Shown one piece after another: positions 1 through 64,000 of a DNA stretch of 64,000 nucleotides. This DNA comes from Spirochaetota bacterium. GTDB lineage: Bacteria > Spirochaetota > UBA4802 > UBA5550. Location: positions 190,077 to 254,076 of the forward strand of contig JAGNKX010000006.1 of the NCBI GenBank assembly GCA_017999915.1. Reading direction: 5' to 3'. The notes under the pieces are model-generated. The model saw only the letters and a list, made by a program, of their open reading frames with translations, ran no database searches and had not been told where the DNA came from. The position numbers and the translations under genes were made by a program. Position 1 is the stretch's first letter; each line of letters opens with the position of its first letter.

Positions 1-1780
1 ACGGCGGCTGATTGTTATCGGTGTATCCTTCGCGCTGCCGGTCGGCCGTTTTGCGCAGCCGGGCGCGGCAGGCGGCCTGGAGCGAGCGCACCAGCGGCAG
101 CGGGTCCGCGCGCCATTCGGGCTGGCGCAGCTCCAGCTCGCGATAGGCCCTGTGTCCGTGGCGGGCCAGGTAGTCCTGGAAGAGCCGCCCTCCCTCGGCG
201 GAGTCGGCACCGGCGAGCCACTGAAGGGCCTTCTCAGTCTCGCAATCGACGAACCGGGACCTCAGGTCGCTATGGCCCATAAGGGCCGATGTCACCCGGT
301 CGATCCCCTGGGCGATATCGGCGCTCTCCACGTCATGGTCGCTTTCATCGACCAGCATGGCGGAAAGACGGGCCGTTGCCTCCGCCAGGGTCATCCCCTG
401 CCGCTTGAGGACCTCCATGACGATCGGCTCGACCGTCGCCGGGATAAAAGAAGTGACCAGATGATCGTCGAAGGTGTCCCAGAGGTCGTCGAGCCTTGCG
501 TCGATGGCGCTCCACTGCGCCAGGGGGTCGTCATGCTTTTCAATGAAGAATTTTTTAACGCGCTCTTCGAGGCTGCGATGACGGGCCTTGCCCGACAGTC
601 CGTAGGCGGTGTATTTCAGGGTATGATAGAGACGGAACAGGAAATGCTTTTTAATGCCGGGGTCTAGTCCCGGCACCGGTCGTCCGGTGATGGCGATGGC
701 GATCCGGTCAGGATCGGCGCCGAGGACCGACGTGGCGGTGCGGGCGATCCGCGTCAGGTTGATGAGCACCTGCCCCAGGCGGAAGCCCATGATCTCGAAG
801 TGGGGGCTCATCGCTTTCATGGCGCCGCAGCGGACCTGCATGACCTGCATGCCCAGGTCGAAGGCGCGCCAGATGGTGGAGGCGGAGAGGGGCGTGACCG
901 CGCCGGGCGTGCACTCGCCGAGGTTGCCCCTTGTGTAATGGTCATTCGGGGACTGGAGGATGTCCCAGCTTCCGGGATCGGCGGGGAGCCGGGTGACGGG
1001 ACGGGCCTGGAGCCAGTAAAGAGCGCCGCTGCGATCTATGGCCCACTCCATGTCGAGGGGAAAGCCGAAGCCCCTCTCCGCCTCGAGGGCGCTGGAGCGG
1101 ATCGAATCGATCTCGGTTTGGCTGAGCACCTCCGTTGGACCTGCCGGCCTGTTCTGAATTACAGCGCCGCTCTTGGACAGGCGGTAGCGGTCGGGATGAG
1201 ACGTGCCGCCCACGAGGTTTTCGCCGAGGCCGGCCACCGCGTCGAGGATCAGGATATCGCGGCGCCCCGTGACAGGATCGGCGGTGAAGATCACGCCTGA
1301 GGCCCGGGCGTCGACCATCTTCTGCACTACCACCGCCATCTGCGATGCGCCGCCGTTTGCCTGATGATCGCGGTAGGCCGTGACGCTCTCCTGCGCGGCG
1401 GAGGCCAGGCAGGAGAGTATGGCCTCACGCGCCGCCTTTTTGCCCTGTACTCCCAGAATGGTATGGTACTGCCCGGCGAAAGACGCCGAAGCCGAGTCCT
1501 CGTCCATGGCCGATGAGCGTACCGCCACTGCTCCATCGCCCAGCTCTTCCAGGGCCTTTTCAAGCCCTTCAGGAAAATGTCCCGGGGCTGCGTCGATCAG
1601 GACGAATCCGTCTGGGATGGGAAGTCCCAGTCCGGCCAGCCGCGCCAGGCCCCGGGCCTTGCCGCCGGCAGGTTCAGTTCCCGCGTCCCGTAATGGTACG
1701 CAGCGGGGGCGCGGCTGTTTTGATTTATCAGGATCTTCCTGAATGTCTTCCCGTGACGGATAGGAAACGGTATTACCCAT
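1..1780 (-). CDS. PEP synthase / rifampin phosphotransferase-like protein (partial, runs off left edge)
   Basis: The minus-strand frame is open from ATG at 1780 to the window edge, about 593 codons without a stop. The start gives MGNTVSYPSRED. The N-terminal part matches the PPDK_N ATP-grasp domain: GGKARGLARLAGLGLPIPDG near residue 40, RSSAMDEDSASASFAGQY near 85-100, then VVVQKMVDARASGVIFTADP and GLGENLVGG. In this family the domain binds ATP and feeds phosphate to a swivelling histidine domain, which must lie beyond the edge. The ATG is one base after the stop of the upstream gene (TGA-C-ATG), so translation is probably coupled to it. The substrate is unknown: classical PEP synthase, Rph-type antibiotic kinase and a co-metabolic homologue are all possible. 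Confidence 0.8.
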   Translation of the reverse strand, partial: MGNTVSYPSREDIQEDPDKSKQPRPRCVPLRDAGTEPAGGKARGLARLAGLGLPIPDGFVLIDAAPGHFPEGLEKALEELGDGAVAVRSSAMDEDSASASFAGQYHTILGVQGKKAAREAILSCLASAAQESVTAYRDHQANGGASQMAVVVQKMVDARASGVIFTADPVTGRRDILILDAVAGLGENLVGGTSHPDRYRLSKSGAVIQNRPAGPTEVLSQTEIDSIRSSALEAERGFGFPLDMEWAIDRSGALYWLQARPVTRLPADPGSWDILQSPNDHYTRGNLGECTPGAVTPLSASTIWRAFDLGMQVMQVRCGAMKAMSPHFEIMGFRLGQVLINLTRIARTATSVLGADPDRIAIAITGRPVPGLDPGIKKHFLFRLYHTLKYTAYGLSGKARHRSLEERVKKFFIEKHDDPLAQWSAIDARLDDLWDTFDDHLVTSFIPATVEPIVMEVLKRQGMTLAEATARLSAMLVDESDHDVESADIAQGIDRVTSALMGHSDLRSRFVDCETEKALQWLAGADSAEGGRLFQDYLARHGHRAYRELELRQPEWRADPLPLVRSLQAACRARLRKTADRQREGYTDNNQPP

Positions 1781-1781
1781 G

Positions 1782-2891
1782 TCAGTAGCTCTGGTACCCG
1801 TATTTTTCCACTTTCCCGAGATTGACCATCTCCAGCAGGCCATGGCCGGTGTCGGAGCCGCAGCGGGCGACGCAGATGGTCTCGCTCAGCATCCTCACCT
1901 TTCCGTACTCGGCCGGATCGTTGATATCGGTGACGAACCCGTCCATCCACGACGGGCCCTTCCACATGCCGGAGCAGTAGCCATTGTAGTTGTCGTAGCC
2001 GGCCAGGCCGGGCAGGAAGAGGGACGCAGCTGTGAAGTCGATCTCGATCTTCGTGCCGTCGATGGCCGACAGGGTGACGCGGCCTTTTGTCGCCAGGCGG
2101 GCGTCCTTCCGGAAGGTAAGGTCGTGGTCCACGCCGGTCAGCTGGATCTGCTGCCCGTATTTCGCGCTTCCCCGGGGATAGCTCACCCAGCCCTCGAAGT
2201 GGTTGGGCCTGCCCTGGTGGTCCTCCCGCACGGCGCAATGGACCATCCACGTGCCGAAGTCGAAGATGCACATGAAGTAGAGCACGCCCGGAGGGGGCGC
2301 TTCCGGCTGGGCCATCGGCTCGGGCCAGGCCCCGCCGCCGCCGCCGCGGCGCACGCCCCAGGAGTGGTCGCGGCCGATGTACCACTTTTTCGGATTGATT
2401 TCTATGCGCTTGCCGGCCACCTCTATCCATCCCCCGGGACGGCCGAGCTGGTAGTAGCGCCGTGCCTCCTCCAGGATTCGGCCGTTCCTCCGGGAGAACA
2501 TGGGGATCTGCTCATAGGGATCGTAGTCCCCGTTGAATAAAAGGTCAAAGGTGAGGCCGTGGGGATTGTCTGAAAGGGCGGACCGTACCTTCGTCAGCGG
2601 TTCCACCACGCTGTAGGTGAAGGGCCCCACCTTCGTGGAATCGATCTCGGGCCGGAGCTCCCGGGAGGCCCGCACCACGTGGGCCTTCTCGCCGCCGACG
2701 GTGACCATGCCGTAGGCGTCGATCACGTTCCGGTTGGCGTAGCGCGCCATGCCGGTCATGATATTCATGTTGCTTTCCGTATCCCAGGCGTAGAGGACCA
2801 CCCGCTCGGTCCAGCGCGGGTCGCTGGTGTACACGTGGTCAAAGGTCGTGGCCAGCTGGTGGCAGAGATTTTCGTCAAAATGTGTTATCAT
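1782..2891 (-). CDS. DUF7064/DUF7065-like (CrtC/lipocalin-type) protein
   Basis: 369 residues without signal peptide or membrane helices. The sequence is rich in aromatic residues and beta-prone segments, for example KKWYIGRDHSWGVRRGGGGG near the middle and VLYFMCIFDFGTWMVHCAVRED after it. The WYIGRDHSWGVR stretch and two-half beta architecture recall DUF7064/7065 proteins, which resemble hydroxyneurosporene hydratase CrtC-like folds and often sit beside steroid or lipid oxidation genes. That assignment is from memory of the family, not a search. A GAGGGG ribosome site lies just before the ATG. It sits between an SDR and the PEP-synthase-like gene in one minus-strand operon, with a 1-base gap downstream. 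A role on a hydrophobic substrate is inference. Confidence 0.6.
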   Translation of the reverse strand: MITHFDENLCHQLATTFDHVYTSDPRWTERVVLYAWDTESNMNIMTGMARYANRNVIDAYGMVTVGGEKAHVVRASRELRPEIDSTKVGPFTYSVVEPLTKVRSALSDNPHGLTFDLLFNGDYDPYEQIPMFSRRNGRILEEARRYYQLGRPGGWIEVAGKRIEINPKKWYIGRDHSWGVRRGGGGGAWPEPMAQPEAPPPGVLYFMCIFDFGTWMVHCAVREDHQGRPNHFEGWVSYPRGSAKYGQQIQLTGVDHDLTFRKDARLATKGRVTLSAIDGTKIEIDFTAASLFLPGLAGYDNYNGYCSGMWKGPSWMDGFVTDINDPAEYGKVRMLSETICVARCGSDTGHGLLEMVNLGKVEKYGYQSY

Positions 2892-2900
2892 GGGCCCCTC

Positions 2901-3758
2901 TCAAAATTTCACTTTAAAGACTTTCTTCCATATTTTTTCTATCCTGCTCCGGGACATCAGGCGGTGCATCAGCGGCATCGGCCACACCCCGGCCCCGACG
3001 AGATAGGAAGGCTTCCATTTTTTCGCGATGATTATCTTGTAAACTTCTTCAGCGAATTTTTCCGGGGGCCAGAACTCGAATTGCCCGTCGATGGGAGCGC
3101 CAGGATGGTTGAAGTATTTTTTATATTCCGGCAGCAGCCGCTCCGGGATGGAGGCCCATGACTTTTCCTCCTCTTCCTTCGTAAAGGACGTCATCTTTGT
3201 CCGGACCCCTCCCGGCTCAAGCGCGGTCACCTCGATGCCGAAGGGCTCCATCTCCACCCGGAGATGGCGGGTGAAGGCGCTGAGGGCGCATTTGGAAACA
3301 GGGTAGGGGCATCCCAGGGGGATGGTCATGTAGATCGACCCGGAATCGACGTTCATGATGCGGCCCCTGTCGCTTTTCTTTATAAGGGGGAGAAAGGCCT
3401 GGCAGGTGCGCACCGACGCCCAGAAGTTGACTTCCATCAGGAAATGAAATTCGTCGATGTTGAGCGATTCGATGGGCCCCTCGGCCCCGGTGGTGGTGGC
3501 CGCGTTGTTGACCAGCAGGTCAAGGGCCCCGCCGTTCAGGGCTTTGCCGACCTGTTCCGCGGCTTTCACGATTTCCTTTGGATCTCCCACGTTGCAGGCC
3601 ATGGCTGTCAGGCGGGGAGAGGCTTTCTTGATCAATTCATCGGGAGGGGTCTTGTTGTAGGTGGCGAATACCCGCCATCCCATTTGGTCGAGCTTCAATG
3701 ACAGTGCTTCGCCGATGCCAGTGGCGGCACCGGTAATAAAGGCGCTTCTTTCAGTCAT
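2901..3758 (-). CDS. Short-chain dehydrogenase/reductase (SDR)
   Basis: 285 residues from ATG at 3758. An upstream start in the same frame at 3845 would add 29 unlikely residues, and TGATG-like coupling is absent, so the internal ATG (MTERSAF) is chosen. The classical SDR signature is complete: TGAATGIGEA cofactor loop near residue 10, NNAAT near 85, the catalytic serine in SGSIY and YPVSK as YxxxK. The C-terminus is basic and hydrophobic (VWPMPLMHRLMSRSRIEKIW), suggesting membrane association. It probably reduces or oxidises a hydroxyl/keto group with NAD(P)H. It is the first gene of the 3-gene operon with the DUF7064-like and PEP-synthase-like proteins. The substrate cannot be told from sequence. 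Confidence 0.85.
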   Translation of the reverse strand: MTERSAFITGAATGIGEALSLKLDQMGWRVFATYNKTPPDELIKKASPRLTAMACNVGDPKEIVKAAEQVGKALNGGALDLLVNNAATTTGAEGPIESLNIDEFHFLMEVNFWASVRTCQAFLPLIKKSDRGRIMNVDSGSIYMTIPLGCPYPVSKCALSAFTRHLRVEMEPFGIEVTALEPGGVRTKMTSFTKEEEEKSWASIPERLLPEYKKYFNHPGAPIDGQFEFWPPEKFAEEVYKIIIAKKWKPSYLVGAGVWPMPLMHRLMSRSRIEKIWKKVFKVKF

Positions 3759-3908
3759 GGTAATACTTCTTTTTATGTATTTATTTGTGTACAACTGCCG
3801 GACATCGGAATCCAGCAAATCCTTCCCTATAAATGGAAGATACATGGATTAATGCAACAATTTTTTATGACAGCGCGCGAAACATAATGCAGTAGCAGTT
3901 GTAAATTG

Positions 3909-4066
3909 GGGGTATGGGCCATCCCGCTCGTCCGCCTCGTATAAGCAGAGCCAAATGCGACCTCCTGTCGCGGCTCTGCACTCGGACATCCTGTCCAGCG
4001 CACCATGTTGACTCGGCGGAATCGGCGACATCCTGTCGCCTACTCGCCGGGATGGCCCCATACCCC
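3909..4066. repeat. Dispersed multi-hairpin repeat, copy 1
   Basis: A 158-bp element bounded by near-perfect inverted ends (GGGGTATGGG-CCATCCCG against CGGGATGGCCCCATACCCC). Inside are consecutive small hairpins closed by the same loop: GGACA-TCC-TGTCC and GGCGACA-TCC-TGTCGCC, plus a longer GCAGAGCC/GGCTCTGC arm capped by a CGAC-TCC-GTCG-like tip. The overall fold is a closed multi-arm (cloverleaf-like) structure. A second, shorter copy with the same plan is at 8683-8786. It fills most of the gap between the SDR operon and the lipoprotein gene. Confidence 0.75.
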
Positions 4067-4133
4067 TCAAAATATACTGCTACCACATTATCTTCGATTC
4101 ATTATAAAAATTTTGTTTTTGAGAGGAGTCCAA

Positions 4134-4157
4134 AATAAAAAAAACCCGTTCGGGTTT
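4134..4157 (-). terminator. Hairpin with T-tract on the minus strand
   Basis: AAACCCG-TT-CGGGTTT (4142-4157) is a 7-bp stem. Read on the minus strand it is followed by about 8 T residues, as in a rho-independent terminator. No minus-strand gene ends here, so it may shield the SDR operon from antisense transcripts crossing the lipoprotein gene. Confidence 0.45.
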
Positions 4158-4228
4158 ATAAAACGGGGCGACCATAACAAATAATATGCTTAATTTGAGT
4201 GCGAATACAATCCAGGGAGTTTATTGAT

Positions 4229-5662
4229 ATGAAGCGTTATATGCGTATTTTTGGAATTTTGACGGTTGCGGCGGGATTGTTCTTTACCGCCTGTGAAAGT
4301 GGAAGCGGCGGCGGCGGGATATCGCCCTTCTTGGCCCTGTTTTTGAATGGCGGCGACAGCGGCCATAGTATCACCGCCTTCAGCTTCACCTCCGCGAAGA
4401 ATTTGGGGCTTTCGGCGGACGTTTCCGGTACCATCAGCGGCACGTCCATAGCGGTCACGGTCCCGTACGGCACCACGGTTACGGCCCTGAAGGCGACCTT
4501 CACCACGACCGGAAAGTCCGTTTCCGTCGGAGGTGCGGCCCAGACGAGCGGAGTCAGCGCCAACGATTTTACGGGTCCCGTGACCTACACGGTGACCGCG
4601 GCCGACGGCTCCACGCGGGATTATACGGTGACGGTGACGGTCGCGATAAACACCGCGAAGGAGATCACCGCCTTCGGATTTACATCGGCAAAGAACAGCG
4701 TTCTTTCCACCAATGTAACGGGCGCCATAACGGGAACCATCATTGCAGTTACGGTTCCCAACGGCACCGCCTCGATCGCGAACCTTATCGCGACATTTAC
4801 GACCACAGGAACGTCGGTGAAGATCGGAACCGTGGAACAGACGAGCGGAACCACGGCAAACGACTTCACGTCGGCGAAGATCTATACCGTGACCGCGGCC
4901 AACGGATCGACGCAGAGCTATACGGTCACGGTGACGGTCGCGTCGGCCAGCGCGAAGGAGATCACCGCCTTCAGCTTTCCGGTGGATACTAATGTTTATA
5001 ACCTCAATCATGAGTATGGGATCGATTTAGGTACTACTATCAGCGGTACGTCGATTACGGCAAAGCTCCCCTACGGTTCAACCCTGGTGGCGACCTTCGC
5101 GACAAGCGGAGCTTCCGTTACCGTGGGAGGGGTGGCCCAGGTGAGCGGAGTCACCTCCAATGATTTCACGAATCCGGTGACTTACCGGGTGACCGCGGCC
5201 GACGGTTCGTGGCAGGATTACACGGTGACGGTACTGTTCGCGCCGGCGCTCGGGTGTCCTACATTAGGTAAAGACAACTCATCCTACTGGGCAGGCGAGT
5301 TCAGCACAACTACGGATACAGACACCTTTGCCCTCGGATTGACCTGCGATGCCATCAACGCGGCCGCGGATCCTTATTACTTGTATATATTTATGAACGT
5401 CGGATTATTTTACAATCGAACGGCTCTTGAGACCTATGCCGCCGGGCTGGGCGCTACAGTAACCCCTATGAGTGATGAGAGAGTCCTTGAACTCACAGCT
5501 CCCTCGCTGGATGCGATGCAGAAAATCCTCGCGAGAATAGTGTATGTCCCACCCGGTGAGGCGGTGTTAGAGGATGGTCGTTTTTACATTCAGTTTAAGA
5601 ATAACAACAGCGGGCTTAGGGCCTCGGCGAGAATAAATATAACCGTCAACGCGCCGGAATGA
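4229..5662 (+). CDS. Lipoprotein with three DUF5018-like beta repeats
   Basis: The start at 4229 is chosen because it gives a signal peptide (MKRYMRIFGILTVAAGLFF) ending in the lipobox FTAC, with AGGGAG 10 bases upstream. A GTG at 4199 would only add ten residues. Three tandem repeats of about 90-100 residues follow a Gly/Ser linker. Each begins ITAF(S/G)F and ends YTVTV, with the internal motif ANDFT..(V/I)YTVTA(A/D)GS. They resemble DUF5018-like/immunoglobulin-type repeats of surface lipoproteins. The last about 130 residues (from LGCPTLGKD) form a separate domain I do not recognise. It is probably exported and lipid-anchored, with a likely surface or adhesive role. The high identity between repeats 1 and 2 at DNA level suggests recent duplication. 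Confidence 0.85.
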   Translation: MKRYMRIFGILTVAAGLFFTACESGSGGGGISPFLALFLNGGDSGHSITAFSFTSAKNLGLSADVSGTISGTSIAVTVPYGTTVTALKATFTTTGKSVSVGGAAQTSGVSANDFTGPVTYTVTAADGSTRDYTVTVTVAINTAKEITAFGFTSAKNSVLSTNVTGAITGTIIAVTVPNGTASIANLIATFTTTGTSVKIGTVEQTSGTTANDFTSAKIYTVTAANGSTQSYTVTVTVASASAKEITAFSFPVDTNVYNLNHEYGIDLGTTISGTSITAKLPYGSTLVATFATSGASVTVGGVAQVSGVTSNDFTNPVTYRVTAADGSWQDYTVTVLFAPALGCPTLGKDNSSYWAGEFSTTTDTDTFALGLTCDAINAAADPYYLYIFMNVGLFYNRTALETYAAGLGATVTPMSDERVLELTAPSLDAMQKILARIVYVPPGEAVLEDGRFYIQFKNNNSGLRASARINITVNAPE

Positions 5663-5685
5663 CCGGAGGGCTTTGACGGTTTCAT

Positions 5686-5740
5686 GGGGAAATGACGTGT
5701 AGGGACAGAACAGTGTTCTGTCCCTACACGTCATTTCCCC
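5686..5740. repeat. Perfect 55-bp palindrome at the transposase 3' end
   Basis: Arms of 27 bp (5686-5712 and 5714-5740) are exact inverted copies around a single central G. The core is AGGGACAGAACA-G-TGTTCTGTCCCT. The right arm contains the last five codons and stop of the tyrosine transposase. The left arm lies beyond it and ends 24 bp after the lipoprotein stop. It has the form of a REP/BIME-like substrate of the adjacent enzyme and could also stop transcription from both sides. Confidence 0.9.
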
Positions 5741-6212
5741 AATTTTTTGGATTTCGTTTAATATATTCCCTGATGCGGTATAATTCGTCATTGTCGCGGA
5801 TGATCCGGTCGTAATACGACCGCTGCCATATCGATTTTCCGATATGTTTCGTTACCGCGTTTTTAAATGATTTGATGATTTTGGATAACGTACCCGTAAG
5901 GACAGAACATTGTTCTGTCCTTACGGGTACGTCACCAACGGTCATGGCACCAACAATCCATATAATCCCATGAATATGGTCCGGCATAACGCAGTATTCA
6001 TCCAGCCGCACGTTGTCATAATGGTCCGGGATTTCTTCCCAGTAACGTACGGCAACTGTGCCCCATTCATTTAACGACATTGTGCCGTTGCTGATCGATC
6101 CGAATACGGGTTCTTTTCTCATGCGACCATGAACGCATATCGTCACAAAATATGCGCCGGGCGACGAATAATCATAGCCGCGTTTCCGGTTCAATTTCCG
6201 TTCTCTCAACAC
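5724..6212 (-). CDS. REP-associated tyrosine transposase (RAYT, Y1 family)
   Basis: 162 residues, typical of the IS200-like Y1 transposase fold (Transposase_17, PF01797). The HUH metal site is VMPDHIHG (His79, His81) and the catalytic tyrosine is in QRSYYDRIIR (Tyr133 or 134). YFVTICVHGR near the N-terminus and IREYIKRNPKNW at the C-terminus are family hallmarks. RAYTs cut single-stranded DNA at palindromic REP hairpins. Two such palindromes are here, one at the 3' end and one inside the reading frame (5888-5932, encoding about residues 94-109). The gene has no full insertion-sequence ends, which agrees with a domesticated single-copy RAYT. It appears intact. Confidence 0.9.
   Translation of the reverse strand: MLRERKLNRKRGYDYSSPGAYFVTICVHGRMRKEPVFGSISNGTMSLNEWGTVAVRYWEEIPDHYDNVRLDEYCVMPDHIHGIIWIVGAMTVGDVPVRTEQCSVLTGTLSKIIKSFKNAVTKHIGKSIWQRSYYDRIIRDNDELYRIREYIKRNPKNWGNDV
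5888..5932. repeat. Perfect 45-bp palindrome inside the transposase gene
   Basis: Arms of 22 bp (5888-5909 and 5911-5932) are exact inverted copies around a central T. The inner core AGGACAGAACA-T-TGTTCTGTCCT is nearly that of the palindrome at 5686-5740. The reading frame is kept through it, so it looks like a tolerated in-frame insertion or a retained recognition site. Confidence 0.9.
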
Positions 6213-6250
6213 TGGCGCCCCAATTTTAATTTCACGTTTGCCGCTCCGCT

Positions 6251-7357
6251 TTACAAATCAGAAGGCGTTTTTTTGTTTCTATCCCTGAACTGCGTGGGGG
6301 TCATTCCTTCCGATTTGAGAAAGGCGGTATTGAAAACGGTCTTGGAGATAAAGCCGCACTGGAGGGCCGCGCGGAGGACACTCATGGCGTCGTTCTCCAG
6401 GAGTAGCTTTTTGGCGGCGCCGATCCTGTATGAATTGACGTAGGAGCGAAAATTCGTATCGAGCCGGTCGTTCAATATTTCAGAAAGCTGATGGGGTGTG
6501 ATGCCGAGAAGGGCGCTTAACTGCTGCAGGGACAGGCCCTCGTCAAGATAGATCTTTTCGAGCTCCATGAGCTCCTGCAGGCGCTCGATCACCGCCTTCG
6601 TGTCGATGCCGCGGAGCATCGATTTCGCGTATCGTGTCGCGCTCGCGTCCTTTTGCATTTCAAGAAAAAAATCGGCGTGTTTTTTTTCCCAATAATAAGA
6701 AATAATGAGCAGGACGGTTATGACGAGAACCGTCCACCGGTGCATCAGGCTCTTATCCGAGACTATCGCGATATAAATGATGAAAAGCATGGATATCCAT
6801 AAAAGATTATAGCCAAGGAAATACTTTTTCTGTATCAAAAGCCGGATGCCTCTTTTTGAAAGGGTCCGGTAACCGTGAATGACCCCGAGGACAAGGCATG
6901 CGATTAAATACGGCGCCGCTGAGTACATGATGAAGAGATAGATGCCGCGCGCCGCCCCGCTATGAATGGTATCGAACCCCACGGACGCGAGCTTTACTTC
7001 CGGGCTTTGCAGGAAAAAGGGAATGAAATAAACGACCGCAAGGACCCCCGGCGCGAATAGGAGCGCGGTAAGAGGGTCCAATCGAATTTTTCCTTCTATC
7101 ATTATCTTGAAACGGCAATACACCAGGGGGCCCAGAAAAAGCTCGAAGGGCTGGTTGAGATACAGGAGATGCGGATAATATCGATAAAAAAAGGTATCCT
7201 CTGACAGCATGAACAGGGAGTCCGCTCCCCAGAGAAATAACAGGGAGAAAATGACTATGATTTCCGTTCTATTTCTTTTTTCCATGAAAATCCCGAAGGA
7301 AATCGTTATAAGCCAGCAGGCGGCCGCGAAAATTAATGCGTTAAGGATGGCGTCCAT
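6251..7357 (-). CDS. Membrane-anchored AraC-family regulator (copy 2 of tandem pair)
   Basis: 368 residues. The N-terminal about 215 residues hold six or seven hydrophobic helices (for example NALIFAAACWLITISFGIF, PLTALLFAPGVLAVVYFIPF). The last about 110 residues are an AraC/XylS double helix-turn-helix: LSLQQLSALLGITPHQLSEIL is the first helix-turn-helix and ALQCGFISKTVFNTAFLKSEGMTPTQFR the second, with the family-typical GMTPTQFR ending. It should sense a membrane or periplasmic signal and bind DNA while tethered. It starts 3 bases after the stop of its paralogue at 7361-8461 and aligns with it over the full length, so it arose by tandem duplication. Target genes are unknown. Confidence 0.85.
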   Translation of the reverse strand: MDAILNALIFAAACWLITISFGIFMEKRNRTEIIVIFSLLFLWGADSLFMLSEDTFFYRYYPHLLYLNQPFELFLGPLVYCRFKIMIEGKIRLDPLTALLFAPGVLAVVYFIPFFLQSPEVKLASVGFDTIHSGAARGIYLFIMYSAAPYLIACLVLGVIHGYRTLSKRGIRLLIQKKYFLGYNLLWISMLFIIYIAIVSDKSLMHRWTVLVITVLLIISYYWEKKHADFFLEMQKDASATRYAKSMLRGIDTKAVIERLQELMELEKIYLDEGLSLQQLSALLGITPHQLSEILNDRLDTNFRSYVNSYRIGAAKKLLLENDAMSVLRAALQCGFISKTVFNTAFLKSEGMTPTQFRDRNKKTPSDL

Positions 7358-7360
7358 GGT

Positions 7361-8461
7361 TCAGGCCCGCCTTTTTTTGCTTTGCTGTATGAATTCCGTG
7401 GGAGTCATGCCTTCACGCCTGGAAAACGCGTTGTTAAAGGCGTTTTTCGATTTGAACCCGCATTCATAGGCCGCGTTGATGACGCCGATATTCTCGTTTT
7501 CCAGGAGCATTTTCTTCGCTTCTTCGATCCGGTACGCGTTCACGAAAGTGGGGAACGTGGCGCGCACCGTGCCGTTGAGAATCTCCGAAAGCTGGTGGGG
7601 CGTGATGCCGAGGCGGGAGCCCAGGCTTTTCAGCGACAGGTCCTCGTCGAGATAGAGCCGTTCAAGCTCCATGAGCTCCTGTATGCGCTCCACGACGGCG
7701 CCGGTATTGACGCCCCCGAGCATCGACCGCTTGTACCTGGTCTCGCTCGAGTCTTCCCGTATCAGGAGGAACAATTCGGGGTATTTCTTTTCTATGAAGT
7801 AAAAAAGGACGATCATGCAGTTGGTGACGATTATCATCACCCGTATCATGCCGCTCTGCCCCGTGAGATATACGGCATACCCGGTTATGGCGATGGTTAT
7901 CCAGAGAAGATTATAAGCAACGAGGACTTTTTTCTGCATTATCAGCCGAAGCCCTTTGGCGGAAAGCATCCTGGACCCGTGGACGATGAAAAGGGCTAGG
8001 CAGAATACGAACCATGGAGTCTGGCCGTACACGATCGCAAGATATATGGCGCGCACGGCGCCGTTCTGAATGTTCTGGAACCCGGCCAGGGCGAGCTTCT
8101 CCTGTCCGCTCAGCGTGAAATAGGGGATGAAATAGAGGACCGCCAGGATCCCCGGCGCAAAAAGGAGCAGGGTGAGAAGGCTGAGCTTCATTTTCCCTTC
8201 CACCAGTATCCTGAAACGATAGTATATCAGGGGGCCCATGAAAAGCTCGAAAGGCTCGTTGACATGGAGGAATTGAGGATACGAATAGATGGCGCCGGTT
8301 TCCTCCGCCAGAATGAACAGGGTGAAGATTCCCCATAGCGAACAGAAGGTAAAAACGATGATCATGTCGGCTTTTTTTCTATTTTCCGAGAAATAGCCGA
8401 AGGCGATGGCGATCACCGAACATATGCTCGCTAAGGACAATAAATTCAGGGGATCGTGCAC
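7361..8461 (-). CDS. Membrane-anchored AraC-family regulator (copy 1 of tandem pair)
   Basis: 366 residues with the same plan as its downstream neighbour: about seven transmembrane segments (SICSVIAIAFGYF at the start, LLTLLLFAPGILAVLYFIPYF in the middle) and a C-terminal AraC domain (LSLKSLGSRLGITPHQLSEIL, AAYECGFKSKNAFNNAFSRREGMTPTEF). The linker with RYKRSMLGGVNTGAVVERIQELMELERLYLDE is conserved in both copies. Such 7TM-AraC proteins are numerous in Leptospira-type genomes. It leads a two-gene operon. A 17-bp perfect palindrome 72 bp upstream of its ATG (8533-8549) is a candidate binding site. The signal is unknown. Confidence 0.85.
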   Translation of the reverse strand: MHDPLNLLSLASICSVIAIAFGYFSENRKKADMIIVFTFCSLWGIFTLFILAEETGAIYSYPQFLHVNEPFELFMGPLIYYRFRILVEGKMKLSLLTLLLFAPGILAVLYFIPYFTLSGQEKLALAGFQNIQNGAVRAIYLAIVYGQTPWFVFCLALFIVHGSRMLSAKGLRLIMQKKVLVAYNLLWITIAITGYAVYLTGQSGMIRVMIIVTNCMIVLFYFIEKKYPELFLLIREDSSETRYKRSMLGGVNTGAVVERIQELMELERLYLDEDLSLKSLGSRLGITPHQLSEILNGTVRATFPTFVNAYRIEEAKKMLLENENIGVINAAYECGFKSKNAFNNAFSRREGMTPTEFIQQSKKRRA

Positions 8462-8532
8462 TGTTTATTCCTGCCGCGTCTCTCGCATGGTGATAATCGA
8501 ACCGTTTTGCCATTCCGATCCGGTCACCGACT

Positions 8533-8549
8533 ATGCTTCAGTGAAGCAT
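8533..8549. promoter_or_regulatory. 17-bp perfect palindrome upstream of the AraC pair
   Basis: ATGCTTCA-G-TGAAGCAT, arms of 8 bp around one base, in the divergent region between the AraC operon and the SDR gene. A dyad of this size is a plausible operator, for example for autoregulation by one of the AraC proteins. No further copy was noticed in the window. Confidence 0.4.
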
Positions 8550-8682
8550 TTATACATATTTTGTCAATTGTTATCTGACGCGTTTTATCGTCGCACATCC
8601 CCGGGGCGGCCTGATCGAACAACAATAACCCCTTGGGTTACTGTGCCTCGACGGGCTCGTGATCAGTAGCAGTCAAATTATT

Positions 8683-8786
8683 GGGATGGGGAGCTATCCC
8701 GCTCACTCCGCCTCGTAGTTACATCCTGTAAGACTCGGCTGCCGGCGGCATCCGTGCCGCCTGTTCACGGGATAGCTCCCCACCCC
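8683..8786. repeat. Dispersed multi-hairpin repeat, copy 2
   Basis: 104 bp with inverted ends GGGATGGGGAGCTATCCCG and CGGGATAGCTCCCCACCCC. Inside are short hairpins TTACA-TCC-TGTAA and GGCGGCA-TCCG-TGCCGCC. The left end continues CTCACTCCGCCTCGTA, matching GCTCGTCCGCCTCGTA of copy 1. It has one arm fewer than copy 1, and arm sequences differ while base pairing and TCC loops are kept. It sits in the 480-bp gap between the AraC operon and the SDR gene, which otherwise shows only low-complexity remnants such as the small TAACCC-CTT-GGGTTA dyad near 8627. Confidence 0.75.
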
Positions 8787-8941
8787 AAAAGAAAATACCG
8801 CGACCCGAGCCTGTCGAGGCATGATTGCCGCCCTTCGGCTTTGCTCAGGAACCGCGCAGTCGAGGCATTATCCTTGACAGATGTGCATCCGGCCGGATAA
8901 TCGTGGAAGAAGTATTACCACATTGCCAAGGAGAAACATAT

Positions 8942-9694
8942 ATGAGATTCAAAGACAAGGTCGCCATTGTGACCGGCTGCAACACGGGGATCGGCGAGGC
9001 CATTGCCATGGCCTTCGGCAGGGAAGGTGCGAGCGTCGTCCTTGCCGACTGCGTGACCGATAACCTGGAGGGCCACGCGAAAAAAATAAAAGAGAGCGGC
9101 GGCAGGGCGCTGCCGGTGAAGACAGACATCAGCAGCCCCGACAGCGTTAAGGAGATGGCCGCGAAGGCCCTCGGCGAATTCGGGCGGATAGACATCCTGG
9201 TCAACAACGCGGCCTACACGAATATCAGCCTGAAGCCCTTCATGAACACCGAGCCCCATGAATGGGACGGGGAGATAAACACCACCCTGCGGGGCACCCT
9301 GAACTGCTGCTGGGCCGTGCTGCCGCAGATGGCGAAGCAGGGCTACGGCAGGATCGTGAACATCACCACGGCCGGCGTGAAGACCGGGTCGCAGTACCTG
9401 TCGCTCTACGGCGCGTCCAAGGCCGCGGTGGCGCAGTTCACCAAGTCCCTGGCCATGGAGGTCATGGGGCAGGGAATCCTGGTGAACGCGGTGGCCCCCG
9501 GCATGATAAAGACCGGGGCGCTGAACCGTGTCTTCGGCGAAGACCTTCTCAAGACGCACCTGGCCACACAGGGCGTGAGCCGCCTCGGCGAGTCCGGGGA
9601 AGTGGCCGGGGTCGTGCTCTTCCTCTCCTCGGACGAGGCGAGCTACGTGACGGGCCAGCACTGGTCTGCCTGCGGCGGCCTCAGCCCGCAGTAG
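8942..9694 (+). CDS. FabG-like short-chain dehydrogenase/reductase
   Basis: 250 residues from ATG at 8942, preceded by AAGGAG. Longer starts in the frame (8825, 8881) run into the repeat-rich upstream region and are not credible. Motifs: TGCNTGIGEA cofactor loop, NNAAY, YGASK as the catalytic YxxxK, VNAVAPGMIKT and the C-terminal SSDEASYVTGQHWSACGG. The last motif is usual in FabG-like oxidoreductases that close with a GG-containing loop. It should act on a hydroxyacyl, sugar or alcohol substrate with NAD(P). It stands alone, convergent with ribB, 13 bp apart. The substrate is not inferable. Confidence 0.88.
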   Translation: MRFKDKVAIVTGCNTGIGEAIAMAFGREGASVVLADCVTDNLEGHAKKIKESGGRALPVKTDISSPDSVKEMAAKALGEFGRIDILVNNAAYTNISLKPFMNTEPHEWDGEINTTLRGTLNCCWAVLPQMAKQGYGRIVNITTAGVKTGSQYLSLYGASKAAVAQFTKSLAMEVMGQGILVNAVAPGMIKTGALNRVFGEDLLKTHLATQGVSRLGESGEVAGVVLFLSSDEASYVTGQHWSACGGLSPQ

Positions 9695-9707
9695 GGAAGT
9701 TGCCGGC

Positions 9708-10367
9708 TCAGAGCCCCCGCTCTTCCCGATACTGGACGAGATCGTCCACCGTCATGACGGGCATGACGTGCTTCAGTGCGAAGTCGATGACGCCCGGCAA
9801 TTTCGCCATGGTGCCGTCGGCGTTGGTGAGCTCGCAGAGCACGCCGCAGGGCTTGAGCCCCGCGATGCGCATCAGGTCCACCGTGGCCTCGGTGTGGCCG
9901 CGCCGCTCCATCACCCCGCCGGGGCGCGCCCTGAGGGGAAAGACGTGGCCCGGCCGCCGGAGGTCGTCGGGCCGCGCGCCCTCCGCTATGGCGGCCCTGA
10001 CTGTGGCGACGCGGTCCGCGGCGGACACGCCGGTGGTCACACCCCGGGCCGCTTCGATTGAAACCGTGAAAGCCGTTCCGTAGGCGCTGGTGTTTGCGTC
10101 CACCATCATCGGAAGCTCCAGCGTCTCCACCCGGTCCGGCGTGAGGCAGAGGCACACGATTCCGCTCCCTTCCCGTATAAGCATGGCCATCTGGCCCACC
10201 GTCAGGCGCTCCGCCGAAAAAATGATGTCACCTTCGTTCTCCCGGTCCTCGTCGTCGGTCACGAGAATTCCCCGGCCTTCACGAATGGCGGCGATGGCTC
10301 CCTCGACCCGCTCCCGGGAATCGCCGAAATGTTTTAGCTGATGGTTGTGATTGATGATCTGATCCAT
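9708..10367 (-). CDS. ribB: 3,4-dihydroxy-2-butanone 4-phosphate synthase
   Basis: 219 residues. Converts ribulose 5-phosphate to 3,4-dihydroxy-2-butanone 4-phosphate plus formate, the four-carbon precursor of riboflavin. The family signature [20 protein letters not shown] carries the metal- and substrate-binding acidic cluster. RRPGHVFPL with [16 protein letters not shown] carries the other catalytic residues. The protein ends without a GTP cyclohydrolase II domain, so it is a stand-alone RibB, not a RibBA fusion. An FMN riboswitch (10478-10614) sits in its leader, which shows feedback control by FMN. No other rib genes are next to it. GGAG lies 9 bases before the ATG. Confidence 0.95.
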
Positions 10368-10477
10368 GGTAATAGCTCCAATGTAAAAAATTTACCAGAA
10401 TCAGGGCTTGTGAAAAGACAGGTTTGCTTGAAGATAATGAAACATCCTGCGAGATGACAGCATCCGCGGATCCCTAA

Positions 10478-10614
10478 TCTCTTCCATCCGGACTGTAACC
10501 GTCGGCTCCGGCATCTCACCGGATCTGCTGACCTTTCCTTCTAGTGGAAAGCGCTCGCGGGCTCCCCGGAAAATCCGGGATACCGCCGGTGGGGAATTTC
10601 ACCCCGCCCTGAGA
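10478..10614 (-). promoter_or_regulatory. FMN riboswitch (RFN element)
   Basis: On the minus strand the conserved RFN blocks appear in order: CAGGGCGGGGTGAAATTCCC, CACCGGCGGTA, AGCCCGCGAGC, GGTCAGCAGATCCGGTG and GACGGTTACAGTCC followed by GGATGGAAGAGA. About 110 nt of leader remain between it and ribB for the expression platform. I could not identify the terminator or anti-RBS stem with confidence. It is expected to lower ribB expression when FMN is abundant. Confidence 0.96.
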
Positions 10615-10700
10615 AATAGTGAATTTAGGAGGCGATCGATGGATATTTTTGTCAAGGTAATTTCTGGTGCGGGCTGTGCCGGATGATATGCTGAGGTCAG

Positions 10701-11426
10701 TTATACCGTCGTGTTCCGCAATGGCCGCCGTGGATCGTATACAACCGGTATCTCCTTTCCTTCCTCCGGGGGCGCCGTTGTCTTATAGAAGCCGCTTATC
10801 TGCCTGCCGGTGTCAGTGGTAAATTCATAGCGCACGACCATGATCCGGCCGCTTTTCCGCGACTGGGACGTGGCTCTGATCCTGGTCACCAGGGCCGAGG
10901 CGGCCGTGCCGTTGCGCAGGAGTTGGAGCCGGTTCCTGCCGGAAAGGTACGATGTCAGGAAAAGCCCGAGGCCCGCGGCAATGAAAATAACACTGAGAAG
11001 GTCCATGATGCTGATGGTATCGCCGGCGAAGCGGCAGCGTGAAGGCTTCCGCGGATCGTATTCGACCGCCACCGGCCTGCCGGGATCGAGCCGGGCCATG
11101 AAGTCGTTGTCGTAGGACCAGAGTCTTGCGTTGACGGCGCGCCCCTGCCTGTCTTTGAAGCTGATTTCGATGGTGTACAAGGGATTTCTGTTTATCGTGC
11201 CGGGGAGGCGGCGGATGTGGACCAGGCGGGCCGACGCGGTGACGCCATGGCGGTTCAGGATGACATGGTCCCACAGCGGCGGCTCTTTCATGACCATGAA
11301 CGTTCCCCAGGCGATAAGCCATACCATGCCGAACATTATGTTGAGCTTGCGTCCCCAGTCCACCATTTCCCAGGTAACGCGGCGCGGCGGCCGCTGGTCT
11401 GTCAGGGCATTTTTTGCGAGTGCCAT
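10701..11426 (-). CDS. DUF3592-type membrane protein
   Basis: 241 residues. Hydrophobic segments near residues 30-48 (LNIMFGMVWLIAWGTFMVM) and 150-170 (LLSVIFIAAGLGLFLTSYLS) bracket a soluble domain. Two copies of a DUF3592-like pattern occur: a chain with internal YTIEISFKDRQGRAVNARLW ending VAVEYDPRKPSRCRF, and VRYEFTTDTGRQISGFY ending IPVVYDPRRPLRNT. The V.YDPR.P closing motif is characteristic. The function of DUF3592 proteins is unknown. A single-copy DUF3592 protein occurs at 63431-63946. It is monocistronic or the tail of the ferredoxin cluster, about 65 bp downstream of it. Confidence 0.75.
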   Translation of the reverse strand: MALAKNALTDQRPPRRVTWEMVDWGRKLNIMFGMVWLIAWGTFMVMKEPPLWDHVILNRHGVTASARLVHIRRLPGTINRNPLYTIEISFKDRQGRAVNARLWSYDNDFMARLDPGRPVAVEYDPRKPSRCRFAGDTISIMDLLSVIFIAAGLGLFLTSYLSGRNRLQLLRNGTAASALVTRIRATSQSRKSGRIMVVRYEFTTDTGRQISGFYKTTAPPEEGKEIPVVYDPRRPLRNTTV

Positions 11427-11492
11427 GACAATGTTATGAAAGGCTTTCGGGGGAATGTCAAACTAAAAAAGAAAACCCAGGCGCAACGGCCG

Positions 11493-12320
11493 TCACGAGA
11501 TGTCGGCCACCTTCCGCACCCGCTCCATGATCCGCCGGAACAGCGCGTCCTGGTCGTCCATGACGAGGGAGAGGGCCCCCGTCGGGCAGGCCTTGACGCA
11601 GCGGCCACATCCCTTGCAAGAATCCAGTATGCGCGCGGCGCCGTCCTCGATCCGCACCATGGCGGCGAAGCATCCCTCCGCGCAGATCCCGCAGCCGTTG
11701 CATAGTTTCGGGTCGACTCGGACCGATATGCCCGGCAGGCGGTGATAGGCCCGGTCGAGGTTGGGGCCGGGCCGCTTCATGTCCGTGCGGTACATGCAGC
11801 AGCAGTCGTCGCAGAAGCAGATGAACATCAGGTGCTTGAAATCGGGGAGGCCGAAGGCCACCACGTCGATCCAGACGTGGGCAATGTTGGCTATGAGGCC
11901 TGCCTCTGCCGCCCTGCGCACGTGGGCCTTCGCCTCGTCGTAGGTGGCGCGCCTGCCGTGGGAGGGGTGGATCCTCTCCGCGCCCTTTCCGAGGGCCATG
12001 CAGCCGATGTTGATTGGATGGTTGGTACACTGGAATTTCTTCCGGCACACGCATTCGTCGAAGATCACGATATGGGACGCCTCGCAGACGAAGCGCTCCA
12101 CCGCCTCGGTCGGCACCACGACGCTTCCCTGGCGGGGAACCTCCACGCCGATAGGAATGGATGTGACCTCGTTGTGGGGATACCGGAAGAAGAGGCTGAT
12201 GAAGTGCTTCAGCACCGGGTAATCGCTCCAGCGCTTTCCCATGGTCATGAGGGGCCAGGTCAGGTCCGTGGCGACCTTGGCCATTTTTTTCGTGGGGCCG
12301 TATCGGAACAAGTTCTTCAT
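11493..12320 (-). CDS. Cysteine-rich 2[4Fe-4S] ferredoxin-like protein (paralogue 1)
   Basis: 275 residues, soluble. The C-terminal 70 residues are a bacterial 2[4Fe-4S] domain: CNGCGICAEGC (Cys207-217) and CKGCGRCVKACP (Cys235-245). The first 190 residues hold two further cysteine clusters conserved in the paralogue at 12774-13598: CVCRKKFQC...C (Cys90, 92, 98, 107) and CFCDDCCC (Cys168-175). These could bind an extra cluster or metal. An electron-transfer role is supported, the partner is not known. AAGGAGG precedes the ATG. It forms an operon with the small membrane protein and the paralogue, all minus strand. Confidence 0.8.
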   Translation of the reverse strand: MKNLFRYGPTKKMAKVATDLTWPLMTMGKRWSDYPVLKHFISLFFRYPHNEVTSIPIGVEVPRQGSVVVPTEAVERFVCEASHIVIFDECVCRKKFQCTNHPINIGCMALGKGAERIHPSHGRRATYDEAKAHVRRAAEAGLIANIAHVWIDVVAFGLPDFKHLMFICFCDDCCCMYRTDMKRPGPNLDRAYHRLPGISVRVDPKLCNGCGICAEGCFAAMVRIEDGAARILDSCKGCGRCVKACPTGALSLVMDDQDALFRRIMERVRKVADIS

Positions 12321-12346
12321 GAAAGCCTCCTTGCTGTCCGCAGGGC

Positions 12347-12730
12347 CTATCGCCGGTCCAGAAGTATGTCCATGAAGTCACGGCCCAGGGCGCGGGGCAG
12401 CCCGATGAAGTAGGCCAGGGCGATGGCCAGGTCCACAACCCCCAGCAGTCCCGCCATGATATTTCCCGTGGAATAGCCGAGCCACGCGAACAGGAAGAAG
12501 GCCGCAGTGCGCAGCATGCCGTCCCAGAAGACGATGACCGCCCGGTGCTCCAGGTCGCGGGCCGCGAAGATCAGCATGATCCCCATGAAAAGCAGGAAGA
12601 ACGCCGGGAGCAGCAGCCAGAAGCGGTTGTCCGGCGCGGTGATGCCCGTCGGGGCAAGGCCCCCCGGTATGATGAAGGTCAGGGCCGCGCCGATGTTGAA
12701 GAGGCCGGTGGCGATAACGAACTTTTTCAT
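12347..12730 (-). CDS. Small four-helix membrane protein
   Basis: 127 residues with about four transmembrane helices: FVIATGLFNIGAALTFIIPG, FWLLLPAFFLLFMGIMLIFA, IVFWDGMLRTAAFFLFAWLG and IMAGLLGVVDLAIALAYFIG. No catalytic motif is visible. It lies between two paralogous ferredoxins, 26 bp and 43 bp from them, so co-transcription is likely. It could be a membrane partner of the ferredoxins, though that is inference from position only. The protein at 52222-52656 is of similar size and topology. The family resembles small DoxX-like or uncharacterised four-helix proteins. Confidence 0.7.
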   Translation of the reverse strand: MKKFVIATGLFNIGAALTFIIPGGLAPTGITAPDNRFWLLLPAFFLLFMGIMLIFAARDLEHRAVIVFWDGMLRTAAFFLFAWLGYSTGNIMAGLLGVVDLAIALAYFIGLPRALGRDFMDILLDRR

Positions 12731-12773
12731 GTCAGTGATTCCTCCATATAAATATTAATATCTCCTATTATCA

Positions 12774-13598
12774 TCAGCGGTACTGGATGATGCCGCTGAT
12801 GCGTCCTGTCAGCTCGTCGATCGCCTCTTCGACCGAGTCGATTGTTGCGGTGATCGCCTTTTCGGGACAGAGGGTGGCGCAAATGCCGCAGCCCCTGCAT
12901 CGCTCCCGGTCGATAACCGCTCCCCCTTCGTTGACAGTCGCGGCCCCGGCAAAGCAGTGTTCCGCGCAGGTTCCGCACCGGGTGCAGCGCGCGGTATCCA
13001 CGGCCATGGAAAGGCCCTTGAGCTTGATGATGGATTCCTCGATTTCCCTCGGCATGAATTTCCGGTTGTTCATGATGGTGCAGCAGCAGCGGCAGCAGAA
13101 GCATATCGTCAATAGCTTTCCGCGGTCCCTGACGCCCCAGAGGAAGTTGTCCGGCTTGAACCGTCCCGCGAAGGGGATGAGGCCGTTTTCCACGCAGGCC
13201 CGGGCGTGGGCGATGGTTTCCTCGACGCCGCTATGGATCGAGACGGCCGGGTCGATTTCAGCGGCGCCGTCTCCCAGGAAGATGCAGGCCAGCTCGATCG
13301 AATGATTGGCGCAATGGTTGCCGTCCCTGCAGGTGCACCGTTTGATGATGGCGCGGCTGGAGGCGCTCCGGATGAGCTCCTCGATGATCGCCAGGGGAAG
13401 ATAGGAGCTCCCGGCCCCGGCTATGGCCCTGTTGATAGGCAGATAGGTGATATTGAAATTTTTCCCGCTCAGGATGGGGACCACCAGCTTTTTCACCAGG
13501 GGGCCGGCCAGGGGCAGATGGGTCGCCTTCACGATCCCCCCCGAGAGGGGGAACGTTTTCGCTAAAACTTTGAGCCACCATGCGGGTCTGCGCGACAT
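12774..13598 (-). CDS. Cysteine-rich 2[4Fe-4S] ferredoxin-like protein (paralogue 2)
   Basis: 274 residues and clearly homologous to 11493-12320 over its whole length. The C-terminus has CTRCGTCAEHC and CRGCGICATLCP for two [4Fe-4S] clusters. The N-terminal domain repeats the CTCRDGNHC...C and CFCCRCCC cysteine patterns. The N-terminus is more hydrophobic (WWLKVLAKTFPLSGG) but is not a clear signal peptide. It heads the ferredoxin-membrane protein-ferredoxin operon. The two unusual cysteine clusters are kept in both copies despite low overall identity, which implies they bind something. Its partner enzyme is not in the window. Confidence 0.8.
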   Translation of the reverse strand: MSRRPAWWLKVLAKTFPLSGGIVKATHLPLAGPLVKKLVVPILSGKNFNITYLPINRAIAGAGSSYLPLAIIEELIRSASSRAIIKRCTCRDGNHCANHSIELACIFLGDGAAEIDPAVSIHSGVEETIAHARACVENGLIPFAGRFKPDNFLWGVRDRGKLLTICFCCRCCCTIMNNRKFMPREIEESIIKLKGLSMAVDTARCTRCGTCAEHCFAGAATVNEGGAVIDRERCRGCGICATLCPEKAITATIDSVEEAIDELTGRISGIIQYR

Positions 13599-13710
13599 GA
13601 TCGGAACCTCTCATTGATTCTCCCATCGATACTGCGGTGCTGTCGAGAATTTATTGATAGGGCGGGTAAAAATATTTCATGCTGTTGATCAACACCCAAC
13701 AAAATGATCG

Positions 13711-13738
13711 TTGACCAGCCTGACAAAATGTATATACT
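13711..13738 (+). promoter_or_regulatory. Sigma70-type promoter upstream of the 13902 lipoprotein
   Basis: TTGACC (13711-13716) and TATACT (13733-13738) with a 16-bp spacer. Transcription would start near 13745 and leave a leader of about 155 nt. That leader carries ATGAAACATCCTG (13808-13820), also seen near 10437 and possibly a relic of the dispersed repeat. The rest of the 13599-13901 gap shows nothing else. Confidence 0.5.
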
Positions 13739-13901
13739 ATCCACAAAATATCAGACTTGTTGCGAAATTGCGTCTCGCCCTCGCGGGGGGCTTTTAGGGC
13801 TGGCATTAATGAAACATCCTGTCCGCTCGGTCTTCGCCTCTTAACCCCGATTTAAAGATCCAGATGTGCAATAAGTCCATTGAATGATAAAGGTGCACTG
13901 A

Positions 13902-14681
13902 ATGATGAAAAATGGATTTCAACTGATGATACTCTGCGTGATGATGCTCGGCTGCGCCCGGGGGGCGGTCAAGAAAGAGCTGCTCTCCCTCATGGACAAT
14001 CCAGGCACCGCCGCCGGCTCAGACCTGATGACGGCCCTGTGCGGATGGCCAGCCGGTGACAAACTGCGGCCCGATTCCATGGATATTGAGCTTGGGCCGG
14101 AGAGCACCGGCAGCAGCGGCCAGGGTTTTGTCCGCATTTCGGCCGGGGGTGATTCCTTTTCCTGCACGGGTAAAGTTTCCTTCTCCTACTGGCACTCCTA
14201 TGGGGGAGGCCATGGTTACAGCGGCGGGAACGAGATTCAGCTTGGAAAATTCAAAAGACTGGATGCCGTTGACGCAGCGATAAGCGATCCGCCGGGGGCG
14301 CGGCCCATCGGAATGAACGAAACGAGGAAGGGACAGCTGGGAGAAAAGAGCGGACGCCTGCCGGACGGGTCCTTCGCAGATCATTATAGTATCAATCTGG
14401 AAAACGAAAATCCCCTTTTGCGGTTTAACCTGGAGGCTGAAAAGGGCCTGAACCCCCGCGGCTACGTGTACCAGGGCGGTAAACTCGTTGATGTATTCAG
14501 CTCCCGGTGGTCCGGAACTGCGCCCTATGATAACATCTGTTTCCTGGAAAAAGGGAGGGCTGTCGTGCTCATAACCACCGGGAAGAAATCGGGCTCCTAT
14601 GCCATTCGTCTCGACGAGCCCGATGAGGCTGCCCGCTCCATGTTGAAGATGCCCGAGCGTTACAGGAAAAAGGCCCGGTGA
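13902..14681 (+). CDS. Putative lipoprotein of unknown function
   Basis: 259 residues. The N-terminus MMKNGFQLMILCVMMLGCARG is a lipoprotein signal with Cys18 in the lipobox MLGC. The mature part is soluble, rich in Gly and Ser, and has a SYWHSYGGGHGYSGGNE segment. Late segments LEKGRAVVLITTGKKSGSYA suggest a beta-rich fold. I do not recognise a family. It is followed by the MarR gene after about 95 bp with its own promoter, so it is likely monocistronic. Confidence 0.7.
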   Translation: MMKNGFQLMILCVMMLGCARGAVKKELLSLMDNPGTAAGSDLMTALCGWPAGDKLRPDSMDIELGPESTGSSGQGFVRISAGGDSFSCTGKVSFSYWHSYGGGHGYSGGNEIQLGKFKRLDAVDAAISDPPGARPIGMNETRKGQLGEKSGRLPDGSFADHYSINLENENPLLRFNLEAEKGLNPRGYVYQGGKLVDVFSSRWSGTAPYDNICFLEKGRAVVLITTGKKSGSYAIRLDEPDEAARSMLKMPERYRKKAR

Positions 14682-14741
14682 GCGACGGAATCAGCAGCGG
14701 GACGGTTGACGGCACTTTCCAGAAAAAAATAGTTTATTAAC

Positions 14742-14770
14742 TTGACATTTAAGTAGCTTAATTATATATT
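14742..14770 (+). promoter_or_regulatory. MarR promoter with operator between -35 and -10; leaderless start
   Basis: TTGACA (14742-14747), 17-bp spacer, TATATT (14765-14770). The dyad TTAAG-TAG-CTTAA (14749-14761) fills the spacer and is a natural MarR-type repressor site. The -10 box ends 6 bases before the ATG at 14777 and there is no ribosome site, so the mRNA should begin at or next to the start codon. TTAAGTAG recurs at 15260-15267 before the next gene. Confidence 0.7.
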
Positions 14771-14776
14771 GCATGC

Positions 14777-15241
14777 ATGAAGAACAATGATCTGCTCTCC
14801 TTAAACGCCCAGTTCAACCGCATTGTAAACAAATTCAATGCCTTCAGGAACAGGAAAGTCCAGTACGAGCTCGGCCATGTCTTGTACCCCGCTGAAATAC
14901 AGGTCCTTATCATCATATCCATGAAGCCGGGAATTACCGTTTCGTCGATAGCCGATGAATTGTATATAAGCGCCAGCGCGGCGTCACAGCTGGTCAGGAA
15001 ACTCACGAATAAAAAATATGCTGTGAAAAAACGTCTCAGCGGCAATGAGCGGGTTGTGGAGCTCTATCTCACCGATTCCGGGAAAGGCGCGGTTAATTCC
15101 TACCGGGCCTTTGAGGCGAAAACGGCCGGCGAATTTTTAAAGCATTTTTCCAGGCTCACTGATAAGGAAAAAGACAGTTTGATGAAGCTGTTCAACGGGA
15201 TCGAGAAAATGATGGATGAGAAGCTGGAAATGACACAATGA
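14777..15241 (+). CDS. MarR-family transcriptional regulator
   Basis: 154 residues, standard MarR length. The winged helix reads VLIIISMKPGITVSSIADEL (helix 2-3), YISASAASQLVRKLTNKKYAVKK (recognition helix and turn) and the wing RLSGNERVVELYLTDSGKG. The start at 14777 is favoured by the promoter spacing. An ATG four bases earlier is out of frame. It probably represses its own promoter through the TTAAGTAGCTTAA dyad and also the EFR1-type gene 49 bp downstream, where half of that dyad recurs. The ligand is unknown, as usual for MarR. Confidence 0.88.
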   Translation: MKNNDLLSLNAQFNRIVNKFNAFRNRKVQYELGHVLYPAEIQVLIIISMKPGITVSSIADELYISASAASQLVRKLTNKKYAVKKRLSGNERVVELYLTDSGKGAVNSYRAFEAKTAGEFLKHFSRLTDKEKDSLMKLFNGIEKMMDEKLEMTQ

Positions 15242-15259
15242 AATTTTTTTGCATAATAG

Positions 15260-15267
15260 TTAAGTAG
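15260..15267 (+). promoter_or_regulatory. Second MarR half-site before the EFR1-type gene
   Basis: TTAAGTAG repeats the left part of the dyad at 14749-14761, 24 bp before the ATG at 15291. It may allow the MarR protein to tune the second gene separately. Only one arm is well conserved. Confidence 0.4.
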
Positions 15268-15290
15268 ATAAAATAATAAGGAGATAAATT

Positions 15291-16130
15291 ATGAAGATCA
15301 GGATCATTTACTTTTCAGGCACGGGAAATACGACCTTTATCACCGACAAGCTTATGGCGGCGCTTCGCGACAAGGCCGGTGATATACGGGCCATTCCGGT
15401 GGAAGAAGCGATTTCCCGGATTGACGCGCTGGAAACGGGAGCGGAGACGATCCTTGGCGTCGCCTACCCGGTCTATGACCTGAGCGCGCCTGAAATCATC
15501 GACCGGTTCATCGAGCTGCTTCCCATCTCCCGGGCGCCTGTCCCTGTCTTTATCTATTCAACGCAGGCATTGATCAGGCTGGATTGCAATGCCGTGACGT
15601 CGAAAAAATTAAGGGAGAAAAATTATCTCACAATAGCGAAAGAAGGCTTCAAGCTGCCTTCCAACGGCCTGTCTTTTTACGGCGACGCGGGCCATGTCGC
15701 CTATCGGTACGCCACCCGTTTTGAATATTCAACTGACATTAAAATCGTGAAATTCTCCAATCGGATTATAAGGCAGTACGCGAGGTTCCGGAACAAACCG
15801 TTTTCGCTGAATCCCTACACCTTCAGGGCGGTCAACGTGGTGCGCGGTTATTCACTTCGCCTGGTGGGTGAAAAACTCTATAGAAACCTTCAAGTAGATA
15901 CACGGTGCGTCAGGTGCGGCATCTGCAGCGCCCTGTGCCCCGAAAAAAATATTGTAATCACCCGGGAGGGAGTAATGCTCAAGGAGGATAATCATTGCCT
16001 GCGCTGCCTGAGATGTGTATATAGCTGTCCGTCAAAATCGATCAATTTTACCAGTTCCGCCAGAAGCGGCAATTATACTTCCGCCATAAGGCAGCAGAGG
16101 TATGTGCAGTCTATTATAAAAACGAATTGA
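15291..16130 (+). CDS. EFR1-type flavodoxin-ferredoxin fusion
   Basis: 279 residues. The N-terminal half is flavodoxin-like: IIYFSGTGNTTFIT is the FMN phosphate loop, and IETGAETILGVAYPVYDLSAP-like strands follow in the EFR1 family. The C-terminal quarter is a 2[4Fe-4S] domain with CVRCGICSALCPEKN and CLRCLRCVYSCPSKS. EFR1 (EFR1 family ferrodoxin) proteins are common in anaerobes and are thought to shuttle electrons. The exact partner is unknown. AAGGAG is 9 bases before the ATG. It forms a two-gene unit with the MarR regulator, suggesting redox induction by a small ligand. Confidence 0.88.
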   Translation: MKIRIIYFSGTGNTTFITDKLMAALRDKAGDIRAIPVEEAISRIDALETGAETILGVAYPVYDLSAPEIIDRFIELLPISRAPVPVFIYSTQALIRLDCNAVTSKKLREKNYLTIAKEGFKLPSNGLSFYGDAGHVAYRYATRFEYSTDIKIVKFSNRIIRQYARFRNKPFSLNPYTFRAVNVVRGYSLRLVGEKLYRNLQVDTRCVRCGICSALCPEKNIVITREGVMLKEDNHCLRCLRCVYSCPSKSINFTSSARSGNYTSAIRQQRYVQSIIKTN

Positions 16131-16212
16131 TTATATTCATATATGATGTATGCTATGGGGCGCAATGGGTCATGATGAACGGCAGGATGGAATATTAAAG
16201 AGGGAGGGGGCA

Positions 16213-17202
16213 ATGAAAAAACTCGTCACAGGCGCGACCGGGTTCATGGGCTCATCGATCGTAAGAGAGCTCTTGAAGGACGGCGAAGAAGTCAGGGTCC
16301 TCGTGCGTAAGACCAGCGACATGGGCAATATCGACGGCCTTGACGTGGAGATCGCTTATGGGGACATCCGCGACGGCGACTCCATGCGGCAAGCCCTCAA
16401 GGGCTGCGACACGCTCTATTACACGGCCGCTTTTTTCGCCCACTGGGTGCCGGACAGAAAACTGCCCTACGAGGTCAACGTCGAGGGGACGAAGACATCG
16501 ATGAAGGCGGCCCTCGACGCCGGGGTGCAGAAGGTGGTGTACACGAGCACCAACAACGCCCTGGGGGCCCACGGCCCGATACCGGTGGACGAAAGCGCCC
16601 AGTTCAACCACTGGAAAACCGGGGACCACTACTCCATCTCCAAGTACCTCGCAGAAGAGGAGGCGAAAAAGTTCGTTCCCCTGGGTCTGCCTATCGTCAT
16701 AGTCAATCCCACCCTGGTCATCGGCGTGCGCGATATCAAGCCGACACCCTCGGGGCAGATGATAATCGACATAGCCACGGGACAGATGCCCGGATACATC
16801 GAGGGGGGGACCAATATCATAGACGTGGAGGACGTCGCCCGGGGCCATATCCTCGCGGCCAAGAAAGGCAGGATCGGGGAGCGATACCTATTCGGTAACC
16901 AGAACATGACGGTATCCGAGTACTTCAGCCTGATTGCCGAGGTCGCGGGAGTCAGGCCACCGCGGATAAAGATACCGTACCACGCCGCCGTCGCCATGGG
17001 CTATCTCTTCGAGGCGGCGGCCTATTTCACGAAAAAGCCTCCGGTGGTCACGGCCTCGGAGGTGCGGATCGGCAAACTGCAGGAGTGGTATGACTGCTCC
17101 AAGGCAGTGAAGGAGCTGGGCCTTCCCCAGACGCCGGTGCGGCAGGCCATAGAGAAGGCCCTTCACTGGTTCACCGAAAATGGATATATTAAAAAGAAAT
17201 GA
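16213..17202 (+). CDS. NAD-dependent epimerase/dehydratase (extended SDR)
   Basis: 329 residues from ATG at 16213, which follows GGGAGGGGG. The longer start at 16150 would bury this ribosome site. The extended-SDR signature is TGATGFMGSSIVREL at the N-terminus, with DIRDGDSM after it and YSISKYLAEEEA as catalytic YxxxK. VNPTLVIGVRDIKPTPSGQ and the C-terminal EWYDCSKAVKELGLPQTP fit the dihydroflavonol reductase / hopanoid-associated HpnA / 3-beta-HSD-like subgroup. The substrate may be a sugar nucleotide, sterol or polyketide. It has no close operon partner. A hairpin overlaps its stop codon. Confidence 0.82.
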   Translation: MKKLVTGATGFMGSSIVRELLKDGEEVRVLVRKTSDMGNIDGLDVEIAYGDIRDGDSMRQALKGCDTLYYTAAFFAHWVPDRKLPYEVNVEGTKTSMKAALDAGVQKVVYTSTNNALGAHGPIPVDESAQFNHWKTGDHYSISKYLAEEEAKKFVPLGLPIVIVNPTLVIGVRDIKPTPSGQMIIDIATGQMPGYIEGGTNIIDVEDVARGHILAAKKGRIGERYLFGNQNMTVSEYFSLIAEVAGVRPPRIKIPYHAAVAMGYLFEAAAYFTKKPPVVTASEVRIGKLQEWYDCSKAVKELGLPQTPVRQAIEKALHWFTENGYIKKK

Positions 17203-17218
17203 CCCGGACGGGTCATTT
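17197..17218. terminator. Bidirectional hairpin between convergent genes
   Basis: AAATGACCC-GGAC-GGGTCATTT, a 9-bp stem. It contains the stop codons of both the epimerase (plus) and the 17213 gene (minus), so it likely terminates or protects both transcripts. Confidence 0.65.
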
Positions 17219-17740
17219 CTTCATCCGGTCTTCCCCGACCCATTCGTCCCAGCTCGATTCATATCCGTCATAATGGATAAAATATTTTTTGCCCTTCACC
17301 TTCAGAATGACCGCCGGATACCACTGGTCGTTCCACAGTACCTGTACGCGGTCGTTCACGGCATAACCGGCGGGGGCCGGATTCTCGGAACCGCCGGACG
17401 TGTCGGGACCGGCGACGCGGCGATAGGTTCCCGGTTTTTCCGAATCGAACTGGATCGTGAGCCTGTCCCCCTTCAGCTGGATGATCTTTAAAACCGGGGG
17501 GCCGTCGAAGCCGCAGTCGCTCAGCTTGATGATGTTGCCGGCCAGTGTCCACTTGCATTGAAAGGGACTGGGCCCGGAATAGGTAAAGGAGCCGTTTGCT
17601 TCAAAGATCAGGCTGTCCCGATTTCCCGGATAATTTTTGAGTTCTTTCAGATTTTCCCAGCTGCCGACAATGGGCGGATCGGCCAGGAGAGTGATGGGAA
17701 TAAGACAGGTAAAAACAAGCGTCAGCATTATGGTTTTCAT
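17213..17740 (-). CDS. Secreted protein with C-terminal Tudor-knot/chromo-barrel-like domain
   Basis: 175 residues from ATG at 17740. The start at 17800 would place 20 polar residues before the signal peptide. The signal peptide is KTIMLTLVFTCLIPITLLA. The middle VGSWENLKELKNYPGNRDSL...FQCKWTLAGNIIKLSD looks like a small lipocalin/DUF-type beta fold. The last about 45 residues (YAVNDRVQVLWNDQWYPAVI, then KYFIHYDGYESSWDEWV) match the Tudor-knot pattern, better known from intracellular chromatin or RNA proteins. The role of such a domain in an exported bacterial protein is unknown. Confidence 0.72.
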   Translation of the reverse strand: MKTIMLTLVFTCLIPITLLADPPIVGSWENLKELKNYPGNRDSLIFEANGSFTYSGPSPFQCKWTLAGNIIKLSDCGFDGPPVLKIIQLKGDRLTIQFDSEKPGTYRRVAGPDTSGGSENPAPAGYAVNDRVQVLWNDQWYPAVILKVKGKKYFIHYDGYESSWDEWVGEDRMKK

Positions 17741-17992
17741 AGGCTCCTCCTGTTTTTTATCGTCATGCAGGATCATAGCCATCGGATTATGATCTGTCAA
17801 TAATAAATGTCACGGTTGTTTTTCGCCCTGTCGATCGGGGTGTTTCATTGGCGAATCCCATGATCTGCCGCAGATACGCGGTCCTATTTTATATGTTGAC
17901 CGCGCCGGAGATATAGGACAGTATGAGGCCGTAACGCAATGATATTTGATAAGCTGATGAAGTCATAATGAATAAAAATCAGGATAAACCCT

Positions 17993-18970
17993 ATGAGAAT
18001 AATAGCGTATCTCATCATCATCTCTCTTTCCGCTTTAGCGGTCAGCTGCGACAAAAAGGCGGCAGACTTACCGGTAAAACAGTTCAGCAGCTACACATTG
18101 CGGCAGGGCCTGCCCCTCCATGAAAGGATTACACCGGCGCCGAAGGTCGTCACGGATTTCTGGATGGAAGCGGATGGCCGAAAGGATTATACTTCCTACT
18201 CGCCGAACGGAAGGGAAATGTCGGATATCAGAAAGAGCCTGGAACTGCTGCCGCCTCTTCATAAGAAGGTATTAAAAGAACGCCTCCTCGGTATTTATTT
18301 CATCAATAATTTTCTGGGGAGCGGCGGGGCGGACTGGGTCATTGACGGTAAAAGGAACCTTTATTTCTATTTAATCATCAATCCCAGGCTGCTGGCGATG
18401 AAAGACCTTTCGGAAATGCTGACATGGCGGGAGCGTTCATGCTTTATCGATGAAAGGGATGTAACGATTTCGGTGAATTGCGGCAGCGGCGTCAATCAGT
18501 TGACCTACATAATGCTCCATGAAGGCACCCATATGATAGATTATGCGAACCGGATCACTCCCAATGTTGAAAAGGAAGTGATTGAATTGTACAACGACAC
18601 AAAGACGGAGACGGATTTTGTCAGGGGTGTCTGGAAATCAATCCATGATCCGGTCAGGCCCTATAATTTCAGAAAAGACGTGACTTTTTATGGATTCAAC
18701 AAGGGCCCAAAGATAAAGGCGTCGGATGCCCCGAGCATATATCGCGGTCTGTCAGAGAGCCCCTTCGTATCCCTCTATGGTAGTCAGAGCTGGGCAGAAG
18801 ACCTTGCGGATTTCGTCACCTTTTATCACGTGACCCAAAAGATGAAGCACCCCTATGTCATATCGGTTAAGATAAAAGGAAAGGAGATCGTCAACTACAA
18901 GCCAATGGATAATCCCGAGGTGAAAAAGCGTTTCTGGCTGATGGCCGGGTTTTATGAGAATAAACCATGA
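17993..18970 (+). CDS. Lipoprotein, putative zinc metallopeptidase (HEGTH)
   Basis: 325 residues. The N-terminus MRIIAYLIIISLSALAVSCD is a lipoprotein signal with Cys19 in the lipobox AVSC. Near residue 178 is IMLHEGTHMIDY, an HExxH zinc-protease motif. A possible third ligand lies in SWAEDLADFVTFYHV about 90 residues later, as in gluzincin-like arrangements. It could be a peptidase anchored in a membrane or a non-catalytic relic. I know similar uncharacterised lipoproteins in spirochaetes but cannot name the family. It stands alone, with no operon partner visible. Confidence 0.72.
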   Translation: MRIIAYLIIISLSALAVSCDKKAADLPVKQFSSYTLRQGLPLHERITPAPKVVTDFWMEADGRKDYTSYSPNGREMSDIRKSLELLPPLHKKVLKERLLGIYFINNFLGSGGADWVIDGKRNLYFYLIINPRLLAMKDLSEMLTWRERSCFIDERDVTISVNCGSGVNQLTYIMLHEGTHMIDYANRITPNVEKEVIELYNDTKTETDFVRGVWKSIHDPVRPYNFRKDVTFYGFNKGPKIKASDAPSIYRGLSESPFVSLYGSQSWAEDLADFVTFYHVTQKMKHPYVISVKIKGKEIVNYKPMDNPEVKKRFWLMAGFYENKP

Positions 18971-19086
18971 GTTTGAGGGAATAATATTCATAATTTATTG
19001 TCATAATCGATATCTTTTCGATATATTGAACGTGCGGGTGTGGCGGGCATAGACCATGTTTATCGTTGATGGCGGGTGATGATAAA

Positions 19087-21552
19087 ATGGATGAATCTCC
19101 GGTACATATTATAAAAACGGATCCCTCCCTTGCGGGACTTTCAAGCGAGGTTTTTCAGTTCCCTGCCGGAAGTTCCCCCCTGGCCATCGCCTTTATTTCG
19201 CCCCATCTGGATTTCTCGGACGTCGTGTCGCGTTTAATGGGCCATGCCGGGAATACTCCTCTGGTGGCAGTGTCCACGGCGGGCGAGCTCTGTTCCATCA
19301 ATCAGGGCGAGCAGCTCTACTGCCCCACGGGTCAGTCCTGGTCTACGGTTGTCGTCGAAGTGTTTTCCCCTTCTTTGATCAATGCGGCCAGCATTCACGC
19401 CATTCCTCTGCCCAATGAGGATATCCGTCGCGGGACGCCCTCTGTCCCGTGGGATGAAAGGGTCAGGCGAATCGCCCATTCGCTGGCCTCGGTCCGGCCC
19501 TCTTTTCCGCTCAGCGTCCGTGACAGCTTCGCGCTGACCTTCATTGACGGGTTATCGGCCTGCGAAGGCCAGTTCATGGAGGCGGTATACGCCAGCGGCC
19601 GCTTCCCGGTGCTCTTTGTGGGCGGTTCGGCCGGCGGCAAGCTGGATTACCGGCATACATACCTCTTTGACGGATCCCGGGTTATTGAAGACCACGCGAT
19701 CGTGATTTTCGTGAAGGTCGCGCCCGGCATGGCCTACAGCGTTCTCAAGTCGCATAATTTCCGCAAGACCGGCGTTTCATTTGTTGTCGTGGACGCCGAT
19801 CCTGACCGGCGTACCGTATCCCTGGTCCAGGACACGCAATCCGGCCGCATCTTACCTCTGGTGGATTATTTGACCATGCTGCTGGGCGTGCCGCCCGGGG
19901 AGCTGGATGATAGGCTGACCGGATATTCCTTCGGTATCGAGCTGGAGGGGGAATTATTCATACGGGCCGTTAGAGAAATAGATCCGGACAATAGAGTAAT
20001 GACGTTTTTTTGCGACATAAGCCCCGGTGATGAGCTTTTCTTGCTGGAGGCCGTGGATTTCATTGAAACCACGCGCCGCGCCTTTGACGATTTTTTGCTG
20101 GGCAAACCCCGACCGGTTGTGGCGATCCTGAACGACTGCATCCTGCGCCGCATTGGCAACTCTTGCGAGCTCGACGGTCTCTCCTCCCGCTGGTCGTTTC
20201 CCATGGCCGGTTTTTCGACCTTCGGCGAGATCTTCGGCATCAATATCAATCAAACATTGACCGCCATAGTATTCTTCGAGGACAGTGACGGCCATTTTCG
20301 TGACGCCTTCATAGATAATTTCCCTGCCATCTATGCGGGCTTCGCCCAGACCAGGCTGCACCGCCTGATGACGCTGAACCGCCTGCTGATCCGGGCCGCC
20401 GACCAGATGAACAAGATGACCGTGGGGGAGTTGCCCATTAATCCGCTCCTGGGCAAATACCCGGATGAGATCGGCTACCTTGCCAACGCCTTTCATCGCT
20501 TGATGGAGAAGCTGCTGAACAATCAAAAAGAGATGGCCCAGATCATCGAGTTTCTTCCGGATCCGACCTTTGTCCTAGACCAGGAGCAGAAAGTGGTCTT
20601 CTGGAACAAGGCCATGGAACAATTGACCGGAACGAAGAAGGAGGATATGATCGGACAGGGCGATTACGCATACGCCGTTCCTTTGTACCGGGAAAGGCGG
20701 CCGATTCTGATCGATGCCATTTTTCTTCCCGACGTCGAGCCGGATGAACGGTATAGGAACGCCCATCGTGTCGATAATACCATCTATACGGAAACGTATA
20801 TTCCCCACATGAACCGGAATGCCGGCGCATACCTCTGGATAGCGGCGGCCCCGTTGTTCGATTCAAGCGGCCGGCGTATCGGGGCCATCGAGGTCATACG
20901 GGACATCACCGAACGAAAGCATGCCGAGCAGGCCCTGGAGAAATCGCTGGAGGAAAAGAATGTTCTTTTCAGAGAGCTCCAGCACCGGGTCAAGAATAAT
21001 CTCAATATCATCGCGAGCCTTCTTAACCTTTCCATACCTGATTTGACCGATGACCATTCAATAAAGATCATCAATGACACGGTATCCAGAATACACTCCA
21101 TTTCGGAAATATATACCCAGTTGAATGATACCGGCGATCCGCGGGAAGTTGATCTGGATGACTACATTAAAAAAATGGCCCTATCCCTTGTCGATACCCT
21201 GACCGTGGGAAACAGGCGTATTGACGTGAACATGAAGCTTGATGGCATCAAGCTTGACATCAAGCGCGCGGTACCGCTCGGGCTTATTTTAAATGAATCG
21301 ATGACTAATACGGTGAAATATGCCTACCCTGATGAATCAACGGGAGTATTGAATGTCGAGCTCGGCAAAAAAGGGGAATATATCACCCTTGTCGTTTCAG
21401 ATGACGGTATCGGATTGCCGGAGGCCGTGAAAAACGGCACATCAAGGGGAATGGGATTGCAGCTCATGGAGATGCTCACCAGGCAGATAAAAGGAGAGCT
21501 GGCAATCAATTCCGGGAATGGCACCTCCATAGGGGTGACATTTAAAGAGTGA
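19087..21552 (+). CDS. FIST-domain sensor histidine kinase
   Basis: 821 residues from ATG at 19087. GGGTGATG precedes it, and two starts 18-21 bases earlier are possible. Domains in order: FIST_N (about 20-230, with AFISPHLDFSDVV and FVGGSAGGKLDY), FIST_C (about 240-400, with RAVREIDPDNRVMTFFCDI), a linker, a PAS domain (about 490-620, IIEFLPDPTFVLDQEQKVVFWNKAME), then HisKA_2 with FRELQHRVKNNLNIIASLLNLSIPDL carrying the phospho-acceptor His, and an HATPase_c domain (LGLILNESMTNTVKYAYP; DDGIGLPE). FIST domains bind small ligands such as amino acids or nitric-oxide-linked signals. No transmembrane helix is visible, so it is cytoplasmic. No response regulator is adjacent. Confidence 0.9.
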   Translation: MDESPVHIIKTDPSLAGLSSEVFQFPAGSSPLAIAFISPHLDFSDVVSRLMGHAGNTPLVAVSTAGELCSINQGEQLYCPTGQSWSTVVVEVFSPSLINAASIHAIPLPNEDIRRGTPSVPWDERVRRIAHSLASVRPSFPLSVRDSFALTFIDGLSACEGQFMEAVYASGRFPVLFVGGSAGGKLDYRHTYLFDGSRVIEDHAIVIFVKVAPGMAYSVLKSHNFRKTGVSFVVVDADPDRRTVSLVQDTQSGRILPLVDYLTMLLGVPPGELDDRLTGYSFGIELEGELFIRAVREIDPDNRVMTFFCDISPGDELFLLEAVDFIETTRRAFDDFLLGKPRPVVAILNDCILRRIGNSCELDGLSSRWSFPMAGFSTFGEIFGININQTLTAIVFFEDSDGHFRDAFIDNFPAIYAGFAQTRLHRLMTLNRLLIRAADQMNKMTVGELPINPLLGKYPDEIGYLANAFHRLMEKLLNNQKEMAQIIEFLPDPTFVLDQEQKVVFWNKAMEQLTGTKKEDMIGQGDYAYAVPLYRERRPILIDAIFLPDVEPDERYRNAHRVDNTIYTETYIPHMNRNAGAYLWIAAAPLFDSSGRRIGAIEVIRDITERKHAEQALEKSLEEKNVLFRELQHRVKNNLNIIASLLNLSIPDLTDDHSIKIINDTVSRIHSISEIYTQLNDTGDPREVDLDDYIKKMALSLVDTLTVGNRRIDVNMKLDGIKLDIKRAVPLGLILNESMTNTVKYAYPDESTGVLNVELGKKGEYITLVVSDDGIGLPEAVKNGTSRGMGLQLMEMLTRQIKGELAINSGNGTSIGVTFKE

Positions 21553-21610
21553 CCCGGTGGGTATCGTTTCATCATAAATAAAAAGAAAGTGACCCCGATT
21601 TTTTCACGTT

Positions 21611-21660
21611 TTGACTTGACCTTTTCCGGTTTTTATATTAATATTAAGAATCATTATTAA
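21611..21660 (+). promoter_or_regulatory. perR promoter and PerR/Fur-type box
   Basis: TTGACT (21611-21616), 17-bp spacer, TATATT (21634-21639). A near-perfect dyad TTAAGAAT-C-ATTATTAA (21644-21660) ends one base before the start codon and covers the transcription start. It matches Fur/PerR-type boxes in form (8-1-8, 7 of 8 pairs). The leader is only about 15 nt with no clear ribosome site. Confidence 0.65.
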
Positions 21661-21661
21661 C

Positions 21662-22060
21662 ATGAAAACCATACGCCGCAAAAGCAGACAGCGCGAAAGG
21701 ATTTGCGAGTTCATACGATCCCGCATGGATCATCCGACGGCGCAGCATGTCTATGACGCATTGAAAAAGGAAATGCCCTCCCTCAGCCTGGGCAATGTGT
21801 ATCGCAATATCAGCATACTGGTCGAGGAAGGGCGTTTAACGCGCAGGGAGTTCGGCGACGGGATGGAGCATTATGACGCCATACCGGGATTGCATTATCA
21901 CTTCATCTGCGATACATGCAAAACCGTTACTGATTTTCCCATGACTGTACAGGACCTGATAACGAAAAAGGCCCGGGAAATGACGAAGAGTCACATATCA
22001 GGCCATACCATACAGTTTTACGGCATTTGTGACAAATGCCTGAAACGAAAAAAGAAATAA
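21662..22060 (+). CDS. perR: Fur-family regulator, PerR type
   Basis: 132 residues. Helix-turn-helix TAQHVYDALKKEMPSLSLGN is followed by VYRNISILVEEGRLTRREFG. The regulatory metal site is in GDGMEHYDAIPGLHYHFIC, and two CxxC pairs (CDTC, CDKC) form the structural zinc site. PerR senses peroxide by metal-catalysed oxidation. The assignment over Fur rests on the neighbours bacterioferritin and KatG and on similarity to PerR proteins of about this size. It likely represses itself via the box at 21644-21660. An operator for the downstream genes was not identified with confidence. Confidence 0.82.
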   Translation: MKTIRRKSRQRERICEFIRSRMDHPTAQHVYDALKKEMPSLSLGNVYRNISILVEEGRLTRREFGDGMEHYDAIPGLHYHFICDTCKTVTDFPMTVQDLITKKAREMTKSHISGHTIQFYGICDKCLKRKKK

Positions 22061-22153
22061 TAAGTATCGCGGGCAACAAGGCCATGGCGTCAATGGGGGC
22101 CATGGTCCAGGGATTGGCATCTTAAAATTTCTAACAATAATGGGAGGTTGTAA

Positions 22154-22624
22154 ATGAAAGGAAACGAGAAACTTATCGGCGCGCTCAATGCGCTCCTTGC
22201 GGACGAGCTGACGGCGATCAATCAGTACATGGTGCATTCGGAGATGTGCGACGACTGGGGATATGAGAAGCTCCACAAGCACTTCGAGAAGCGCGCCATA
22301 GACGAGATGAAGCACGCGGAAAAGCTCATCGGCCGCATCCTGTTCCTGGAGGGCACGCCGACGGTCAGTACGCTGAACAAGATCATGATCGGGGACAAGG
22401 TTGACAAGCAGCTGGCCAACGACCATGTCGCTGAGGAGGGGGCCATCAAGGCCTACAATGAGGCCATCATCCTCGCCGGCGAGGTGAAGGATTTCGCCAC
22501 TCGCGATTTTCTCCAGCAGATATTGAACGATGAAGACGCCCACATGGACGGCATCGAGGAGCTGCAGAGCCAGATAGAGCAGATGTCGCTCCAGGTGTTT
22601 TTAACGACGCAGGTAAAAGAATAA
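22154..22624 (+). CDS. bfr: Bacterioferritin
   Basis: 156 residues, the usual bacterioferritin length. The di-iron centre residues are in LLADELTAINQYMVH (Glu18), IDEMKHAEKLIGR (Glu and His, with the haem-ligating Met in DEMKHAE) and DEDAHMDGIEEL (Glu and His near the C-terminus). It stores iron as a mineral core and limits Fenton chemistry. GGGAGG precedes the ATG. It lies between perR and katG in the same direction, 19 bp before katG, so bfr and katG are very likely co-transcribed as a peroxide-defence operon. Confidence 0.95.
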   Translation: MKGNEKLIGALNALLADELTAINQYMVHSEMCDDWGYEKLHKHFEKRAIDEMKHAEKLIGRILFLEGTPTVSTLNKIMIGDKVDKQLANDHVAEEGAIKAYNEAIILAGEVKDFATRDFLQQILNDEDAHMDGIEELQSQIEQMSLQVFLTTQVKE

Positions 22625-24811
<2,187 letters not shown>

Positions 24812-24967
24812 TCGAAGCAGGACCGTCTTCGGCGGCTGCGAAGGGCTACCCGGCAATGGCCGGCGGACCTTCGGGGCCGGAGGGGCCCTGAAGGCGCCGT
24901 TGAACCGGCATGCCTGCAGGGAATATGAAGAAGAGAGCTGTAATGGAACAATGGCAGTAATCAAAGG

Positions 24968-24993
24968 CGGGGGCCCAAACCCCCGTCTTTTTT
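24968..24993 (+). terminator. Rho-independent terminator after katG
   Basis: CGGGGG-CCCAAA-CCCCCG followed by TCTTTTTT. Ends the bfr-katG transcript about 155 bp after the katG stop. Confidence 0.9.
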
Positions 24994-25097
24994 ACTTGTA
25001 GGGATTTCGCACTCTATGATCGATGGACAAAGCCTGATGTGATGGTTGATATGCTGCGCGCTCCGATTATTGCGCAGGCGCCCATAAGATAAGAAGC

Positions 25098-25652
25098 TTA
25101 TAAAACCAGCGGCGGCATTCCCGAAACAAGTATTCTTGCTTCATCAGCAGAGCTGTTGACCATTGTGCACGCCACATAGGACTTAAAATTGATTGAATCG
25201 CCTTTGCCGACTGTGAATGTTTCATCGTCGAGATTCACCGCGATCGATCCCGATATTCCATAGATTATCCGCTCGCCGTTTATGGTTTCATCAAGTTTCG
25301 CGATTTCCAGGGTCGAGCCCGGATTGATTTCGACAATGAACGATTCAAGGGCGTTATTTTGTAATTTTGAGGCGAGCAGCGTGAGTTTGATGCCATGGTC
25401 CCTGCTTGTGAGCGTTTCCGCGTCGGCTTCGCTCACGTATACATACTTCTTCTGCTCTACCTGCTTGAAAAAATCCGAAAAATTTACCGCGTAAAACCTC
25501 AGCAATTCTTCAAGGGACTGTAAAGAAGGCGTAATTTTATCATTTTCAATCTGGGACAGAAGACTGACCGAGACATTGATGCGCTCGGCTACTTCTTTTA
25601 TGGTATATTCCTTTTTAAGCCTGATTTTTTTTAACGAAGGGCCTATGTCCAT
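25098..25652 (-). CDS. XRE-cupin transcriptional regulator (paralogue A)
   Basis: 184 residues. The N-terminal XRE helix-turn-helix is LKKIRLKKEYTIKEVAERIN, then VSVSLLSQIENDKITPSLQSLEELLRFY. The C-terminal about 80 residues are a cupin: INPGSTLEIAKLDETINGERIIYG, VNLDDETFTVGKGDSINFKS. Such proteins sense a small metabolite, often related to amino-acid or redox balance, and act as local repressors. A paralogue of identical length is at 43608-44162. A 53-residue membrane protein gene lies 31 bp upstream in the same direction. Confidence 0.88.
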   Translation of the reverse strand: MDIGPSLKKIRLKKEYTIKEVAERINVSVSLLSQIENDKITPSLQSLEELLRFYAVNFSDFFKQVEQKKYVYVSEADAETLTSRDHGIKLTLLASKLQNNALESFIVEINPGSTLEIAKLDETINGERIIYGISGSIAVNLDDETFTVGKGDSINFKSYVACTMVNSSADEARILVSGMPPLVL

Positions 25653-25683
25653 GGCGTGAAGTGTCCGTTAGCAATTCATGTTT

Positions 25684-25845
25684 CTATTTAAAAACCCCCG
25701 CGAGATAAAAGATGCCGCACATGGCGCCGAATATCGCGGTTACCACGACAATAATCGTGATAACCGTAGTCTTATCAATTACTATATCATATTTTTTAAA
25801 GCTTTTACGATATTCCTTTGAGGTTCTTTTTCCGTCGTCTGGCAT
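25684..25845 (-). CDS. Small single-pass membrane protein, 53 residues
   Basis: The frame starts at ATG 25845 (MPDDGKRTSKEYRKSFKKYD), preceded by GGAGATGAAC with good spacing, and ends at TAG 25684-25686. A basic N-terminus is followed by one long hydrophobic helix (VITIIVVVTAIFGAMCGIFYLAG). It is most likely the first gene of an operon with the XRE-cupin regulator. It may be a small membrane signal or tether, which is inference. Confidence 0.6.
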   Translation of the reverse strand: MPDDGKRTSKEYRKSFKKYDIVIDKTTVITIIVVVTAIFGAMCGIFYLAGVFK

Positions 25846-26167
25846 TTGTTCATCTCCGATAATTTGCTATGTAATGGATTTTCTACATATAAAAATACAG
25901 AGGTGATATCAATATGTCAATAAAAAATTCATTTAAAATGAAATATATTAATTAAAAATTCATTAAAAATAAAAATAATTGGTTTTACAACTGTTTTTTT
26001 ATTTGGTTGGACCTATATAATTGAAAAATGAATATTTATGCGCCAAGGTCATGATCAAAGCAATGGTAGCCATTATCCGGCAATTAAGGATGTTGCCGTC
26101 TTGCGCGACAGTACGGGATTTTTTGAATCGAACATTATAGGCTAAGTCACGATACGATACGGAGATG
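25846..26167. other. Intergenic stretch, no gene seen
   Basis: 322 bp of AT-rich sequence between the small membrane protein and the end of treS. It carries several runs such as TAAAAATTCATTAAAAATAAAAA but no open frame, hairpin with T-tract or repeat that I can support. Confidence 0.5.
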
Positions 26168-27811
26168 TTATTCCATTATATGAAATATATAGTATCCGTA
26201 ACCGTTCGGTGTAAGAAGGTATGGCAATTCCCCGATTGTCGGGAAAATGGTCCCTCCGATAATTTCAATCGGAACATAGTTGTTTAAAAACGATAGATCA
26301 ATTTCGACGGGCTGCGCCGACGGTGAAAGGTTGAATACGCAGAGCATTCGTATGTCATCTTGTCTGATCATGTAGACAAGAATTTTTTTGTTGTCGGGAT
26401 AGAGAAATTCGATTGTTCCGGTACCGAACACCGGGAATGTTTTCCTGATATGGATGATGTTTTTAAGCCAGTTAAAGAGCGAATTTGAGTTATTCATGTC
26501 CTCCTCGGCATTGACCGAGTTGTAATTATAAACCGGATCGGTTATTACCGGAGCGTATAATCGAGACGGCTGCGCTTCGGAAAACCCCGCGTTTTTATTG
26601 TCATTCCAATGCATCGGTGTTCTGACGCCGTTCCTGTCGCCAAGATAGATGTTATCCCCCATGCCGATTTCATCGCCATAATAGATTACGGGAGTACCGG
26701 GAAGGGTTAATAAAATTGCATATAATAACTCTATTTTTTTTCTATCATTGCCCAGAAGAGGTGCCAGGCGCCGCCGGATTCCCTTGTTAATACGCATTTG
26801 TTTGTCTTCGGCGTACGTGTGAAACATGTAGTCACGTTCTTCATCAGTAACCATTTCAAGGGTCATTTCATCGTGATTCCGGAGGAACATGGCCCACTGG
26901 CAGGTATCGGGAATTTGCGGAAGCCGCTTCATGATATCAACAATGGGACCGTGATGCTCGAGTTTCAAAGCCATGAAAAGGCGCGGCATGAGGGGGAAAT
27001 TGAAAGCCATGTGGAATTCATCGCCGCTTCCGAAGTATTCAACAAGATCTTCCGGCCATTGGTTTGCTTCAGCCAGTAATACTGAGCCGGGATAATCCCG
27101 GTCGATGATAGTCCTTATCTCTTTTATAAAAAGGTGTGTTTCCGGTAGGTTTTCACAATTGGTGCTGTCTTTTTCAAAAAGATACGGCACGGCATCAACT
27201 CGAAAACCGTCAAGGCCCATATCCAGCCAGAACCTGATAACTCGTATCATCTCTTCGCGCACCCGGGGATTTTCGTAATTGAGGTCCGGCTGGTGGTAGA
27301 AGAAGCGGTGCCAGTAGTACAATCCATTTTCCTTGCAATAGGCCCAGTTGGATGTTTCAATATCTGAAAAGATAATGCAGGCTTCCCTATACTTGTCAGG
27401 GTTATCCGACCATACGTAGTAATTGAAATAGGGTGAAACGGGCCCCTTTTTCGCCTCAAGGAACCATAGGTGCTGATCTGAGGTGTGATTGAGGACCAGT
27501 TCTCCAAGAACTTTCAGACCCCTGCTATGCGCTTCATACAGGAGGTTCCGGAAGTCCTCAATGGTGCCATATTCAGGATTCACGCCGTAGTAGTCCATGA
27601 TATCATACCCGTCGTCCCTCCCGGGAGAGGGGTAAATGGGCATGAGCCACAAGCAGTCGATTCCGAGGTCAACGAGATAATCAAGGCGTGATATCAAGCC
27701 GCGAAAGTCTCCCCTGCCGTCCCGGTTGCTGTCCTGGAATCCGCGGACATACAGTTCATATAATACGGCGGTCTTGTACCACGGCGTGTTGTCGATAACT
27801 CCGTCCGGCAT
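26168..27811 (-). CDS. treS: Trehalose synthase (maltose alpha-D-glucosyltransferase)
   Basis: 547 residues from ATG at 27811; the TTG three bases earlier is less likely. Glycoside hydrolase family 13 (GH13_16) core: FQDSNRDGRGDFRGL near the start, LGELVLNHTSD near 105, LDGFRVDAVPY (nucleophile Asp206), LLAEANQWPE (acid/base Glu248) and FLRNHDEMTLE (Asp314). The length and the NQWPE motif fit TreS, which interconverts maltose and trehalose. It overlaps the stop of the otsA-otsB gene by one base (TGATG), so translation is coupled. There is no maltokinase domain, so Mak would be encoded elsewhere. Confidence 0.9.
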   Translation of the reverse strand: MPDGVIDNTPWYKTAVLYELYVRGFQDSNRDGRGDFRGLISRLDYLVDLGIDCLWLMPIYPSPGRDDGYDIMDYYGVNPEYGTIEDFRNLLYEAHSRGLKVLGELVLNHTSDQHLWFLEAKKGPVSPYFNYYVWSDNPDKYREACIIFSDIETSNWAYCKENGLYYWHRFFYHQPDLNYENPRVREEMIRVIRFWLDMGLDGFRVDAVPYLFEKDSTNCENLPETHLFIKEIRTIIDRDYPGSVLLAEANQWPEDLVEYFGSGDEFHMAFNFPLMPRLFMALKLEHHGPIVDIMKRLPQIPDTCQWAMFLRNHDEMTLEMVTDEERDYMFHTYAEDKQMRINKGIRRRLAPLLGNDRKKIELLYAILLTLPGTPVIYYGDEIGMGDNIYLGDRNGVRTPMHWNDNKNAGFSEAQPSRLYAPVITDPVYNYNSVNAEEDMNNSNSLFNWLKNIIHIRKTFPVFGTGTIEFLYPDNKKILVYMIRQDDIRMLCVFNLSPSAQPVEIDLSFLNNYVPIEIIGGTIFPTIGELPYLLTPNGYGYYIFHIME

Positions 27812-30003
27812 CAATGAACCTTCCCGAATTCCTTTAATACCTGCCGCACCGTTGCAGTTCTGCTTATATAGTATCTTGCTTTTGACTGGCTATATCCGAC
27901 CTTGATGCTGAAGCCGCTATCTGGAATTGCCGAGAAAAGATCTTCGTCTGTTACATCATCACCGATTGCCAGTATAAAATCATAATCTTTGGCAGATAAC
28001 AGGAAATTGGCAATTTTACCCTTGTTTATCTCGAGACTTTTTATTTCAAGTACCTTGTTGCCTTCCATGATGCCGAGATTGTGGTTGGCTATCATGTGCA
28101 GGAGGTTCCCCTTTAGTTCCATGGCCCGCATGGAGGCGAGTTCGGCATCGGCTCGACGGTAGTGCCATGCCAGAGAGAATTCCTTTTCTTCGATGAAAGT
28201 ACGGGGAGTCCGGTCACAATAGGATTCGAGAATTGGCCTTATTTCATTTTTCCATTGCGTATCCAGGTTCGAAATCGTCTTCCACCCGTCGCCGTTGAGC
28301 TTTATCCAGGCCCCATGCTCGGCTATCAAAGACAGATGCATGCCGCTGAAATATCGTTCCAGGAATTCAAAGTTGCGGCCGCTGATTATTGCCACGGTAT
28401 TTTTGATGTCAGAGGTTAGTCCCGATAAAAGCGAGATAAGATCCGGATCCGGCACGGCCAAATCGGGCCTGTCGGTGAAGGTAACCAGGGTCCCATCATA
28501 ATCGAGCAGCAATAATCGGGAATGGCTGCTCCGATATGCATCAAGAATCGCACCCAGATTGGCGTTATTTATGCTTTTTGCCATATATACTTCTTCAATT
28601 TTCTTCATGTTCGACAGCTTCTCAATGAAGGAGGAAGACCATTGAATCACGTCGTTTCTCTGCAGCCTTCGTTGCATGATCTGCATCCGGCGGTGCTTTT
28701 CATCTTCTGGCATGGAAAGTGCAGAAGCAATCGCATCGGCAACTTCCTCGCTGTTGTTGGGGTTGACGATCAGCGCCTCGCCCAGCTCTTCGGACACGCC
28801 GGCCATCTCGCTGAGGATGAGAACGCCGTCATTGTTGATACGGGCGGCAACGTATTCCTTGGCCACCAGGTTCATTCCGTCGCGAAGGGGGGTGACAAGG
28901 CAGACGTCCGAACAGTGATACAGGGTCATTATCATTTCAAAGGGAAGTGACCGGTATAGGTATTGTATCGGCGACCAGCTGAGGGTGTTGTATTTCCCGT
29001 TGATCCTGCCGACATGCTCGTTGATGGTTTTCCTGAGCTTGATGTAAGTGTCGACCTGGATCCGCGATGGTACGGTTACGATTATCATCTGGACCCTGCC
29101 GTGGTATTCAGTGTATTTATCAAGAAAGCGCTCAAAGGAATTGAGTCGCTCTATGATCCCCTTGGTGAAATCAAGCCGGTCCATTGAAAGGATCAATTTT
29201 TTACCGGTCATGCTTTTCTTGAAGCCGGTAATTTCCTTCACGATTTTCTTGTTGTGCATGTAATCCGAATATCGCTGGTAATCAATTCCCATCGGGAATG
29301 TGTCGCATTTAACCATGCGGTTTTCTATAGTCATCTGCCCCATGGAATGATCAATCCCTATAAGGCGCTGGACGCTGCTTAAAAAATGCCGGACATATCC
29401 GAATGTATGAAATCCGATCAGATCGCTTCCCATGAGGCCAGTGAGTAGCTCCTTACGCCATGGCAGCAGACGAAAAACCTCATATGAAGGGAAGGGAATA
29501 TGAAGGAAAAAACCGATTGTCGCATCGGGGATATTCTGCCTGATGATTCCCGGCAGCAGCATGAGATGGTAGTCGTGCACCCAGATAATGTCTCCCGGTT
29601 CGTAGACCTGTTTCAAAGTATCAAAGAACTTGTTGTTCACCTCCATGTATGACTTCCATGTTTCTTCATTGAAACTTGTGAAATAGGGGAAATAATGGAA
29701 CAGCGGCCAAATTGTCTTATTGGCAAATCCATTATAATATAATTCGATGTTCTGATCCGTTAAAGGCACGGGATATGCATTATATTTATCAATAAGGATA
29801 TTCTTAATATGATCTGATTTAGCTTGCTCGATGCTTTCTAAGGGAATCCCGGAATAGCCGGCCCATAGGCAGGAATATTTTTTCGATAATGACGACATGC
29901 CGGTAGCGAGACCGCCAACGCTTGGACTAAAGGCAGGTTCGCCGCTTTTTTTAATTTCGACCGTAACCGGAAGCCGGTTGGCGGCTAATATTAATTTTGA
30001 CAT
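27811..30003 (-). CDS. otsAB: Fused trehalose-6-phosphate synthase / trehalose-6-phosphatase
   Basis: 730 residues. The N-terminal about 465 residues are a GT20 synthase: SVGGLATGMSSLSKKY, IIWVHDYHLMLLPGIIRQ, LDFTKGIIERLNSFERFL and CLVTPLRDGMNLVAKEYVA. The C-terminal about 240 residues are a HAD phosphatase starting at LLLLDYDGTLVTFTDRPDLA (catalytic Asp pair) with ILAIGDDVTDEDLF as the last HAD motif. It makes trehalose from UDP-glucose and glucose 6-phosphate in one protein. This fusion is known in some bacteria and eukaryotes. It is followed by treS with 1-base overlap and preceded by a diguanylate cyclase gene 5 bp upstream. Confidence 0.95.
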   Translation of the reverse strand: MSKLILAANRLPVTVEIKKSGEPAFSPSVGGLATGMSSLSKKYSCLWAGYSGIPLESIEQAKSDHIKNILIDKYNAYPVPLTDQNIELYYNGFANKTIWPLFHYFPYFTSFNEETWKSYMEVNNKFFDTLKQVYEPGDIIWVHDYHLMLLPGIIRQNIPDATIGFFLHIPFPSYEVFRLLPWRKELLTGLMGSDLIGFHTFGYVRHFLSSVQRLIGIDHSMGQMTIENRMVKCDTFPMGIDYQRYSDYMHNKKIVKEITGFKKSMTGKKLILSMDRLDFTKGIIERLNSFERFLDKYTEYHGRVQMIIVTVPSRIQVDTYIKLRKTINEHVGRINGKYNTLSWSPIQYLYRSLPFEMIMTLYHCSDVCLVTPLRDGMNLVAKEYVAARINNDGVLILSEMAGVSEELGEALIVNPNNSEEVADAIASALSMPEDEKHRRMQIMQRRLQRNDVIQWSSSFIEKLSNMKKIEEVYMAKSINNANLGAILDAYRSSHSRLLLLDYDGTLVTFTDRPDLAVPDPDLISLLSGLTSDIKNTVAIISGRNFEFLERYFSGMHLSLIAEHGAWIKLNGDGWKTISNLDTQWKNEIRPILESYCDRTPRTFIEEKEFSLAWHYRRADAELASMRAMELKGNLLHMIANHNLGIMEGNKVLEIKSLEINKGKIANFLLSAKDYDFILAIGDDVTDEDLFSAIPDSGFSIKVGYSQSKARYYISRTATVRQVLKEFGKVH

Positions 30004-30008
30004 TTTGG

Positions 30009-30854
30009 TTACCTTGCCACTTTTAGGCTGATTCTATTTTTGCCTGCTTTTTTTGAATGATACATGCATGTGTCTGCGATGTGCATCATCTCCCTGATGT
30101 TCCTCGTGAAAGTATAAAATGTCACAATGCCAAAGCTGAAAGTTACGGGAAAAGCATGAGCTTCCATTGACATGAGCAATTCGTGTTGAACCTTTTTAAT
30201 AAAATTTTTCGCTTCATTCTCGTTTGTTTCAACAAGGAGGAATGCAAATTCGTCACCGCCAAGACGAGCGATAAAATCAGTAGAACGAATATTGCTGTTT
30301 ATAATGGAAGAGATTGTTGTCAGAATTTTATCCCCAGCCCGGTGCCCGAGATTATCATTGATGGCCTTGAAATTATCCACATCCATGTAGACAATGGTGA
30401 GCGGGTGATTGTACCTGTCGCTGCGTTGGATTTCATTTGTAAGTACTTCCTCGAAATGTCGCCTGTTTGATATCCTCGTTAAAAAATCGATCCGCGCTTT
30501 TTCTCTTTCTACTTTAAAGTAATGAAGAACTGAAGAAATGATGATAAAAAAGCCGAGGCGTACGATTGAATTCCATGCTACAATGGTAAAGGGAATTTCA
30601 TGTTTATGTGAAAAAATCGCTGCAATGAACCACATCACAGAGCTTAGAATTGAAAATAGAATTCCAATCTTGATTCCGGCATACCATGTGACAAGAACAA
30701 CCGGGAGAACGTAAAATATCGAAAAGCTTATACGGATATCGATTAGTGAATCTATAAAGCCTAAAAGCAATACGAGAATGAATCCTATCGCAGTTATAAA
30801 GAAATTTGGTTTATCGAATATCTTGCTACGAATATTTTTATTAATATCAAACAT
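30009..30854 (-). CDS. Membrane-bound diguanylate cyclase (GGDEF)
   Basis: 281 residues with four or more N-terminal hydrophobic segments (FFITAIGFILVLLLGFIDSL, ISFSIFYVLPVVLVTWYAG, GILFSILSSVMWFIAAIF, IVRLGFFIIISSVLHY). The GGDEF domain follows: MDVDNFKAINDNLGHRAGD, IARLGGDEFAFLLVE and the inhibitory I-site RSTD five residues before GGDEF. It should make cyclic di-GMP from GTP in response to a membrane signal and be feedback-inhibited. It heads the operon with otsAB and treS, which suggests coupling of osmolyte synthesis to c-di-GMP signalling. A regulatory link is inference from position. Confidence 0.88.
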   Translation of the reverse strand: MFDINKNIRSKIFDKPNFFITAIGFILVLLLGFIDSLIDIRISFSIFYVLPVVLVTWYAGIKIGILFSILSSVMWFIAAIFSHKHEIPFTIVAWNSIVRLGFFIIISSVLHYFKVEREKARIDFLTRISNRRHFEEVLTNEIQRSDRYNHPLTIVYMDVDNFKAINDNLGHRAGDKILTTISSIINSNIRSTDFIARLGGDEFAFLLVETNENEAKNFIKKVQHELLMSMEAHAFPVTFSFGIVTFYTFTRNIREMMHIADTCMYHSKKAGKNRISLKVAR

Positions 30855-31121
30855 ACATAATTATATAAAACAATGTGCTCGATAGTTATTATGTTAGCAA
30901 TTAAGTAAAAATGAGGCGTTTGCTTTGGGTAAACACAACTTGTCTATTTGTTAATATAATGATTTGGCAGTGATAAATCAAATATAATTTTATTATAAAT
31001 AAAAAATATTAAATATATTTAAATATTACTGAAATTTTTGTATATTATATTCCATGAATAAATAATGTCATATTTTTAAGGCATTTTATCAAATTTTAAT
31101 GTGCTAAGAAAATCAGTGAAT

Positions 31122-32147
31122 ATGAATAATAATATGAAGAATTATATAAGAAGTTTTAGGGATAATCGAATTATCACTATTGTTATAACTATGATGCTCG
31201 CATTCATTGTGGGTTTCGCAGATATTGTCACAACATCTCAGTATAGATTATTCTTTTTTTATACAATCCCGATTATCATATCTTCCTTGTATATTAACGC
31301 CTATTACAGTTTTTTTCTCAGTTGTTTATCGACTTTTTTCATAATGGCATCCAGTTATATTGATCAAGGTGCTTTGCATTTGTTTCATTTTTGGAATGCG
31401 GGAATGATGCTGATTATTTTCATTTCGATCACCTTTATGACACGATCCATAAGTAAAAAAAGGATTATTGAAAATGAGAAAATATTGCTACAGGAAAAAA
31501 CCAGGATGCTGACTGCTTCCCTTGAAGAGAAGGAAATGCTGATCCGTGAAACGCATCATCGCATAAAAAACAACCTGGCTACATTGAGCTCGCTGATTTC
31601 GTTAACGGATGCCGCAAACAGTGACACGTTAATAATGAAACTTAAAAACCGGATCCAGACTTTTACTGTTCTATATAATAAGCTGTCTTATGCCGGGAAG
31701 GATGATTCTCAATTGCTATTGGATGATTACATGCGAGGAATTATCGATCTCATAATACAGAATTATGACATCCCGCGCGGCAGCATTGAAGTTGCCATTT
31801 CCGGGGGCGATTTCCATATTAACGCCAAATCGGCGTCATTATTCGGCCTTATAATCAACGAGCTGGCGACCAATTCAATCAGGCACGGGTTCAAAAATAT
31901 GCAGAATGAAAAAAAAATAGTGACCGTGCAGTTTTCGAATGAAGGAAACATGGTCATAATGAGATACGGCGACAATGGTCCGGGTTTCGATTACAATAGC
32001 CTGGCGGCTGATGAGCGGCATCTGGGGGTCTATCTGATTGATTCATTGACGAAACAGCTGGGCGGCGAGGTGAGCCATGACGGAGGAGTGAGTTCGGGTT
32101 TTACCTTTACATTCAATGACGACAATATTATAATTCGGGACATTTGA
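31122..32147 (+). CDS. Membrane sensor histidine kinase (HisKA_2)
   Basis: 341 residues from ATG at 31122; a GTG at 31101 would add seven. No ribosome site is clear for any start. The N-terminus has about four or five membrane helices (IITIVITMMLAFIVGFADIV, YRLFFFYTIPIIISSLYI). Then a coiled linker and HisKA_2: LIRETHHRIKNNLATLSSLISL with the phospho-acceptor His. HATPase_c motifs are LFGLIINELATNSIRHGF and YGDNGPGFDY. It is the first of four co-directional genes with MscS, a solute-binding protein and an outer-membrane barrel; MscS starts one base after its stop. No response regulator is next to it. Confidence 0.88.
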   Translation: MNNNMKNYIRSFRDNRIITIVITMMLAFIVGFADIVTTSQYRLFFFYTIPIIISSLYINAYYSFFLSCLSTFFIMASSYIDQGALHLFHFWNAGMMLIIFISITFMTRSISKKRIIENEKILLQEKTRMLTASLEEKEMLIRETHHRIKNNLATLSSLISLTDAANSDTLIMKLKNRIQTFTVLYNKLSYAGKDDSQLLLDDYMRGIIDLIIQNYDIPRGSIEVAISGGDFHINAKSASLFGLIINELATNSIRHGFKNMQNEKKIVTVQFSNEGNMVIMRYGDNGPGFDYNSLAADERHLGVYLIDSLTKQLGGEVSHDGGVSSGFTFTFNDDNIIIRDI

Positions 32148-32148
32148 C

Positions 32149-33222
32149 ATGAGCTTTTTACCGGAGTATATAACAGGCTATACCGTTCTGGGAAATTCAA
32201 TCATTGCGATAGCCCTGTGCATCGGGACCATCCTGATCGGATTCGTCGCGGTGAAAGGTTTCAAGCGTTACGTAAACAGGAAAAGGGCCAGCTCGTCCGG
32301 GGAAGAAACGGGGTCAATTTTATCCAGGTTGTCGCATATCCCCAATTACGTCGCCCCGCTGATGTATTGCATCATCATATACCTGTCCCTGACCAACTTC
32401 CTGTCGCTCTCCTCCCAGGCGGGGAAGATGATTTATCTTGGATTCATCATCGCAATAACGTTTTTCGGACTGCGGTTGTTTTCACATATCGTGAGGGATT
32501 CGCTGAAAACGTATTTGCGGAGCAAAGACGGCGAGAAAAGCGATGACCAGATAGATCAGAGCATCCGGGGCATATCCACCTTCATAAATATTCTCATCTG
32601 GACCATCGGATCGATTTTCGTGATCGACAACATCGGGTTCAACATATCCGCTGTTGTCACAGGCCTCGGCATTGGCGGCGTGGCGGTCGCCCTGGCGTCG
32701 CAGACGATTTTTCGCGATCTCTTCAACTACTTTGTGATATTCTTTGATCAGCCCTTTAAAATCGGCGACTTCATCGTCATTGATGACAAGATGGGCACCA
32801 TCGAAAAGATCGGGATAAAAACAACGCGGATCAAAAGTATCGGGGGCGAAGAGATCATCCTGTCAAACACTGATCTGACCAACGGCCGCGTTCACAATTA
32901 CAAGAAGATGGATAAACGCCGTGTCGTGCTGACTGTCGGTGTCGTGTATCGGACGACTCCCCGGCAGGTTGACGCAATTCCGGGTATTATCAGGGAAATC
33001 ATCTCCAAAACCGAAGATGTAGAATTCGACCGGGCCCACTTCAAGGAGTTCGGCGATTCGGGCCTGATCTTCGAGGCCGTGTATTATGTAATAGGATCGG
33101 ACTATAATTATTATATGGACAAGCAACATCATATCAATCTGCAGGTATTAAAGAAATTCAACAAGCTCAAGATTCAATTCGCGTATCCGACGAGGACGCT
33201 GTACCTGGAACGGTCACGGTAA
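32149..33222 (+). CDS. mscS: MscS-family mechanosensitive channel
   Basis: 357 residues. Three to five transmembrane helices in the first 190 residues end in the pore helix AVVTGLGIGGVAVALASQTIFRDLF, whose small Gly and Ala residues line the pore. IFFDQPFKIGDFIVIDDKMG begins the conserved beta domain. It opens under membrane tension to release solutes during hypo-osmotic shock. The start codon is separated by one base from the histidine kinase stop, so the two are co-translated. The neighbouring trehalose operon and solute genes support an osmotic role. Confidence 0.93.
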   Translation: MSFLPEYITGYTVLGNSIIAIALCIGTILIGFVAVKGFKRYVNRKRASSSGEETGSILSRLSHIPNYVAPLMYCIIIYLSLTNFLSLSSQAGKMIYLGFIIAITFFGLRLFSHIVRDSLKTYLRSKDGEKSDDQIDQSIRGISTFINILIWTIGSIFVIDNIGFNISAVVTGLGIGGVAVALASQTIFRDLFNYFVIFFDQPFKIGDFIVIDDKMGTIEKIGIKTTRIKSIGGEEIILSNTDLTNGRVHNYKKMDKRRVVLTVGVVYRTTPRQVDAIPGIIREIISKTEDVEFDRAHFKEFGDSGLIFEAVYYVIGSDYNYYMDKQHHINLQVLKKFNKLKIQFAYPTRTLYLERSR

Positions 33223-33261
33223 CCGGACCGGTATCATTATAACCACTGGAGGAGGCCCCAC

Positions 33262-34089
33262 ATGCTTCGCAGCATGATGATTGTTGCCAGTTGTTTCATC
33301 ACTCTTCTGGGCGTCGTGCCGGCCCCTGCCGCCGGGAACGGCGAAGTGTATTCATCTATCATGAGAGAAAAAACGGTCCGTGTGGGCATATCGATGGATT
33401 ATCCGCCCCTCAATTTCAATGCCGGAGCCAAAGGCGCGGAGATAGAAATGATCCATCATTTTGGTGAGTTCCTTGGGGTCCGCGTCGTGCTCGTGCCCCT
33501 TGAGGTGGAGGAATATGCCGCCGCCATCAAGGCGCGGAGGGTCGACATGGTGATAGCGGGTTTCTCGCGCAACCTGGAGCGAGGGCGGGTCATCTGGTTT
33601 TCGAAACCGTACATCTCGGTGACTCCCGGTATCCTCGCTGACAATCGTTCCATTCCTCAAACCCGCTTCGGGGAGCAGTTCGAGCAGACGCCCATCAGCT
33701 CCATCTGGGACCTCAAGAGGCTGCCGACTTTCCGTTTTGCCGTAAAAAAAGGAAGCTCCTATCAGCATCTGCTGGAAACAACCTTTCCGGATATGCGCCG
33801 GGTCATTGTCGTTTCCAACGGGGAAGGGCTTGACCTGTTGGGCAAGGGAGCCGTTGACGGTTTCGTTCATGACTCGCTTTACCTGGAATATCTCTACGGC
33901 AACAGCGCAAAACTGAGAAACGCCTATGTCCTCCTGAAAGGGGGCGGCAGGTTCGAGCATTTATGCATCGGTCTACCCTTCGGTGATGTCATTCTTAAAA
34001 ACCAGGTGGACATGTTCATCGACGAGATCACCCGCCTGGGGTTGGTGGAAGAGTGGCTGAAAAAGTACTCCGCGGAAAGCCGTAAATAA
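33262..34089 (+). CDS. Periplasmic solute-binding protein (SBP_bac_3 family)
   Basis: 275 residues with a signal peptide (MLRSMMIVASCFITLLGVVPAPAA). The fold of amino-acid-type solute-binding proteins is seen in KTVRVGISMDYPPLNFNAGAKGAEIEMIHHF, VRRVDMVIAGFSRNLERGRV-like strands near 95 and PTFRFAVKKGSSYQHLLETTFP. GGAGGAGG is upstream. There is no permease or ATPase gene next to it, so it may act as a sensor subunit for the kinase two genes upstream instead of feeding an ABC transporter. It sits between mscS and an outer-membrane barrel with a 1-base gap to the latter. Confidence 0.82.
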   Translation: MLRSMMIVASCFITLLGVVPAPAAGNGEVYSSIMREKTVRVGISMDYPPLNFNAGAKGAEIEMIHHFGEFLGVRVVLVPLEVEEYAAAIKARRVDMVIAGFSRNLERGRVIWFSKPYISVTPGILADNRSIPQTRFGEQFEQTPISSIWDLKRLPTFRFAVKKGSSYQHLLETTFPDMRRVIVVSNGEGLDLLGKGAVDGFVHDSLYLEYLYGNSAKLRNAYVLLKGGGRFEHLCIGLPFGDVILKNQVDMFIDEITRLGLVEEWLKKYSAESRK

Positions 34090-34090
34090 T

Positions 34091-35560
34091 ATGAAGAGAA
34101 ATGCGTCGTTTAAAACAATCATCATCGTGACGCTGATGGCGGCTCCGGTCGTTTCCACGGGATCAACTCTTGACACCCTGCTCGACCGGATCGACCTGTC
34201 CGGTTATTTTAGAGTGCGCATGTGGGATATCGCCGGCCGGACCTACGTGCCGGATACGCTGCCCTCGCGGCACGGCTACAAGAACATCAACTACCTGGAC
34301 CTTTTTCTCAGGTCGCGCATCAACCTTGCCATCATTCCCGAAATCGAGATACGCACCGTATTCGATATCAGTTCGTTGTTCGGCAAGGGATCGTCGTCGA
34401 TCGATTCGGGCAAGGGGGATTTCATTGTGCGTGACGTCTATGCCCTCTTCAGGCCCGTTAACGGTTCGGAGCTCTCCATCGGTCTTTTGCCTTTCAGCCT
34501 GCCGGGCGGCTATATCATTGCACGGGATGCCACCGGCATCCAGTACAGTCATCATTTTCCGAAAATCAAGACGAGCCTCTACGCCGGGTACATACGGGCC
34601 TTTGATAACGCCGATGACAGCTTCGGCCATGAATCGGATATGCCCGAATATGTCATGGATAACGTCCTGTTCCTTGGCTCGAGGTTCTCCATCGGCTCGA
34701 TCATCAGCGGGGAGGCGTATTACGTTTTTGAGGATGACCGGTATACCACGAACCGCCTCACTCTCAGGTCGCTGAATTTCAGATATGACCGCACGGCCGG
34801 CGGCTTTATGATCGACACCTTCGATCCGGACAGGGCCCTCGAGGGGGACGGCAGGAAGGTTTCCCTTCACTGGCTGGGGCTGCACTGGAAGATCATGAGC
34901 GGCAGGTGGTTCCTGCGTTTCGGCGGTATCTTCAATACCGGCATTATCCGCATACGGAACGAGCTGTACCTGTTCCGCAGGGTCCGGATCATGGCCGGCC
35001 TGTTCGAGTGCGAGGCGGGTTTTGACAACCGGGACCTCCAGTTCTCTCTCATCGCCGAAGGCGCCACCGGCGATCCCGACAGGCCCCACGCGGGCATCTC
35101 CTTTCAGCAGATTAAAGGCTCCCATGACTTTTCCCTTATCGCCGTTGATTCGACGGGCGGTCTTGCGCTGAGAGGCAGCGGTAAATCCCAATGGTACGGC
35201 CTTTACGGCTGCGGCGTCAAGGCGCGTTACACGGTGCTGGATTCGCTCATCATGGAAATGAAGCTGCTTCATTTCGGCACCACCAAGGTGATGTACTGGA
35301 GGGGCCGGGGAACCACATGGTTCGGTGATGAGGTTGACATAAGCGCCGAGTACCGGTTCCGCAATATACTTTCAGTGTTCCTCACTGCCGGCGGTTTCCT
35401 TCCGCAGAGAGCCTATAACGCCCAAAGAAAAATGAGCAACAGCCACTGGGGTTATTTTTCAGAATTTGAAACCGACCTGATCCTGCGCGATCTTGATAAT
35501 TATTCATCGAAGAGCATGATTTTTGAGTTCATGGTCGGCATGAAAGTGTCATTCGATTAG
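34091..35560 (+). CDS. Outer-membrane beta-barrel protein (porin-like)
   Basis: 489 residues with a signal peptide (FKTIIIVTLMAAPVVSTGS). Alternating hydrophobic-polar strands run along the whole chain, for example YFRVRMWDIAGRTYVPDTLP, INLAIIPEIEIRTVFDISSL, WFLRFGGIFNTGIIRI and FEFMVGMKVSF, with a C-terminal aromatic-ended strand typical of outer-membrane insertion. This resembles porin or alginate-export type barrels of about 16 strands. The substrate is unknown. It starts one base after the solute-binding protein stop, so they are likely a functional pair. It ends the four-gene operon. Confidence 0.75.
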   Translation: MKRNASFKTIIIVTLMAAPVVSTGSTLDTLLDRIDLSGYFRVRMWDIAGRTYVPDTLPSRHGYKNINYLDLFLRSRINLAIIPEIEIRTVFDISSLFGKGSSSIDSGKGDFIVRDVYALFRPVNGSELSIGLLPFSLPGGYIIARDATGIQYSHHFPKIKTSLYAGYIRAFDNADDSFGHESDMPEYVMDNVLFLGSRFSIGSIISGEAYYVFEDDRYTTNRLTLRSLNFRYDRTAGGFMIDTFDPDRALEGDGRKVSLHWLGLHWKIMSGRWFLRFGGIFNTGIIRIRNELYLFRRVRIMAGLFECEAGFDNRDLQFSLIAEGATGDPDRPHAGISFQQIKGSHDFSLIAVDSTGGLALRGSGKSQWYGLYGCGVKARYTVLDSLIMEMKLLHFGTTKVMYWRGRGTTWFGDEVDISAEYRFRNILSVFLTAGGFLPQRAYNAQRKMSNSHWGYFSEFETDLILRDLDNYSSKSMIFEFMVGMKVSFD

Positions 35561-35579
35561 GCTTGAGAAACAGGGGCTC

Positions 35580-37451
35580 TTACGTCCTGCCGGGCTCCGG
35601 CGGAAGAGGCGCGTATTGTTCCATGAACACGCTCAGTTGTGCCGTCGTGGAGGCATCATTCATTACGATGCAAAGGGTGTCGTTTTTTTCCAATTGTAAG
35701 CCTTCATGATACACATGGCAATTCTTCCTGTTTCTGATGATGAACAGGATGAAGATGTTCTCCGGGATCGGGTATTCTCCGGGATTGTTCTGCAGAAATG
35801 CCTCATTGGTGAGGGATACTTCCCTGATGACCGGTTTTTTTGTAGTAAAGTATTCTTTTATTATATTGAAAAAGGATGCGGACCTGGATGCGCGCAAACA
35901 GGCGCAAGCCGTCTTGATTCCCTCGGACCGTATTATGTCCGAAAGCTCCTCACCGGCCTTTTCGGTCAATATAACATACAGGTTTTTTACACCGTAGCTG
36001 TCTTTCAGAAATCTGCAGAAAAGGACATTGATCTCGTTGTTTGGCGATGCCGCCAGCACGGAGGAATAGTCATCGACATCTATTCCGGTAAAGGTGTCAG
36101 GGGCCAGTCCGTTTCCATGAATGTATGAAAATCCTTCTTTTCCAGCCAGCAGGCAGTTGGAGAGATTTGAGTCGATAAAAATCACATCGTTCTGATATTC
36201 TCGCCACTTCAATGCCATGCCTATAGTTGTTGGATTGATGCCGAGGATGATGATGTTCTTGTCGCCGGTGATGAGGATGTCAAGCTTTCGAGCCGCCACG
36301 CCGGCGCTCAAACCCTGCAGCAATACTGTAATCGATATCAGCATGAAGATGAGAATCTCGATGATCTCCGTGTTATGCAGGCCCGCTGTTTTTAGTTTTA
36401 TTATCGCGATTGAAGCTACTGAAAGAGCGATTATTCCCCGGGGGCCGACCCAGCCCATGAAGAGCCGTTCCCGTATCGAGAATGCACCTCCGGCGGTACT
36501 TGCGAAAATAGTCGGGAATCGGGCCGCAATAATTATGCCGACGACCGCCAGGCCGGGCAGTAGTTCCTCGGATAATAGTGAGATGTTGAAATGCGCCGAT
36601 AACAGAATGAACAGCAGTGAAATAACGATTCTCGATATCTGTTCTTTGAAAGAAAGGAGTTTTTCCTTATCTCTGTAGCCAATGGTGCTGAGCACCAAGC
36701 CAAAAACCGCCACCGCCATCAAACCGGATTCTGAAGATATTGATTCGGCGATATAGAAGACCAGAAAAACAATCCCCAGTATGAATATGCTGCGGCTGTG
36801 TTCGGGAACAGCCGGTGTTTTCATCAGGAGCACTTTTACCAGCAAGCCGGATATGACGCCGATGGCGACTCCAGTGAAAATGGAAAGGATAAAGCCAAGG
36901 ATGGTGAGGCCGAGAACCTGTTGAGAAACAAAATATTCAATCATGGCTATGGCCAGTATGGCACCGACTGCATCAATGATGACCGCCTCGCCATTAAGAA
37001 ATGTCTTTACGTCTTTTCTCAGAGGGATAAATCGTATGATGGGTTTTATAACAGTCGGCCCGGTGACTATAGTGAGAGACGCAAATATGAGAGCCAGGTC
37101 AAATCTGAGCCCGGCAATATATACCGCTGCAATCCAGCTCAATGTCATGGTCACGGCAATTGTTAACACGATTTGCCGTGCAAGATAGATTTGAATCGTT
37201 CGTAATCTCGAGATATTTAAAGACAGTCCCCCCTCAAATAGGATTATGCTGACGAAGAGGGTGATGAGAATAGTGAGGCCGCCGCCTAATGACTCGGGTC
37301 TTATGAGCCCGATTCCGTACGGGCCCAAAGCTATGCCGCATATGAAAAAGAGAATAATTGCGGGGAATTTGAAACGATCAGAAATGACCATCCCCAATGA
37401 TCCGGCAATTATTGCAATTATGATAGTGCGGATTATTACGTCATATTCCAT
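35580..37451 (-). CDS. CPA1-type Na+/H+ (K+/H+) antiporter with TrkA-like regulatory domain
   Basis: 623 residues. The first about 400 residues have 12-13 hydrophobic helices. Family features: PAIILFFICGIALGPYGI, FEGGLSLNISRLR, SLTIVTGPTVIKPIIRFI (Thr-Gly-Pro ion site) and FMGWVGPRGIIALSVASI. A Rossmann-like domain (residues about 405-520, KNIIILGINPTTIGMALKW) and a RCK_C-like tail (about 530-620, EVSLTNEAFLQNNPGEYPIP) follow, as in NhaP/KefC-like exchangers gated by nucleotides. It exchanges a cation for protons across the inner membrane. It converges on the porin gene and is monocistronic. Confidence 0.88.
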   Translation of the reverse strand: MEYDVIIRTIIIAIIAGSLGMVISDRFKFPAIILFFICGIALGPYGIGLIRPESLGGGLTILITLFVSIILFEGGLSLNISRLRTIQIYLARQIVLTIAVTMTLSWIAAVYIAGLRFDLALIFASLTIVTGPTVIKPIIRFIPLRKDVKTFLNGEAVIIDAVGAILAIAMIEYFVSQQVLGLTILGFILSIFTGVAIGVISGLLVKVLLMKTPAVPEHSRSIFILGIVFLVFYIAESISSESGLMAVAVFGLVLSTIGYRDKEKLLSFKEQISRIVISLLFILLSAHFNISLLSEELLPGLAVVGIIIAARFPTIFASTAGGAFSIRERLFMGWVGPRGIIALSVASIAIIKLKTAGLHNTEIIEILIFMLISITVLLQGLSAGVAARKLDILITGDKNIIILGINPTTIGMALKWREYQNDVIFIDSNLSNCLLAGKEGFSYIHGNGLAPDTFTGIDVDDYSSVLAASPNNEINVLFCRFLKDSYGVKNLYVILTEKAGEELSDIIRSEGIKTACACLRASRSASFFNIIKEYFTTKKPVIREVSLTNEAFLQNNPGEYPIPENIFILFIIRNRKNCHVYHEGLQLEKNDTLCIVMNDASTTAQLSVFMEQYAPLPPEPGRT

Positions 37452-38184
37452 GAAATTTTAAAATGTTATCCTCGAAGTTTATACAAATAATACATAGGTG
37501 ATTATTTATTAAATGTCAATGTAAAAATTGCCTTTACTCAAATGCTATGAAAGTCGACGGGAGGGATTTGCGGTGTGAAACCATGTCATGCGCCGATGAT
37601 TCAGTGAAAAACGAAAAGCCTGGCGATTGGCCATCAACGGCCGTGTTATTGGTTTCCGTGGTTTTCGATAATTGACGCCGTCACATTCATTTTTTTTCGG
37701 CATATGATTAAAAATAGTAAAGAGGGCTCCCTTCGATCGAAATACGATGCCCGTATCGTTCGAGGTGGTTGATGTTTAAATATTCAGAAATAATCAACTC
37801 TTTGATTAATTGAGAAAACCCGCTTGTATCGGAGTTGCCCGGGAATGTCTCTTTAATATTAAACGCGGTCCGCTCCTCCTCGTCAATCAAATTGAGGGCT
37901 TCTATAAACGCTAGTATCCGGCATTATTCAGGTTGTATCTCCGCATCATGAGTTTTTTACAGCGCTTAGATAAGTGTGGAAATCCCGATTTTTACTGTTG
38001 ACAAAATTCTTTTTTGAAGATATTTTTTATGCATCAAGAGAATATTATGTCAATCTTGGAGTGATATTTTCTTTATACTTCCGAATCCGGCGCTGTTGGC
38101 AAAATTTCTAGAAATAATATTTATCGGCCTGTTATAAGATACATTGACGTTCATCATGTAACGGCAAATCATCAGGAGGCGGTC
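37452..38184. other. Long intergenic region with one weak ORF
   Basis: 733 bp between the antiporter and the glycosyltransferase. The only open frame worth noting is minus strand 37708-37890 (about 60 residues from a TTG start, LIKELIISEYLNINHLERYG). It is open upstream for another dozen codons without an ATG and has no ribosome site. It may be the 3' remnant of a decayed gene. The rest is AT-rich with no repeat or terminator I can support. Confidence 0.35.
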
Positions 38185-39393
38185 ATGGCTGATTTTTTTC
38201 AAAACGGAACAATAACGACGCTGCAAAACATCAGCAAGAGATCGGTTGATTCAATTGAAGAGGAACTGCGCCAGTTTTCCCAGATGCGCAACATGGTACT
38301 CCTTCTGCCCGCGCTCTTCTCGGAATTCGAGGGACCCGCCATGCCCAGGATCATCGAAGAGCTCAAGAAGGTCGATTATGTTTCAAAAATAATTATATCC
38401 CTCGACCGCGCCGATGCCGATCAGTTCGCCATTGCCAAAGAAAAAGTTTCCGTGCTGCCGGGTGAGGTAAAAGTGGTATGGCATGACGGACCCCGCATGC
38501 TGTCGTTATACAAAGAGTTGTCGGATGCTGATTTCGATCTTTCCACGCCGGGAAAGGGGAGGTCAGTGTGGATGACCCTCGGATATATTCTGGCTGACAG
38601 GGACACCTACGCCATCGGGCTCCATAATACGGACATCGTGAATTATTCCAGGGAACTGGTCGCGAGATTATTCTACCCGGTGGTCCACCCGGCCCTGGAC
38701 TATGAATTCTGCAAGGGGTATTACGCCAGGGCCACCAGCAGGTTTTATGGACGGGTCACCCGCCTCTTTTATACACCCCTCATACGCTCCCTGAAGAAAA
38801 TCCTGGGACACAACAGGTTCCTCGAGTTCCTCGACAGCTTTCGCTTCGCCCTCTCCGGTGAATTCGCCTTCATCGCAACCCTGGCGCGGGGCCTTCGCGT
38901 TTCACCGACCTGGGGCCTCGAGGTCTCCATGCTGAGCGAAATATATTCGAAGACAACGGTCAACAGGGTCGCCCAGGTTGAATTGCTGGAAACGTACGAT
39001 CACAAACACCAGAATATCGATAAATTACAGCGCGATACCGGTCTCTTTCGCATGTCCAATGAAATCGCGAAGACTCTTTTCAAGGTGCTCACCCAGGACG
39101 GCATCGTCATGTCGGGCTCGTTTTTCAGAACGCTCCTCGCCACCTACATCCAGGAATCGAGGTTTGCAATAGAAAAATACAATGCCCTGGCCATGTTCAA
39201 CGGGCTCGCCTATGACCGCCACGAGGAAATCGTCAACACCGAGATATTCGTCGAAGCCCTCACACAGGGTGTCACAGAGTTCATGGAAGACCCTATCGGG
39301 GTTCCCATGCTGCCGGGATGGGTGCGCATACGCGCGGCCCTGCCCGGCTTTCAAAAAAAATTCAAAAAGGTCGTCGAGGACGACAACGCGTAA
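38185..39393 (+). CDS. Glucosyl-3-phosphoglycerate synthase-like glycosyltransferase (GT81-type)
   Basis: 402 residues with an AGGAGGCGG ribosome site. Features: MRNMVLLLPALFSEFEGPAM near 35, IIISLDRADADQFAIAKE near 75, YAIGLHNTDIVNYS near 145 at the place of the metal-binding motif, then EFCKGYYARATSRFYGRVTR and FALSGEFAFIATLARGL with WGLEVSMLSEIY. The (A)GE.A...GL.V...WG.E order matches GpgS and related GT81 enzymes, which make glucosyl-3-phosphoglycerate, precursor of the compatible solute glucosylglycerate. No GpgP phosphatase is in the window. A mannosyl variant is possible. The proximity to trehalose genes supports an osmolyte role. Confidence 0.6.
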   Translation: MADFFQNGTITTLQNISKRSVDSIEEELRQFSQMRNMVLLLPALFSEFEGPAMPRIIEELKKVDYVSKIIISLDRADADQFAIAKEKVSVLPGEVKVVWHDGPRMLSLYKELSDADFDLSTPGKGRSVWMTLGYILADRDTYAIGLHNTDIVNYSRELVARLFYPVVHPALDYEFCKGYYARATSRFYGRVTRLFYTPLIRSLKKILGHNRFLEFLDSFRFALSGEFAFIATLARGLRVSPTWGLEVSMLSEIYSKTTVNRVAQVELLETYDHKHQNIDKLQRDTGLFRMSNEIAKTLFKVLTQDGIVMSGSFFRTLLATYIQESRFAIEKYNALAMFNGLAYDRHEEIVNTEIFVEALTQGVTEFMEDPIGVPMLPGWVRIRAALPGFQKKFKKVVEDDNA

Positions 39394-39878
39394 ATGCAAT
39401 GGCGAAAACGGAGCGATTGTCGCTGGACGAATCTTTGTCGTGGTCCGAAATAATCAAGTGAAAAAAAAGTTGATTAATCCATATGGGGCATGTACTATAA
39501 TGGAACAAAGAGGAAACCTGTTGTCATTTGATCGAACCCTGAAAAATACACGTGGCTGGCACCACATGAACAGATCAGATACACCACTCAAATCAGCCGA
39601 CGACATGGTACGGATTTCAGGAAGTGAGTTTTGCAACCTCAAGAGGCAGGGCTCAATGTCACATGATGTGTCACAAAAAACTTGGCGGCCAATGCTTTCA
39701 ATAGCCGTCCTTCCTTTTGTCATAATAATTCCAAATTTAAAAAAAGACCGAAGATCAGGATAACGAGATACTGCGGGACAAAATTGCAAAGAACAATAAA
39801 ACCCATGTCGTCATCTGCATAAAAAATGACAAGGAAGGGTCATCGGCGTCCATGGTGGTACCGCAATCAAACAAAAAA
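39394..39878. other. Intergenic region, no gene recognised
   Basis: 485 bp between the glycosyltransferase and the protease. Open frames on both strands (39454-39789 minus, 39500-39763 plus) have compositions unlike the neighbours and no family likeness. The protease frame stays open upstream of its ATG back to about 39745 but offers no start or ribosome site. Confidence 0.5.
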
Positions 39879-41360
39879 ATGAAGATTAATCGCACAATCA
39901 TGGTTTCATGTCTGCTGTTGTCATCTCTTTTGCTGGGAAATACCGCGCTGCCCCCGGATGTGTCGATCAAATCGTCAATTGTAAAAATCTATTCAATTTA
40001 CGCGGATTATAATTACTCCCAGCCGTGGCAAAAGAGAACTCAGAAGGAGTCTTCAGGGTCGGGTTGCATCATTGCGGGAAATCGGATTCTTACCAATGCC
40101 CATGTCGTCAGCAACAGCACATTCTTGCAAGTGAAGCGTTCCGATCAGGCGAAAAAGTATAATGCCCGGATACACATTGTTGCCCATGAATGCGATCTTG
40201 CAATTCTCACGGTCAATGATGAAGCATTTTTCGATGGCACCAAACCGATCCCGATATCGACACTTCCCAGTATCCGCGATAAAGTCGCAGTTTATGGATT
40301 TCCAGTCGGCGGAGACGAACTGAGCATCACTGAAGGCGTGGTGTCGCGCATTGAACATGTGCGATATGCGCACAGCAGCGTTAAGTTCATGGCGTGTCAG
40401 GTGGACGCGGCTATCAATTCAGGCAACAGCGGCGGGCCCGTCATCATGAATGACAGCATCGTGGGCGTGGCCTTCCAGGCCGATGTAACAGGAGAAAACA
40501 TCGGCTACATGATCGCAACGCCTGTCATCGGTCATTTCCTTGAAGATATCCGGGACGGCCGGTATGATGGATTCCCCGACCTGGGTCTGCATATCCAGAA
40601 CATGGAAAACTCTGATCTTAGAAGATCCTGTAACATGGGGAAGAATATGACGGGTGTGTTCATTAATAGAATTGAATACCTTTCCCCGGCGCGTAATGTC
40701 CTAGCCGAAGGTGATATCATTCTATACATTGATTCAATGCGCGTGGGGAATGATGGTTCCGTTGAGTTCAGAAAGGGCGAGCGCACGTCGCTTCTGTACG
40801 CCGTACAGAAGCGGTTCATGAACGATGCGATTCCGGTCGTTGTTCTGAGAAAAGGTGAGGTAAAAAAATCAAGTATCAGGCTGAAGCGAACAAAACAGTC
40901 AATGCAGCTTGTCCCGTATGAACAATATGATGTGGCTCCGACATATTATATTGCAGGAGGTCTCGTGTTTGAACCCCTTACCAAGAACTACCTGCAGGAA
41001 TGGGGTTCAAAATGGTATGACGAAGGACCAACGCGACTTCTTAATTATTATTTTAACGGTGTCATGACCCCAAACCGCAGCGCAGTGATTGTCCTTACAA
41101 AAGTCTTGGCAGATGAGATCAATGTAGGTTATCATGATTACTCAAACATGGTCATAACGAGAATAAACAATAGGAGGATTTCAAAAATTAACGATGTGAT
41201 CTCCGCAATCGAAAACAACAATCAGAAGTATCATGTAGTCGAAACTGAAAATGGATCCAGGATAATATTGCTGAGGCAGAATGTCCAAAAATATTCGTCG
41301 CGCATATTGCGTCGATATCAGATACATGCAGATCGTTCATCGGATCTTAAGAAAGAGTGA
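39879..41360 (+). CDS. Trypsin-like serine protease with PDZ domains (DegP/HtrA-like)
   Basis: 493 residues from ATG at 39879 (MKINRTIMVSCLLLSSLLLG is a signal peptide); a start at 39852 would precede it by nine polar residues. Catalytic triad: His in ILTNAHVVS, Asp in HECDLAILTV, Ser in NSGNSGGPVIM. One PDZ domain follows (residues about 240-330, FINRIEYLSPARNVLAEGDIILYID). A second, more divergent one is near the C-terminus (VITRINNRRISKINDVISAI). The layout is closer to plant Deg9-like/long Deg proteases than to DegP. It would degrade or chaperone damaged exported proteins in the periplasm. Confidence 0.87.
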   Translation: MKINRTIMVSCLLLSSLLLGNTALPPDVSIKSSIVKIYSIYADYNYSQPWQKRTQKESSGSGCIIAGNRILTNAHVVSNSTFLQVKRSDQAKKYNARIHIVAHECDLAILTVNDEAFFDGTKPIPISTLPSIRDKVAVYGFPVGGDELSITEGVVSRIEHVRYAHSSVKFMACQVDAAINSGNSGGPVIMNDSIVGVAFQADVTGENIGYMIATPVIGHFLEDIRDGRYDGFPDLGLHIQNMENSDLRRSCNMGKNMTGVFINRIEYLSPARNVLAEGDIILYIDSMRVGNDGSVEFRKGERTSLLYAVQKRFMNDAIPVVVLRKGEVKKSSIRLKRTKQSMQLVPYEQYDVAPTYYIAGGLVFEPLTKNYLQEWGSKWYDEGPTRLLNYYFNGVMTPNRSAVIVLTKVLADEINVGYHDYSNMVITRINNRRISKINDVISAIENNNQKYHVVETENGSRIILLRQNVQKYSSRILRRYQIHADRSSDLKKE

Positions 41361-41390
41361 CCGAAAATCATCCTTACCCGGACCATTGTA

Positions 41391-42521
41391 TCACTGGTGA
41401 TAATCGGTGCGGGTATATTGTTTTGTGTTGTCGCCGGGAGTCCCCATTCCTGCAGCGGGTATGCCTTTACGGGGATCTATTATCCCGCAGTCATTATCAA
41501 TGCTGATTTCAGTATTCAATTCATAGGACAGTTTTTGCAATAATGCAAGCACTGTTGCCGCTTCTATCCGATTGAGAAGATAAGGCTGAAACCGTATTTG
41601 CCTGTTTCGTCCTGCAACAGGTAAAACCTTTATATATTCCAGATCATTCCCACTATAATATAAAACGACGGCAATATTATCATGCTCGATTTTATTGGTG
41701 TAACCATTGATAAAATTGCCAAGAGAATACACGATGGGTTTGCCATGATACAGTTCAATACCCTGGGGCCAGTGAGGATGATGACCAATAATGGCATCCG
41801 CCCCGCAATCAATGATGGAGTGAGCCAGCGTTATCTGGTAGGGTTGCGGAGATATGGTGTGTTCGATGCCCCAGTGAAGAGAAACAATGATAATAGTGTC
41901 ACCACGCCTGTGCGTCTCGATATCTTCTTTTATTAACGAAAGATCAAGGGGGGCGATTCCCGGTGAATCGATGGATGCGGAAAATGCTGCCGGCGGCCTT
42001 TCATTGTACGCGAGGATAATTATAGTGGTCCCTCCGTGATTCAAGCGCGCAGGTCTCCGTGCCGCATCCAGGGTTAAGCCTCCGCCAGCATACTGTATGT
42101 TCATATTTTTCAAAAAAAATAGCGTATCTTTCATCCCTTCCGGACCATAATCCATTAAATGATTGTTGGCTATTGAAACAGCATCCAGTTTCAGGTCCTT
42201 CAGGCATGTGGCGGTATCATTCTTAATCCTGAATATATATGGCTTGGGATGTACCGGGACGCCTCGTTCGGTAATTGGCGTTTCAAGATTGGCGAATATA
42301 AAGTCATATTTCAAAAATTCATTTTTTATTCTGGAGAAGGGGTAACCACTGCCTTTTATTTCAATATATCGTTCCGCTTCATTAGCCAGTAGTATGTCTC
42401 CGGCAAATAATATTGAAAAATGCAATGGCATCCCTGTCTTTTTTGATGGTGCCGCCGTGCAACATAAAAAGGAGAAAGCAGCGATTAGAATATATGGCAA
42501 GATTCTTTTGAATGCATTCAT
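41391..42521 (-). CDS. CapA-family (PGA_cap) lipoprotein
   Basis: 376 residues. The N-terminus MNAFKRILPYILIAAFSFLCC ends in a lipobox (FLCC). The CapA metallophosphatase-like domain is clear: FAGDILLANEAERYI, YDFIFANLETPIT, SIANNHLMDYGPEGM, VSLHWGIEH and IIGHHPHWPQGIELYHGKPIVYSLGNF. Homologues in poly-gamma-glutamate synthesis loci are of uncertain biochemistry; a phosphoesterase fold is likely. The other cap genes are not present. It converges with the protease, about 30 bp apart. Confidence 0.88.
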   Translation of the reverse strand: MNAFKRILPYILIAAFSFLCCTAAPSKKTGMPLHFSILFAGDILLANEAERYIEIKGSGYPFSRIKNEFLKYDFIFANLETPITERGVPVHPKPYIFRIKNDTATCLKDLKLDAVSIANNHLMDYGPEGMKDTLFFLKNMNIQYAGGGLTLDAARRPARLNHGGTTIIILAYNERPPAAFSASIDSPGIAPLDLSLIKEDIETHRRGDTIIIVSLHWGIEHTISPQPYQITLAHSIIDCGADAIIGHHPHWPQGIELYHGKPIVYSLGNFINGYTNKIEHDNIAVVLYYSGNDLEYIKVLPVAGRNRQIRFQPYLLNRIEAATVLALLQKLSYELNTEISIDNDCGIIDPRKGIPAAGMGTPGDNTKQYTRTDYHQ

Positions 42522-42580
42522 TATTTATTACAGGTTATAGCGCTGCATTTTTAGTTATACTCAACGATGCAAAGAGTATG

Positions 42581-42609
42581 CGGTCATGAGCCGTGAATGC
42601 TCATGACCG
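42581..42609. terminator. 11-bp stem hairpin after the OmpA-like gene
   Basis: CGGTCATGAGC-CGTGAAT-GCTCATGACCG, a perfect 11-bp stem with a 7-base loop, 23 bp downstream of the OmpA-like gene on the minus strand. No T-tract follows, so termination may be rho-dependent or the hairpin may protect mRNA 3' ends. Confidence 0.5.
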
Positions 42610-42631
42610 TAGAGATGCTTGCAGATGCGTC

Positions 42632-43132
42632 CTATTGAGGCACAATGGAAAAAGTTACTCTCCGCTGCTGGCCGCTGCGCGGAGCATATCCCGTAAGCGG
42701 TTCGGAGGACCCAACGCCTTTATAGGTGATCTTCCTCGATTCTATGCCTTCGGATGCAAGTGCTTTAACCACCGCTTTAGCCCGGTCCCGGGAGATGTTC
42801 ATGTTCCCTGGTTTATCGCCTTCCTGCTTTTCAGGACCGCTGGCATCCGCATGTCCGCGCACTTCAAGGACGTAGCCGTCGGGGATTTTACCGAGAATAT
42901 CCTTCACGGCAGGTGAAGCGACGCGCGCCCATGTTTTCCACTGCCGTTCAGGAACAGTTGCGCTTTTGTAGGCGAATCCGGCTACCGGATATTTGGCCAG
43001 CTGTTCGTTCGATCCTGTTACAAAGGCATTATTCGCACCGACCTGAACGGGTTCCTTTATTTGGTCTTTTGCACATGCATTCATTGCGAGAATTGCGGCT
43101 GAAATGAGTATTGTCATACACAAGGTTTTCAT
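42632..43132 (-). CDS. OmpA-family lipoprotein
   Basis: 166 residues from the second ATG (43132), which is 8 bases after AGGAGG; the first ATG is too close to it. The signal peptide ends with the lipobox MNAC. The OmpA C-terminal peptidoglycan-binding domain is LEVRGHADASGPE, then NISRDRAKAVVKALASEGIES and ITYKGVGSSEP. It would tether the outer membrane to peptidoglycan. It is likely co-transcribed with the small lipoprotein gene upstream (41 bp). Confidence 0.9.
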   Translation of the reverse strand: MKTLCMTILISAAILAMNACAKDQIKEPVQVGANNAFVTGSNEQLAKYPVAGFAYKSATVPERQWKTWARVASPAVKDILGKIPDGYVLEVRGHADASGPEKQEGDKPGNMNISRDRAKAVVKALASEGIESRKITYKGVGSSEPLTGYAPRSGQQRRVTFSIVPQ

Positions 43133-43172
43133 GCTCATGCCTCCTGATATGTTTGATTGTTTTTATTACCCT

Positions 43173-43427
43173 TCAGCGTGATTTCTCACGCTGACAATAG
43201 GAATCATTGAGAATGTATTGTTTCAAGTCAGTCAAATCGGCACGTATCAGGTTTTCCCATATGTTATTGCCGCTATAATTCATGTGTACCCGGCTGCAAA
43301 TGGCCGGATCTGTTAATTTCAATTTTGCCGAAGAGTATGGATTATTAGTCGTATAATCGCGGGTGTTGCATCCAACAAAAAGAATAAGTTTCATCAGGGA
43401 TAACACTATGATTATTGATCTTATCAT
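43173..43427 (-). CDS. Small lipoprotein of unknown function
   Basis: 84 residues. MIRSIIIVLSLMKLILFVGC is a lipoprotein signal with Cys20. The mature 65 residues contain NTRDYTTNNPYSSAKLKLTD and end QREKSR. It is not recognised. It precedes the OmpA-like gene by 41 bp in the same direction, so it may act with it at the cell envelope. Confidence 0.55.
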   Translation of the reverse strand: MIRSIIIVLSLMKLILFVGCNTRDYTTNNPYSSAKLKLTDPAICSRVHMNYSGNNIWENLIRADLTDLKQYILNDSYCQREKSR

Positions 43428-43607
43428 TGAATTCCTTCCGGTAAAGATAGCATGTTATAATTGTAAGGTATTGATACGGAAAAGAGGTAACAAAATATTT
43501 TAAAATTATTAAATAATTTTCAATTATATCAAATATACAAAAATTCGCGTCAAGAAATTTTTTAGGATAAAATGCACATGCGGGCTAAATTGTTAGTAAA
43601 AAAAGAA

Positions 43608-44162
43608 TCAGAAAAGTGGTGGCGTGCCGGTTACGATCAGTTTAGCAGCACGTGACCCCCTGTTTCTTACTCTGCAGGATATAAAGGATCTGAAAATTAT
43701 AGAATCATCATTTTGGAGAATAACCTTTTCTTTATTTTTTATTTGAATCTCAACGGAGCCAGCCATTACGTAAATAAACCGTTCCCCTTCTATGTCGTCA
43801 TCCAGTTGTGCGATGGCAATCTCCGCGTGCGGCTCCAATTGGGCTTTATATGATACATTTTTTGTATTCTGAAGCTTTGAGGCTAGAAAGGTAAGGGTAA
43901 CTTTTTCAGTTTTACTGGTAAAGGTTTCGGCATCTTTGCTTTTAACAACCAGGTAGTCATTTTTTTCAACTTGATTGAAAAATGCGGATAATCCAACACC
44001 ATAGAATCTCAACAAGGCCTGAAGAGAATTTAGGGATGGGGAAGCCTTGTCATTTTCGAGCTGGGAGAGCAGGCTGGTTGACATCTTGGTCTTTGTTGCT
44101 ACATCGTTCAGAGTATAATTTTTCTCTTTACGCAGCTTTTTTAAATATGCCCCTATTTCCAT
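43608..44162 (-). CDS. XRE-cupin transcriptional regulator (paralogue B)
   Basis: 184 residues and homologous throughout to 25098-25652. XRE part: LKKLRKEKNYTLNDVATKTK, MSTSLLSQLENDKASPSLNSL, QALLRFYGVGLSAFFNQVEK. Cupin part: LEPHAEIAIAQLDDDIEGERF, IKNKEKVILQNDDSIIFRSF. The shared SxLSQxENDKxxPSLxSLxxLLRFY block shows the two are recent relatives. It likely represses a nearby gene. The closest candidates are the lipoprotein pair and the ClC gene, divergently placed 198 bp away. The ligand is unknown. Confidence 0.88.
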   Translation of the reverse strand: MEIGAYLKKLRKEKNYTLNDVATKTKMSTSLLSQLENDKASPSLNSLQALLRFYGVGLSAFFNQVEKNDYLVVKSKDAETFTSKTEKVTLTFLASKLQNTKNVSYKAQLEPHAEIAIAQLDDDIEGERFIYVMAGSVEIQIKNKEKVILQNDDSIIFRSFISCRVRNRGSRAAKLIVTGTPPLF

Positions 44163-44360
44163 GTTGTTGCCGCGAGTAGATGTTTTTTAAAGGAAAATTT
44201 AATTGCATAACCCTAATTCTACAACGAAAATAATTGACAAATTATATCAACAAACATTTTAATATTGTAAAAAAAATTTAATAATATTGAATTTTGTTAT
44301 TAATGCATTAAGATTGAGTATTCACACCGATTTTCAATACCGGGAATTGATAGAATTCAC

Positions 44361-46076
44361 ATGATAAAACCAAAGTTACTGATACATCTACTGCAGCAAT
44401 TCCCTGAAAACGTGCGGGGGACGGTCTCTACCGGCCTGCTTGGACTGGCTGCCGGTCTCTCAGCCGTGGCTTTTTTGTTTTTAATCAACTTTTTATTTTC
44501 ACAAACATACCTGGTGTTCGCGACCAAATCCGTCGCGTTCTTCATCATTGCCAGTTTCATTGTCATCAGCGTCACCTCGTTGCTGGTCGGATACCTGTTG
44601 AATGTGTTCAGTCCGGAATCGGCAGGGAGCGGGATACCGCAGATCAAGACGGCCTACTGGAAAGAGCTCGGCTATGTCAGTTTCAGACCGGTCATCGTGA
44701 AATTCATAGCCGGCGTTCTCAGTATCGGCGGGGGAAGCAGCCTGGGACGTGAAGGCCCATCGGTATTCCTGGGGAGCGGCGTGGCGTCCAATCTCGACGG
44801 TGTCCTGGGGACACCTCCGCGCCAGAGAAGAAGCGCCGCCCTGATCGGGGCTTCCGCCGGCCTGGCCGCGGCTTTCAATACGCCCCTGGCCGCGATAACC
44901 TTCGCCATCGAAGAAATCATCGGCGATATGAACAACCGTTATCTGGGCCGCGTCGTTCTTTCATCGGTCATCGGCGCGTTCGCCGTCTATGCCATCCTGG
45001 GCCGCCATCCCGCCTTTTCCCTTCCATCGATAGAGAACATCAGCTGGTTCCACTATCTCGTTGTTCCTTTCGTTTCCCTTGCCGCGTCCTTTGCCGGCGT
45101 GGCTTTCCAGAAGGGGACGATTTTTCTCAGGGGCCGGCTCATCAGGCAAAAGCGCATGCCGCGCTGGCTTCTTCCGTTGTGCGGGGGGATCATAACGTGG
45201 ATCATAGGCTGCGCCGTATTTTTCGCCACCGGGAAGATCGGGGTATTCGGGCTCGGGTACCAGGACCTTTCCAGCGCGCTGAACAATGCCATGGCATGGG
45301 AAATAGCCGGTATTCTTGTCGGTGCGAAACTGGCGGCCACCATTGCCTGCTATAGCTTCGGAGGGTGCGGTGGTATTTTCGCCCCTTCCCTGTTCATAGG
45401 AGGTTTGACGGGATATTTCATCGGCGGGCTGTCGGGTTACTGGGTCCCGCTGACGCCGGCGGATCATATCGTTCTGGCGGCGGTGGGCATGAGCGCCTGC
45501 CTGGGCGCGATCGTGCGGGCGCCCCTGACGTCGATGCTGATCGTTTTCGAGATGACCCACCAGTTCTCGCTGGTGCCAGGATTGATGATCGGCACCATCA
45601 TCAGCCAGGCGGTGGCCCATCGATTCGGCGCCTTGAATTTTTACGACGCCATTCTTGTGCAGGACGGCCACGAGCTGCACAAGATACGTCCGCCCCTGGA
45701 CCTGCAGAGCTGGCAGAACCTGCCCATATCCGCCATTGCCAGTCCCAATCCGGTCGGGCTCCATAAGCTGACCTTTGAAGAATTCCAGGAGATCATTGAT
45801 ACGTACCCCTATGCGGCTTTTCCCGTTTTTTCCGGAACGGAGATAAAAGGGATTCTCACGCGACAGCAATTGACGGATGCGGTTATCCGGAAGAGCATGC
45901 CCCAAATGCATGACATGGGCGTGTGTTATGCCGATCAGACGGTGAAGGAGGTGGGCAACAAATTTGTCGAATCCACGGCCCATGTTTTGATCGTCCTTGA
46001 AAGAGGCACGGACAGGATCAAGGGCATCATAACGCTCCATGATTTGATTCGGGCCCAGGCCGCCATACAGAATTAG
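44361..46076 (+). CDS. ClC-family chloride channel/antiporter with CBS domains
   Basis: 571 residues. About ten hydrophobic helices carry all ClC filter motifs: SAGSGIPQIKTAYW, GREGPSVFLGSG (gating Glu in GREGP), GGCGGIFAPSLF, and AFNTPLAAITFAIEE in the N-terminal half. The last about 130 residues form two CBS domains (NPVGLHKLTFEEFQEIIDTY, VKEVGNKFVESTAHVLIVLE), which usually bind nucleotides. It exchanges chloride, or fluoride in some subtypes, possibly against protons. The start fits ATG at 44361. It sits in an ionic-stress context with the CorC transporter downstream. Confidence 0.93.
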   Translation: MIKPKLLIHLLQQFPENVRGTVSTGLLGLAAGLSAVAFLFLINFLFSQTYLVFATKSVAFFIIASFIVISVTSLLVGYLLNVFSPESAGSGIPQIKTAYWKELGYVSFRPVIVKFIAGVLSIGGGSSLGREGPSVFLGSGVASNLDGVLGTPPRQRRSAALIGASAGLAAAFNTPLAAITFAIEEIIGDMNNRYLGRVVLSSVIGAFAVYAILGRHPAFSLPSIENISWFHYLVVPFVSLAASFAGVAFQKGTIFLRGRLIRQKRMPRWLLPLCGGIITWIIGCAVFFATGKIGVFGLGYQDLSSALNNAMAWEIAGILVGAKLAATIACYSFGGCGGIFAPSLFIGGLTGYFIGGLSGYWVPLTPADHIVLAAVGMSACLGAIVRAPLTSMLIVFEMTHQFSLVPGLMIGTIISQAVAHRFGALNFYDAILVQDGHELHKIRPPLDLQSWQNLPISAIASPNPVGLHKLTFEEFQEIIDTYPYAAFPVFSGTEIKGILTRQQLTDAVIRKSMPQMHDMGVCYADQTVKEVGNKFVESTAHVLIVLERGTDRIKGIITLHDLIRAQAAIQN

Positions 46077-46322
46077 GATTGCCGATCCTCCTGGAGTGTT
46101 TCCGTGCGGCGCCGGTATCAGCTTCCCGCGTGCCCCTGCACCAAATCGTTACTTTACAGGGGAGTGCATGCAAGCCGGCCCTTGAGCTTTTCGCTGATGG
46201 GCCGCGTTATCGTTGCCCCATTCCTCTACGGGTGTTATATTGTCTGTATCACATGAAAGGTGAGTCGGATAAGCCGTACGCTTAATAAATGAGTCCTCCA
46301 CGCAGGGATGAGGTGTTTTGCC

Positions 46323-47621
46323 ATGTCACATGAATTGTTCGCAATAATCGTTATTATCTCGATGATACTCCTGAACGGCCTGTTATCCATGTCGGAGATG
46401 GCCGTCGTGTCATCGCGGAAGCAGAGGTTGATAGCCAAAGCCGGCGAGGGACGCGCCTCCTACCTGGCCGTGCTGGGCCTCGTGGAATCGCCCACGGCGT
46501 TTCTGTCGACGATCCAGATCGGGATAACGCTGATCGGCATCCTGTCCGGCGCTTACGGCGAAGAGACAATTGCCAGGAGCCTCCAATTATATTTCCAGTC
46601 GGTACCGGCGATAGCGAGTTACAGCAATGCCCTCAGTACGGGCGTCGTCGTTATTACTATCACGTTCATTACAATTCTTTTCGGGGAACTGATTCCTAAA
46701 CGAGTGGCATTGAGCAGCCCTGAGCGCATCGCCTCCCTTGTGGTGTATCCCATGAAAATATTGTCCATCATGTTCATGCCCCTGGTTCGTCTTTTTACGG
46801 TGATAACCAACCTGGTGATGACGGGCATCGGGGCGAAAAGAGACGGCAAGGCGGAACCGCCTATTACAGAGGAGGAGATAAAGGTCCTCATTAAAGAAGG
46901 GGAAGCATTCGGACTGATAAAAAAACAGCAGGTTGAAATGGTCGAGGGGGTCATCGACCTTCACGGTAACAGGATCGCGTCCATTATGAGCCCGCGGCCG
47001 GATATTAAATATATCGAGATAACCGAAACGGGAAAAAAAATAAAGGAGAGAATAATCGAGCTGGGGGATTATCCATACCTACCGGTGTGCAGAAACGGCC
47101 TTGATCATGTCGTCGGGGTGATAAAAACGCGGGATGTTTTGAGAAAAATCATAAAGGGTGAATACAAATCGCTTTCACGGCATCTTGAAAAGCCGATGTA
47201 CGCGCCTGAAAGCATAAGCCCTCTCAAAGTGCTTGAGCTCTTTAAAATCAATAAATCCCATGTCGCCTTTGTCATCGACGAATATGGCGGAGTGACGGGC
47301 CTGGTTACCATGCATGACGTAATCGAGGAAATCGTCGGAGAAGTTCCGGAATTCACTGAAGAGGGGAATCCCAGGATCACGCGGCGTAAGAATGGCAGCT
47401 ACCTGGTTGATGGGATGGTTTCAGTGGATGATTTCATTGAGCATTTCAAGGTTGATATCGCCGGAGAGGGAAATTACAATACCCTGGCTGGGTTTATCAT
47501 GGAGCGGATCGGCCGGATTCCCAGGGCAGGGGAAACGCTCGCATATGGCGGCTATTCCTTCGAGGTCGTCGACATGGACGGCAACAGGATCGACAAGGTG
47601 CTGGTGAAAAAAATAACGTAG
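46323..47621 (+). CDS. CorC/HlyC-type CNNM transporter with CBS domains
   Basis: 432 residues from ATG at 46323 (MSHELF), behind GAGG; an ATG at 46308 adds five. DUF21 (CNNM) membrane domain: IILNGLLSMSEMAVVSSRKQRL-like helices, PTAFLSTIQIGITLIGILSG and ITILFGELIPKRVALSSPE. A CBS pair follows (IKYIEITETGKKIKERIIE, VAFVIDEYGGVTGLVTMHDV), then the CorC_HlyC domain (GNYNTLAGFIMERIGRIPRAGE). Members take part in magnesium or cobalt efflux; HlyC in Brachyspira was named a haemolysin. Mg2+ export is inference. It is downstream of the ClC gene, same strand, with its own leader of about 245 bp. Confidence 0.9.
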   Translation: MSHELFAIIVIISMILLNGLLSMSEMAVVSSRKQRLIAKAGEGRASYLAVLGLVESPTAFLSTIQIGITLIGILSGAYGEETIARSLQLYFQSVPAIASYSNALSTGVVVITITFITILFGELIPKRVALSSPERIASLVVYPMKILSIMFMPLVRLFTVITNLVMTGIGAKRDGKAEPPITEEEIKVLIKEGEAFGLIKKQQVEMVEGVIDLHGNRIASIMSPRPDIKYIEITETGKKIKERIIELGDYPYLPVCRNGLDHVVGVIKTRDVLRKIIKGEYKSLSRHLEKPMYAPESISPLKVLELFKINKSHVAFVIDEYGGVTGLVTMHDVIEEIVGEVPEFTEEGNPRITRRKNGSYLVDGMVSVDDFIEHFKVDIAGEGNYNTLAGFIMERIGRIPRAGETLAYGGYSFEVVDMDGNRIDKVLVKKIT

Positions 47622-47767
47622 ACGCAGGCTGTGATCATCGTGCCGGTGATAAACCGACAGGGAAAACCAGCCGGCCGGGCTGCCGGATTCGCCGCTTTTT
47701 TTAACGGAGTTATGGCCGGCGCAATAAGAAAAGGCGGGGGAAACACCCGGAATTTTTATGTGCCGCT

Positions 47768-47803
47768 GTAACCATACCTCTTGACATTTTCCCCAATGGT
47801 TAC
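47768..47803 (+). promoter_or_regulatory. Inverted repeat over the htpX -35 box
   Basis: GTAACCAT (47768-47775) and ATGGTTAC (47796-47803) are perfect 8-bp arms around TTGACA (47781-47786). The -10 is weak (AAATGT at 47804). The dyad could be an operator of htpX, which lies about 105 bp downstream. Confidence 0.4.
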
Positions 47804-47906
47804 AAATGTCCTTGTAAACGGGCCTTTGCCCTTTGGCCCATAGCGGTTCCAGGGCCGATCTTTTAATCAAGCAATGACATATTAATATTTTACGAGGTGT
47901 ATATTC

Positions 47907-48785
47907 ATGCTGAAAAGAATAGGTTTATTTCTACTCACCAATATCCTGGTGATCCTCACGGTCAGTCTTATTTTGAACGTGGTGCTGCCCATGCTGGGCA
48001 TACGGCTCGCCGGAGCCTGGGGCATCGCGGTATTCAGCGGCGTTTTCGGCATGGCCGGCGCTTTTATTTCCCTGGCCATAAGCCGCTGGATGGCAAAGAG
48101 GGCCTACAATATACAGCTCCTGGACGGCTCCACGCAGGATTACCGTGGCCGCGAGATATATGACATGGTGGCCCGGCTTTCACGGCAGGCCGGCCTCCCG
48201 GCCGTTCCCGAGGTGGGTATCTATCAATCCGCCGAGCCGAACGCCTTCGCCACGGGGCCGTCAAAGAAAAAATCCCTGGTGGCCTTTTCCACGGGCCTTC
48301 TCTCGTCCATGGAGCGGAGCGAAGTTGAGGCCGTAGCTGCCCACGAGGTGAGCCACATCGCCAACGGCGACATGGTGACCATGACCCTTCTTACCGGCGT
48401 GGCGAACGCCCTGGTCATGTTCCTGGCCAGGATCATCGCGCAGGTTTTCGACAGCTTCCTCCGCGGCGACGATGACGAAGGCGGCCTCGGATTTTTCGGA
48501 TACATCATTACCGTCATGGTGCTGGAGACCGTCCTCATGGTTCTGGCGTCCATCCCGCTGGCGGCCTTTTCGCGGTTAAGGGAATACCGGGCCGACGCGG
48601 GCGCCGCGAGCATCACGTCGCCGGGGGCCATGATTTCGGCGCTCCAGCGTCTCCAGCAGGCGGCGTCCCTTCCCCAGGTTAAGGATTCTTTTGCCATGGC
48701 GAAGATCAGCTCGCCTAAAAGAATGTCCCTGTTTGCGACGCACCCGCCCCTGGAAGACCGCATCGCCCGGCTCAGGGGGATGTAG
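47907..48785 (+). CDS. htpX: Membrane zinc metalloprotease HtpX
   Basis: 292 residues, standard length. Two N-terminal helices (LFLLTNILVILTVSLILNVV, AVFSGVFGMAGAFISLAIS), then the zinc motif AVAAHEVSHIANGDMV (HExxH), two central helices and SRLREYRADAGAA with the Glu zinc ligand. THPPLEDRIARLR near the end is a family hallmark. It degrades damaged inner-membrane proteins. ACGAGGTGTAT gives a plausible ribosome site. It lies alone; the kinase and receiver genes downstream run the other way. Confidence 0.95.
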   Translation: MLKRIGLFLLTNILVILTVSLILNVVLPMLGIRLAGAWGIAVFSGVFGMAGAFISLAISRWMAKRAYNIQLLDGSTQDYRGREIYDMVARLSRQAGLPAVPEVGIYQSAEPNAFATGPSKKKSLVAFSTGLLSSMERSEVEAVAAHEVSHIANGDMVTMTLLTGVANALVMFLARIIAQVFDSFLRGDDDEGGLGFFGYIITVMVLETVLMVLASIPLAAFSRLREYRADAGAASITSPGAMISALQRLQQAASLPQVKDSFAMAKISSPKRMSLFATHPPLEDRIARLRGM

Positions 48786-48861
48786 CTGATCTCAATCCCA
48801 GCTCCATCTTGCGTTCCTTCTCCGGCTCTGCGGGAGAATCCCCGGGACGGGATTCTTCAAA

Positions 48862-48996
48862 TCAAGCTCCTGTCATGAGCTCCGCAAGGAGGCGCTTTTC
48901 CTGGGGATCGATGACACCGTCTCCGTCGGCGATGGACAAAATCTTGTCATATAAGGGCGCATGGGTCCCGGAATCAATGACGCGAGGGTCATGCAT
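48862..48996 (-). CDS. Possible 44-residue EF-hand-like protein
   Basis: ATG at 48996 overlaps the end of the receiver gene by 8 bases in another frame and ends at TGA 48862. Product: MHDPRVIDSGTHAPLYDKIL then SIADGDGVIDPQEKRLLAEL. The ADGDGVIDPQE stretch fits positions 3-12 of an EF-hand loop (D-x-D-G-x-I-x-x-x-E) but lacks the first Asp. No clear ribosome site, though overlap could couple translation. It may be spurious. Confidence 0.35.
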   Translation of the reverse strand: MHDPRVIDSGTHAPLYDKILSIADGDGVIDPQEKRLLAELMTGA

Positions 48997-49339
48997 AACC
49001 CAGTAAAAGGTCCATGGCACCCATGTTGAGGGGCTTGTGAAGGTATTGCACCGATTTCAGGTCTTTCACTCTCTCGATGACCGTGTCGTTCATATAACCG
49101 CTCATGAATATGATGCTTGTTTGAATTTCGGAAAGGATCTTGTTGGCCGCTTCTATCCCGTCCATCTCGCCGGCTAGGCGAATGTCCATTAATATGACAT
49201 CGGGACATTTTTCTTTCGCCTTCATGACGGCCTCTTCCCCGGTCGAAACCGGGCCGATCACATCGGCGCCGCGCTTCTTCAGGTGGTTGTTCAGCACCAT
49301 CGCCGGTATGGCCTCGTCTTCGACGATCAGTATTTTCAT
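48989..49339 (-). CDS. CheY-like response regulator (single receiver domain)
   Basis: 116 residues from ATG at 49339; the longer start at 49399 lies within the kinase gene. Receiver motifs: ILIVEDEAIPAMV (acid pocket), VILMDIRLAGEMDG (phospho-acceptor Asp), FMSGYMNDTVIE (Thr/Ser position) and YLHKPLNM (Lys). No output domain. It should be phosphorylated by the PAS/GAF kinase encoded 14 bp upstream, since the two form an operon. The output partner is unknown, and such stand-alone receivers often act on diguanylate cyclases or further kinases. Confidence 0.92.
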   Translation of the reverse strand: MKILIVEDEAIPAMVLNNHLKKRGADVIGPVSTGEEAVMKAKEKCPDVILMDIRLAGEMDGIEAANKILSEIQTSIIFMSGYMNDTVIERVKDLKSVQYLHKPLNMGAMDLLLGYA

Positions 49340-49353
49340 CTGCGATTCCCTTC

Positions 49354-51657
49354 CTATACACGGGGTTTGAAGAGGGTGTCTTTGAATCGAATGACGCATT
49401 CGGTCCCCTTCACGGACATGAATTCGGCCCTGCCTTTAAGCTGGTACTCGGTCAGGGCGAAAACTATGTTCAATCCCATCCTGCCGTTGGCCCTGAAGTC
49501 AAAGCCGGGCGGCACGCCCGCGCCGTTATCCGCAACCGTCAGCTCTATCCCGCCATCCTCGATCCTGTGAAGCCGGATCGTTATTTCGCCTTTTCGGCCG
49601 TCGGGAAAGGCGTATTTCAGCGCGTTGGAGATCAGCTCGTTTATGATCAGGCCGCACGGCACGGCCGTGTCTATGAGCACATTCACGCCCGATATGTCGA
49701 AGTTAAGACCGATCCTGTCGTGGGGGATCCCGTAGCTCTTTATCAGCATGTCAACAAGATCAATGACGTACTCGCCCATGTCGATGCTGGAAAGGTTCTG
49801 TGACTGGTACAGCTTCTTGTGGACCAATGACATGCTCTGGATGCGATTCTCCATCTCGTTGAATATCTCTTCTATCTTCCCGGTTTTCACATACTCCAAT
49901 TGCAGCGAGAGCATCGACGAGATCACCTGCATGTTGTTTTTCGTGCGATGATAGAGCTCGCGCAGGAGGGTCTGGTTGCGTTTGAGCGAGGCCTCTATTT
50001 CCTGCTCGGCGCGCTTGCGCTCGGTGATGTCGCTGAAGACGCCCTCGATCCCGATGACGCTGTTGTTCTCGTCGCGATAGTACTGGCTGTTGGTCAGCAC
50101 GCAAACGGGACTTCCATCATGTTTCTTGAGCACCGCCTCGTATTGGGAAACCGTGCCCTTTTCTTCCAGGATGGAAAGCAGCTTTTCCCTCTCGTCCGGA
50201 TGATAATAGATATCCCTGCCTATGCTCTTTCCCGCCAGCGAGTCCACCAAGGGATATCCGAGGAGCCGCGCCGCCGACGGGGTCGCAAAGGTGACATTGC
50301 CCTCCAGGTCGCACCGGTATACGGCGTCCTGCATGTTGTCGACGAGGGTGCGGTATTTTTCCTCGCTTCGGATCAAACGCTTTTCGGCCTTTTTCCGCTC
50401 GCTTATGTCCGTATGCACGCCGATAACGCTTACCACGTTTCCATTGGCGTCCTTTACCGCGTCGGCCCTGAGAAAGATGGGCAGGCAGTTCCCGTCTTTC
50501 GCGATCATCTCAACCTCTCCCTGCCATGAGTTGCCGGACATGATCGCTTCGAACACTTCCTGGCCGATTACCTTGTCCTTGTACGCCGCAATTGGATGGC
50601 GAAGGGCGACCTCATCTACGGTGAAGCCGAACATCCTGTCGAATGCCTTGTTTTGATAAAAATGGCGGCCCTGGGCCGTGGCCATGCCGATGGCGTCGGT
50701 GGTCGAATCGATGGCGTATTTAATCTGTTTCAATTCATCTTCAACGAGTTTCCGTTCCGTGATGTCTATGAATGTCGTGATCGCATAGACCTCGCCCTTG
50801 TGGGAGACGATACGTGAGGACAGGAGTCCCCAGAATGACGACCCGTCCCCGCGAAGGAACCGGGTCTCGAAATTGCTTATATATCCCTGCTTGTTGAGCG
50901 TTTCGACGATGGTAAGCCGGTCGGCCTGATCGGCGTAAAATTCGGTCGTGAGAAAGTCGGTATATTCCTGCCGGCTCAGGCCGCTTAACTTGATAAAGGC
51001 CGGATTTCCGTACAGTATCCTGCCGTTGGAGAGACGCGAGATGATGAGGGGCACCGCGACGGTCTCCAGTACCTTATTGATGTATTCCTGTTCTTCCCTG
51101 ATGGCTGCTTCTTTGTCCCTGTGTTGTGCGATCTCCTCCCGCGCTTTCCGGTATGACCGCGCATTGTCCAGCGCAATGGCCATGGTCGTGGATAGCATAT
51201 GCAACAGCTCCAGGCTCCCGTCGGTGAAAGCCCTGGCGGCCCGGTTGTCTTCAAGATAGATGATGCCGCTGATCCTTTCCCGGTTCATCAGGGGCATGCA
51301 CGCGACTGATTTTACCTTATGATTCTTTATATACGGATCATTCATGAACGCGCCGGATTGGCAGGCGTTGTCCAGGACGATCGATTCCCGCAGGCGGGCC
51401 GCCTGGGCGACGATTGCTGAAGACACCTCGCCGTTTGCGGTTATGGCGCGGCCCATTAATACGTCAACAGCGGGCCTGTCAGCCTCTCCCATGGCTTCTA
51501 TCGCCCATTCTTCGCCCTTTTCAAGCAGCAGGGCACCGCGCCGCGCCCCGGTTTTTTCAAGGGCGACGCGCACCAGCTTTTCCAGCAGGCTCCCGAGATC
51601 GATCTCTGCCGCGATGGCATTTGCCGTTTTAATGACGGTCGCCGGGTCGAGGTGCAT
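49354..51657 (-). CDS. GAF-PAS-PAS-PAS sensor histidine kinase (HisKA_2)
   Basis: 767 residues, soluble. GAF domain about 18-165 (LEKLVRVALEKTGARRGALLLEKG), three PAS domains at about 190-300, 310-425 and 435-555, each ending in a DITERK-type motif. HisKA_2 follows at about 565-640 (LLRELYHRTKNNMQVISSML with the phospho-acceptor His) and HATPase_c to the end (GLIINELISNALKYAFPDGR, VADNGAGVPPGF). The first 60 residues resemble the GAF region of large trifunctional Ser/Thr-kinase/AAA/histidine-kinase proteins, as if the first parts were lost. It pairs with the receiver at 48989-49339. No strong ribosome site is visible. Confidence 0.9.
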   Translation of the reverse strand: MHLDPATVIKTANAIAAEIDLGSLLEKLVRVALEKTGARRGALLLEKGEEWAIEAMGEADRPAVDVLMGRAITANGEVSSAIVAQAARLRESIVLDNACQSGAFMNDPYIKNHKVKSVACMPLMNRERISGIIYLEDNRAARAFTDGSLELLHMLSTTMAIALDNARSYRKAREEIAQHRDKEAAIREEQEYINKVLETVAVPLIISRLSNGRILYGNPAFIKLSGLSRQEYTDFLTTEFYADQADRLTIVETLNKQGYISNFETRFLRGDGSSFWGLLSSRIVSHKGEVYAITTFIDITERKLVEDELKQIKYAIDSTTDAIGMATAQGRHFYQNKAFDRMFGFTVDEVALRHPIAAYKDKVIGQEVFEAIMSGNSWQGEVEMIAKDGNCLPIFLRADAVKDANGNVVSVIGVHTDISERKKAEKRLIRSEEKYRTLVDNMQDAVYRCDLEGNVTFATPSAARLLGYPLVDSLAGKSIGRDIYYHPDEREKLLSILEEKGTVSQYEAVLKKHDGSPVCVLTNSQYYRDENNSVIGIEGVFSDITERKRAEQEIEASLKRNQTLLRELYHRTKNNMQVISSMLSLQLEYVKTGKIEEIFNEMENRIQSMSLVHKKLYQSQNLSSIDMGEYVIDLVDMLIKSYGIPHDRIGLNFDISGVNVLIDTAVPCGLIINELISNALKYAFPDGRKGEITIRLHRIEDGGIELTVADNGAGVPPGFDFRANGRMGLNIVFALTEYQLKGRAEFMSVKGTECVIRFKDTLFKPRV

Positions 51658-51685
51658 CAGGGGCCTTCAGGGATGCGGGAAAGAG

Positions 51686-51874
51686 ATGGCAGTGTTTGTC
51701 CGGACAGATGCATTTCCCTCTCTCAAAAGTTTGAAATTATCCGAATATGATAAACTTCTTCTTAAAATGCATCCCTTGAAGCGGGATAAGATCTATCTGA
51801 ATCAGCGGGTGAAACAGTCAGTCACTGAACAGATGGCTAGAGATTTCATTCAACGCGTGGAAACAGGGAAATAA
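51686..51874 (+). CDS. Possible small basic protein, 62 residues
   Basis: ATG at 51686 gives MAVFVRTDAFPSLKSLKLSE and continues YDKLLLKMHPLKRDKIYLNQ to TAA at 51874. It is charged and amphipathic and does not overlap the kinase gene. A ribosome site is poor (GAAAGAG). The family is not recognised. It could equally be a chance frame. Confidence 0.35.
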   Translation: MAVFVRTDAFPSLKSLKLSEYDKLLLKMHPLKRDKIYLNQRVKQSVTEQMARDFIQRVETGK

Positions 51875-52221
51875 TACCGCATGGTCACAAATATTGATCA
51901 TCAGTAATAATTGTAATAAGATTTTGATTATTTAGCAAGATATTTTTACAACCGTAATATAAAAAACGGGGGATGATTCTATGGGCATAATGGTGGCAGT
52001 TATCGGTCTGGCAAGGAGGCGAACATTTCCATGGCTGTCCGGTCCGTCCCGGGGATTCCAAAAACCGCAAGAGTTCATTGCGATGAATCCGTGTCAACCA
52101 AGGTAACTGCCCTGGAAAGCTTCCTCGATCACACGGTCACGGGACAGATCAATAATCCGTCTGGAAACGACCGGAGGCGGGTAATCCCTCCTCCGGAAAA
52201 GTTGAAATCCAATCATATAAA
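51875..52221. other. Intergenic stretch, no gene seen
   Basis: 347 bp between the small ORF and the membrane protein gene. One hairpin is present, CCGGAGG near 52170 pairing with CCTCCGG near 52190, without a T-tract. No protein frame looks coding. On the minus strand the hairpin would follow the membrane protein gene and may mark the end of its transcript. Confidence 0.4.
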
Positions 52222-52656
52222 TTATGTCTGACCGATGGGGGTAGGGCTCGCCTGATCCTTGGCGTTTTTCATGAAAAAATAGCCGATACCCTGCGCGATC
52301 ATCAAAATAACGGACACGCACCACAGTGGCGCCATTCTCCCCAGGGAAATGCCGCCGGCCATATAGAAAGGAATGCCTGCCGCAATCAGTCCGGACAGAA
52401 GAGGAAACAGGGTTATGGGTATGATTCCCCTGCGTTCAATTGGATTGGCTGCCGCCCACAACAATATGCCCGTCCAGCCTGCCATGAGCGCGGCGCCGAC
52501 GTTCATCAGATACAGGGCCGTGGCATCCGGCGCAAAGTCATTGATGCCGATGACCATGCCCGCCAGCTTGGGGAACATCAGGGGTGGCACGAATAAGGCA
52601 TCCGCGACGGCGCCCGCTATAAATGTGATACGTACGAACAAAACTTTTTTATCCAT
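52222..52656 (-). CDS. Small four-helix membrane protein downstream of the MerB-like gene
   Basis: 144 residues from ATG at 52656, with GAGGGAAAG upstream; a start at 52689 would add 11 residues. Four hydrophobic segments: VRITFIAGAVADALFVPPLM, LMNVGAALMAGWTGILLWAA, PITLFPLLSGLIAAGIPFYM and PLWCVSVILMIAQGIGYFFM. No known family. The gene begins 45 bp after the MerB-like stop and shares its direction, so co-transcription is likely. A role in transport or sensing of the same substrate is only suggested by position. Confidence 0.7.
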   Translation of the reverse strand: MDKKVLFVRITFIAGAVADALFVPPLMFPKLAGMVIGINDFAPDATALYLMNVGAALMAGWTGILLWAAANPIERRGIIPITLFPLLSGLIAAGIPFYMAGGISLGRMAPLWCVSVILMIAQGIGYFFMKNAKDQASPTPIGQT

Positions 52657-52701
52657 GTTCTTTCCCTCTACAATAAAATCATTAACCATTCCATCAAATG
52701 A

Positions 52702-53463
52702 TCAGCCGCCCAGGGGGCAGCGGTTGAACTCAAAGGAAACCTCCTGGAAGAGCGGGGCCAGAAATGCGTTTTGCGCCAGGGTAAGGTACAAGCCTTTCTT
52801 TCCGCCATGTTGTTTTCGATGATTCCTTGCGTGTTCTTCTGACCAGAAGAAGACCGACTTCATTCAGAAATCATCGATGATGCTCGGCGCCTTCAGCCTG
52901 GAGAAATCGACCATGGGGATAAAGAAGACAGGGTCCGACGTTTCGTCTTCCAGGATGAAGCTCAAGTCGCTGTTCATCCGGAACCTGATCTCCCTGCCGC
53001 AGCAGGCGCACTCTGTCCTGATATTGAAGGTAAGGGATTCACCGCGTAAACGTCCTTGCACGAAGGGCGTTGCGACCGCGTCCGTCGCTCAGGCGGCCCC
53101 GATGGACTCCCCGGTGGAAAATTCGACCCGGTGCGGGGTGGGCGCCACGGTCACCGGGTACGCCCACTCGACGTCCCTCCCGCCGGGGCGGAATAAAAAG
53201 AGCTTGCGGCGCTCGAGCTCGTTCATGATCGACACGACATGACTGGCATCCATGCCGAGCCCGCGGGCGACGAAATCGGGACCCATCGGCCGCGCGTATC
53301 CCGGCAGCTCCCGGACCACGAAGTGGTGCACCTTCCGCTGGTCCCCGTCAAGATGGCCGAAGGTCACCCTGTTCTTCGACGCTTCTTTGGACGCCATTAT
53401 CCTGAAGAGGCCCCAGGGGACGGGAACCATGTATCGCCCATGGCCGAACAGAATTCGTTTCAT
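52702..53463 (-). CDS. MerB-like (SaoL-type) organometal lyase with two selenocysteines
   Basis: One frame runs from ATG 53463 (AAGGAG upstream) to TGA 52702, 253 residues, with two in-frame TGA codons at 53091-53089 (residue 125) and 52866-52864 (residue 200). The winged-helix N-terminus and the core match alkylmercury lyase. IGAA-U-ATDAVATPFVQGR aligns with YAW-C96-ALD99-TLIFPALIGR of MerB; TECACCG aligns with its Cys117 region; DDF-U-MKSVFF aligns with SF-C159-CHVHFF, and the end EFNRCP with EFNRHL. Both catalytic cysteines are thus TGA, and Asp99 is kept. Each TGA has a SECIS-like hairpin (see below). The protein likely cleaves a carbon-metal or carbon-metalloid bond. I recall SaoL selenoproteins of a proposed organometal (SAO) system as the closest named group, unchecked. 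The cellular Sec machinery is not in the window. Confidence 0.9.
52834..52851 (-). promoter_or_regulatory. SECIS-like hairpin after the second TGA
   Basis: On the mRNA, UUCUUCU-GGUC-AGAAGAA is a 7-bp stem with loop GGUC; two more pairs (UG/CA-type, beyond a C-C mismatch) extend it. The loop begins at nucleotide 23 counted from U of UGA. E. coli fdhF has GGUC at 22-25, the G and U bases bound by SelB. This is a strong bacterial SECIS match. Confidence 0.88.
53049..53071 (-). promoter_or_regulatory. SECIS-like hairpin after the first TGA
   Basis: On the mRNA AACG-C-CCUU / AAGG-A-CGUU forms eight pairs with one C-A mismatch and the five-base loop CGUGC, which has GU at its second and third positions. 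The loop starts at nucleotide 30 from the U of UGA, inside the 16-37 window usual for bacterial SECIS elements. Confidence 0.75.
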
Positions 53464-53490
53464 GAGATTCTCCTTGATCATTGAATTATG

Positions 53491-53543
53491 TTTAGATACT
53501 AAACAGATAATTATAATTTAGCATCTAAACGGCAAATCGTCAA
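53491..53543 (-). promoter_or_regulatory. Promoter of the MerB-like gene with two MarR-type operators
   Basis: On the minus strand TTGACG (53543-53538), 17-bp spacer, TAAATT (53520-53515). Two palindromes TTTAG-N3-CTAAA lie at 53517-53529 (over the spacer and -10) and 53491-53503 (downstream of the start site), 26 bp apart centre to centre. The 5-3-5 plan equals that of the other MarR site at 14749-14761. The neighbouring MarR protein is the obvious candidate repressor. Confidence 0.72.
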
Positions 53544-53646
53544 GTCACAATCGGAATTTTTTTGGAAATCTTTATGACCGGTGGCTGATAGCCTGATTGC
53601 TCCGTAAGGCCGGGAAATACGCCATTGGCGGATCCGAATGTTTTAA

Positions 53647-54099
53647 TTACGTATGGCCGTTTGTTAATTGTGCTTCTATATAATTCAAAAAATCGCCGAT
53701 GACTTTACGGTCCCGTTCCGGAAGGGAAGTCAAATATGAGTTAAATCGCCTGGATATGCCTTCTTGAATTTTTTTGCATTGCTTATATACGTTTTTGCCT
53801 GGATCGGTTAATATGATCGCCAGGTCATTGTTGTCGGGATTTTTTTTCTTTTTCAGGATCCCTTTCTTGACAAGGCGGGAAATGGTCTGCGATACGGCCC
53901 CCTTGGTCACGCCCAGCTGCCTGACAATGGTGCCGTAGCTTTCTTCTTTCCCATTGGATATCATCAAGATGAGATGTATTTCAGAAGGAAACAATTTTAG
54001 ATCATCGCCGTATGTCAGGACTGTGCTTTTCTCGTTAAAAATTATCTGATTGATGATACGTATAAATTGATCGGTGCTGGCTTCACTATGTTTTGTCAT
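53647..54099 (-). CDS. MarR-family regulator next to the MerB-like gene
   Basis: 150 residues. Winged helix: FPSEIHLILMISNGKEESYG, TIVRQLGVTKGAVSQTISRL with recognition helix and the wing KKKKNPDNNDLAIILTDPGK. The fold and length are those of MarR repressors, which release DNA on binding a small ligand. It is separated from the MerB-like gene by 183 bp that hold the promoter with two dyads, so it probably controls that gene and may sense the metal compound or its product. It has its own promoter (TTGACT-17-AATAAT near 54170). Confidence 0.88.
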   Translation of the reverse strand: MTKHSEASTDQFIRIINQIIFNEKSTVLTYGDDLKLFPSEIHLILMISNGKEESYGTIVRQLGVTKGAVSQTISRLVKKGILKKKKNPDNNDLAIILTDPGKNVYKQCKKIQEGISRRFNSYLTSLPERDRKVIGDFLNYIEAQLTNGHT

Positions 54100-54261
54100 G
54101 GCCGTATAAGGTAAAAGATATAAGAGTATCGCGCATTGTCAGCCTGAATTATTGGACGGGGTTGTCAAAAAGTCAATTAGATTATCATGGGCAGGCACAA
54201 GCGGGTTGTTTGAACGTGCAATGCCGAAGAGTGTAGCATGCGATGATTCCACCACATAGCC

Positions 54262-55266
54262 TCAAGCCTGCGGAAGCCGGTCCTGCGCTATTTTATTGCC
54301 CGCACCGGCCACAGCCGGTATTCCATAGGATTGCATGTGTTCAGCGATACGCTTAATGTTCTGTTCCCAGATCGTCCTTTCCGGGGGGGTGAAGTAATTC
54401 ATCGGATATTCCCTGCCCAGTGACTTGTATTTCTCCACGCCCAGCTGTCTGTAAGGGAGCAGCTGGACCTGCATGACGCGGTTGCCGAGGTCACCCATGA
54501 TAAAATCCGCGGTGGCGCTGATATTTTCATCGCCGTCGTTAAGCCCGGCGATGACCGGAACGCGGATGATGAGGGGCTTGTTCGCCTTCGCCGCTGCCGT
54601 AATATTTTCCAGAATGCGCTCATTGCCGACGCCCGTATATTCCCTGTGCTTTTCCGAATCCATATGCTTGATGTCGGTTATGATCATGTCCGGGAGCGGA
54701 AGGATCTCGCTCACTATCTCTTGTGCGGCGTGAAGGGAGGATTCGACGCAGGTATGGATGCCGCGGCCCCGGCATTCTTTCAGGATCTCGGCCGTGAACC
54801 GCCACTGCGCCAGCGGCTCACCGCCGGAGATCGTCACGCCTCCGCCCGACTTTTTGTAAAAATCGATGTCGGACAGGATAGCCTTCATGACTTCGGGCAC
54901 CGTCATCTTTTTGCCCCACACCGTCAGGGCCCCGGAGGGGCAGGCGTCGGCGCATGCAAGGCACCCGGCGCACTTTTCCCGGTCAATCCCCGTTATGGCG
55001 GTACCGTCGGTCAGGAGCGCGCCCTTTCCTGATTCCGAACACGCCTTGACGCAGTAGCCGCATTGGGCGACGCCGATGCAGCGTTTGGAATAGACGCCCA
55101 CCTCGGGATTCGGTCCCATGCTCTCGGGATTGCTGCACCAGCGGCAGCGCAGGGGGCATCCCTTTAAAAAGATTTCCGTCCGTATGCCGGGCCCGTCATG
55201 AATGGTATACCGCTGTATGTCGAAGACCAATCCCTCGCCGCGGGCGTTTGCGCTTTCGGATTTCAT
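54262..55266 (-). CDS. Glycyl radical enzyme-activating protein (radical SAM)
   Basis: 334 residues from ATG at 55266, 7 bases after GGAAGGAAG. An alternative TTG start at 55293 overlaps the upstream stop. The radical SAM cysteines are in [18 protein letters not shown] (CxxxCxxC). The 2[4Fe-4S] insert typical of this class is [20 protein letters not shown] and [29 protein letters not shown] is the SAM-binding GGE motif. It abstracts hydrogen from the glycine of the partner enzyme to give the glycyl radical. It lies 23 bp downstream of the GRE gene. The extra ferredoxin-like insert matches activases of GD/BSS-type enzymes. Confidence 0.95.
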
Positions 55267-55289
55267 AAAGGGCTTCCTTCCCGCGCTTG

Positions 55290-57842
55290 TCAATCGAAGG
55301 AGAGCTCGGTCCTTCCCATGATATCGTACTGCAGGGGCTTTGAGAGTTCCACGAAGATGGCGCTGTATCCGGCGACGCGCACCACCATGTCCCGGTAGTT
55401 TTCCGGGTGCTTCATGGCGTCCTCAAGGGTCTCCCGGCTTATTATGTTGAACTGGCAGTGCATCCCCTTCCGGTCGAAGTAGGATTCTATCAGGGAGATG
55501 AAATTATCCCTGCCGGAATCTCCCGATACGGCCGAAGGCGAGAACTTCATGTTGAGCAGCGTGCCGTTCCCCGCCCGTATGTGATCGAGCTTCGCCACCG
55601 ATTTGATCATCGCCGTGGGACCGCTTACGTCGTGGGACCTGATCTGGGTGTGGACGGCGCCGAGGCAGTCCGAGACAGGCTCAAGGGCCTTGCGTCCTTC
55701 CGGCGAGGCCCATTGCACCAGCCCGAGGGCGACATTGGCGGAAACCGAGTAGACCCCCGGAAGGTATATCCCGCCCCGCGCGTTGGGCCTGTTCTCGACA
55801 TGCTTGCAGTAGGTGTCCGAAGCGAATCGCGCCAGGCTGTCCGCGTAGTCGTCGTCGTTCCCGTAATGATGGACCCTGTCGCTGTTCACCAGCGCGTAGA
55901 GCGGCTCGTTGCCCGTCCAGTTCTGCTCGCAGGCGTCGAGGAGCTTCCTGCCGCTGACCTTCTTCTCGTCAAAAACGAGCTGCTTGATGGTCGACAATCC
56001 GTCCGCCACGGCGCCGACTCCCACGGCCTGGGGCCCGGTGAAATTATAATGCGCTCCCCCCGCCGTGACATCCACGCCCCGGTCGATGCAGTCGTCCATC
56101 AGCGCCGAGAGGTAGGGAAGGGGCTTCAATTCCCGGTGCGCCCCGTCCATGATCTCGATGCCGGCGATCATCAGGTCGACCCAGTATTTCATCTGTTTAT
56201 CATATGACTCGAGCACCTGGTCAAACGAGGTGAAATCCGCGAGGCTCCCGGTTTCCGGTCCCAGGCGCTTTCCCGCGCCGCCGCACCGGTCCCAGCGCAT
56301 GCAGTGGGAGCCGCAGCCGATGCAGCGGCCGTCGTTGATCGCCAGCTCCAGGACCTTGGCTATGCTGAAATAGGCGGCGTCGTGCCAGCCGTATTCCCTG
56401 CCGCCGGCGTCGATCTCGACGCACCCGACCACGTGGTAATTCCTGGAATCCTCAAGGGTCCTGCCCGCCCGCAGAGAAGCCGGTATGGCGGCCTGGTCGT
56501 TGAAAATCTTGGGCTGGCCCGTGCCGATGCGTATGACGTTGGCGGTTTTTACCTTCAGCTCCCGCGGCGTGTTCTCGTGCCACCGCACCGCCAGCCAGGG
56601 AGTGCCCCACCGGGTATGGGCAAGGGCGTCAAGGCACATGTAGGTCAGGTCGTTGGTGGCGTCCTTTCCTTCCCTGTCGACGCCGCCGATCGTCAGCGAA
56701 TCCCCGCCCATTCCCCTGCCAGAATTGGCTATGACGGTCATCCTGTCGCGGAGCTTCGTCCACCAGATGTCCTTCATGTAGAGTATCTCGATCAGCTCCT
56801 GTATCCATTCCCGGGTCGCCGCGCCGGACCTGGTGTCGGCGTCGTAGAACGGGAGCATGTACTGGTCGAAGCGGCCGAAGGAAACGGAATGGCCGTTCGT
56901 TTCGATGAGTGTTATGGTCGTGGCCATGAACATCAGCTGAAGGACCTCCCAGAAGGTGCGCGGACTGTTCTCCGATACCCATTCGCAATTGTCCGCGATT
57001 TTAGGAAGAAGCTTCCGCCACTCCGGGTCCTTTTCCTTTTTCGCCAGGCTCCGGGCGAGGGCGGCGTAGCGCCGCAGGTAATCGCTCGCGGCGTCCAGGA
57101 CTATCAGCTCGGCCTCGTAAAAGTCGCGCTTGCCGCTGTTCCCGGGATCGTTCGCGTCCAGCTCCTCCATCTTCTTCCTGGCCGCTTCCTTGAGGCCGCC
57201 GTATCCCAGGGCGAAGAGCTTTTCATAGTTCAGCTGGAGATGGCCGATGCCGGCGAACATGTAAAGGTTCAGGAGGAAGAGGTTGCGCTCCAGGTTGCTT
57301 CCCTTCTTCTCGTCGTCGGTCATGCGGGACGCTATGGCTTCATCGATGCTTTTGCCCTTCCAGAAGCTTTCGATTCCGAAGAGCTTTTTCCTGGATTCTT
57401 TGGTCATGTAATATTCGTCATGGAGCCTCTTGTCCCAGGGGTGATTCTTCATCTCGTCGACGATCCAGCCATAGGAATGCTCGGGAAAGATGGGGGCTGA
57501 TTTCATCGGCGCCGCCATCTCGCCGACGATGAGCTCGTCGGGAAGGATGCGTATGGTGACGTTGCGGAGCACGTGGGCCAGGGCGTGGGCGCACTTGAGT
57601 ATCTGCGGGGAGCCGCGATATTTTTCATAGGCCTCGGTCACAAGGCAGGCCCGTTCATGGTCGACGGTGAATTTGCTGTCCAGTATGAACCTGCGGAACC
57701 GGTTCACGCGGGGAAAGGGCGAATGGGAGTCACCCATGGCGTTGGCCCCCACTCCCCAGTCCCTGTCGGTCGGTTCCACGGGCAGGGGCCTTATCGCCGG
57801 CTCCGCCATTTTTTTTGCCGATTGTGCCATTGCGGTTTGCAT
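55290..57842 (-). CDS. Glycyl radical enzyme of unassigned substrate
   Basis: 850 residues with GAGGAGG before the ATG. Active site: thiyl Cys474 and Glu476 in [20 protein letters not shown]; glycyl radical Gly825 in [10 protein letters not shown]. Length and GCVE motif fit the PFL2-type family (diol dehydratases, C-S and C-N lyases, arylacetate decarboxylases), but the residue after GCVE is Ile, not the Pro common in diol dehydratases and choline lyase. An unusual cysteine-rich insert follows at 507-520 ([15 protein letters not shown]). The neighbours are an SCP2-type carrier and a TetR repressor, pointing to a hydrophobic substrate. It requires strict anoxia. The reaction remains unknown. 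Confidence 0.93.
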
Positions 57843-57906
57843 AACGTTCCTCCTCTCGTACGATAGAGCCGTTTCATTTCACGGGCTCGTATTGCGGATG
57901 ATTCCC

Positions 57907-58275
57907 TTAACCCTCCTGCGCGGACATCTTCCCCAGGGCGGTCAGGAACCATATGAACTCCTTGTAGTTTCCTTCGGACTGCAGCTTTTTCTCCGTCAGC
58001 GCGGCTATGATCGCCTCGTCGTCCCCGGACGACATGACGCTGAAGGCGGTGCCGCCGTCGCACCACACGAAGGCCGCGTCGGCCGGGGCCGAATCCATTG
58101 CCGACGTGTGAACCCGGCCGTCCTGTATGATAAAGGTTTTACCCTGCCTGCCGTCGGCAGTCTTCATTACTATCCTGACGTTCTTTCCTTTAATAAAATT
58201 CCGGAAGGCATTGTTGTTTTTCGCCGCTTTCTTCATTTTCTGTCCCACTATGAACAGCAGTAGTTTGAATTTCAT
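57907..58275 (-). CDS. SCP2 sterol-binding-like protein
   Basis: 122 residues. The family pattern is seen: AFRNFIKGKNVRIVMKTADG, KTFIIQDGRVH, AAFVWCDGGTAFSVMSSGDD and KLQSEGNYKEFIWFL, matching SCP2 (PF02036) with a hydrophobic cavity for lipids or acyl groups. In bacteria these are often single-domain carriers. It is the first gene of the operon with the glycyl radical enzyme, 64 bp before it, so it may present or protect a hydrophobic substrate or product. That link is inference. Confidence 0.78.
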   Translation of the reverse strand: MKFKLLLFIVGQKMKKAAKNNNAFRNFIKGKNVRIVMKTADGRQGKTFIIQDGRVHTSAMDSAPADAAFVWCDGGTAFSVMSSGDDEAIIAALTEKKLQSEGNYKEFIWFLTALGKMSAQEG

Positions 58276-58312
58276 GGGATGCCATCCTCATATTTATTAT
58301 ATTGACAAATTC

Positions 58313-58359
58313 ATGTTACTATGATATTAAATACGGTGTTATTATTAAATGTAACAGTG
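58313..58359. promoter_or_regulatory. Divergent control region of the GRE operon and TetR gene
   Basis: TGTTAC near 58313 and GTAACA near 58350 form an inverted repeat, in the 236 bp between the SCP2 and TetR genes. On the minus strand TTGACA-16-TACATT (near 58371-58345) is a plausible promoter for the SCP2-GRE operon, overlapping the right arm. This is a candidate TetR operator. Confidence 0.4.
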
Positions 58360-58511
58360 TATCAATTATTGTCAATACTAATATACGAAAAACCGGTATT
58401 TTTATTGATATATAAGTTTTTTAATTAAATAAATAAACAATTTATGATGTATGTGTGATAATTTCTCTACACAGTAACATCATTGGTGTTTGAGTTGGAA
58501 TAATAATCGAT

Positions 58512-59174
58512 ATGGCAAACAAGACACGATCGCCGGAAATCATAAATTTTCAAAAACAGCAGATGAGCAAGGCAGCCCTGGAAATCATCGTCAAGGAAGG
58601 CTACAACAACCTCAGCATTCGAAAACTGTCGAACAAGCTCGGGATTTCGCCGACCACCATTTACAATTACTTCAAGAACCGCGAAGAAATCTATATTTAC
58701 GTGCTGAATAACGGGTTCGAGATGCTCTACGAGGAGTTGAAAAAATCCTACGCTCCCGCGGCGGACCCCGTGGATAAGCTCCGCGCGCTGAGCAGGGCCT
58801 TTTTTTCATTCTCCACCCGCGAGCGCGAGCTTGCCTATATCATGCTCATACTGGATACTCCCAAGTATTACGACTACCTGGAAACGGAATATGAGCCGTT
58901 CATGAGGATCGAGCTGTCAAACGCCCTCAAGTGCAGGGATGAGGTCATAAAGATAATCTCGGAAATATCGGACAGGTACCCGGCGCTCCCGAAGGACGAG
59001 GTGGCGTTCCGCACCTACAGTATCATCGCCAAGCTGGTCGGCCTTATCACGACATGCAACAACAACCTGATCAAATACCTGATTGACGAGAGCGAGGGAG
59101 CCATTGAAAGGATGCTCGACGATATCATGGGTCCCTTCGAGGCCGTCAGGGAGCGAAGGCATTCGGGATCTTAG
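58512..59174 (+). CDS. TetR-family regulator of the glycyl radical enzyme operon
   Basis: 220 residues. The DNA-binding domain is ALEIIVKEGYNNLSIRKLSNKLGISPTTIY then NYFKNREEIYIYVL, a regular TetR helix-turn-helix. The C-terminal ligand domain is alpha-helical (FSFSTRERELAYIMLILDTP). It is divergent from SCP2-GRE-activase with 236 bp between the starts, so it likely represses that operon and itself. A hairpin follows. The ligand may be the enzyme's substrate, which would be worth knowing because the enzyme is unassigned. Confidence 0.88.
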   Translation: MANKTRSPEIINFQKQQMSKAALEIIVKEGYNNLSIRKLSNKLGISPTTIYNYFKNREEIYIYVLNNGFEMLYEELKKSYAPAADPVDKLRALSRAFFSFSTRERELAYIMLILDTPKYYDYLETEYEPFMRIELSNALKCRDEVIKIISEISDRYPALPKDEVAFRTYSIIAKLVGLITTCNNNLIKYLIDESEGAIERMLDDIMGPFEAVRERRHSGS

Positions 59175-59185
59175 CTTCCGAATGC
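59159..59185. terminator. Hairpin between convergent TetR and methyltransferase genes
   Basis: GCATTCGG (59159-59166) pairs with CCGAATGC (59178-59185), with the TetR stop codon in the loop. No clear T-tract, so confidence as a terminator is moderate. Confidence 0.45.
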
Positions 59186-59253
59186 CGATGTCCAAACACT
59201 ACAGGGGTGCGGATTTCAGGGCTGCGGTATATCCCTTCTCAATTCAAATGATT

Positions 59254-59814
59254 TTAAACGGGGGTGCATACAAGCCAGTCCTTGGCTTCTTCGCTGATGT
59301 TCCACAATTTGGATTCGTTGATTTTCCGCTTTGATTCCTGCCGCGGCTGGTGGCCGTCCTCGATTATAAGCCTGCCGTTCTTTTTCAGCATTCTGTGCAG
59401 TTCTTTAAGAAGAATATCCGGGTGCTTTACCATGTGAAACATGTCAAGGGCGTATATCACATCGGCGGAATTGTCAGCGATATCGCACTTGTAATCATGC
59501 ACCAGCACGGGCTTCACGTTCGCCAGGCTGTATCTGGCGATCTTTTTCTCGATTGCCCGCATCGCAAGCTCATGAATATCGGCGGCATAGACTTTTCCCC
59601 CGGCGCCCGCCAGCCTGGAAGCTTCTTTTATGTAATTCCCGGGGCCGCATCCGAAATCTATGACCGTATCGCCCGGCCTGATGCCGAATTTTTTAAGCTT
59701 TCTTTCGGGGGAACCGAATAAGCCCCAGATAAAGAACAGGAAGGACATGCCCCTGAAGGCGATATCCGGTATCCTGTCCATGTTGCTTCCCGATAATTTT
59801 TCTTTAACAGACAT
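59254..59814 (-). CDS. SAM-dependent methyltransferase (class I)
   Basis: 186 residues, AAAGGAG before the ATG. Motif I is DTVIDFGCGPGNYIKEASRL, then YAADIHELAMRAIEKKI, a DIADNSADVIYALDMFHMV segment (motif post II/III) and LKELHRMLKKNGRLIIEDGH. It resembles ubiquinone/menaquinone-type or small-molecule methyltransferases. The substrate is unknown. It is divergent from a TetR gene (60078) across three operator copies, so it is likely the TetR target. Confidence 0.82.
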   Translation of the reverse strand: MSVKEKLSGSNMDRIPDIAFRGMSFLFFIWGLFGSPERKLKKFGIRPGDTVIDFGCGPGNYIKEASRLAGAGGKVYAADIHELAMRAIEKKIARYSLANVKPVLVHDYKCDIADNSADVIYALDMFHMVKHPDILLKELHRMLKKNGRLIIEDGHQPRQESKRKINESKLWNISEEAKDWLVCTPV

Positions 59815-59957
59815 TGTTTTGCTCCTTTTATGTTGTATGGTACTGTATTCTTCAGCTCAGTGAGAATTTCTATTCAAGGATTTAATCAAGTTCCCGGAGG
59901 TGAAAGAATCGCCATGGCCGGGATAAAAATTCACGGCGCCCGCCTTCAATAATGCGC

Positions 59958-60033
59958 TGAACTAAAGCTCATGTTATATTAAATAATATGAACTTTAGTT
60001 CACAAAGTCAAGGAAAAAATGAACTTAAGTTCA
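59958..60033. promoter_or_regulatory. Three phased TGAACT-type operators
   Basis: TGAACTAAAGCTCA (59958-59971), TGAACTTTAGTTCA (59989-60002) and TGAACTTAAGTTCA (60020-60033). The last two are perfect palindromes, the first has one mismatch. Start-to-start spacing is exactly 31 bp in both intervals, about three helical turns, so bound dimers would align on one DNA face. They lie between the divergent methyltransferase and TetR genes. Confidence 0.85.
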
Positions 60034-60041
60034 CATTTTTC

Positions 60042-60069
60042 TTGACGGGGAACGCGCGCCGGTTATATC
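60042..60069 (+). promoter_or_regulatory. Promoter of the 60078 TetR gene, leaderless
   Basis: TTGACG (60042-60047), 16-bp spacer, TATATC (60064-60069), next to the third operator. The -10 box ends 8 bases before the ATG at 60078 and no ribosome site is visible, so the transcript is nearly or fully leaderless, as for the MarR gene at 14777. Confidence 0.55.
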
Positions 60070-60077
60070 TTGAAAAC

Positions 60078-60695
60078 ATGGATAATAACAGTAAAACGCG
60101 CATACCGCGGCAGGAAAGAGGCAAAGAGACGAAAGAGCGTATATTGAATGCCGGGCGGAAGCTTTTTTCCGAAAAGGGGTTTTACAAGACCAATTCAAAG
60201 GAGATCGCCAGGGAGGCGGGCGTTTCGATCGGGGCGTTCTATGTATACTTCAAGGATAAAAAAGGCCTTTTCAAAGAGCTGCTGATCGATTATCACAGGA
60301 AAATAAAACATGTTCTGACCACCATTGACATAGAAAGTTTTATCCAGGCTGACGCAAGGAAGGATTTTTTGAGGTACCTGGTCGATAAATTGATCGAATC
60401 CCATGATATTTATCCCAGGTTTCATCAGGAAGTTCACGCGATGGCCCAATCCGACCCTGAATTTTCACAGATAATGGAAATGTCAAAAACGGAATCACTC
60501 AGGGTCACGAAGTCAATACTGTCCACATGGAAAGATCAATTACGCGTAAAAAACATTGACGCTGCCGCCGTTGTGGTGCAGACGTCGACCGAGGAAATCG
60601 TTCACGCCGTATTGTTTTCCTCCAATAAAGTTCAGGTGAAAAAAATTATTGAAGAGCTCACTGACATGCTGTATTGTTATCTGTTTCGGGAATAA
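60078..60695 (+). CDS. TetR-family regulator with triple operator
   Basis: 205 residues from ATG at 60078; the 59988 start would run through the operators. Helix-turn-helix: RILNAGRKLFSEKGFYKTNSKEI then AREAGVSIGAFYVYFKDKKG. The alpha-helical ligand domain includes FHQEVHAMAQSDPEFSQIME. It is divergent from the methyltransferase gene and probably binds the three TGAACTWWAGTTCA-type sites between them, repressing both. Its inducer is unknown. Confidence 0.88.
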   Translation: MDNNSKTRIPRQERGKETKERILNAGRKLFSEKGFYKTNSKEIAREAGVSIGAFYVYFKDKKGLFKELLIDYHRKIKHVLTTIDIESFIQADARKDFLRYLVDKLIESHDIYPRFHQEVHAMAQSDPEFSQIMEMSKTESLRVTKSILSTWKDQLRVKNIDAAAVVVQTSTEEIVHAVLFSSNKVQVKKIIEELTDMLYCYLFRE

Positions 60696-60877
60696 ACAGT
60701 GTGATCCTCCCTTCATGCCCTGGTTGGATTGAAGAACCTCCGCTACCTTCCGGATTTGCCCCACCCCACAATTTTTTAACCCATCAGGCGCGCAGTTCAT
60801 CGCTATAAGCGGTTTAAGAGCGCTGTAATAACTATATCTTTTATTAAAAGGAGTTGACAGAATTCAATATAAAGACA

Positions 60878-60907
60878 GTATGACTAATAGAGTAAATATA
60901 GTCATAC
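60878..60907 (+). promoter_or_regulatory. Inverted repeat, candidate operator of the third TetR
   Basis: GTATGACTA (60878-60886) and TAGTCATAC (60899-60907), perfect 9-bp arms 12 bp apart, between a TTGACA at 60854 and the TetR ATG at 60925. It suits autoregulation of the TetR-ABC operon. Confidence 0.6.
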
Positions 60908-60924
60908 ATATACAGGAGAGGTTG

Positions 60925-61530
60925 ATGCCAAAAGCCTGGAGCACAAGGGAAAAGGAACTGGTCAGGAAAAGCCTGCAGGCCGAGGGTCAGAAACTATTTG
61001 AAAAGCAGGGAATCCAGAAAACAAGCGTTGATGATATCGTTCGCGCTGCCGGCATATCGAAGGGAGCGTTTTATATATTCTATCGCTCAAAAGAAGAGCT
61101 ATATTTTGACATCATGGAAAAGCTTGAAAAAGGATTCAAGGAGCAGCTGTTCGGGTGCCTCTCGCGGCCCGGCCTGACCAGGAAAAAAAGCTTTGAGCTG
61201 TTTCTCAGGGAGATGCTCGTCATTTTCGCGGAAACGCCGATACTCAGGCAGATGAGCTCGGCCGATTATACCTATCTGTACCGAAAGCTGCCGGAAAAGG
61301 CGATTAAAAATCATCTCGCCAGCGACCTGGAGCAAACCTCGCGGGTATTCGGCGAATGGATGAAAAAAGGATGGATGAGAAAAGTGGATATGGCCGGTCT
61401 CGCGGGACTCATCTTTTCCCAATATTATTTTATCATGCATAAAGACGATCCGATGGCCTTTTCCTTTGATGCGGAGAAGGAGATCTGGATCAAAATGATG
61501 GTGGATTATCTCATCATCTCGGACAAGTAA
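60925..61530 (+). CDS. TetR-family regulator of the ABC-2 exporter
   Basis: 201 residues from ATG at 60925, behind CAGGAGAGGTTG; the 60880 start lies inside the operator. Helix-turn-helix: LFEKQGIQKTSVDDIVRAAG then ISKGAFYIFYRSKEEL, a standard TetR DNA-binding domain. The C-terminal domain ends SQYYFIMHKDDPMAFSFDAE. It lies 29 bp before an ABC ATPase and permease and is the first gene of that operon. It probably represses the exporter until a substrate, such as an antibiotic or toxic lipid, binds. Confidence 0.88.
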   Translation: MPKAWSTREKELVRKSLQAEGQKLFEKQGIQKTSVDDIVRAAGISKGAFYIFYRSKEELYFDIMEKLEKGFKEQLFGCLSRPGLTRKKSFELFLREMLVIFAETPILRQMSSADYTYLYRKLPEKAIKNHLASDLEQTSRVFGEWMKKGWMRKVDMAGLAGLIFSQYYFIMHKDDPMAFSFDAEKEIWIKMMVDYLIISDK

Positions 61531-61559
61531 TTTTTCAAAAACTGAAAGGAGAGGCGCCG

Positions 61560-62483
61560 ATGGAAGATATCATTAAAACGGTAAATCTTACCAAGCATTA
61601 CGGCAGGGTCGGGGCCGTGGAAGGCCTTTCCCTGTCGATCCGGCGCGGTGAAGTTTACGCCTTCCTGGGTTTGAACGGGGCCGGGAAGACAACAACCATC
61701 CGGATGCTTCTCGGTATGATCCGCCCCACCGGGGGCGAATCGTTTATTGACGGGACCAGGGTCGACGCGGGCAGCTACCGCCTCTGGGAAGACATAGGCT
61801 ACCTGGTGGAAGTCCCCTATTCATACTCGCAATTGACCGTACGGGAAAATCTTGATCTTGTCCGGAAGCTCAGGGGAATAGATGACGGTAAACGCGTCGA
61901 TGAGATCATCGACATGCTCGGCCTCGGCCCTTACCGTGACAGAAAGGCCAGGGCCCTTTCCCTCGGCAACGCCCAGCGACTGGGTCTGGCCAAGGCCATG
62001 ATCCATGAACCGGCGATACTGATGCTGGATGAGCCGGCCAACGGGTTGGACCCGGCCGGGATAGTCGAAATCAGGGGGCTTCTCCGGAACCTGGCGGAAG
62101 AGAAGGGGGTGACGGTGTTCATTTCGAGCCATATTCTCGGGGAAGTCGCCAGGCTGGCTGACAGGATCGGCATCATCCATGAAGGTAAACTGGTGCAGGA
62201 AGTCAATGCGGGGGAGCTTCATATGTATCTGAGGAAAAGACTGCTGGTGGATTCCCGCGACCGGAAGGCGCTCTCCGCCCGCCTGGGTCAGATGGGGTAT
62301 GCGGCCGCCTATGCAGAAGAAGGGGTTCTTGAGGTGCGGGAGGACGATGCCTGCGGCAACCCGGAACTGGTCAATGAGCGCCTGGTGAAAGCGGGAGTGC
62401 TTCCGACGCTGCTGCAGGTGGAGGAGGAAGACCTGGAAAGCTACTTTCTCAGGGTAATTGGCGTGGAAGGAGGTGCCGCATGA
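61560..62483 (+). CDS. ABC transporter ATPase (bacitracin/multidrug-type)
   Basis: 307 residues. Walker A LGLNGAGKTTTIRMLLG, Q-loop region, signature ALSLGNAQRLGLAKAM (SLGN in place of the usual SGGQ, seen in several export ATPases of this subfamily), Walker B AILMLDEPANGLDPAGIVEI and H-loop ISSHILGEVARLADR. The C-terminal extension (about residues 225-305) is typical of BcrA/CcmA-like exporters. It overlaps the permease start by 4 bases (ATGA). It powers export of a peptide antibiotic or lipid-like compound across the inner membrane. Confidence 0.93.
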   Translation: MEDIIKTVNLTKHYGRVGAVEGLSLSIRRGEVYAFLGLNGAGKTTTIRMLLGMIRPTGGESFIDGTRVDAGSYRLWEDIGYLVEVPYSYSQLTVRENLDLVRKLRGIDDGKRVDEIIDMLGLGPYRDRKARALSLGNAQRLGLAKAMIHEPAILMLDEPANGLDPAGIVEIRGLLRNLAEEKGVTVFISSHILGEVARLADRIGIIHEGKLVQEVNAGELHMYLRKRLLVDSRDRKALSARLGQMGYAAAYAEEGVLEVREDDACGNPELVNERLVKAGVLPTLLQVEEEDLESYFLRVIGVEGGAA

Positions 62484-63295
62484 ACCGGTTCGCCGAGGGA
62501 AAAAAGAAGGGGATCCTCAGATCGCTGTCCGCGGTGGTGGAAACGGAGATCACAAAGGCGTACCGATCGCCGATGTTCTGGATCACCATCATCGGGATGA
62601 TTTTTATCCCGATGATGTTCGGTCTCATGATGTTCATAAAAAAATATCCAGAGCTGGCGCAGAGCAGCCTTTTTCTCAGCAAGGCAAAAATGATCGAAGG
62701 AGATTCAAGCTGGCAGACCTATTTCGGCCTCTTTTCGCAGATGATCAGCGGCGCGGGCATGGTCGTGTTCGGCTTTGCCGCGAGCTGGATATTCGGCCGG
62801 GAGTATTCAGACCGCACCATCAAGGACCTGCTGGCCCTGCCTGTCCCGAGACAGGTAATGGTTGCGGGTAAATTGATCGTCCTGTCCGCCTGGAGCGCGG
62901 TCCTGTTTATGATAGGAACTATTACGGCGATCATACTGGGGCTGCTGCTGGAATTGTCCGGATGGTCGCAATCGTACCTGGTCCGGTGCGCGGGGGTCTT
63001 CTCGATATCGATCCTCCTCGACGTAGGCCTGTGCATGGTGACCGCATTCATAGCATGCTGGGCGCGGGGATATCTCGCTCCCGTCGGGTTTGTTTTCGTG
63101 ACGATGATCCTGGCAAACTTTTTCAGCATGCTCGGTTACGGGACCGTCTACCCGTGGGGAATACCGATGATGTACGCCATGAAAGGAACGGAGGGTGTGG
63201 CCGTCCCCTTCTACAGCATTGTCATTGTCGCGGTAACCAGCGCACTGGGACTGGCGGTGCTATTGCTCTGGTGGCGTTATGCGGATCAGAATTGA
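62480..63295 (+). CDS. ABC-2 type transporter permease
   Basis: 271 residues with six hydrophobic segments: FWITIIGMIFIPMMFGLMMF, MISGAGMVVFGFAASWIFG, LIVLSAWSAVLFMIGTITAI, VFSISILLDVGLCMVTAFIA, FVTMILANFFSMLGYGTVYP and IVIVAVTSALGLAVLLLW. The first two flank a conserved EYSDRTIKDLLALPVPR cytoplasmic loop usual for BcrB-like permeases. It forms the transmembrane half of the exporter with the preceding ATPase (4-base overlap). The substrate is unknown. Confidence 0.9.
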   Translation: MNRFAEGKKKGILRSLSAVVETEITKAYRSPMFWITIIGMIFIPMMFGLMMFIKKYPELAQSSLFLSKAKMIEGDSSWQTYFGLFSQMISGAGMVVFGFAASWIFGREYSDRTIKDLLALPVPRQVMVAGKLIVLSAWSAVLFMIGTITAIILGLLLELSGWSQSYLVRCAGVFSISILLDVGLCMVTAFIACWARGYLAPVGFVFVTMILANFFSMLGYGTVYPWGIPMMYAMKGTEGVAVPFYSIVIVAVTSALGLAVLLLWWRYADQN

Positions 63296-63430
63296 CAATG
63301 GTCCGGAGTTTTTTCCTTTTAGCATCAGGGAACGGGCTGATGGATTGTCCGGGATATTACCGGCAGCAGGAAATCAGGCTCATGGGAACGATCGCCGCCA
63401 TTGATGCTTGCCGATTCCCGTCATGTATGA

Positions 63431-63946
63431 TTATCCGGTCCGTTTCCTGATAACCAATCCCGCCAGGTATAGGCCGTAGCCCAAGAATCCCAGCCCCATC
63501 AGTATGAAGATATAATTCTCTTCACTCCCCTTCGTCTCCAGGACTGATTCTTCCGGAGCGCGCGGATTGTAATGAACCTCAACAGTTCTTTCTCCGCAAT
63601 ATTCCCTGGCTTTCTTCTCCCAGTAGCTCCGGTCCCCGGTCCGGGGCCCGAAGTAAAACCTCCGCCCCCGGTGCGGCACGCCGGCAACCTCGTAATCATA
63701 TTCCACTTCAAGATCATAGCTCACCGAATCGCTGCGGCTTCCATACCCGTAGCGCCCACCGGCGGATGAGCTCCGGTGCTTTGCCACGCGGCACGTTGCA
63801 AGTTTTCCCGATGTCGACGGCCAGTACGCGCTGTCATCGGCGGCCCTGATCAGATAAATGAAATAGCCCAGGGTTGCGATGCCGCCGGTTAGACACAGCA
63901 GGGCCAGGACCGAAAGGGGCTTGTTGGCCGGGAGCTTTTTCGGCAT
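63431..63946 (-). CDS. DUF3592-type membrane protein
   Basis: 171 residues. Two helices (LSVLALLCLTGGIATLGYFI and NYIFILMGLGFLGYGLYLAG) flank an exposed domain with a DUF3592 pattern: VSYDLEVEYDYEVAGVPHRG, then RTVEVHYNPRAPEESVLET. The middle contains Ser/Gly-rich HRSSSAGGRYGYGSRSDS. Function unknown. A larger relative with two such patterns is at 10701-11426. It converges with the ABC operon. Confidence 0.72.
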   Translation of the reverse strand: MPKKLPANKPLSVLALLCLTGGIATLGYFIYLIRAADDSAYWPSTSGKLATCRVAKHRSSSAGGRYGYGSRSDSVSYDLEVEYDYEVAGVPHRGRRFYFGPRTGDRSYWEKKAREYCGERTVEVHYNPRAPEESVLETKGSEENYIFILMGLGFLGYGLYLAGLVIRKRTG

Positions 63947-64000
63947 TACCTGTTCTCCCGCGACCCGGCCGGTTCCCCGGCCATGGTCGTCGGAAGGAGC

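Follow-up and report, generated by a model that had tools for sequence, protein, structure and literature searches.

MerB is the standard enzyme of methylmercury breakdown. Metal binding and the proton relay in MerB are the work of residues such as Cys96, Cys159 and Asp99 (PMC4525700; PMC8261052), and the two catalytic cysteines have been described as strictly conserved (PMC8261052). One variant of the MerB fold is a selenoprotein. SaoL (NF040728) has selenocysteine (Sec) at the position of Cys159, with a hairpin approximately 19 nt after the corresponding UGA, and retains a cysteine at position 96 (the arrangement given as 'CU' in PMC13188914). A review from May 2026, which covers 119 families of prokaryotic selenoproteins, has SaoL, with its single Sec, as its sole MerB-like entry (PMC13188914). 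Two Sec residues are on record in a prokaryotic selenoprotein with a link to metals, the metal-binding, putative mercuric reductase-like NF041115 (PMC13188914). That protein belongs to a different family and its Sec pair forms a UxxU motif, whereas the two Sec residues of the protein described here are 75 residues apart; no direct comparison of the two was made. The present gene has UGA codons in place of both catalytic cysteines of MerB. A two-Sec MerB-like protein is apparently undescribed; an earlier mention in the primary papers on the SAO system cannot be excluded.

The gene lies at 52702..53463 on the minus strand of the window, by which we mean the whole stretch of 64,000 nucleotides, from an uncultured spirochaete, that was analysed. 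Its translation begins MKRILF, an AAGGAG ribosome-binding site is located immediately 5' of the ATG, and a third TGA closes the frame. The original prediction held that a single minus-strand frame has TGA at residues 125 and 200, that these fall on Cys96 and Cys159 of MerB with Asp99 retained at the +3 position, and that the same fold continues beyond each TGA as far as an EFNR segment. The frame was confirmed as 253 codons (53463..52702), with TGA at codon 125 (53089..53091, minus strand) and at codon 200 (52864..52866, minus strand). The Pfam MerB profile (PF03243) scores 50.6 bits against a cut-off of 27, with a match from residue 105 to residue 233 that runs through both TGAs; the EFNR segment is outside the matched part, yet it is conserved in the orthologue discussed below. 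We aligned the two-Sec proteins and SaoL with five annotated plasmid MerB-family proteins, all of them Cys forms (Microvirga, Pseudomonas K-62, Listeria, Enterococcus MerB3 and Sphingomonas). The placement of the TGAs was borne out, with codon 125 in the column of Cys96 and codon 200 in that of Cys159, and the window protein keeps both Asp99 (U-A-T-D) and Cys117 (E-C-A-C-C). The canonical MerB signature of Cys96 and Cys159, as used in PMC8261052, is absent from the window protein, both positions being in-frame TGA. Unrelated residues at these positions among homologues would have refuted the prediction; the homologues aligned have Cys or Sec, and nothing else, at both. We infer that Sec at the two positions is chemically equivalent to the cysteine pair of MerB.

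The fold was assessed with an AlphaFold2 model of the window protein, which was of moderate confidence (pLDDT 67, pTM 0.70). The model superimposed on MerB2 (5c17) with a Z score of 20.5 over 205 residues and on MerB (3f0o) with a Z score of 18.2 over 208 residues, and its eleven best Foldseek matches were all MerB. The MerB scores were far above those of all other folds, and, within the moderate confidence of the model, the window protein is predicted to have the MerB fold. Besides the fold, it has in common with MerB (PF03243; 3f0o, 5c17) the N-terminal winged-helix part, Cys117, Asp99 and an FF-S segment that follows the second catalytic position. It differs in its UGA codons at the catalytic cysteines, in its low identity (approximately 15-20%) to the solved MerBs, in having a MarR-type rather than a MerR-type neighbour, and in the lack of a MerA partner above the cut-off.

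The gene for this MarR-family regulator (53647..54099, minus strand) lies directly upstream of the two-Sec gene, on the same strand. The arrangement recurs in G097, the second genome of the same genus ('uncultured Spirochaetes bacterium'), where a MarR gene (locus L022, 5391-5840, plus strand) is directly upstream of the orthologue, again on the same strand. The gap between the MarR and two-Sec genes is poorly conserved between the two genomes except for one nearly identical block. This block contains a promoter-like site, TTGACG-17-TAAATT (53515..53543, minus strand), conserved in the orthologue and recognized by consensus match only, together with GTTTAG-n3-CTAAA and the palindrome TGTTTAGTATCTAAACA. 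We predict two operators within it. Operator 1 (53516..53530, minus strand; GTTTAGATGCTAAAT) overlaps the promoter spacer and the -10 element, and Operator 2 (53489..53505, minus strand) is the perfect palindrome TGTTTAGTATCTAAACA, which the orthologue conserves. Throughout the 5.45-Mb genome of the window (G000), the pattern GTTTAGnnnCTAAA is found solely at the two operator sites. The MarR protein is likely a dedicated local repressor of the two-Sec gene; the binding of repressor to operator is inferred. G097 has one additional GTTTAGnnnCTAAA site, at position 4834 of locus L074, where it separates a second MarR-like gene from an alpha/beta-hydrolase-like gene.

We propose that the locus encodes a MarR-controlled, two-Sec organometal lyase, probably an organomercurial lyase, and we place the probability of this reading at roughly two in three. 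It is founded on features that were observed, namely UGAs conserved at the catalytic positions, coding constraint, the Sec machinery of the genome, the MerB fold and a conserved regulator with its operator, and it extends to Sec insertion, substrate and catalysis by inference. In such an enzyme, the selenolates of Sec125 (Cys96 in MerB) and Sec200 (Cys159) would hold an organometal ion by its metal, and the retained Asp99 would, as it does in MerB, relay the proton needed to cleave the metal-carbon bond. The substrate would most likely be an organomercurial such as methylmercury. The MarR-type repressor would probably hold the two palindromes over the promoter, and release them when the substrate is present. 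Release of the metal would have to take place without MerA, which is again an inference.

The choice of methylmercury draws on the genomic context. The genome of the window encodes HgcA (397 bits, cut-off 275) with the motif INVWCAAGK, and an hgcB-like ferredoxin gene adjoins hgcA (contig 1, region 86383-87360; locus L073, 4192-5687). The organism is thus a predicted mercury methylator, and methylmercury could plausibly serve as an internal substrate. A small number of genomes are reported to combine hgcAB with merB (PMC9948709). About half of the order carries hgcA (21 of 45 genomes), as do two of the four genomes with the two-Sec form, and for this reason we claim no enrichment and no link beyond co-occurrence.

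The same context leaves room for a protein that acts on some other organometal or metalloid (organotin, organoarsenic or organolead), or one that binds or scavenges metal and is not a lyase. The genome has no MerA above the cut-off (the best match, at 271 bits against 454, sits among genes resembling glycine-cleavage and lipoate genes), and neither merR nor merT adjoins the two-Sec gene, whose neighbors according to Pfam and NCBIfam are MarR and unrelated genes. The distance from the solved MerBs points the same way, as does the residue at position 99, which is Glu and not Asp in two distant relatives of the protein (G158 and G127), and the other Sec form, SaoL, is itself named only 'organometallic' (PMC13188914). 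This possibility is nevertheless met by the retention of all catalytic positions in the window protein, Asp99 and Cys117 included, and by the presence of hgcAB, and we consider it unlikely without being able to set it aside. The organomercurial lyase reading has difficulties of its own apart from the missing mer genes: there is no biochemical evidence for it, the first UGA has only weak evidence for a SECIS element, and Hg(II) might be bound by a bis-selenolate so tightly that turnover fails.

Every form of this proposal requires that UGA be decoded as Sec at both positions. We infer actual insertion of Sec with high confidence, and the two-Sec reading of the gene rests on the MerB profile, the alignment, the orthologue and dN/dS. 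The orthologue in G097 (L022) is 81% identical and has both TGAs. Between the two genes, dN/dS is approximately 0.19 upstream of the first TGA, 0.13 from the first TGA to the second and 0.03 beyond the second (dN of 0.17, 0.10 and 0.06 against dS of 0.91, 0.76 and 1.78, respectively). The low ratio in all three segments indicates that protein-level selection continues beyond both TGAs. When 393 genomes of the phylum were scanned for MerB, two further two-TGA genes came to light, in G158 (L037) and G127 (L041), which represent two additional families within the order. Their proteins are only approximately 25% identical to the window protein, and their TGAs occupy the same two alignment positions; the stretches in G127 read QUAFESL and YSUSTMNFF. 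In total, the two-Sec form is present in 4 of the 46 genomes of the order that were scanned. Relatives outside the phylum were sought by a single close-range scan only.

The machinery for Sec is complete in the genome of the window. SelA (486.9 bits, cut-off 268), SelB (304.9 bits, cut-off 242), SelD (371.8 bits, cut-off 125) and tRNA-Sec, the product of selC (72.5 bits, cut-off 47), all exceed their thresholds, as the original prediction required. The genes selC, selA and selB stand in a row on the same strand of contig 1, and SelD is itself a selenoprotein, with an in-frame TGA within an SGUAAK stretch. SelA is found in all four two-Sec genomes, and also in most of the order. A reassigned code was considered and ruled out. 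TGA terminates 27 of the 52 long open reading frames of the window, where it is the commonest stop, and the genetic code has thus not simply changed. What remains is the possibility that translation truly ends at the UGA codons 125 and 200, or that they specify another amino acid, in a gene that has decayed or that yields a 124-residue fragment. The weak SECIS evidence at the first UGA is compatible with it, and so is the location of the gene outside any operon with known Sec genes. It has no ready answer to the retention of both TGAs in another species and in two distant relatives, to a dN/dS that is lowest after the second TGA, or to a full Sec machinery in a genome where TGA is an ordinary stop elsewhere, and it is largely refuted already by conservation. 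We regard it as very improbable. The earlier contention that this is no decayed gene is upheld by the orthologue and by the purifying selection in all three segments, and a sequencing error, which might have removed either TGA, is excluded together with decay, given the recurrence of both TGAs in other assemblies.

With Sec decoding as the preferred reading, we looked for SECIS-like hairpins after each UGA. A hairpin follows the second UGA at 52834..52851 (minus strand; UUCUUCU-GGUC-AGAAGAA), with a loop that starts 19 nt after the codon. Its 7-pair stem, of the form UUCUUC[U/C]-GGUC-[A/G]GAAGAA, is possible in all four two-Sec genes, closed by a U-A pair in the window gene and G097 and by a C-G pair in G158 and G127. 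Hairpins with a GGUC loop and a stem of at least seven pairs are rare in the window, with three occurrences. Most of the stem follows from the encoded FFxSEE (FFWSEE in the window protein). Its bases encode the FF and EE residues, so that peptide and hairpin constrain one another, and in synonymous shuffles the hairpin is not rare given the encoded peptide. After the first UGA we note an uncertain candidate at 53050..53070 (minus strand; ACGCCCUU-CGUGC-AAGGACGU), with a loop that starts 26 nt after the codon. The core of this hairpin, CCUU-CGUGC-AAGG, is possible at 26 nt in the window gene and in G097; G158 and G127 have instead a GCUGGC hairpin at 17-18 nt. Synonymous shuffles gave it modest support (p approximately 0.04 for the window gene and 0.09 for the orthologue). 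Downstream of the first UGA lies the longest stretch of the gene in which synonymous codons are unchanged, but its length is not significant (p = 0.21), and hairpin energies showed no excess over synonymous shuffles for either UGA. Because of these hairpin shapes, the constraint from the peptide, the modest shuffle support and the null energies, we hold that the SECIS evidence lends support at the second UGA and is weak at the first, where the matter remains open.

The statement in the original prediction that SaoL is a MerB-like selenoprotein holds insofar as SaoL is a relative with a single Sec at position 159; it does not extend to position 96, which is Cys in SaoL, and the window protein falls outside the SaoL family. 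That the window protein is simply a SaoL of an SAO system is hardly credible: SaoL is its best NCBIfam match and resembles it in having Sec in place of Cys159 and a hairpin equally far from that UGA, but the window protein scores 38.6 bits (39.8-43.8 for the other three two-Sec proteins), far below the cut-off of 140 and the 181 and 175 bits of SaoL-type proteins of the same phylum (G118 and G034, in which position 96 is Cys and position 159 is Sec), the tree does not group the four two-Sec proteins with SaoL, and no SAO genes were found by Pfam and NCBIfam among the immediate neighbors, to which that search was confined. The SaoL proteins of the phylum, which carry Sec at 159, do indicate that the family already tolerates Sec at this position.

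The tree of 14 rows bears on how the two-Sec arrangement arose. G127 encodes, besides its two-Sec protein, a Cys/Cys paralogue, which clusters with the two-Sec proteins of G158 and G127. This MerB-like paralogue (L044, 7281-8807) lies directly after a flavodoxin-like gene. A single clade of all four two-Sec proteins, and with it one origin, was rejected by the AU test (p-AU 0.009), subject to long branches and few rows. As judged from these sequences, the tree suggests repeated switches between Cys and Sec, each involving both positions at once. No fewer than three other genomes of the order share the arrangement, which is a real and apparently undescribed form of a known family of enzymes. 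A wider proposition, that mercury-methylating spirochaetes own a MarR-switched, two-selenolate organomercurial lyase that operates without MerA, and that the paired Cys-to-Sec change has arisen at least twice in the MerB family, is one we advance only tentatively and would not yet bet on. Strict conservation is ascribed to the catalytic cysteines of MerB (PMC8261052), so a survey that filters on Cys96 and Cys159 would overlook two-Sec genes or score them as broken. The occurrence of such a gene in a genome with hgcAB bears on the question of how methylmercury producers handle their own product. Natural selenium at both metal-binding positions also offers a direct test of the effect of selenolates on metal-carbon cleavage and on metal release.

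Several further features were recorded. G158 has a weak match to the HgcA model (contig C482, 458-844; 65 bits, below the cut-off) with one in-frame TGA. Downstream of the two-Sec gene, at 52222-52689 (minus strand), is a membrane-protein-like open reading frame of 155 residues without a Pfam or NCBIfam match, which is not found beside the orthologue in L022. A glycyl radical enzyme is encoded at 54262-57842 (minus strand), with 1123 bits on the (2S)-3-sulfopropanediol dehydratase model (cut-off 1000) and an adjoining activating enzyme. An FMN riboswitch (111.6 bits) is located at 10472-10620 (minus strand) of the window.
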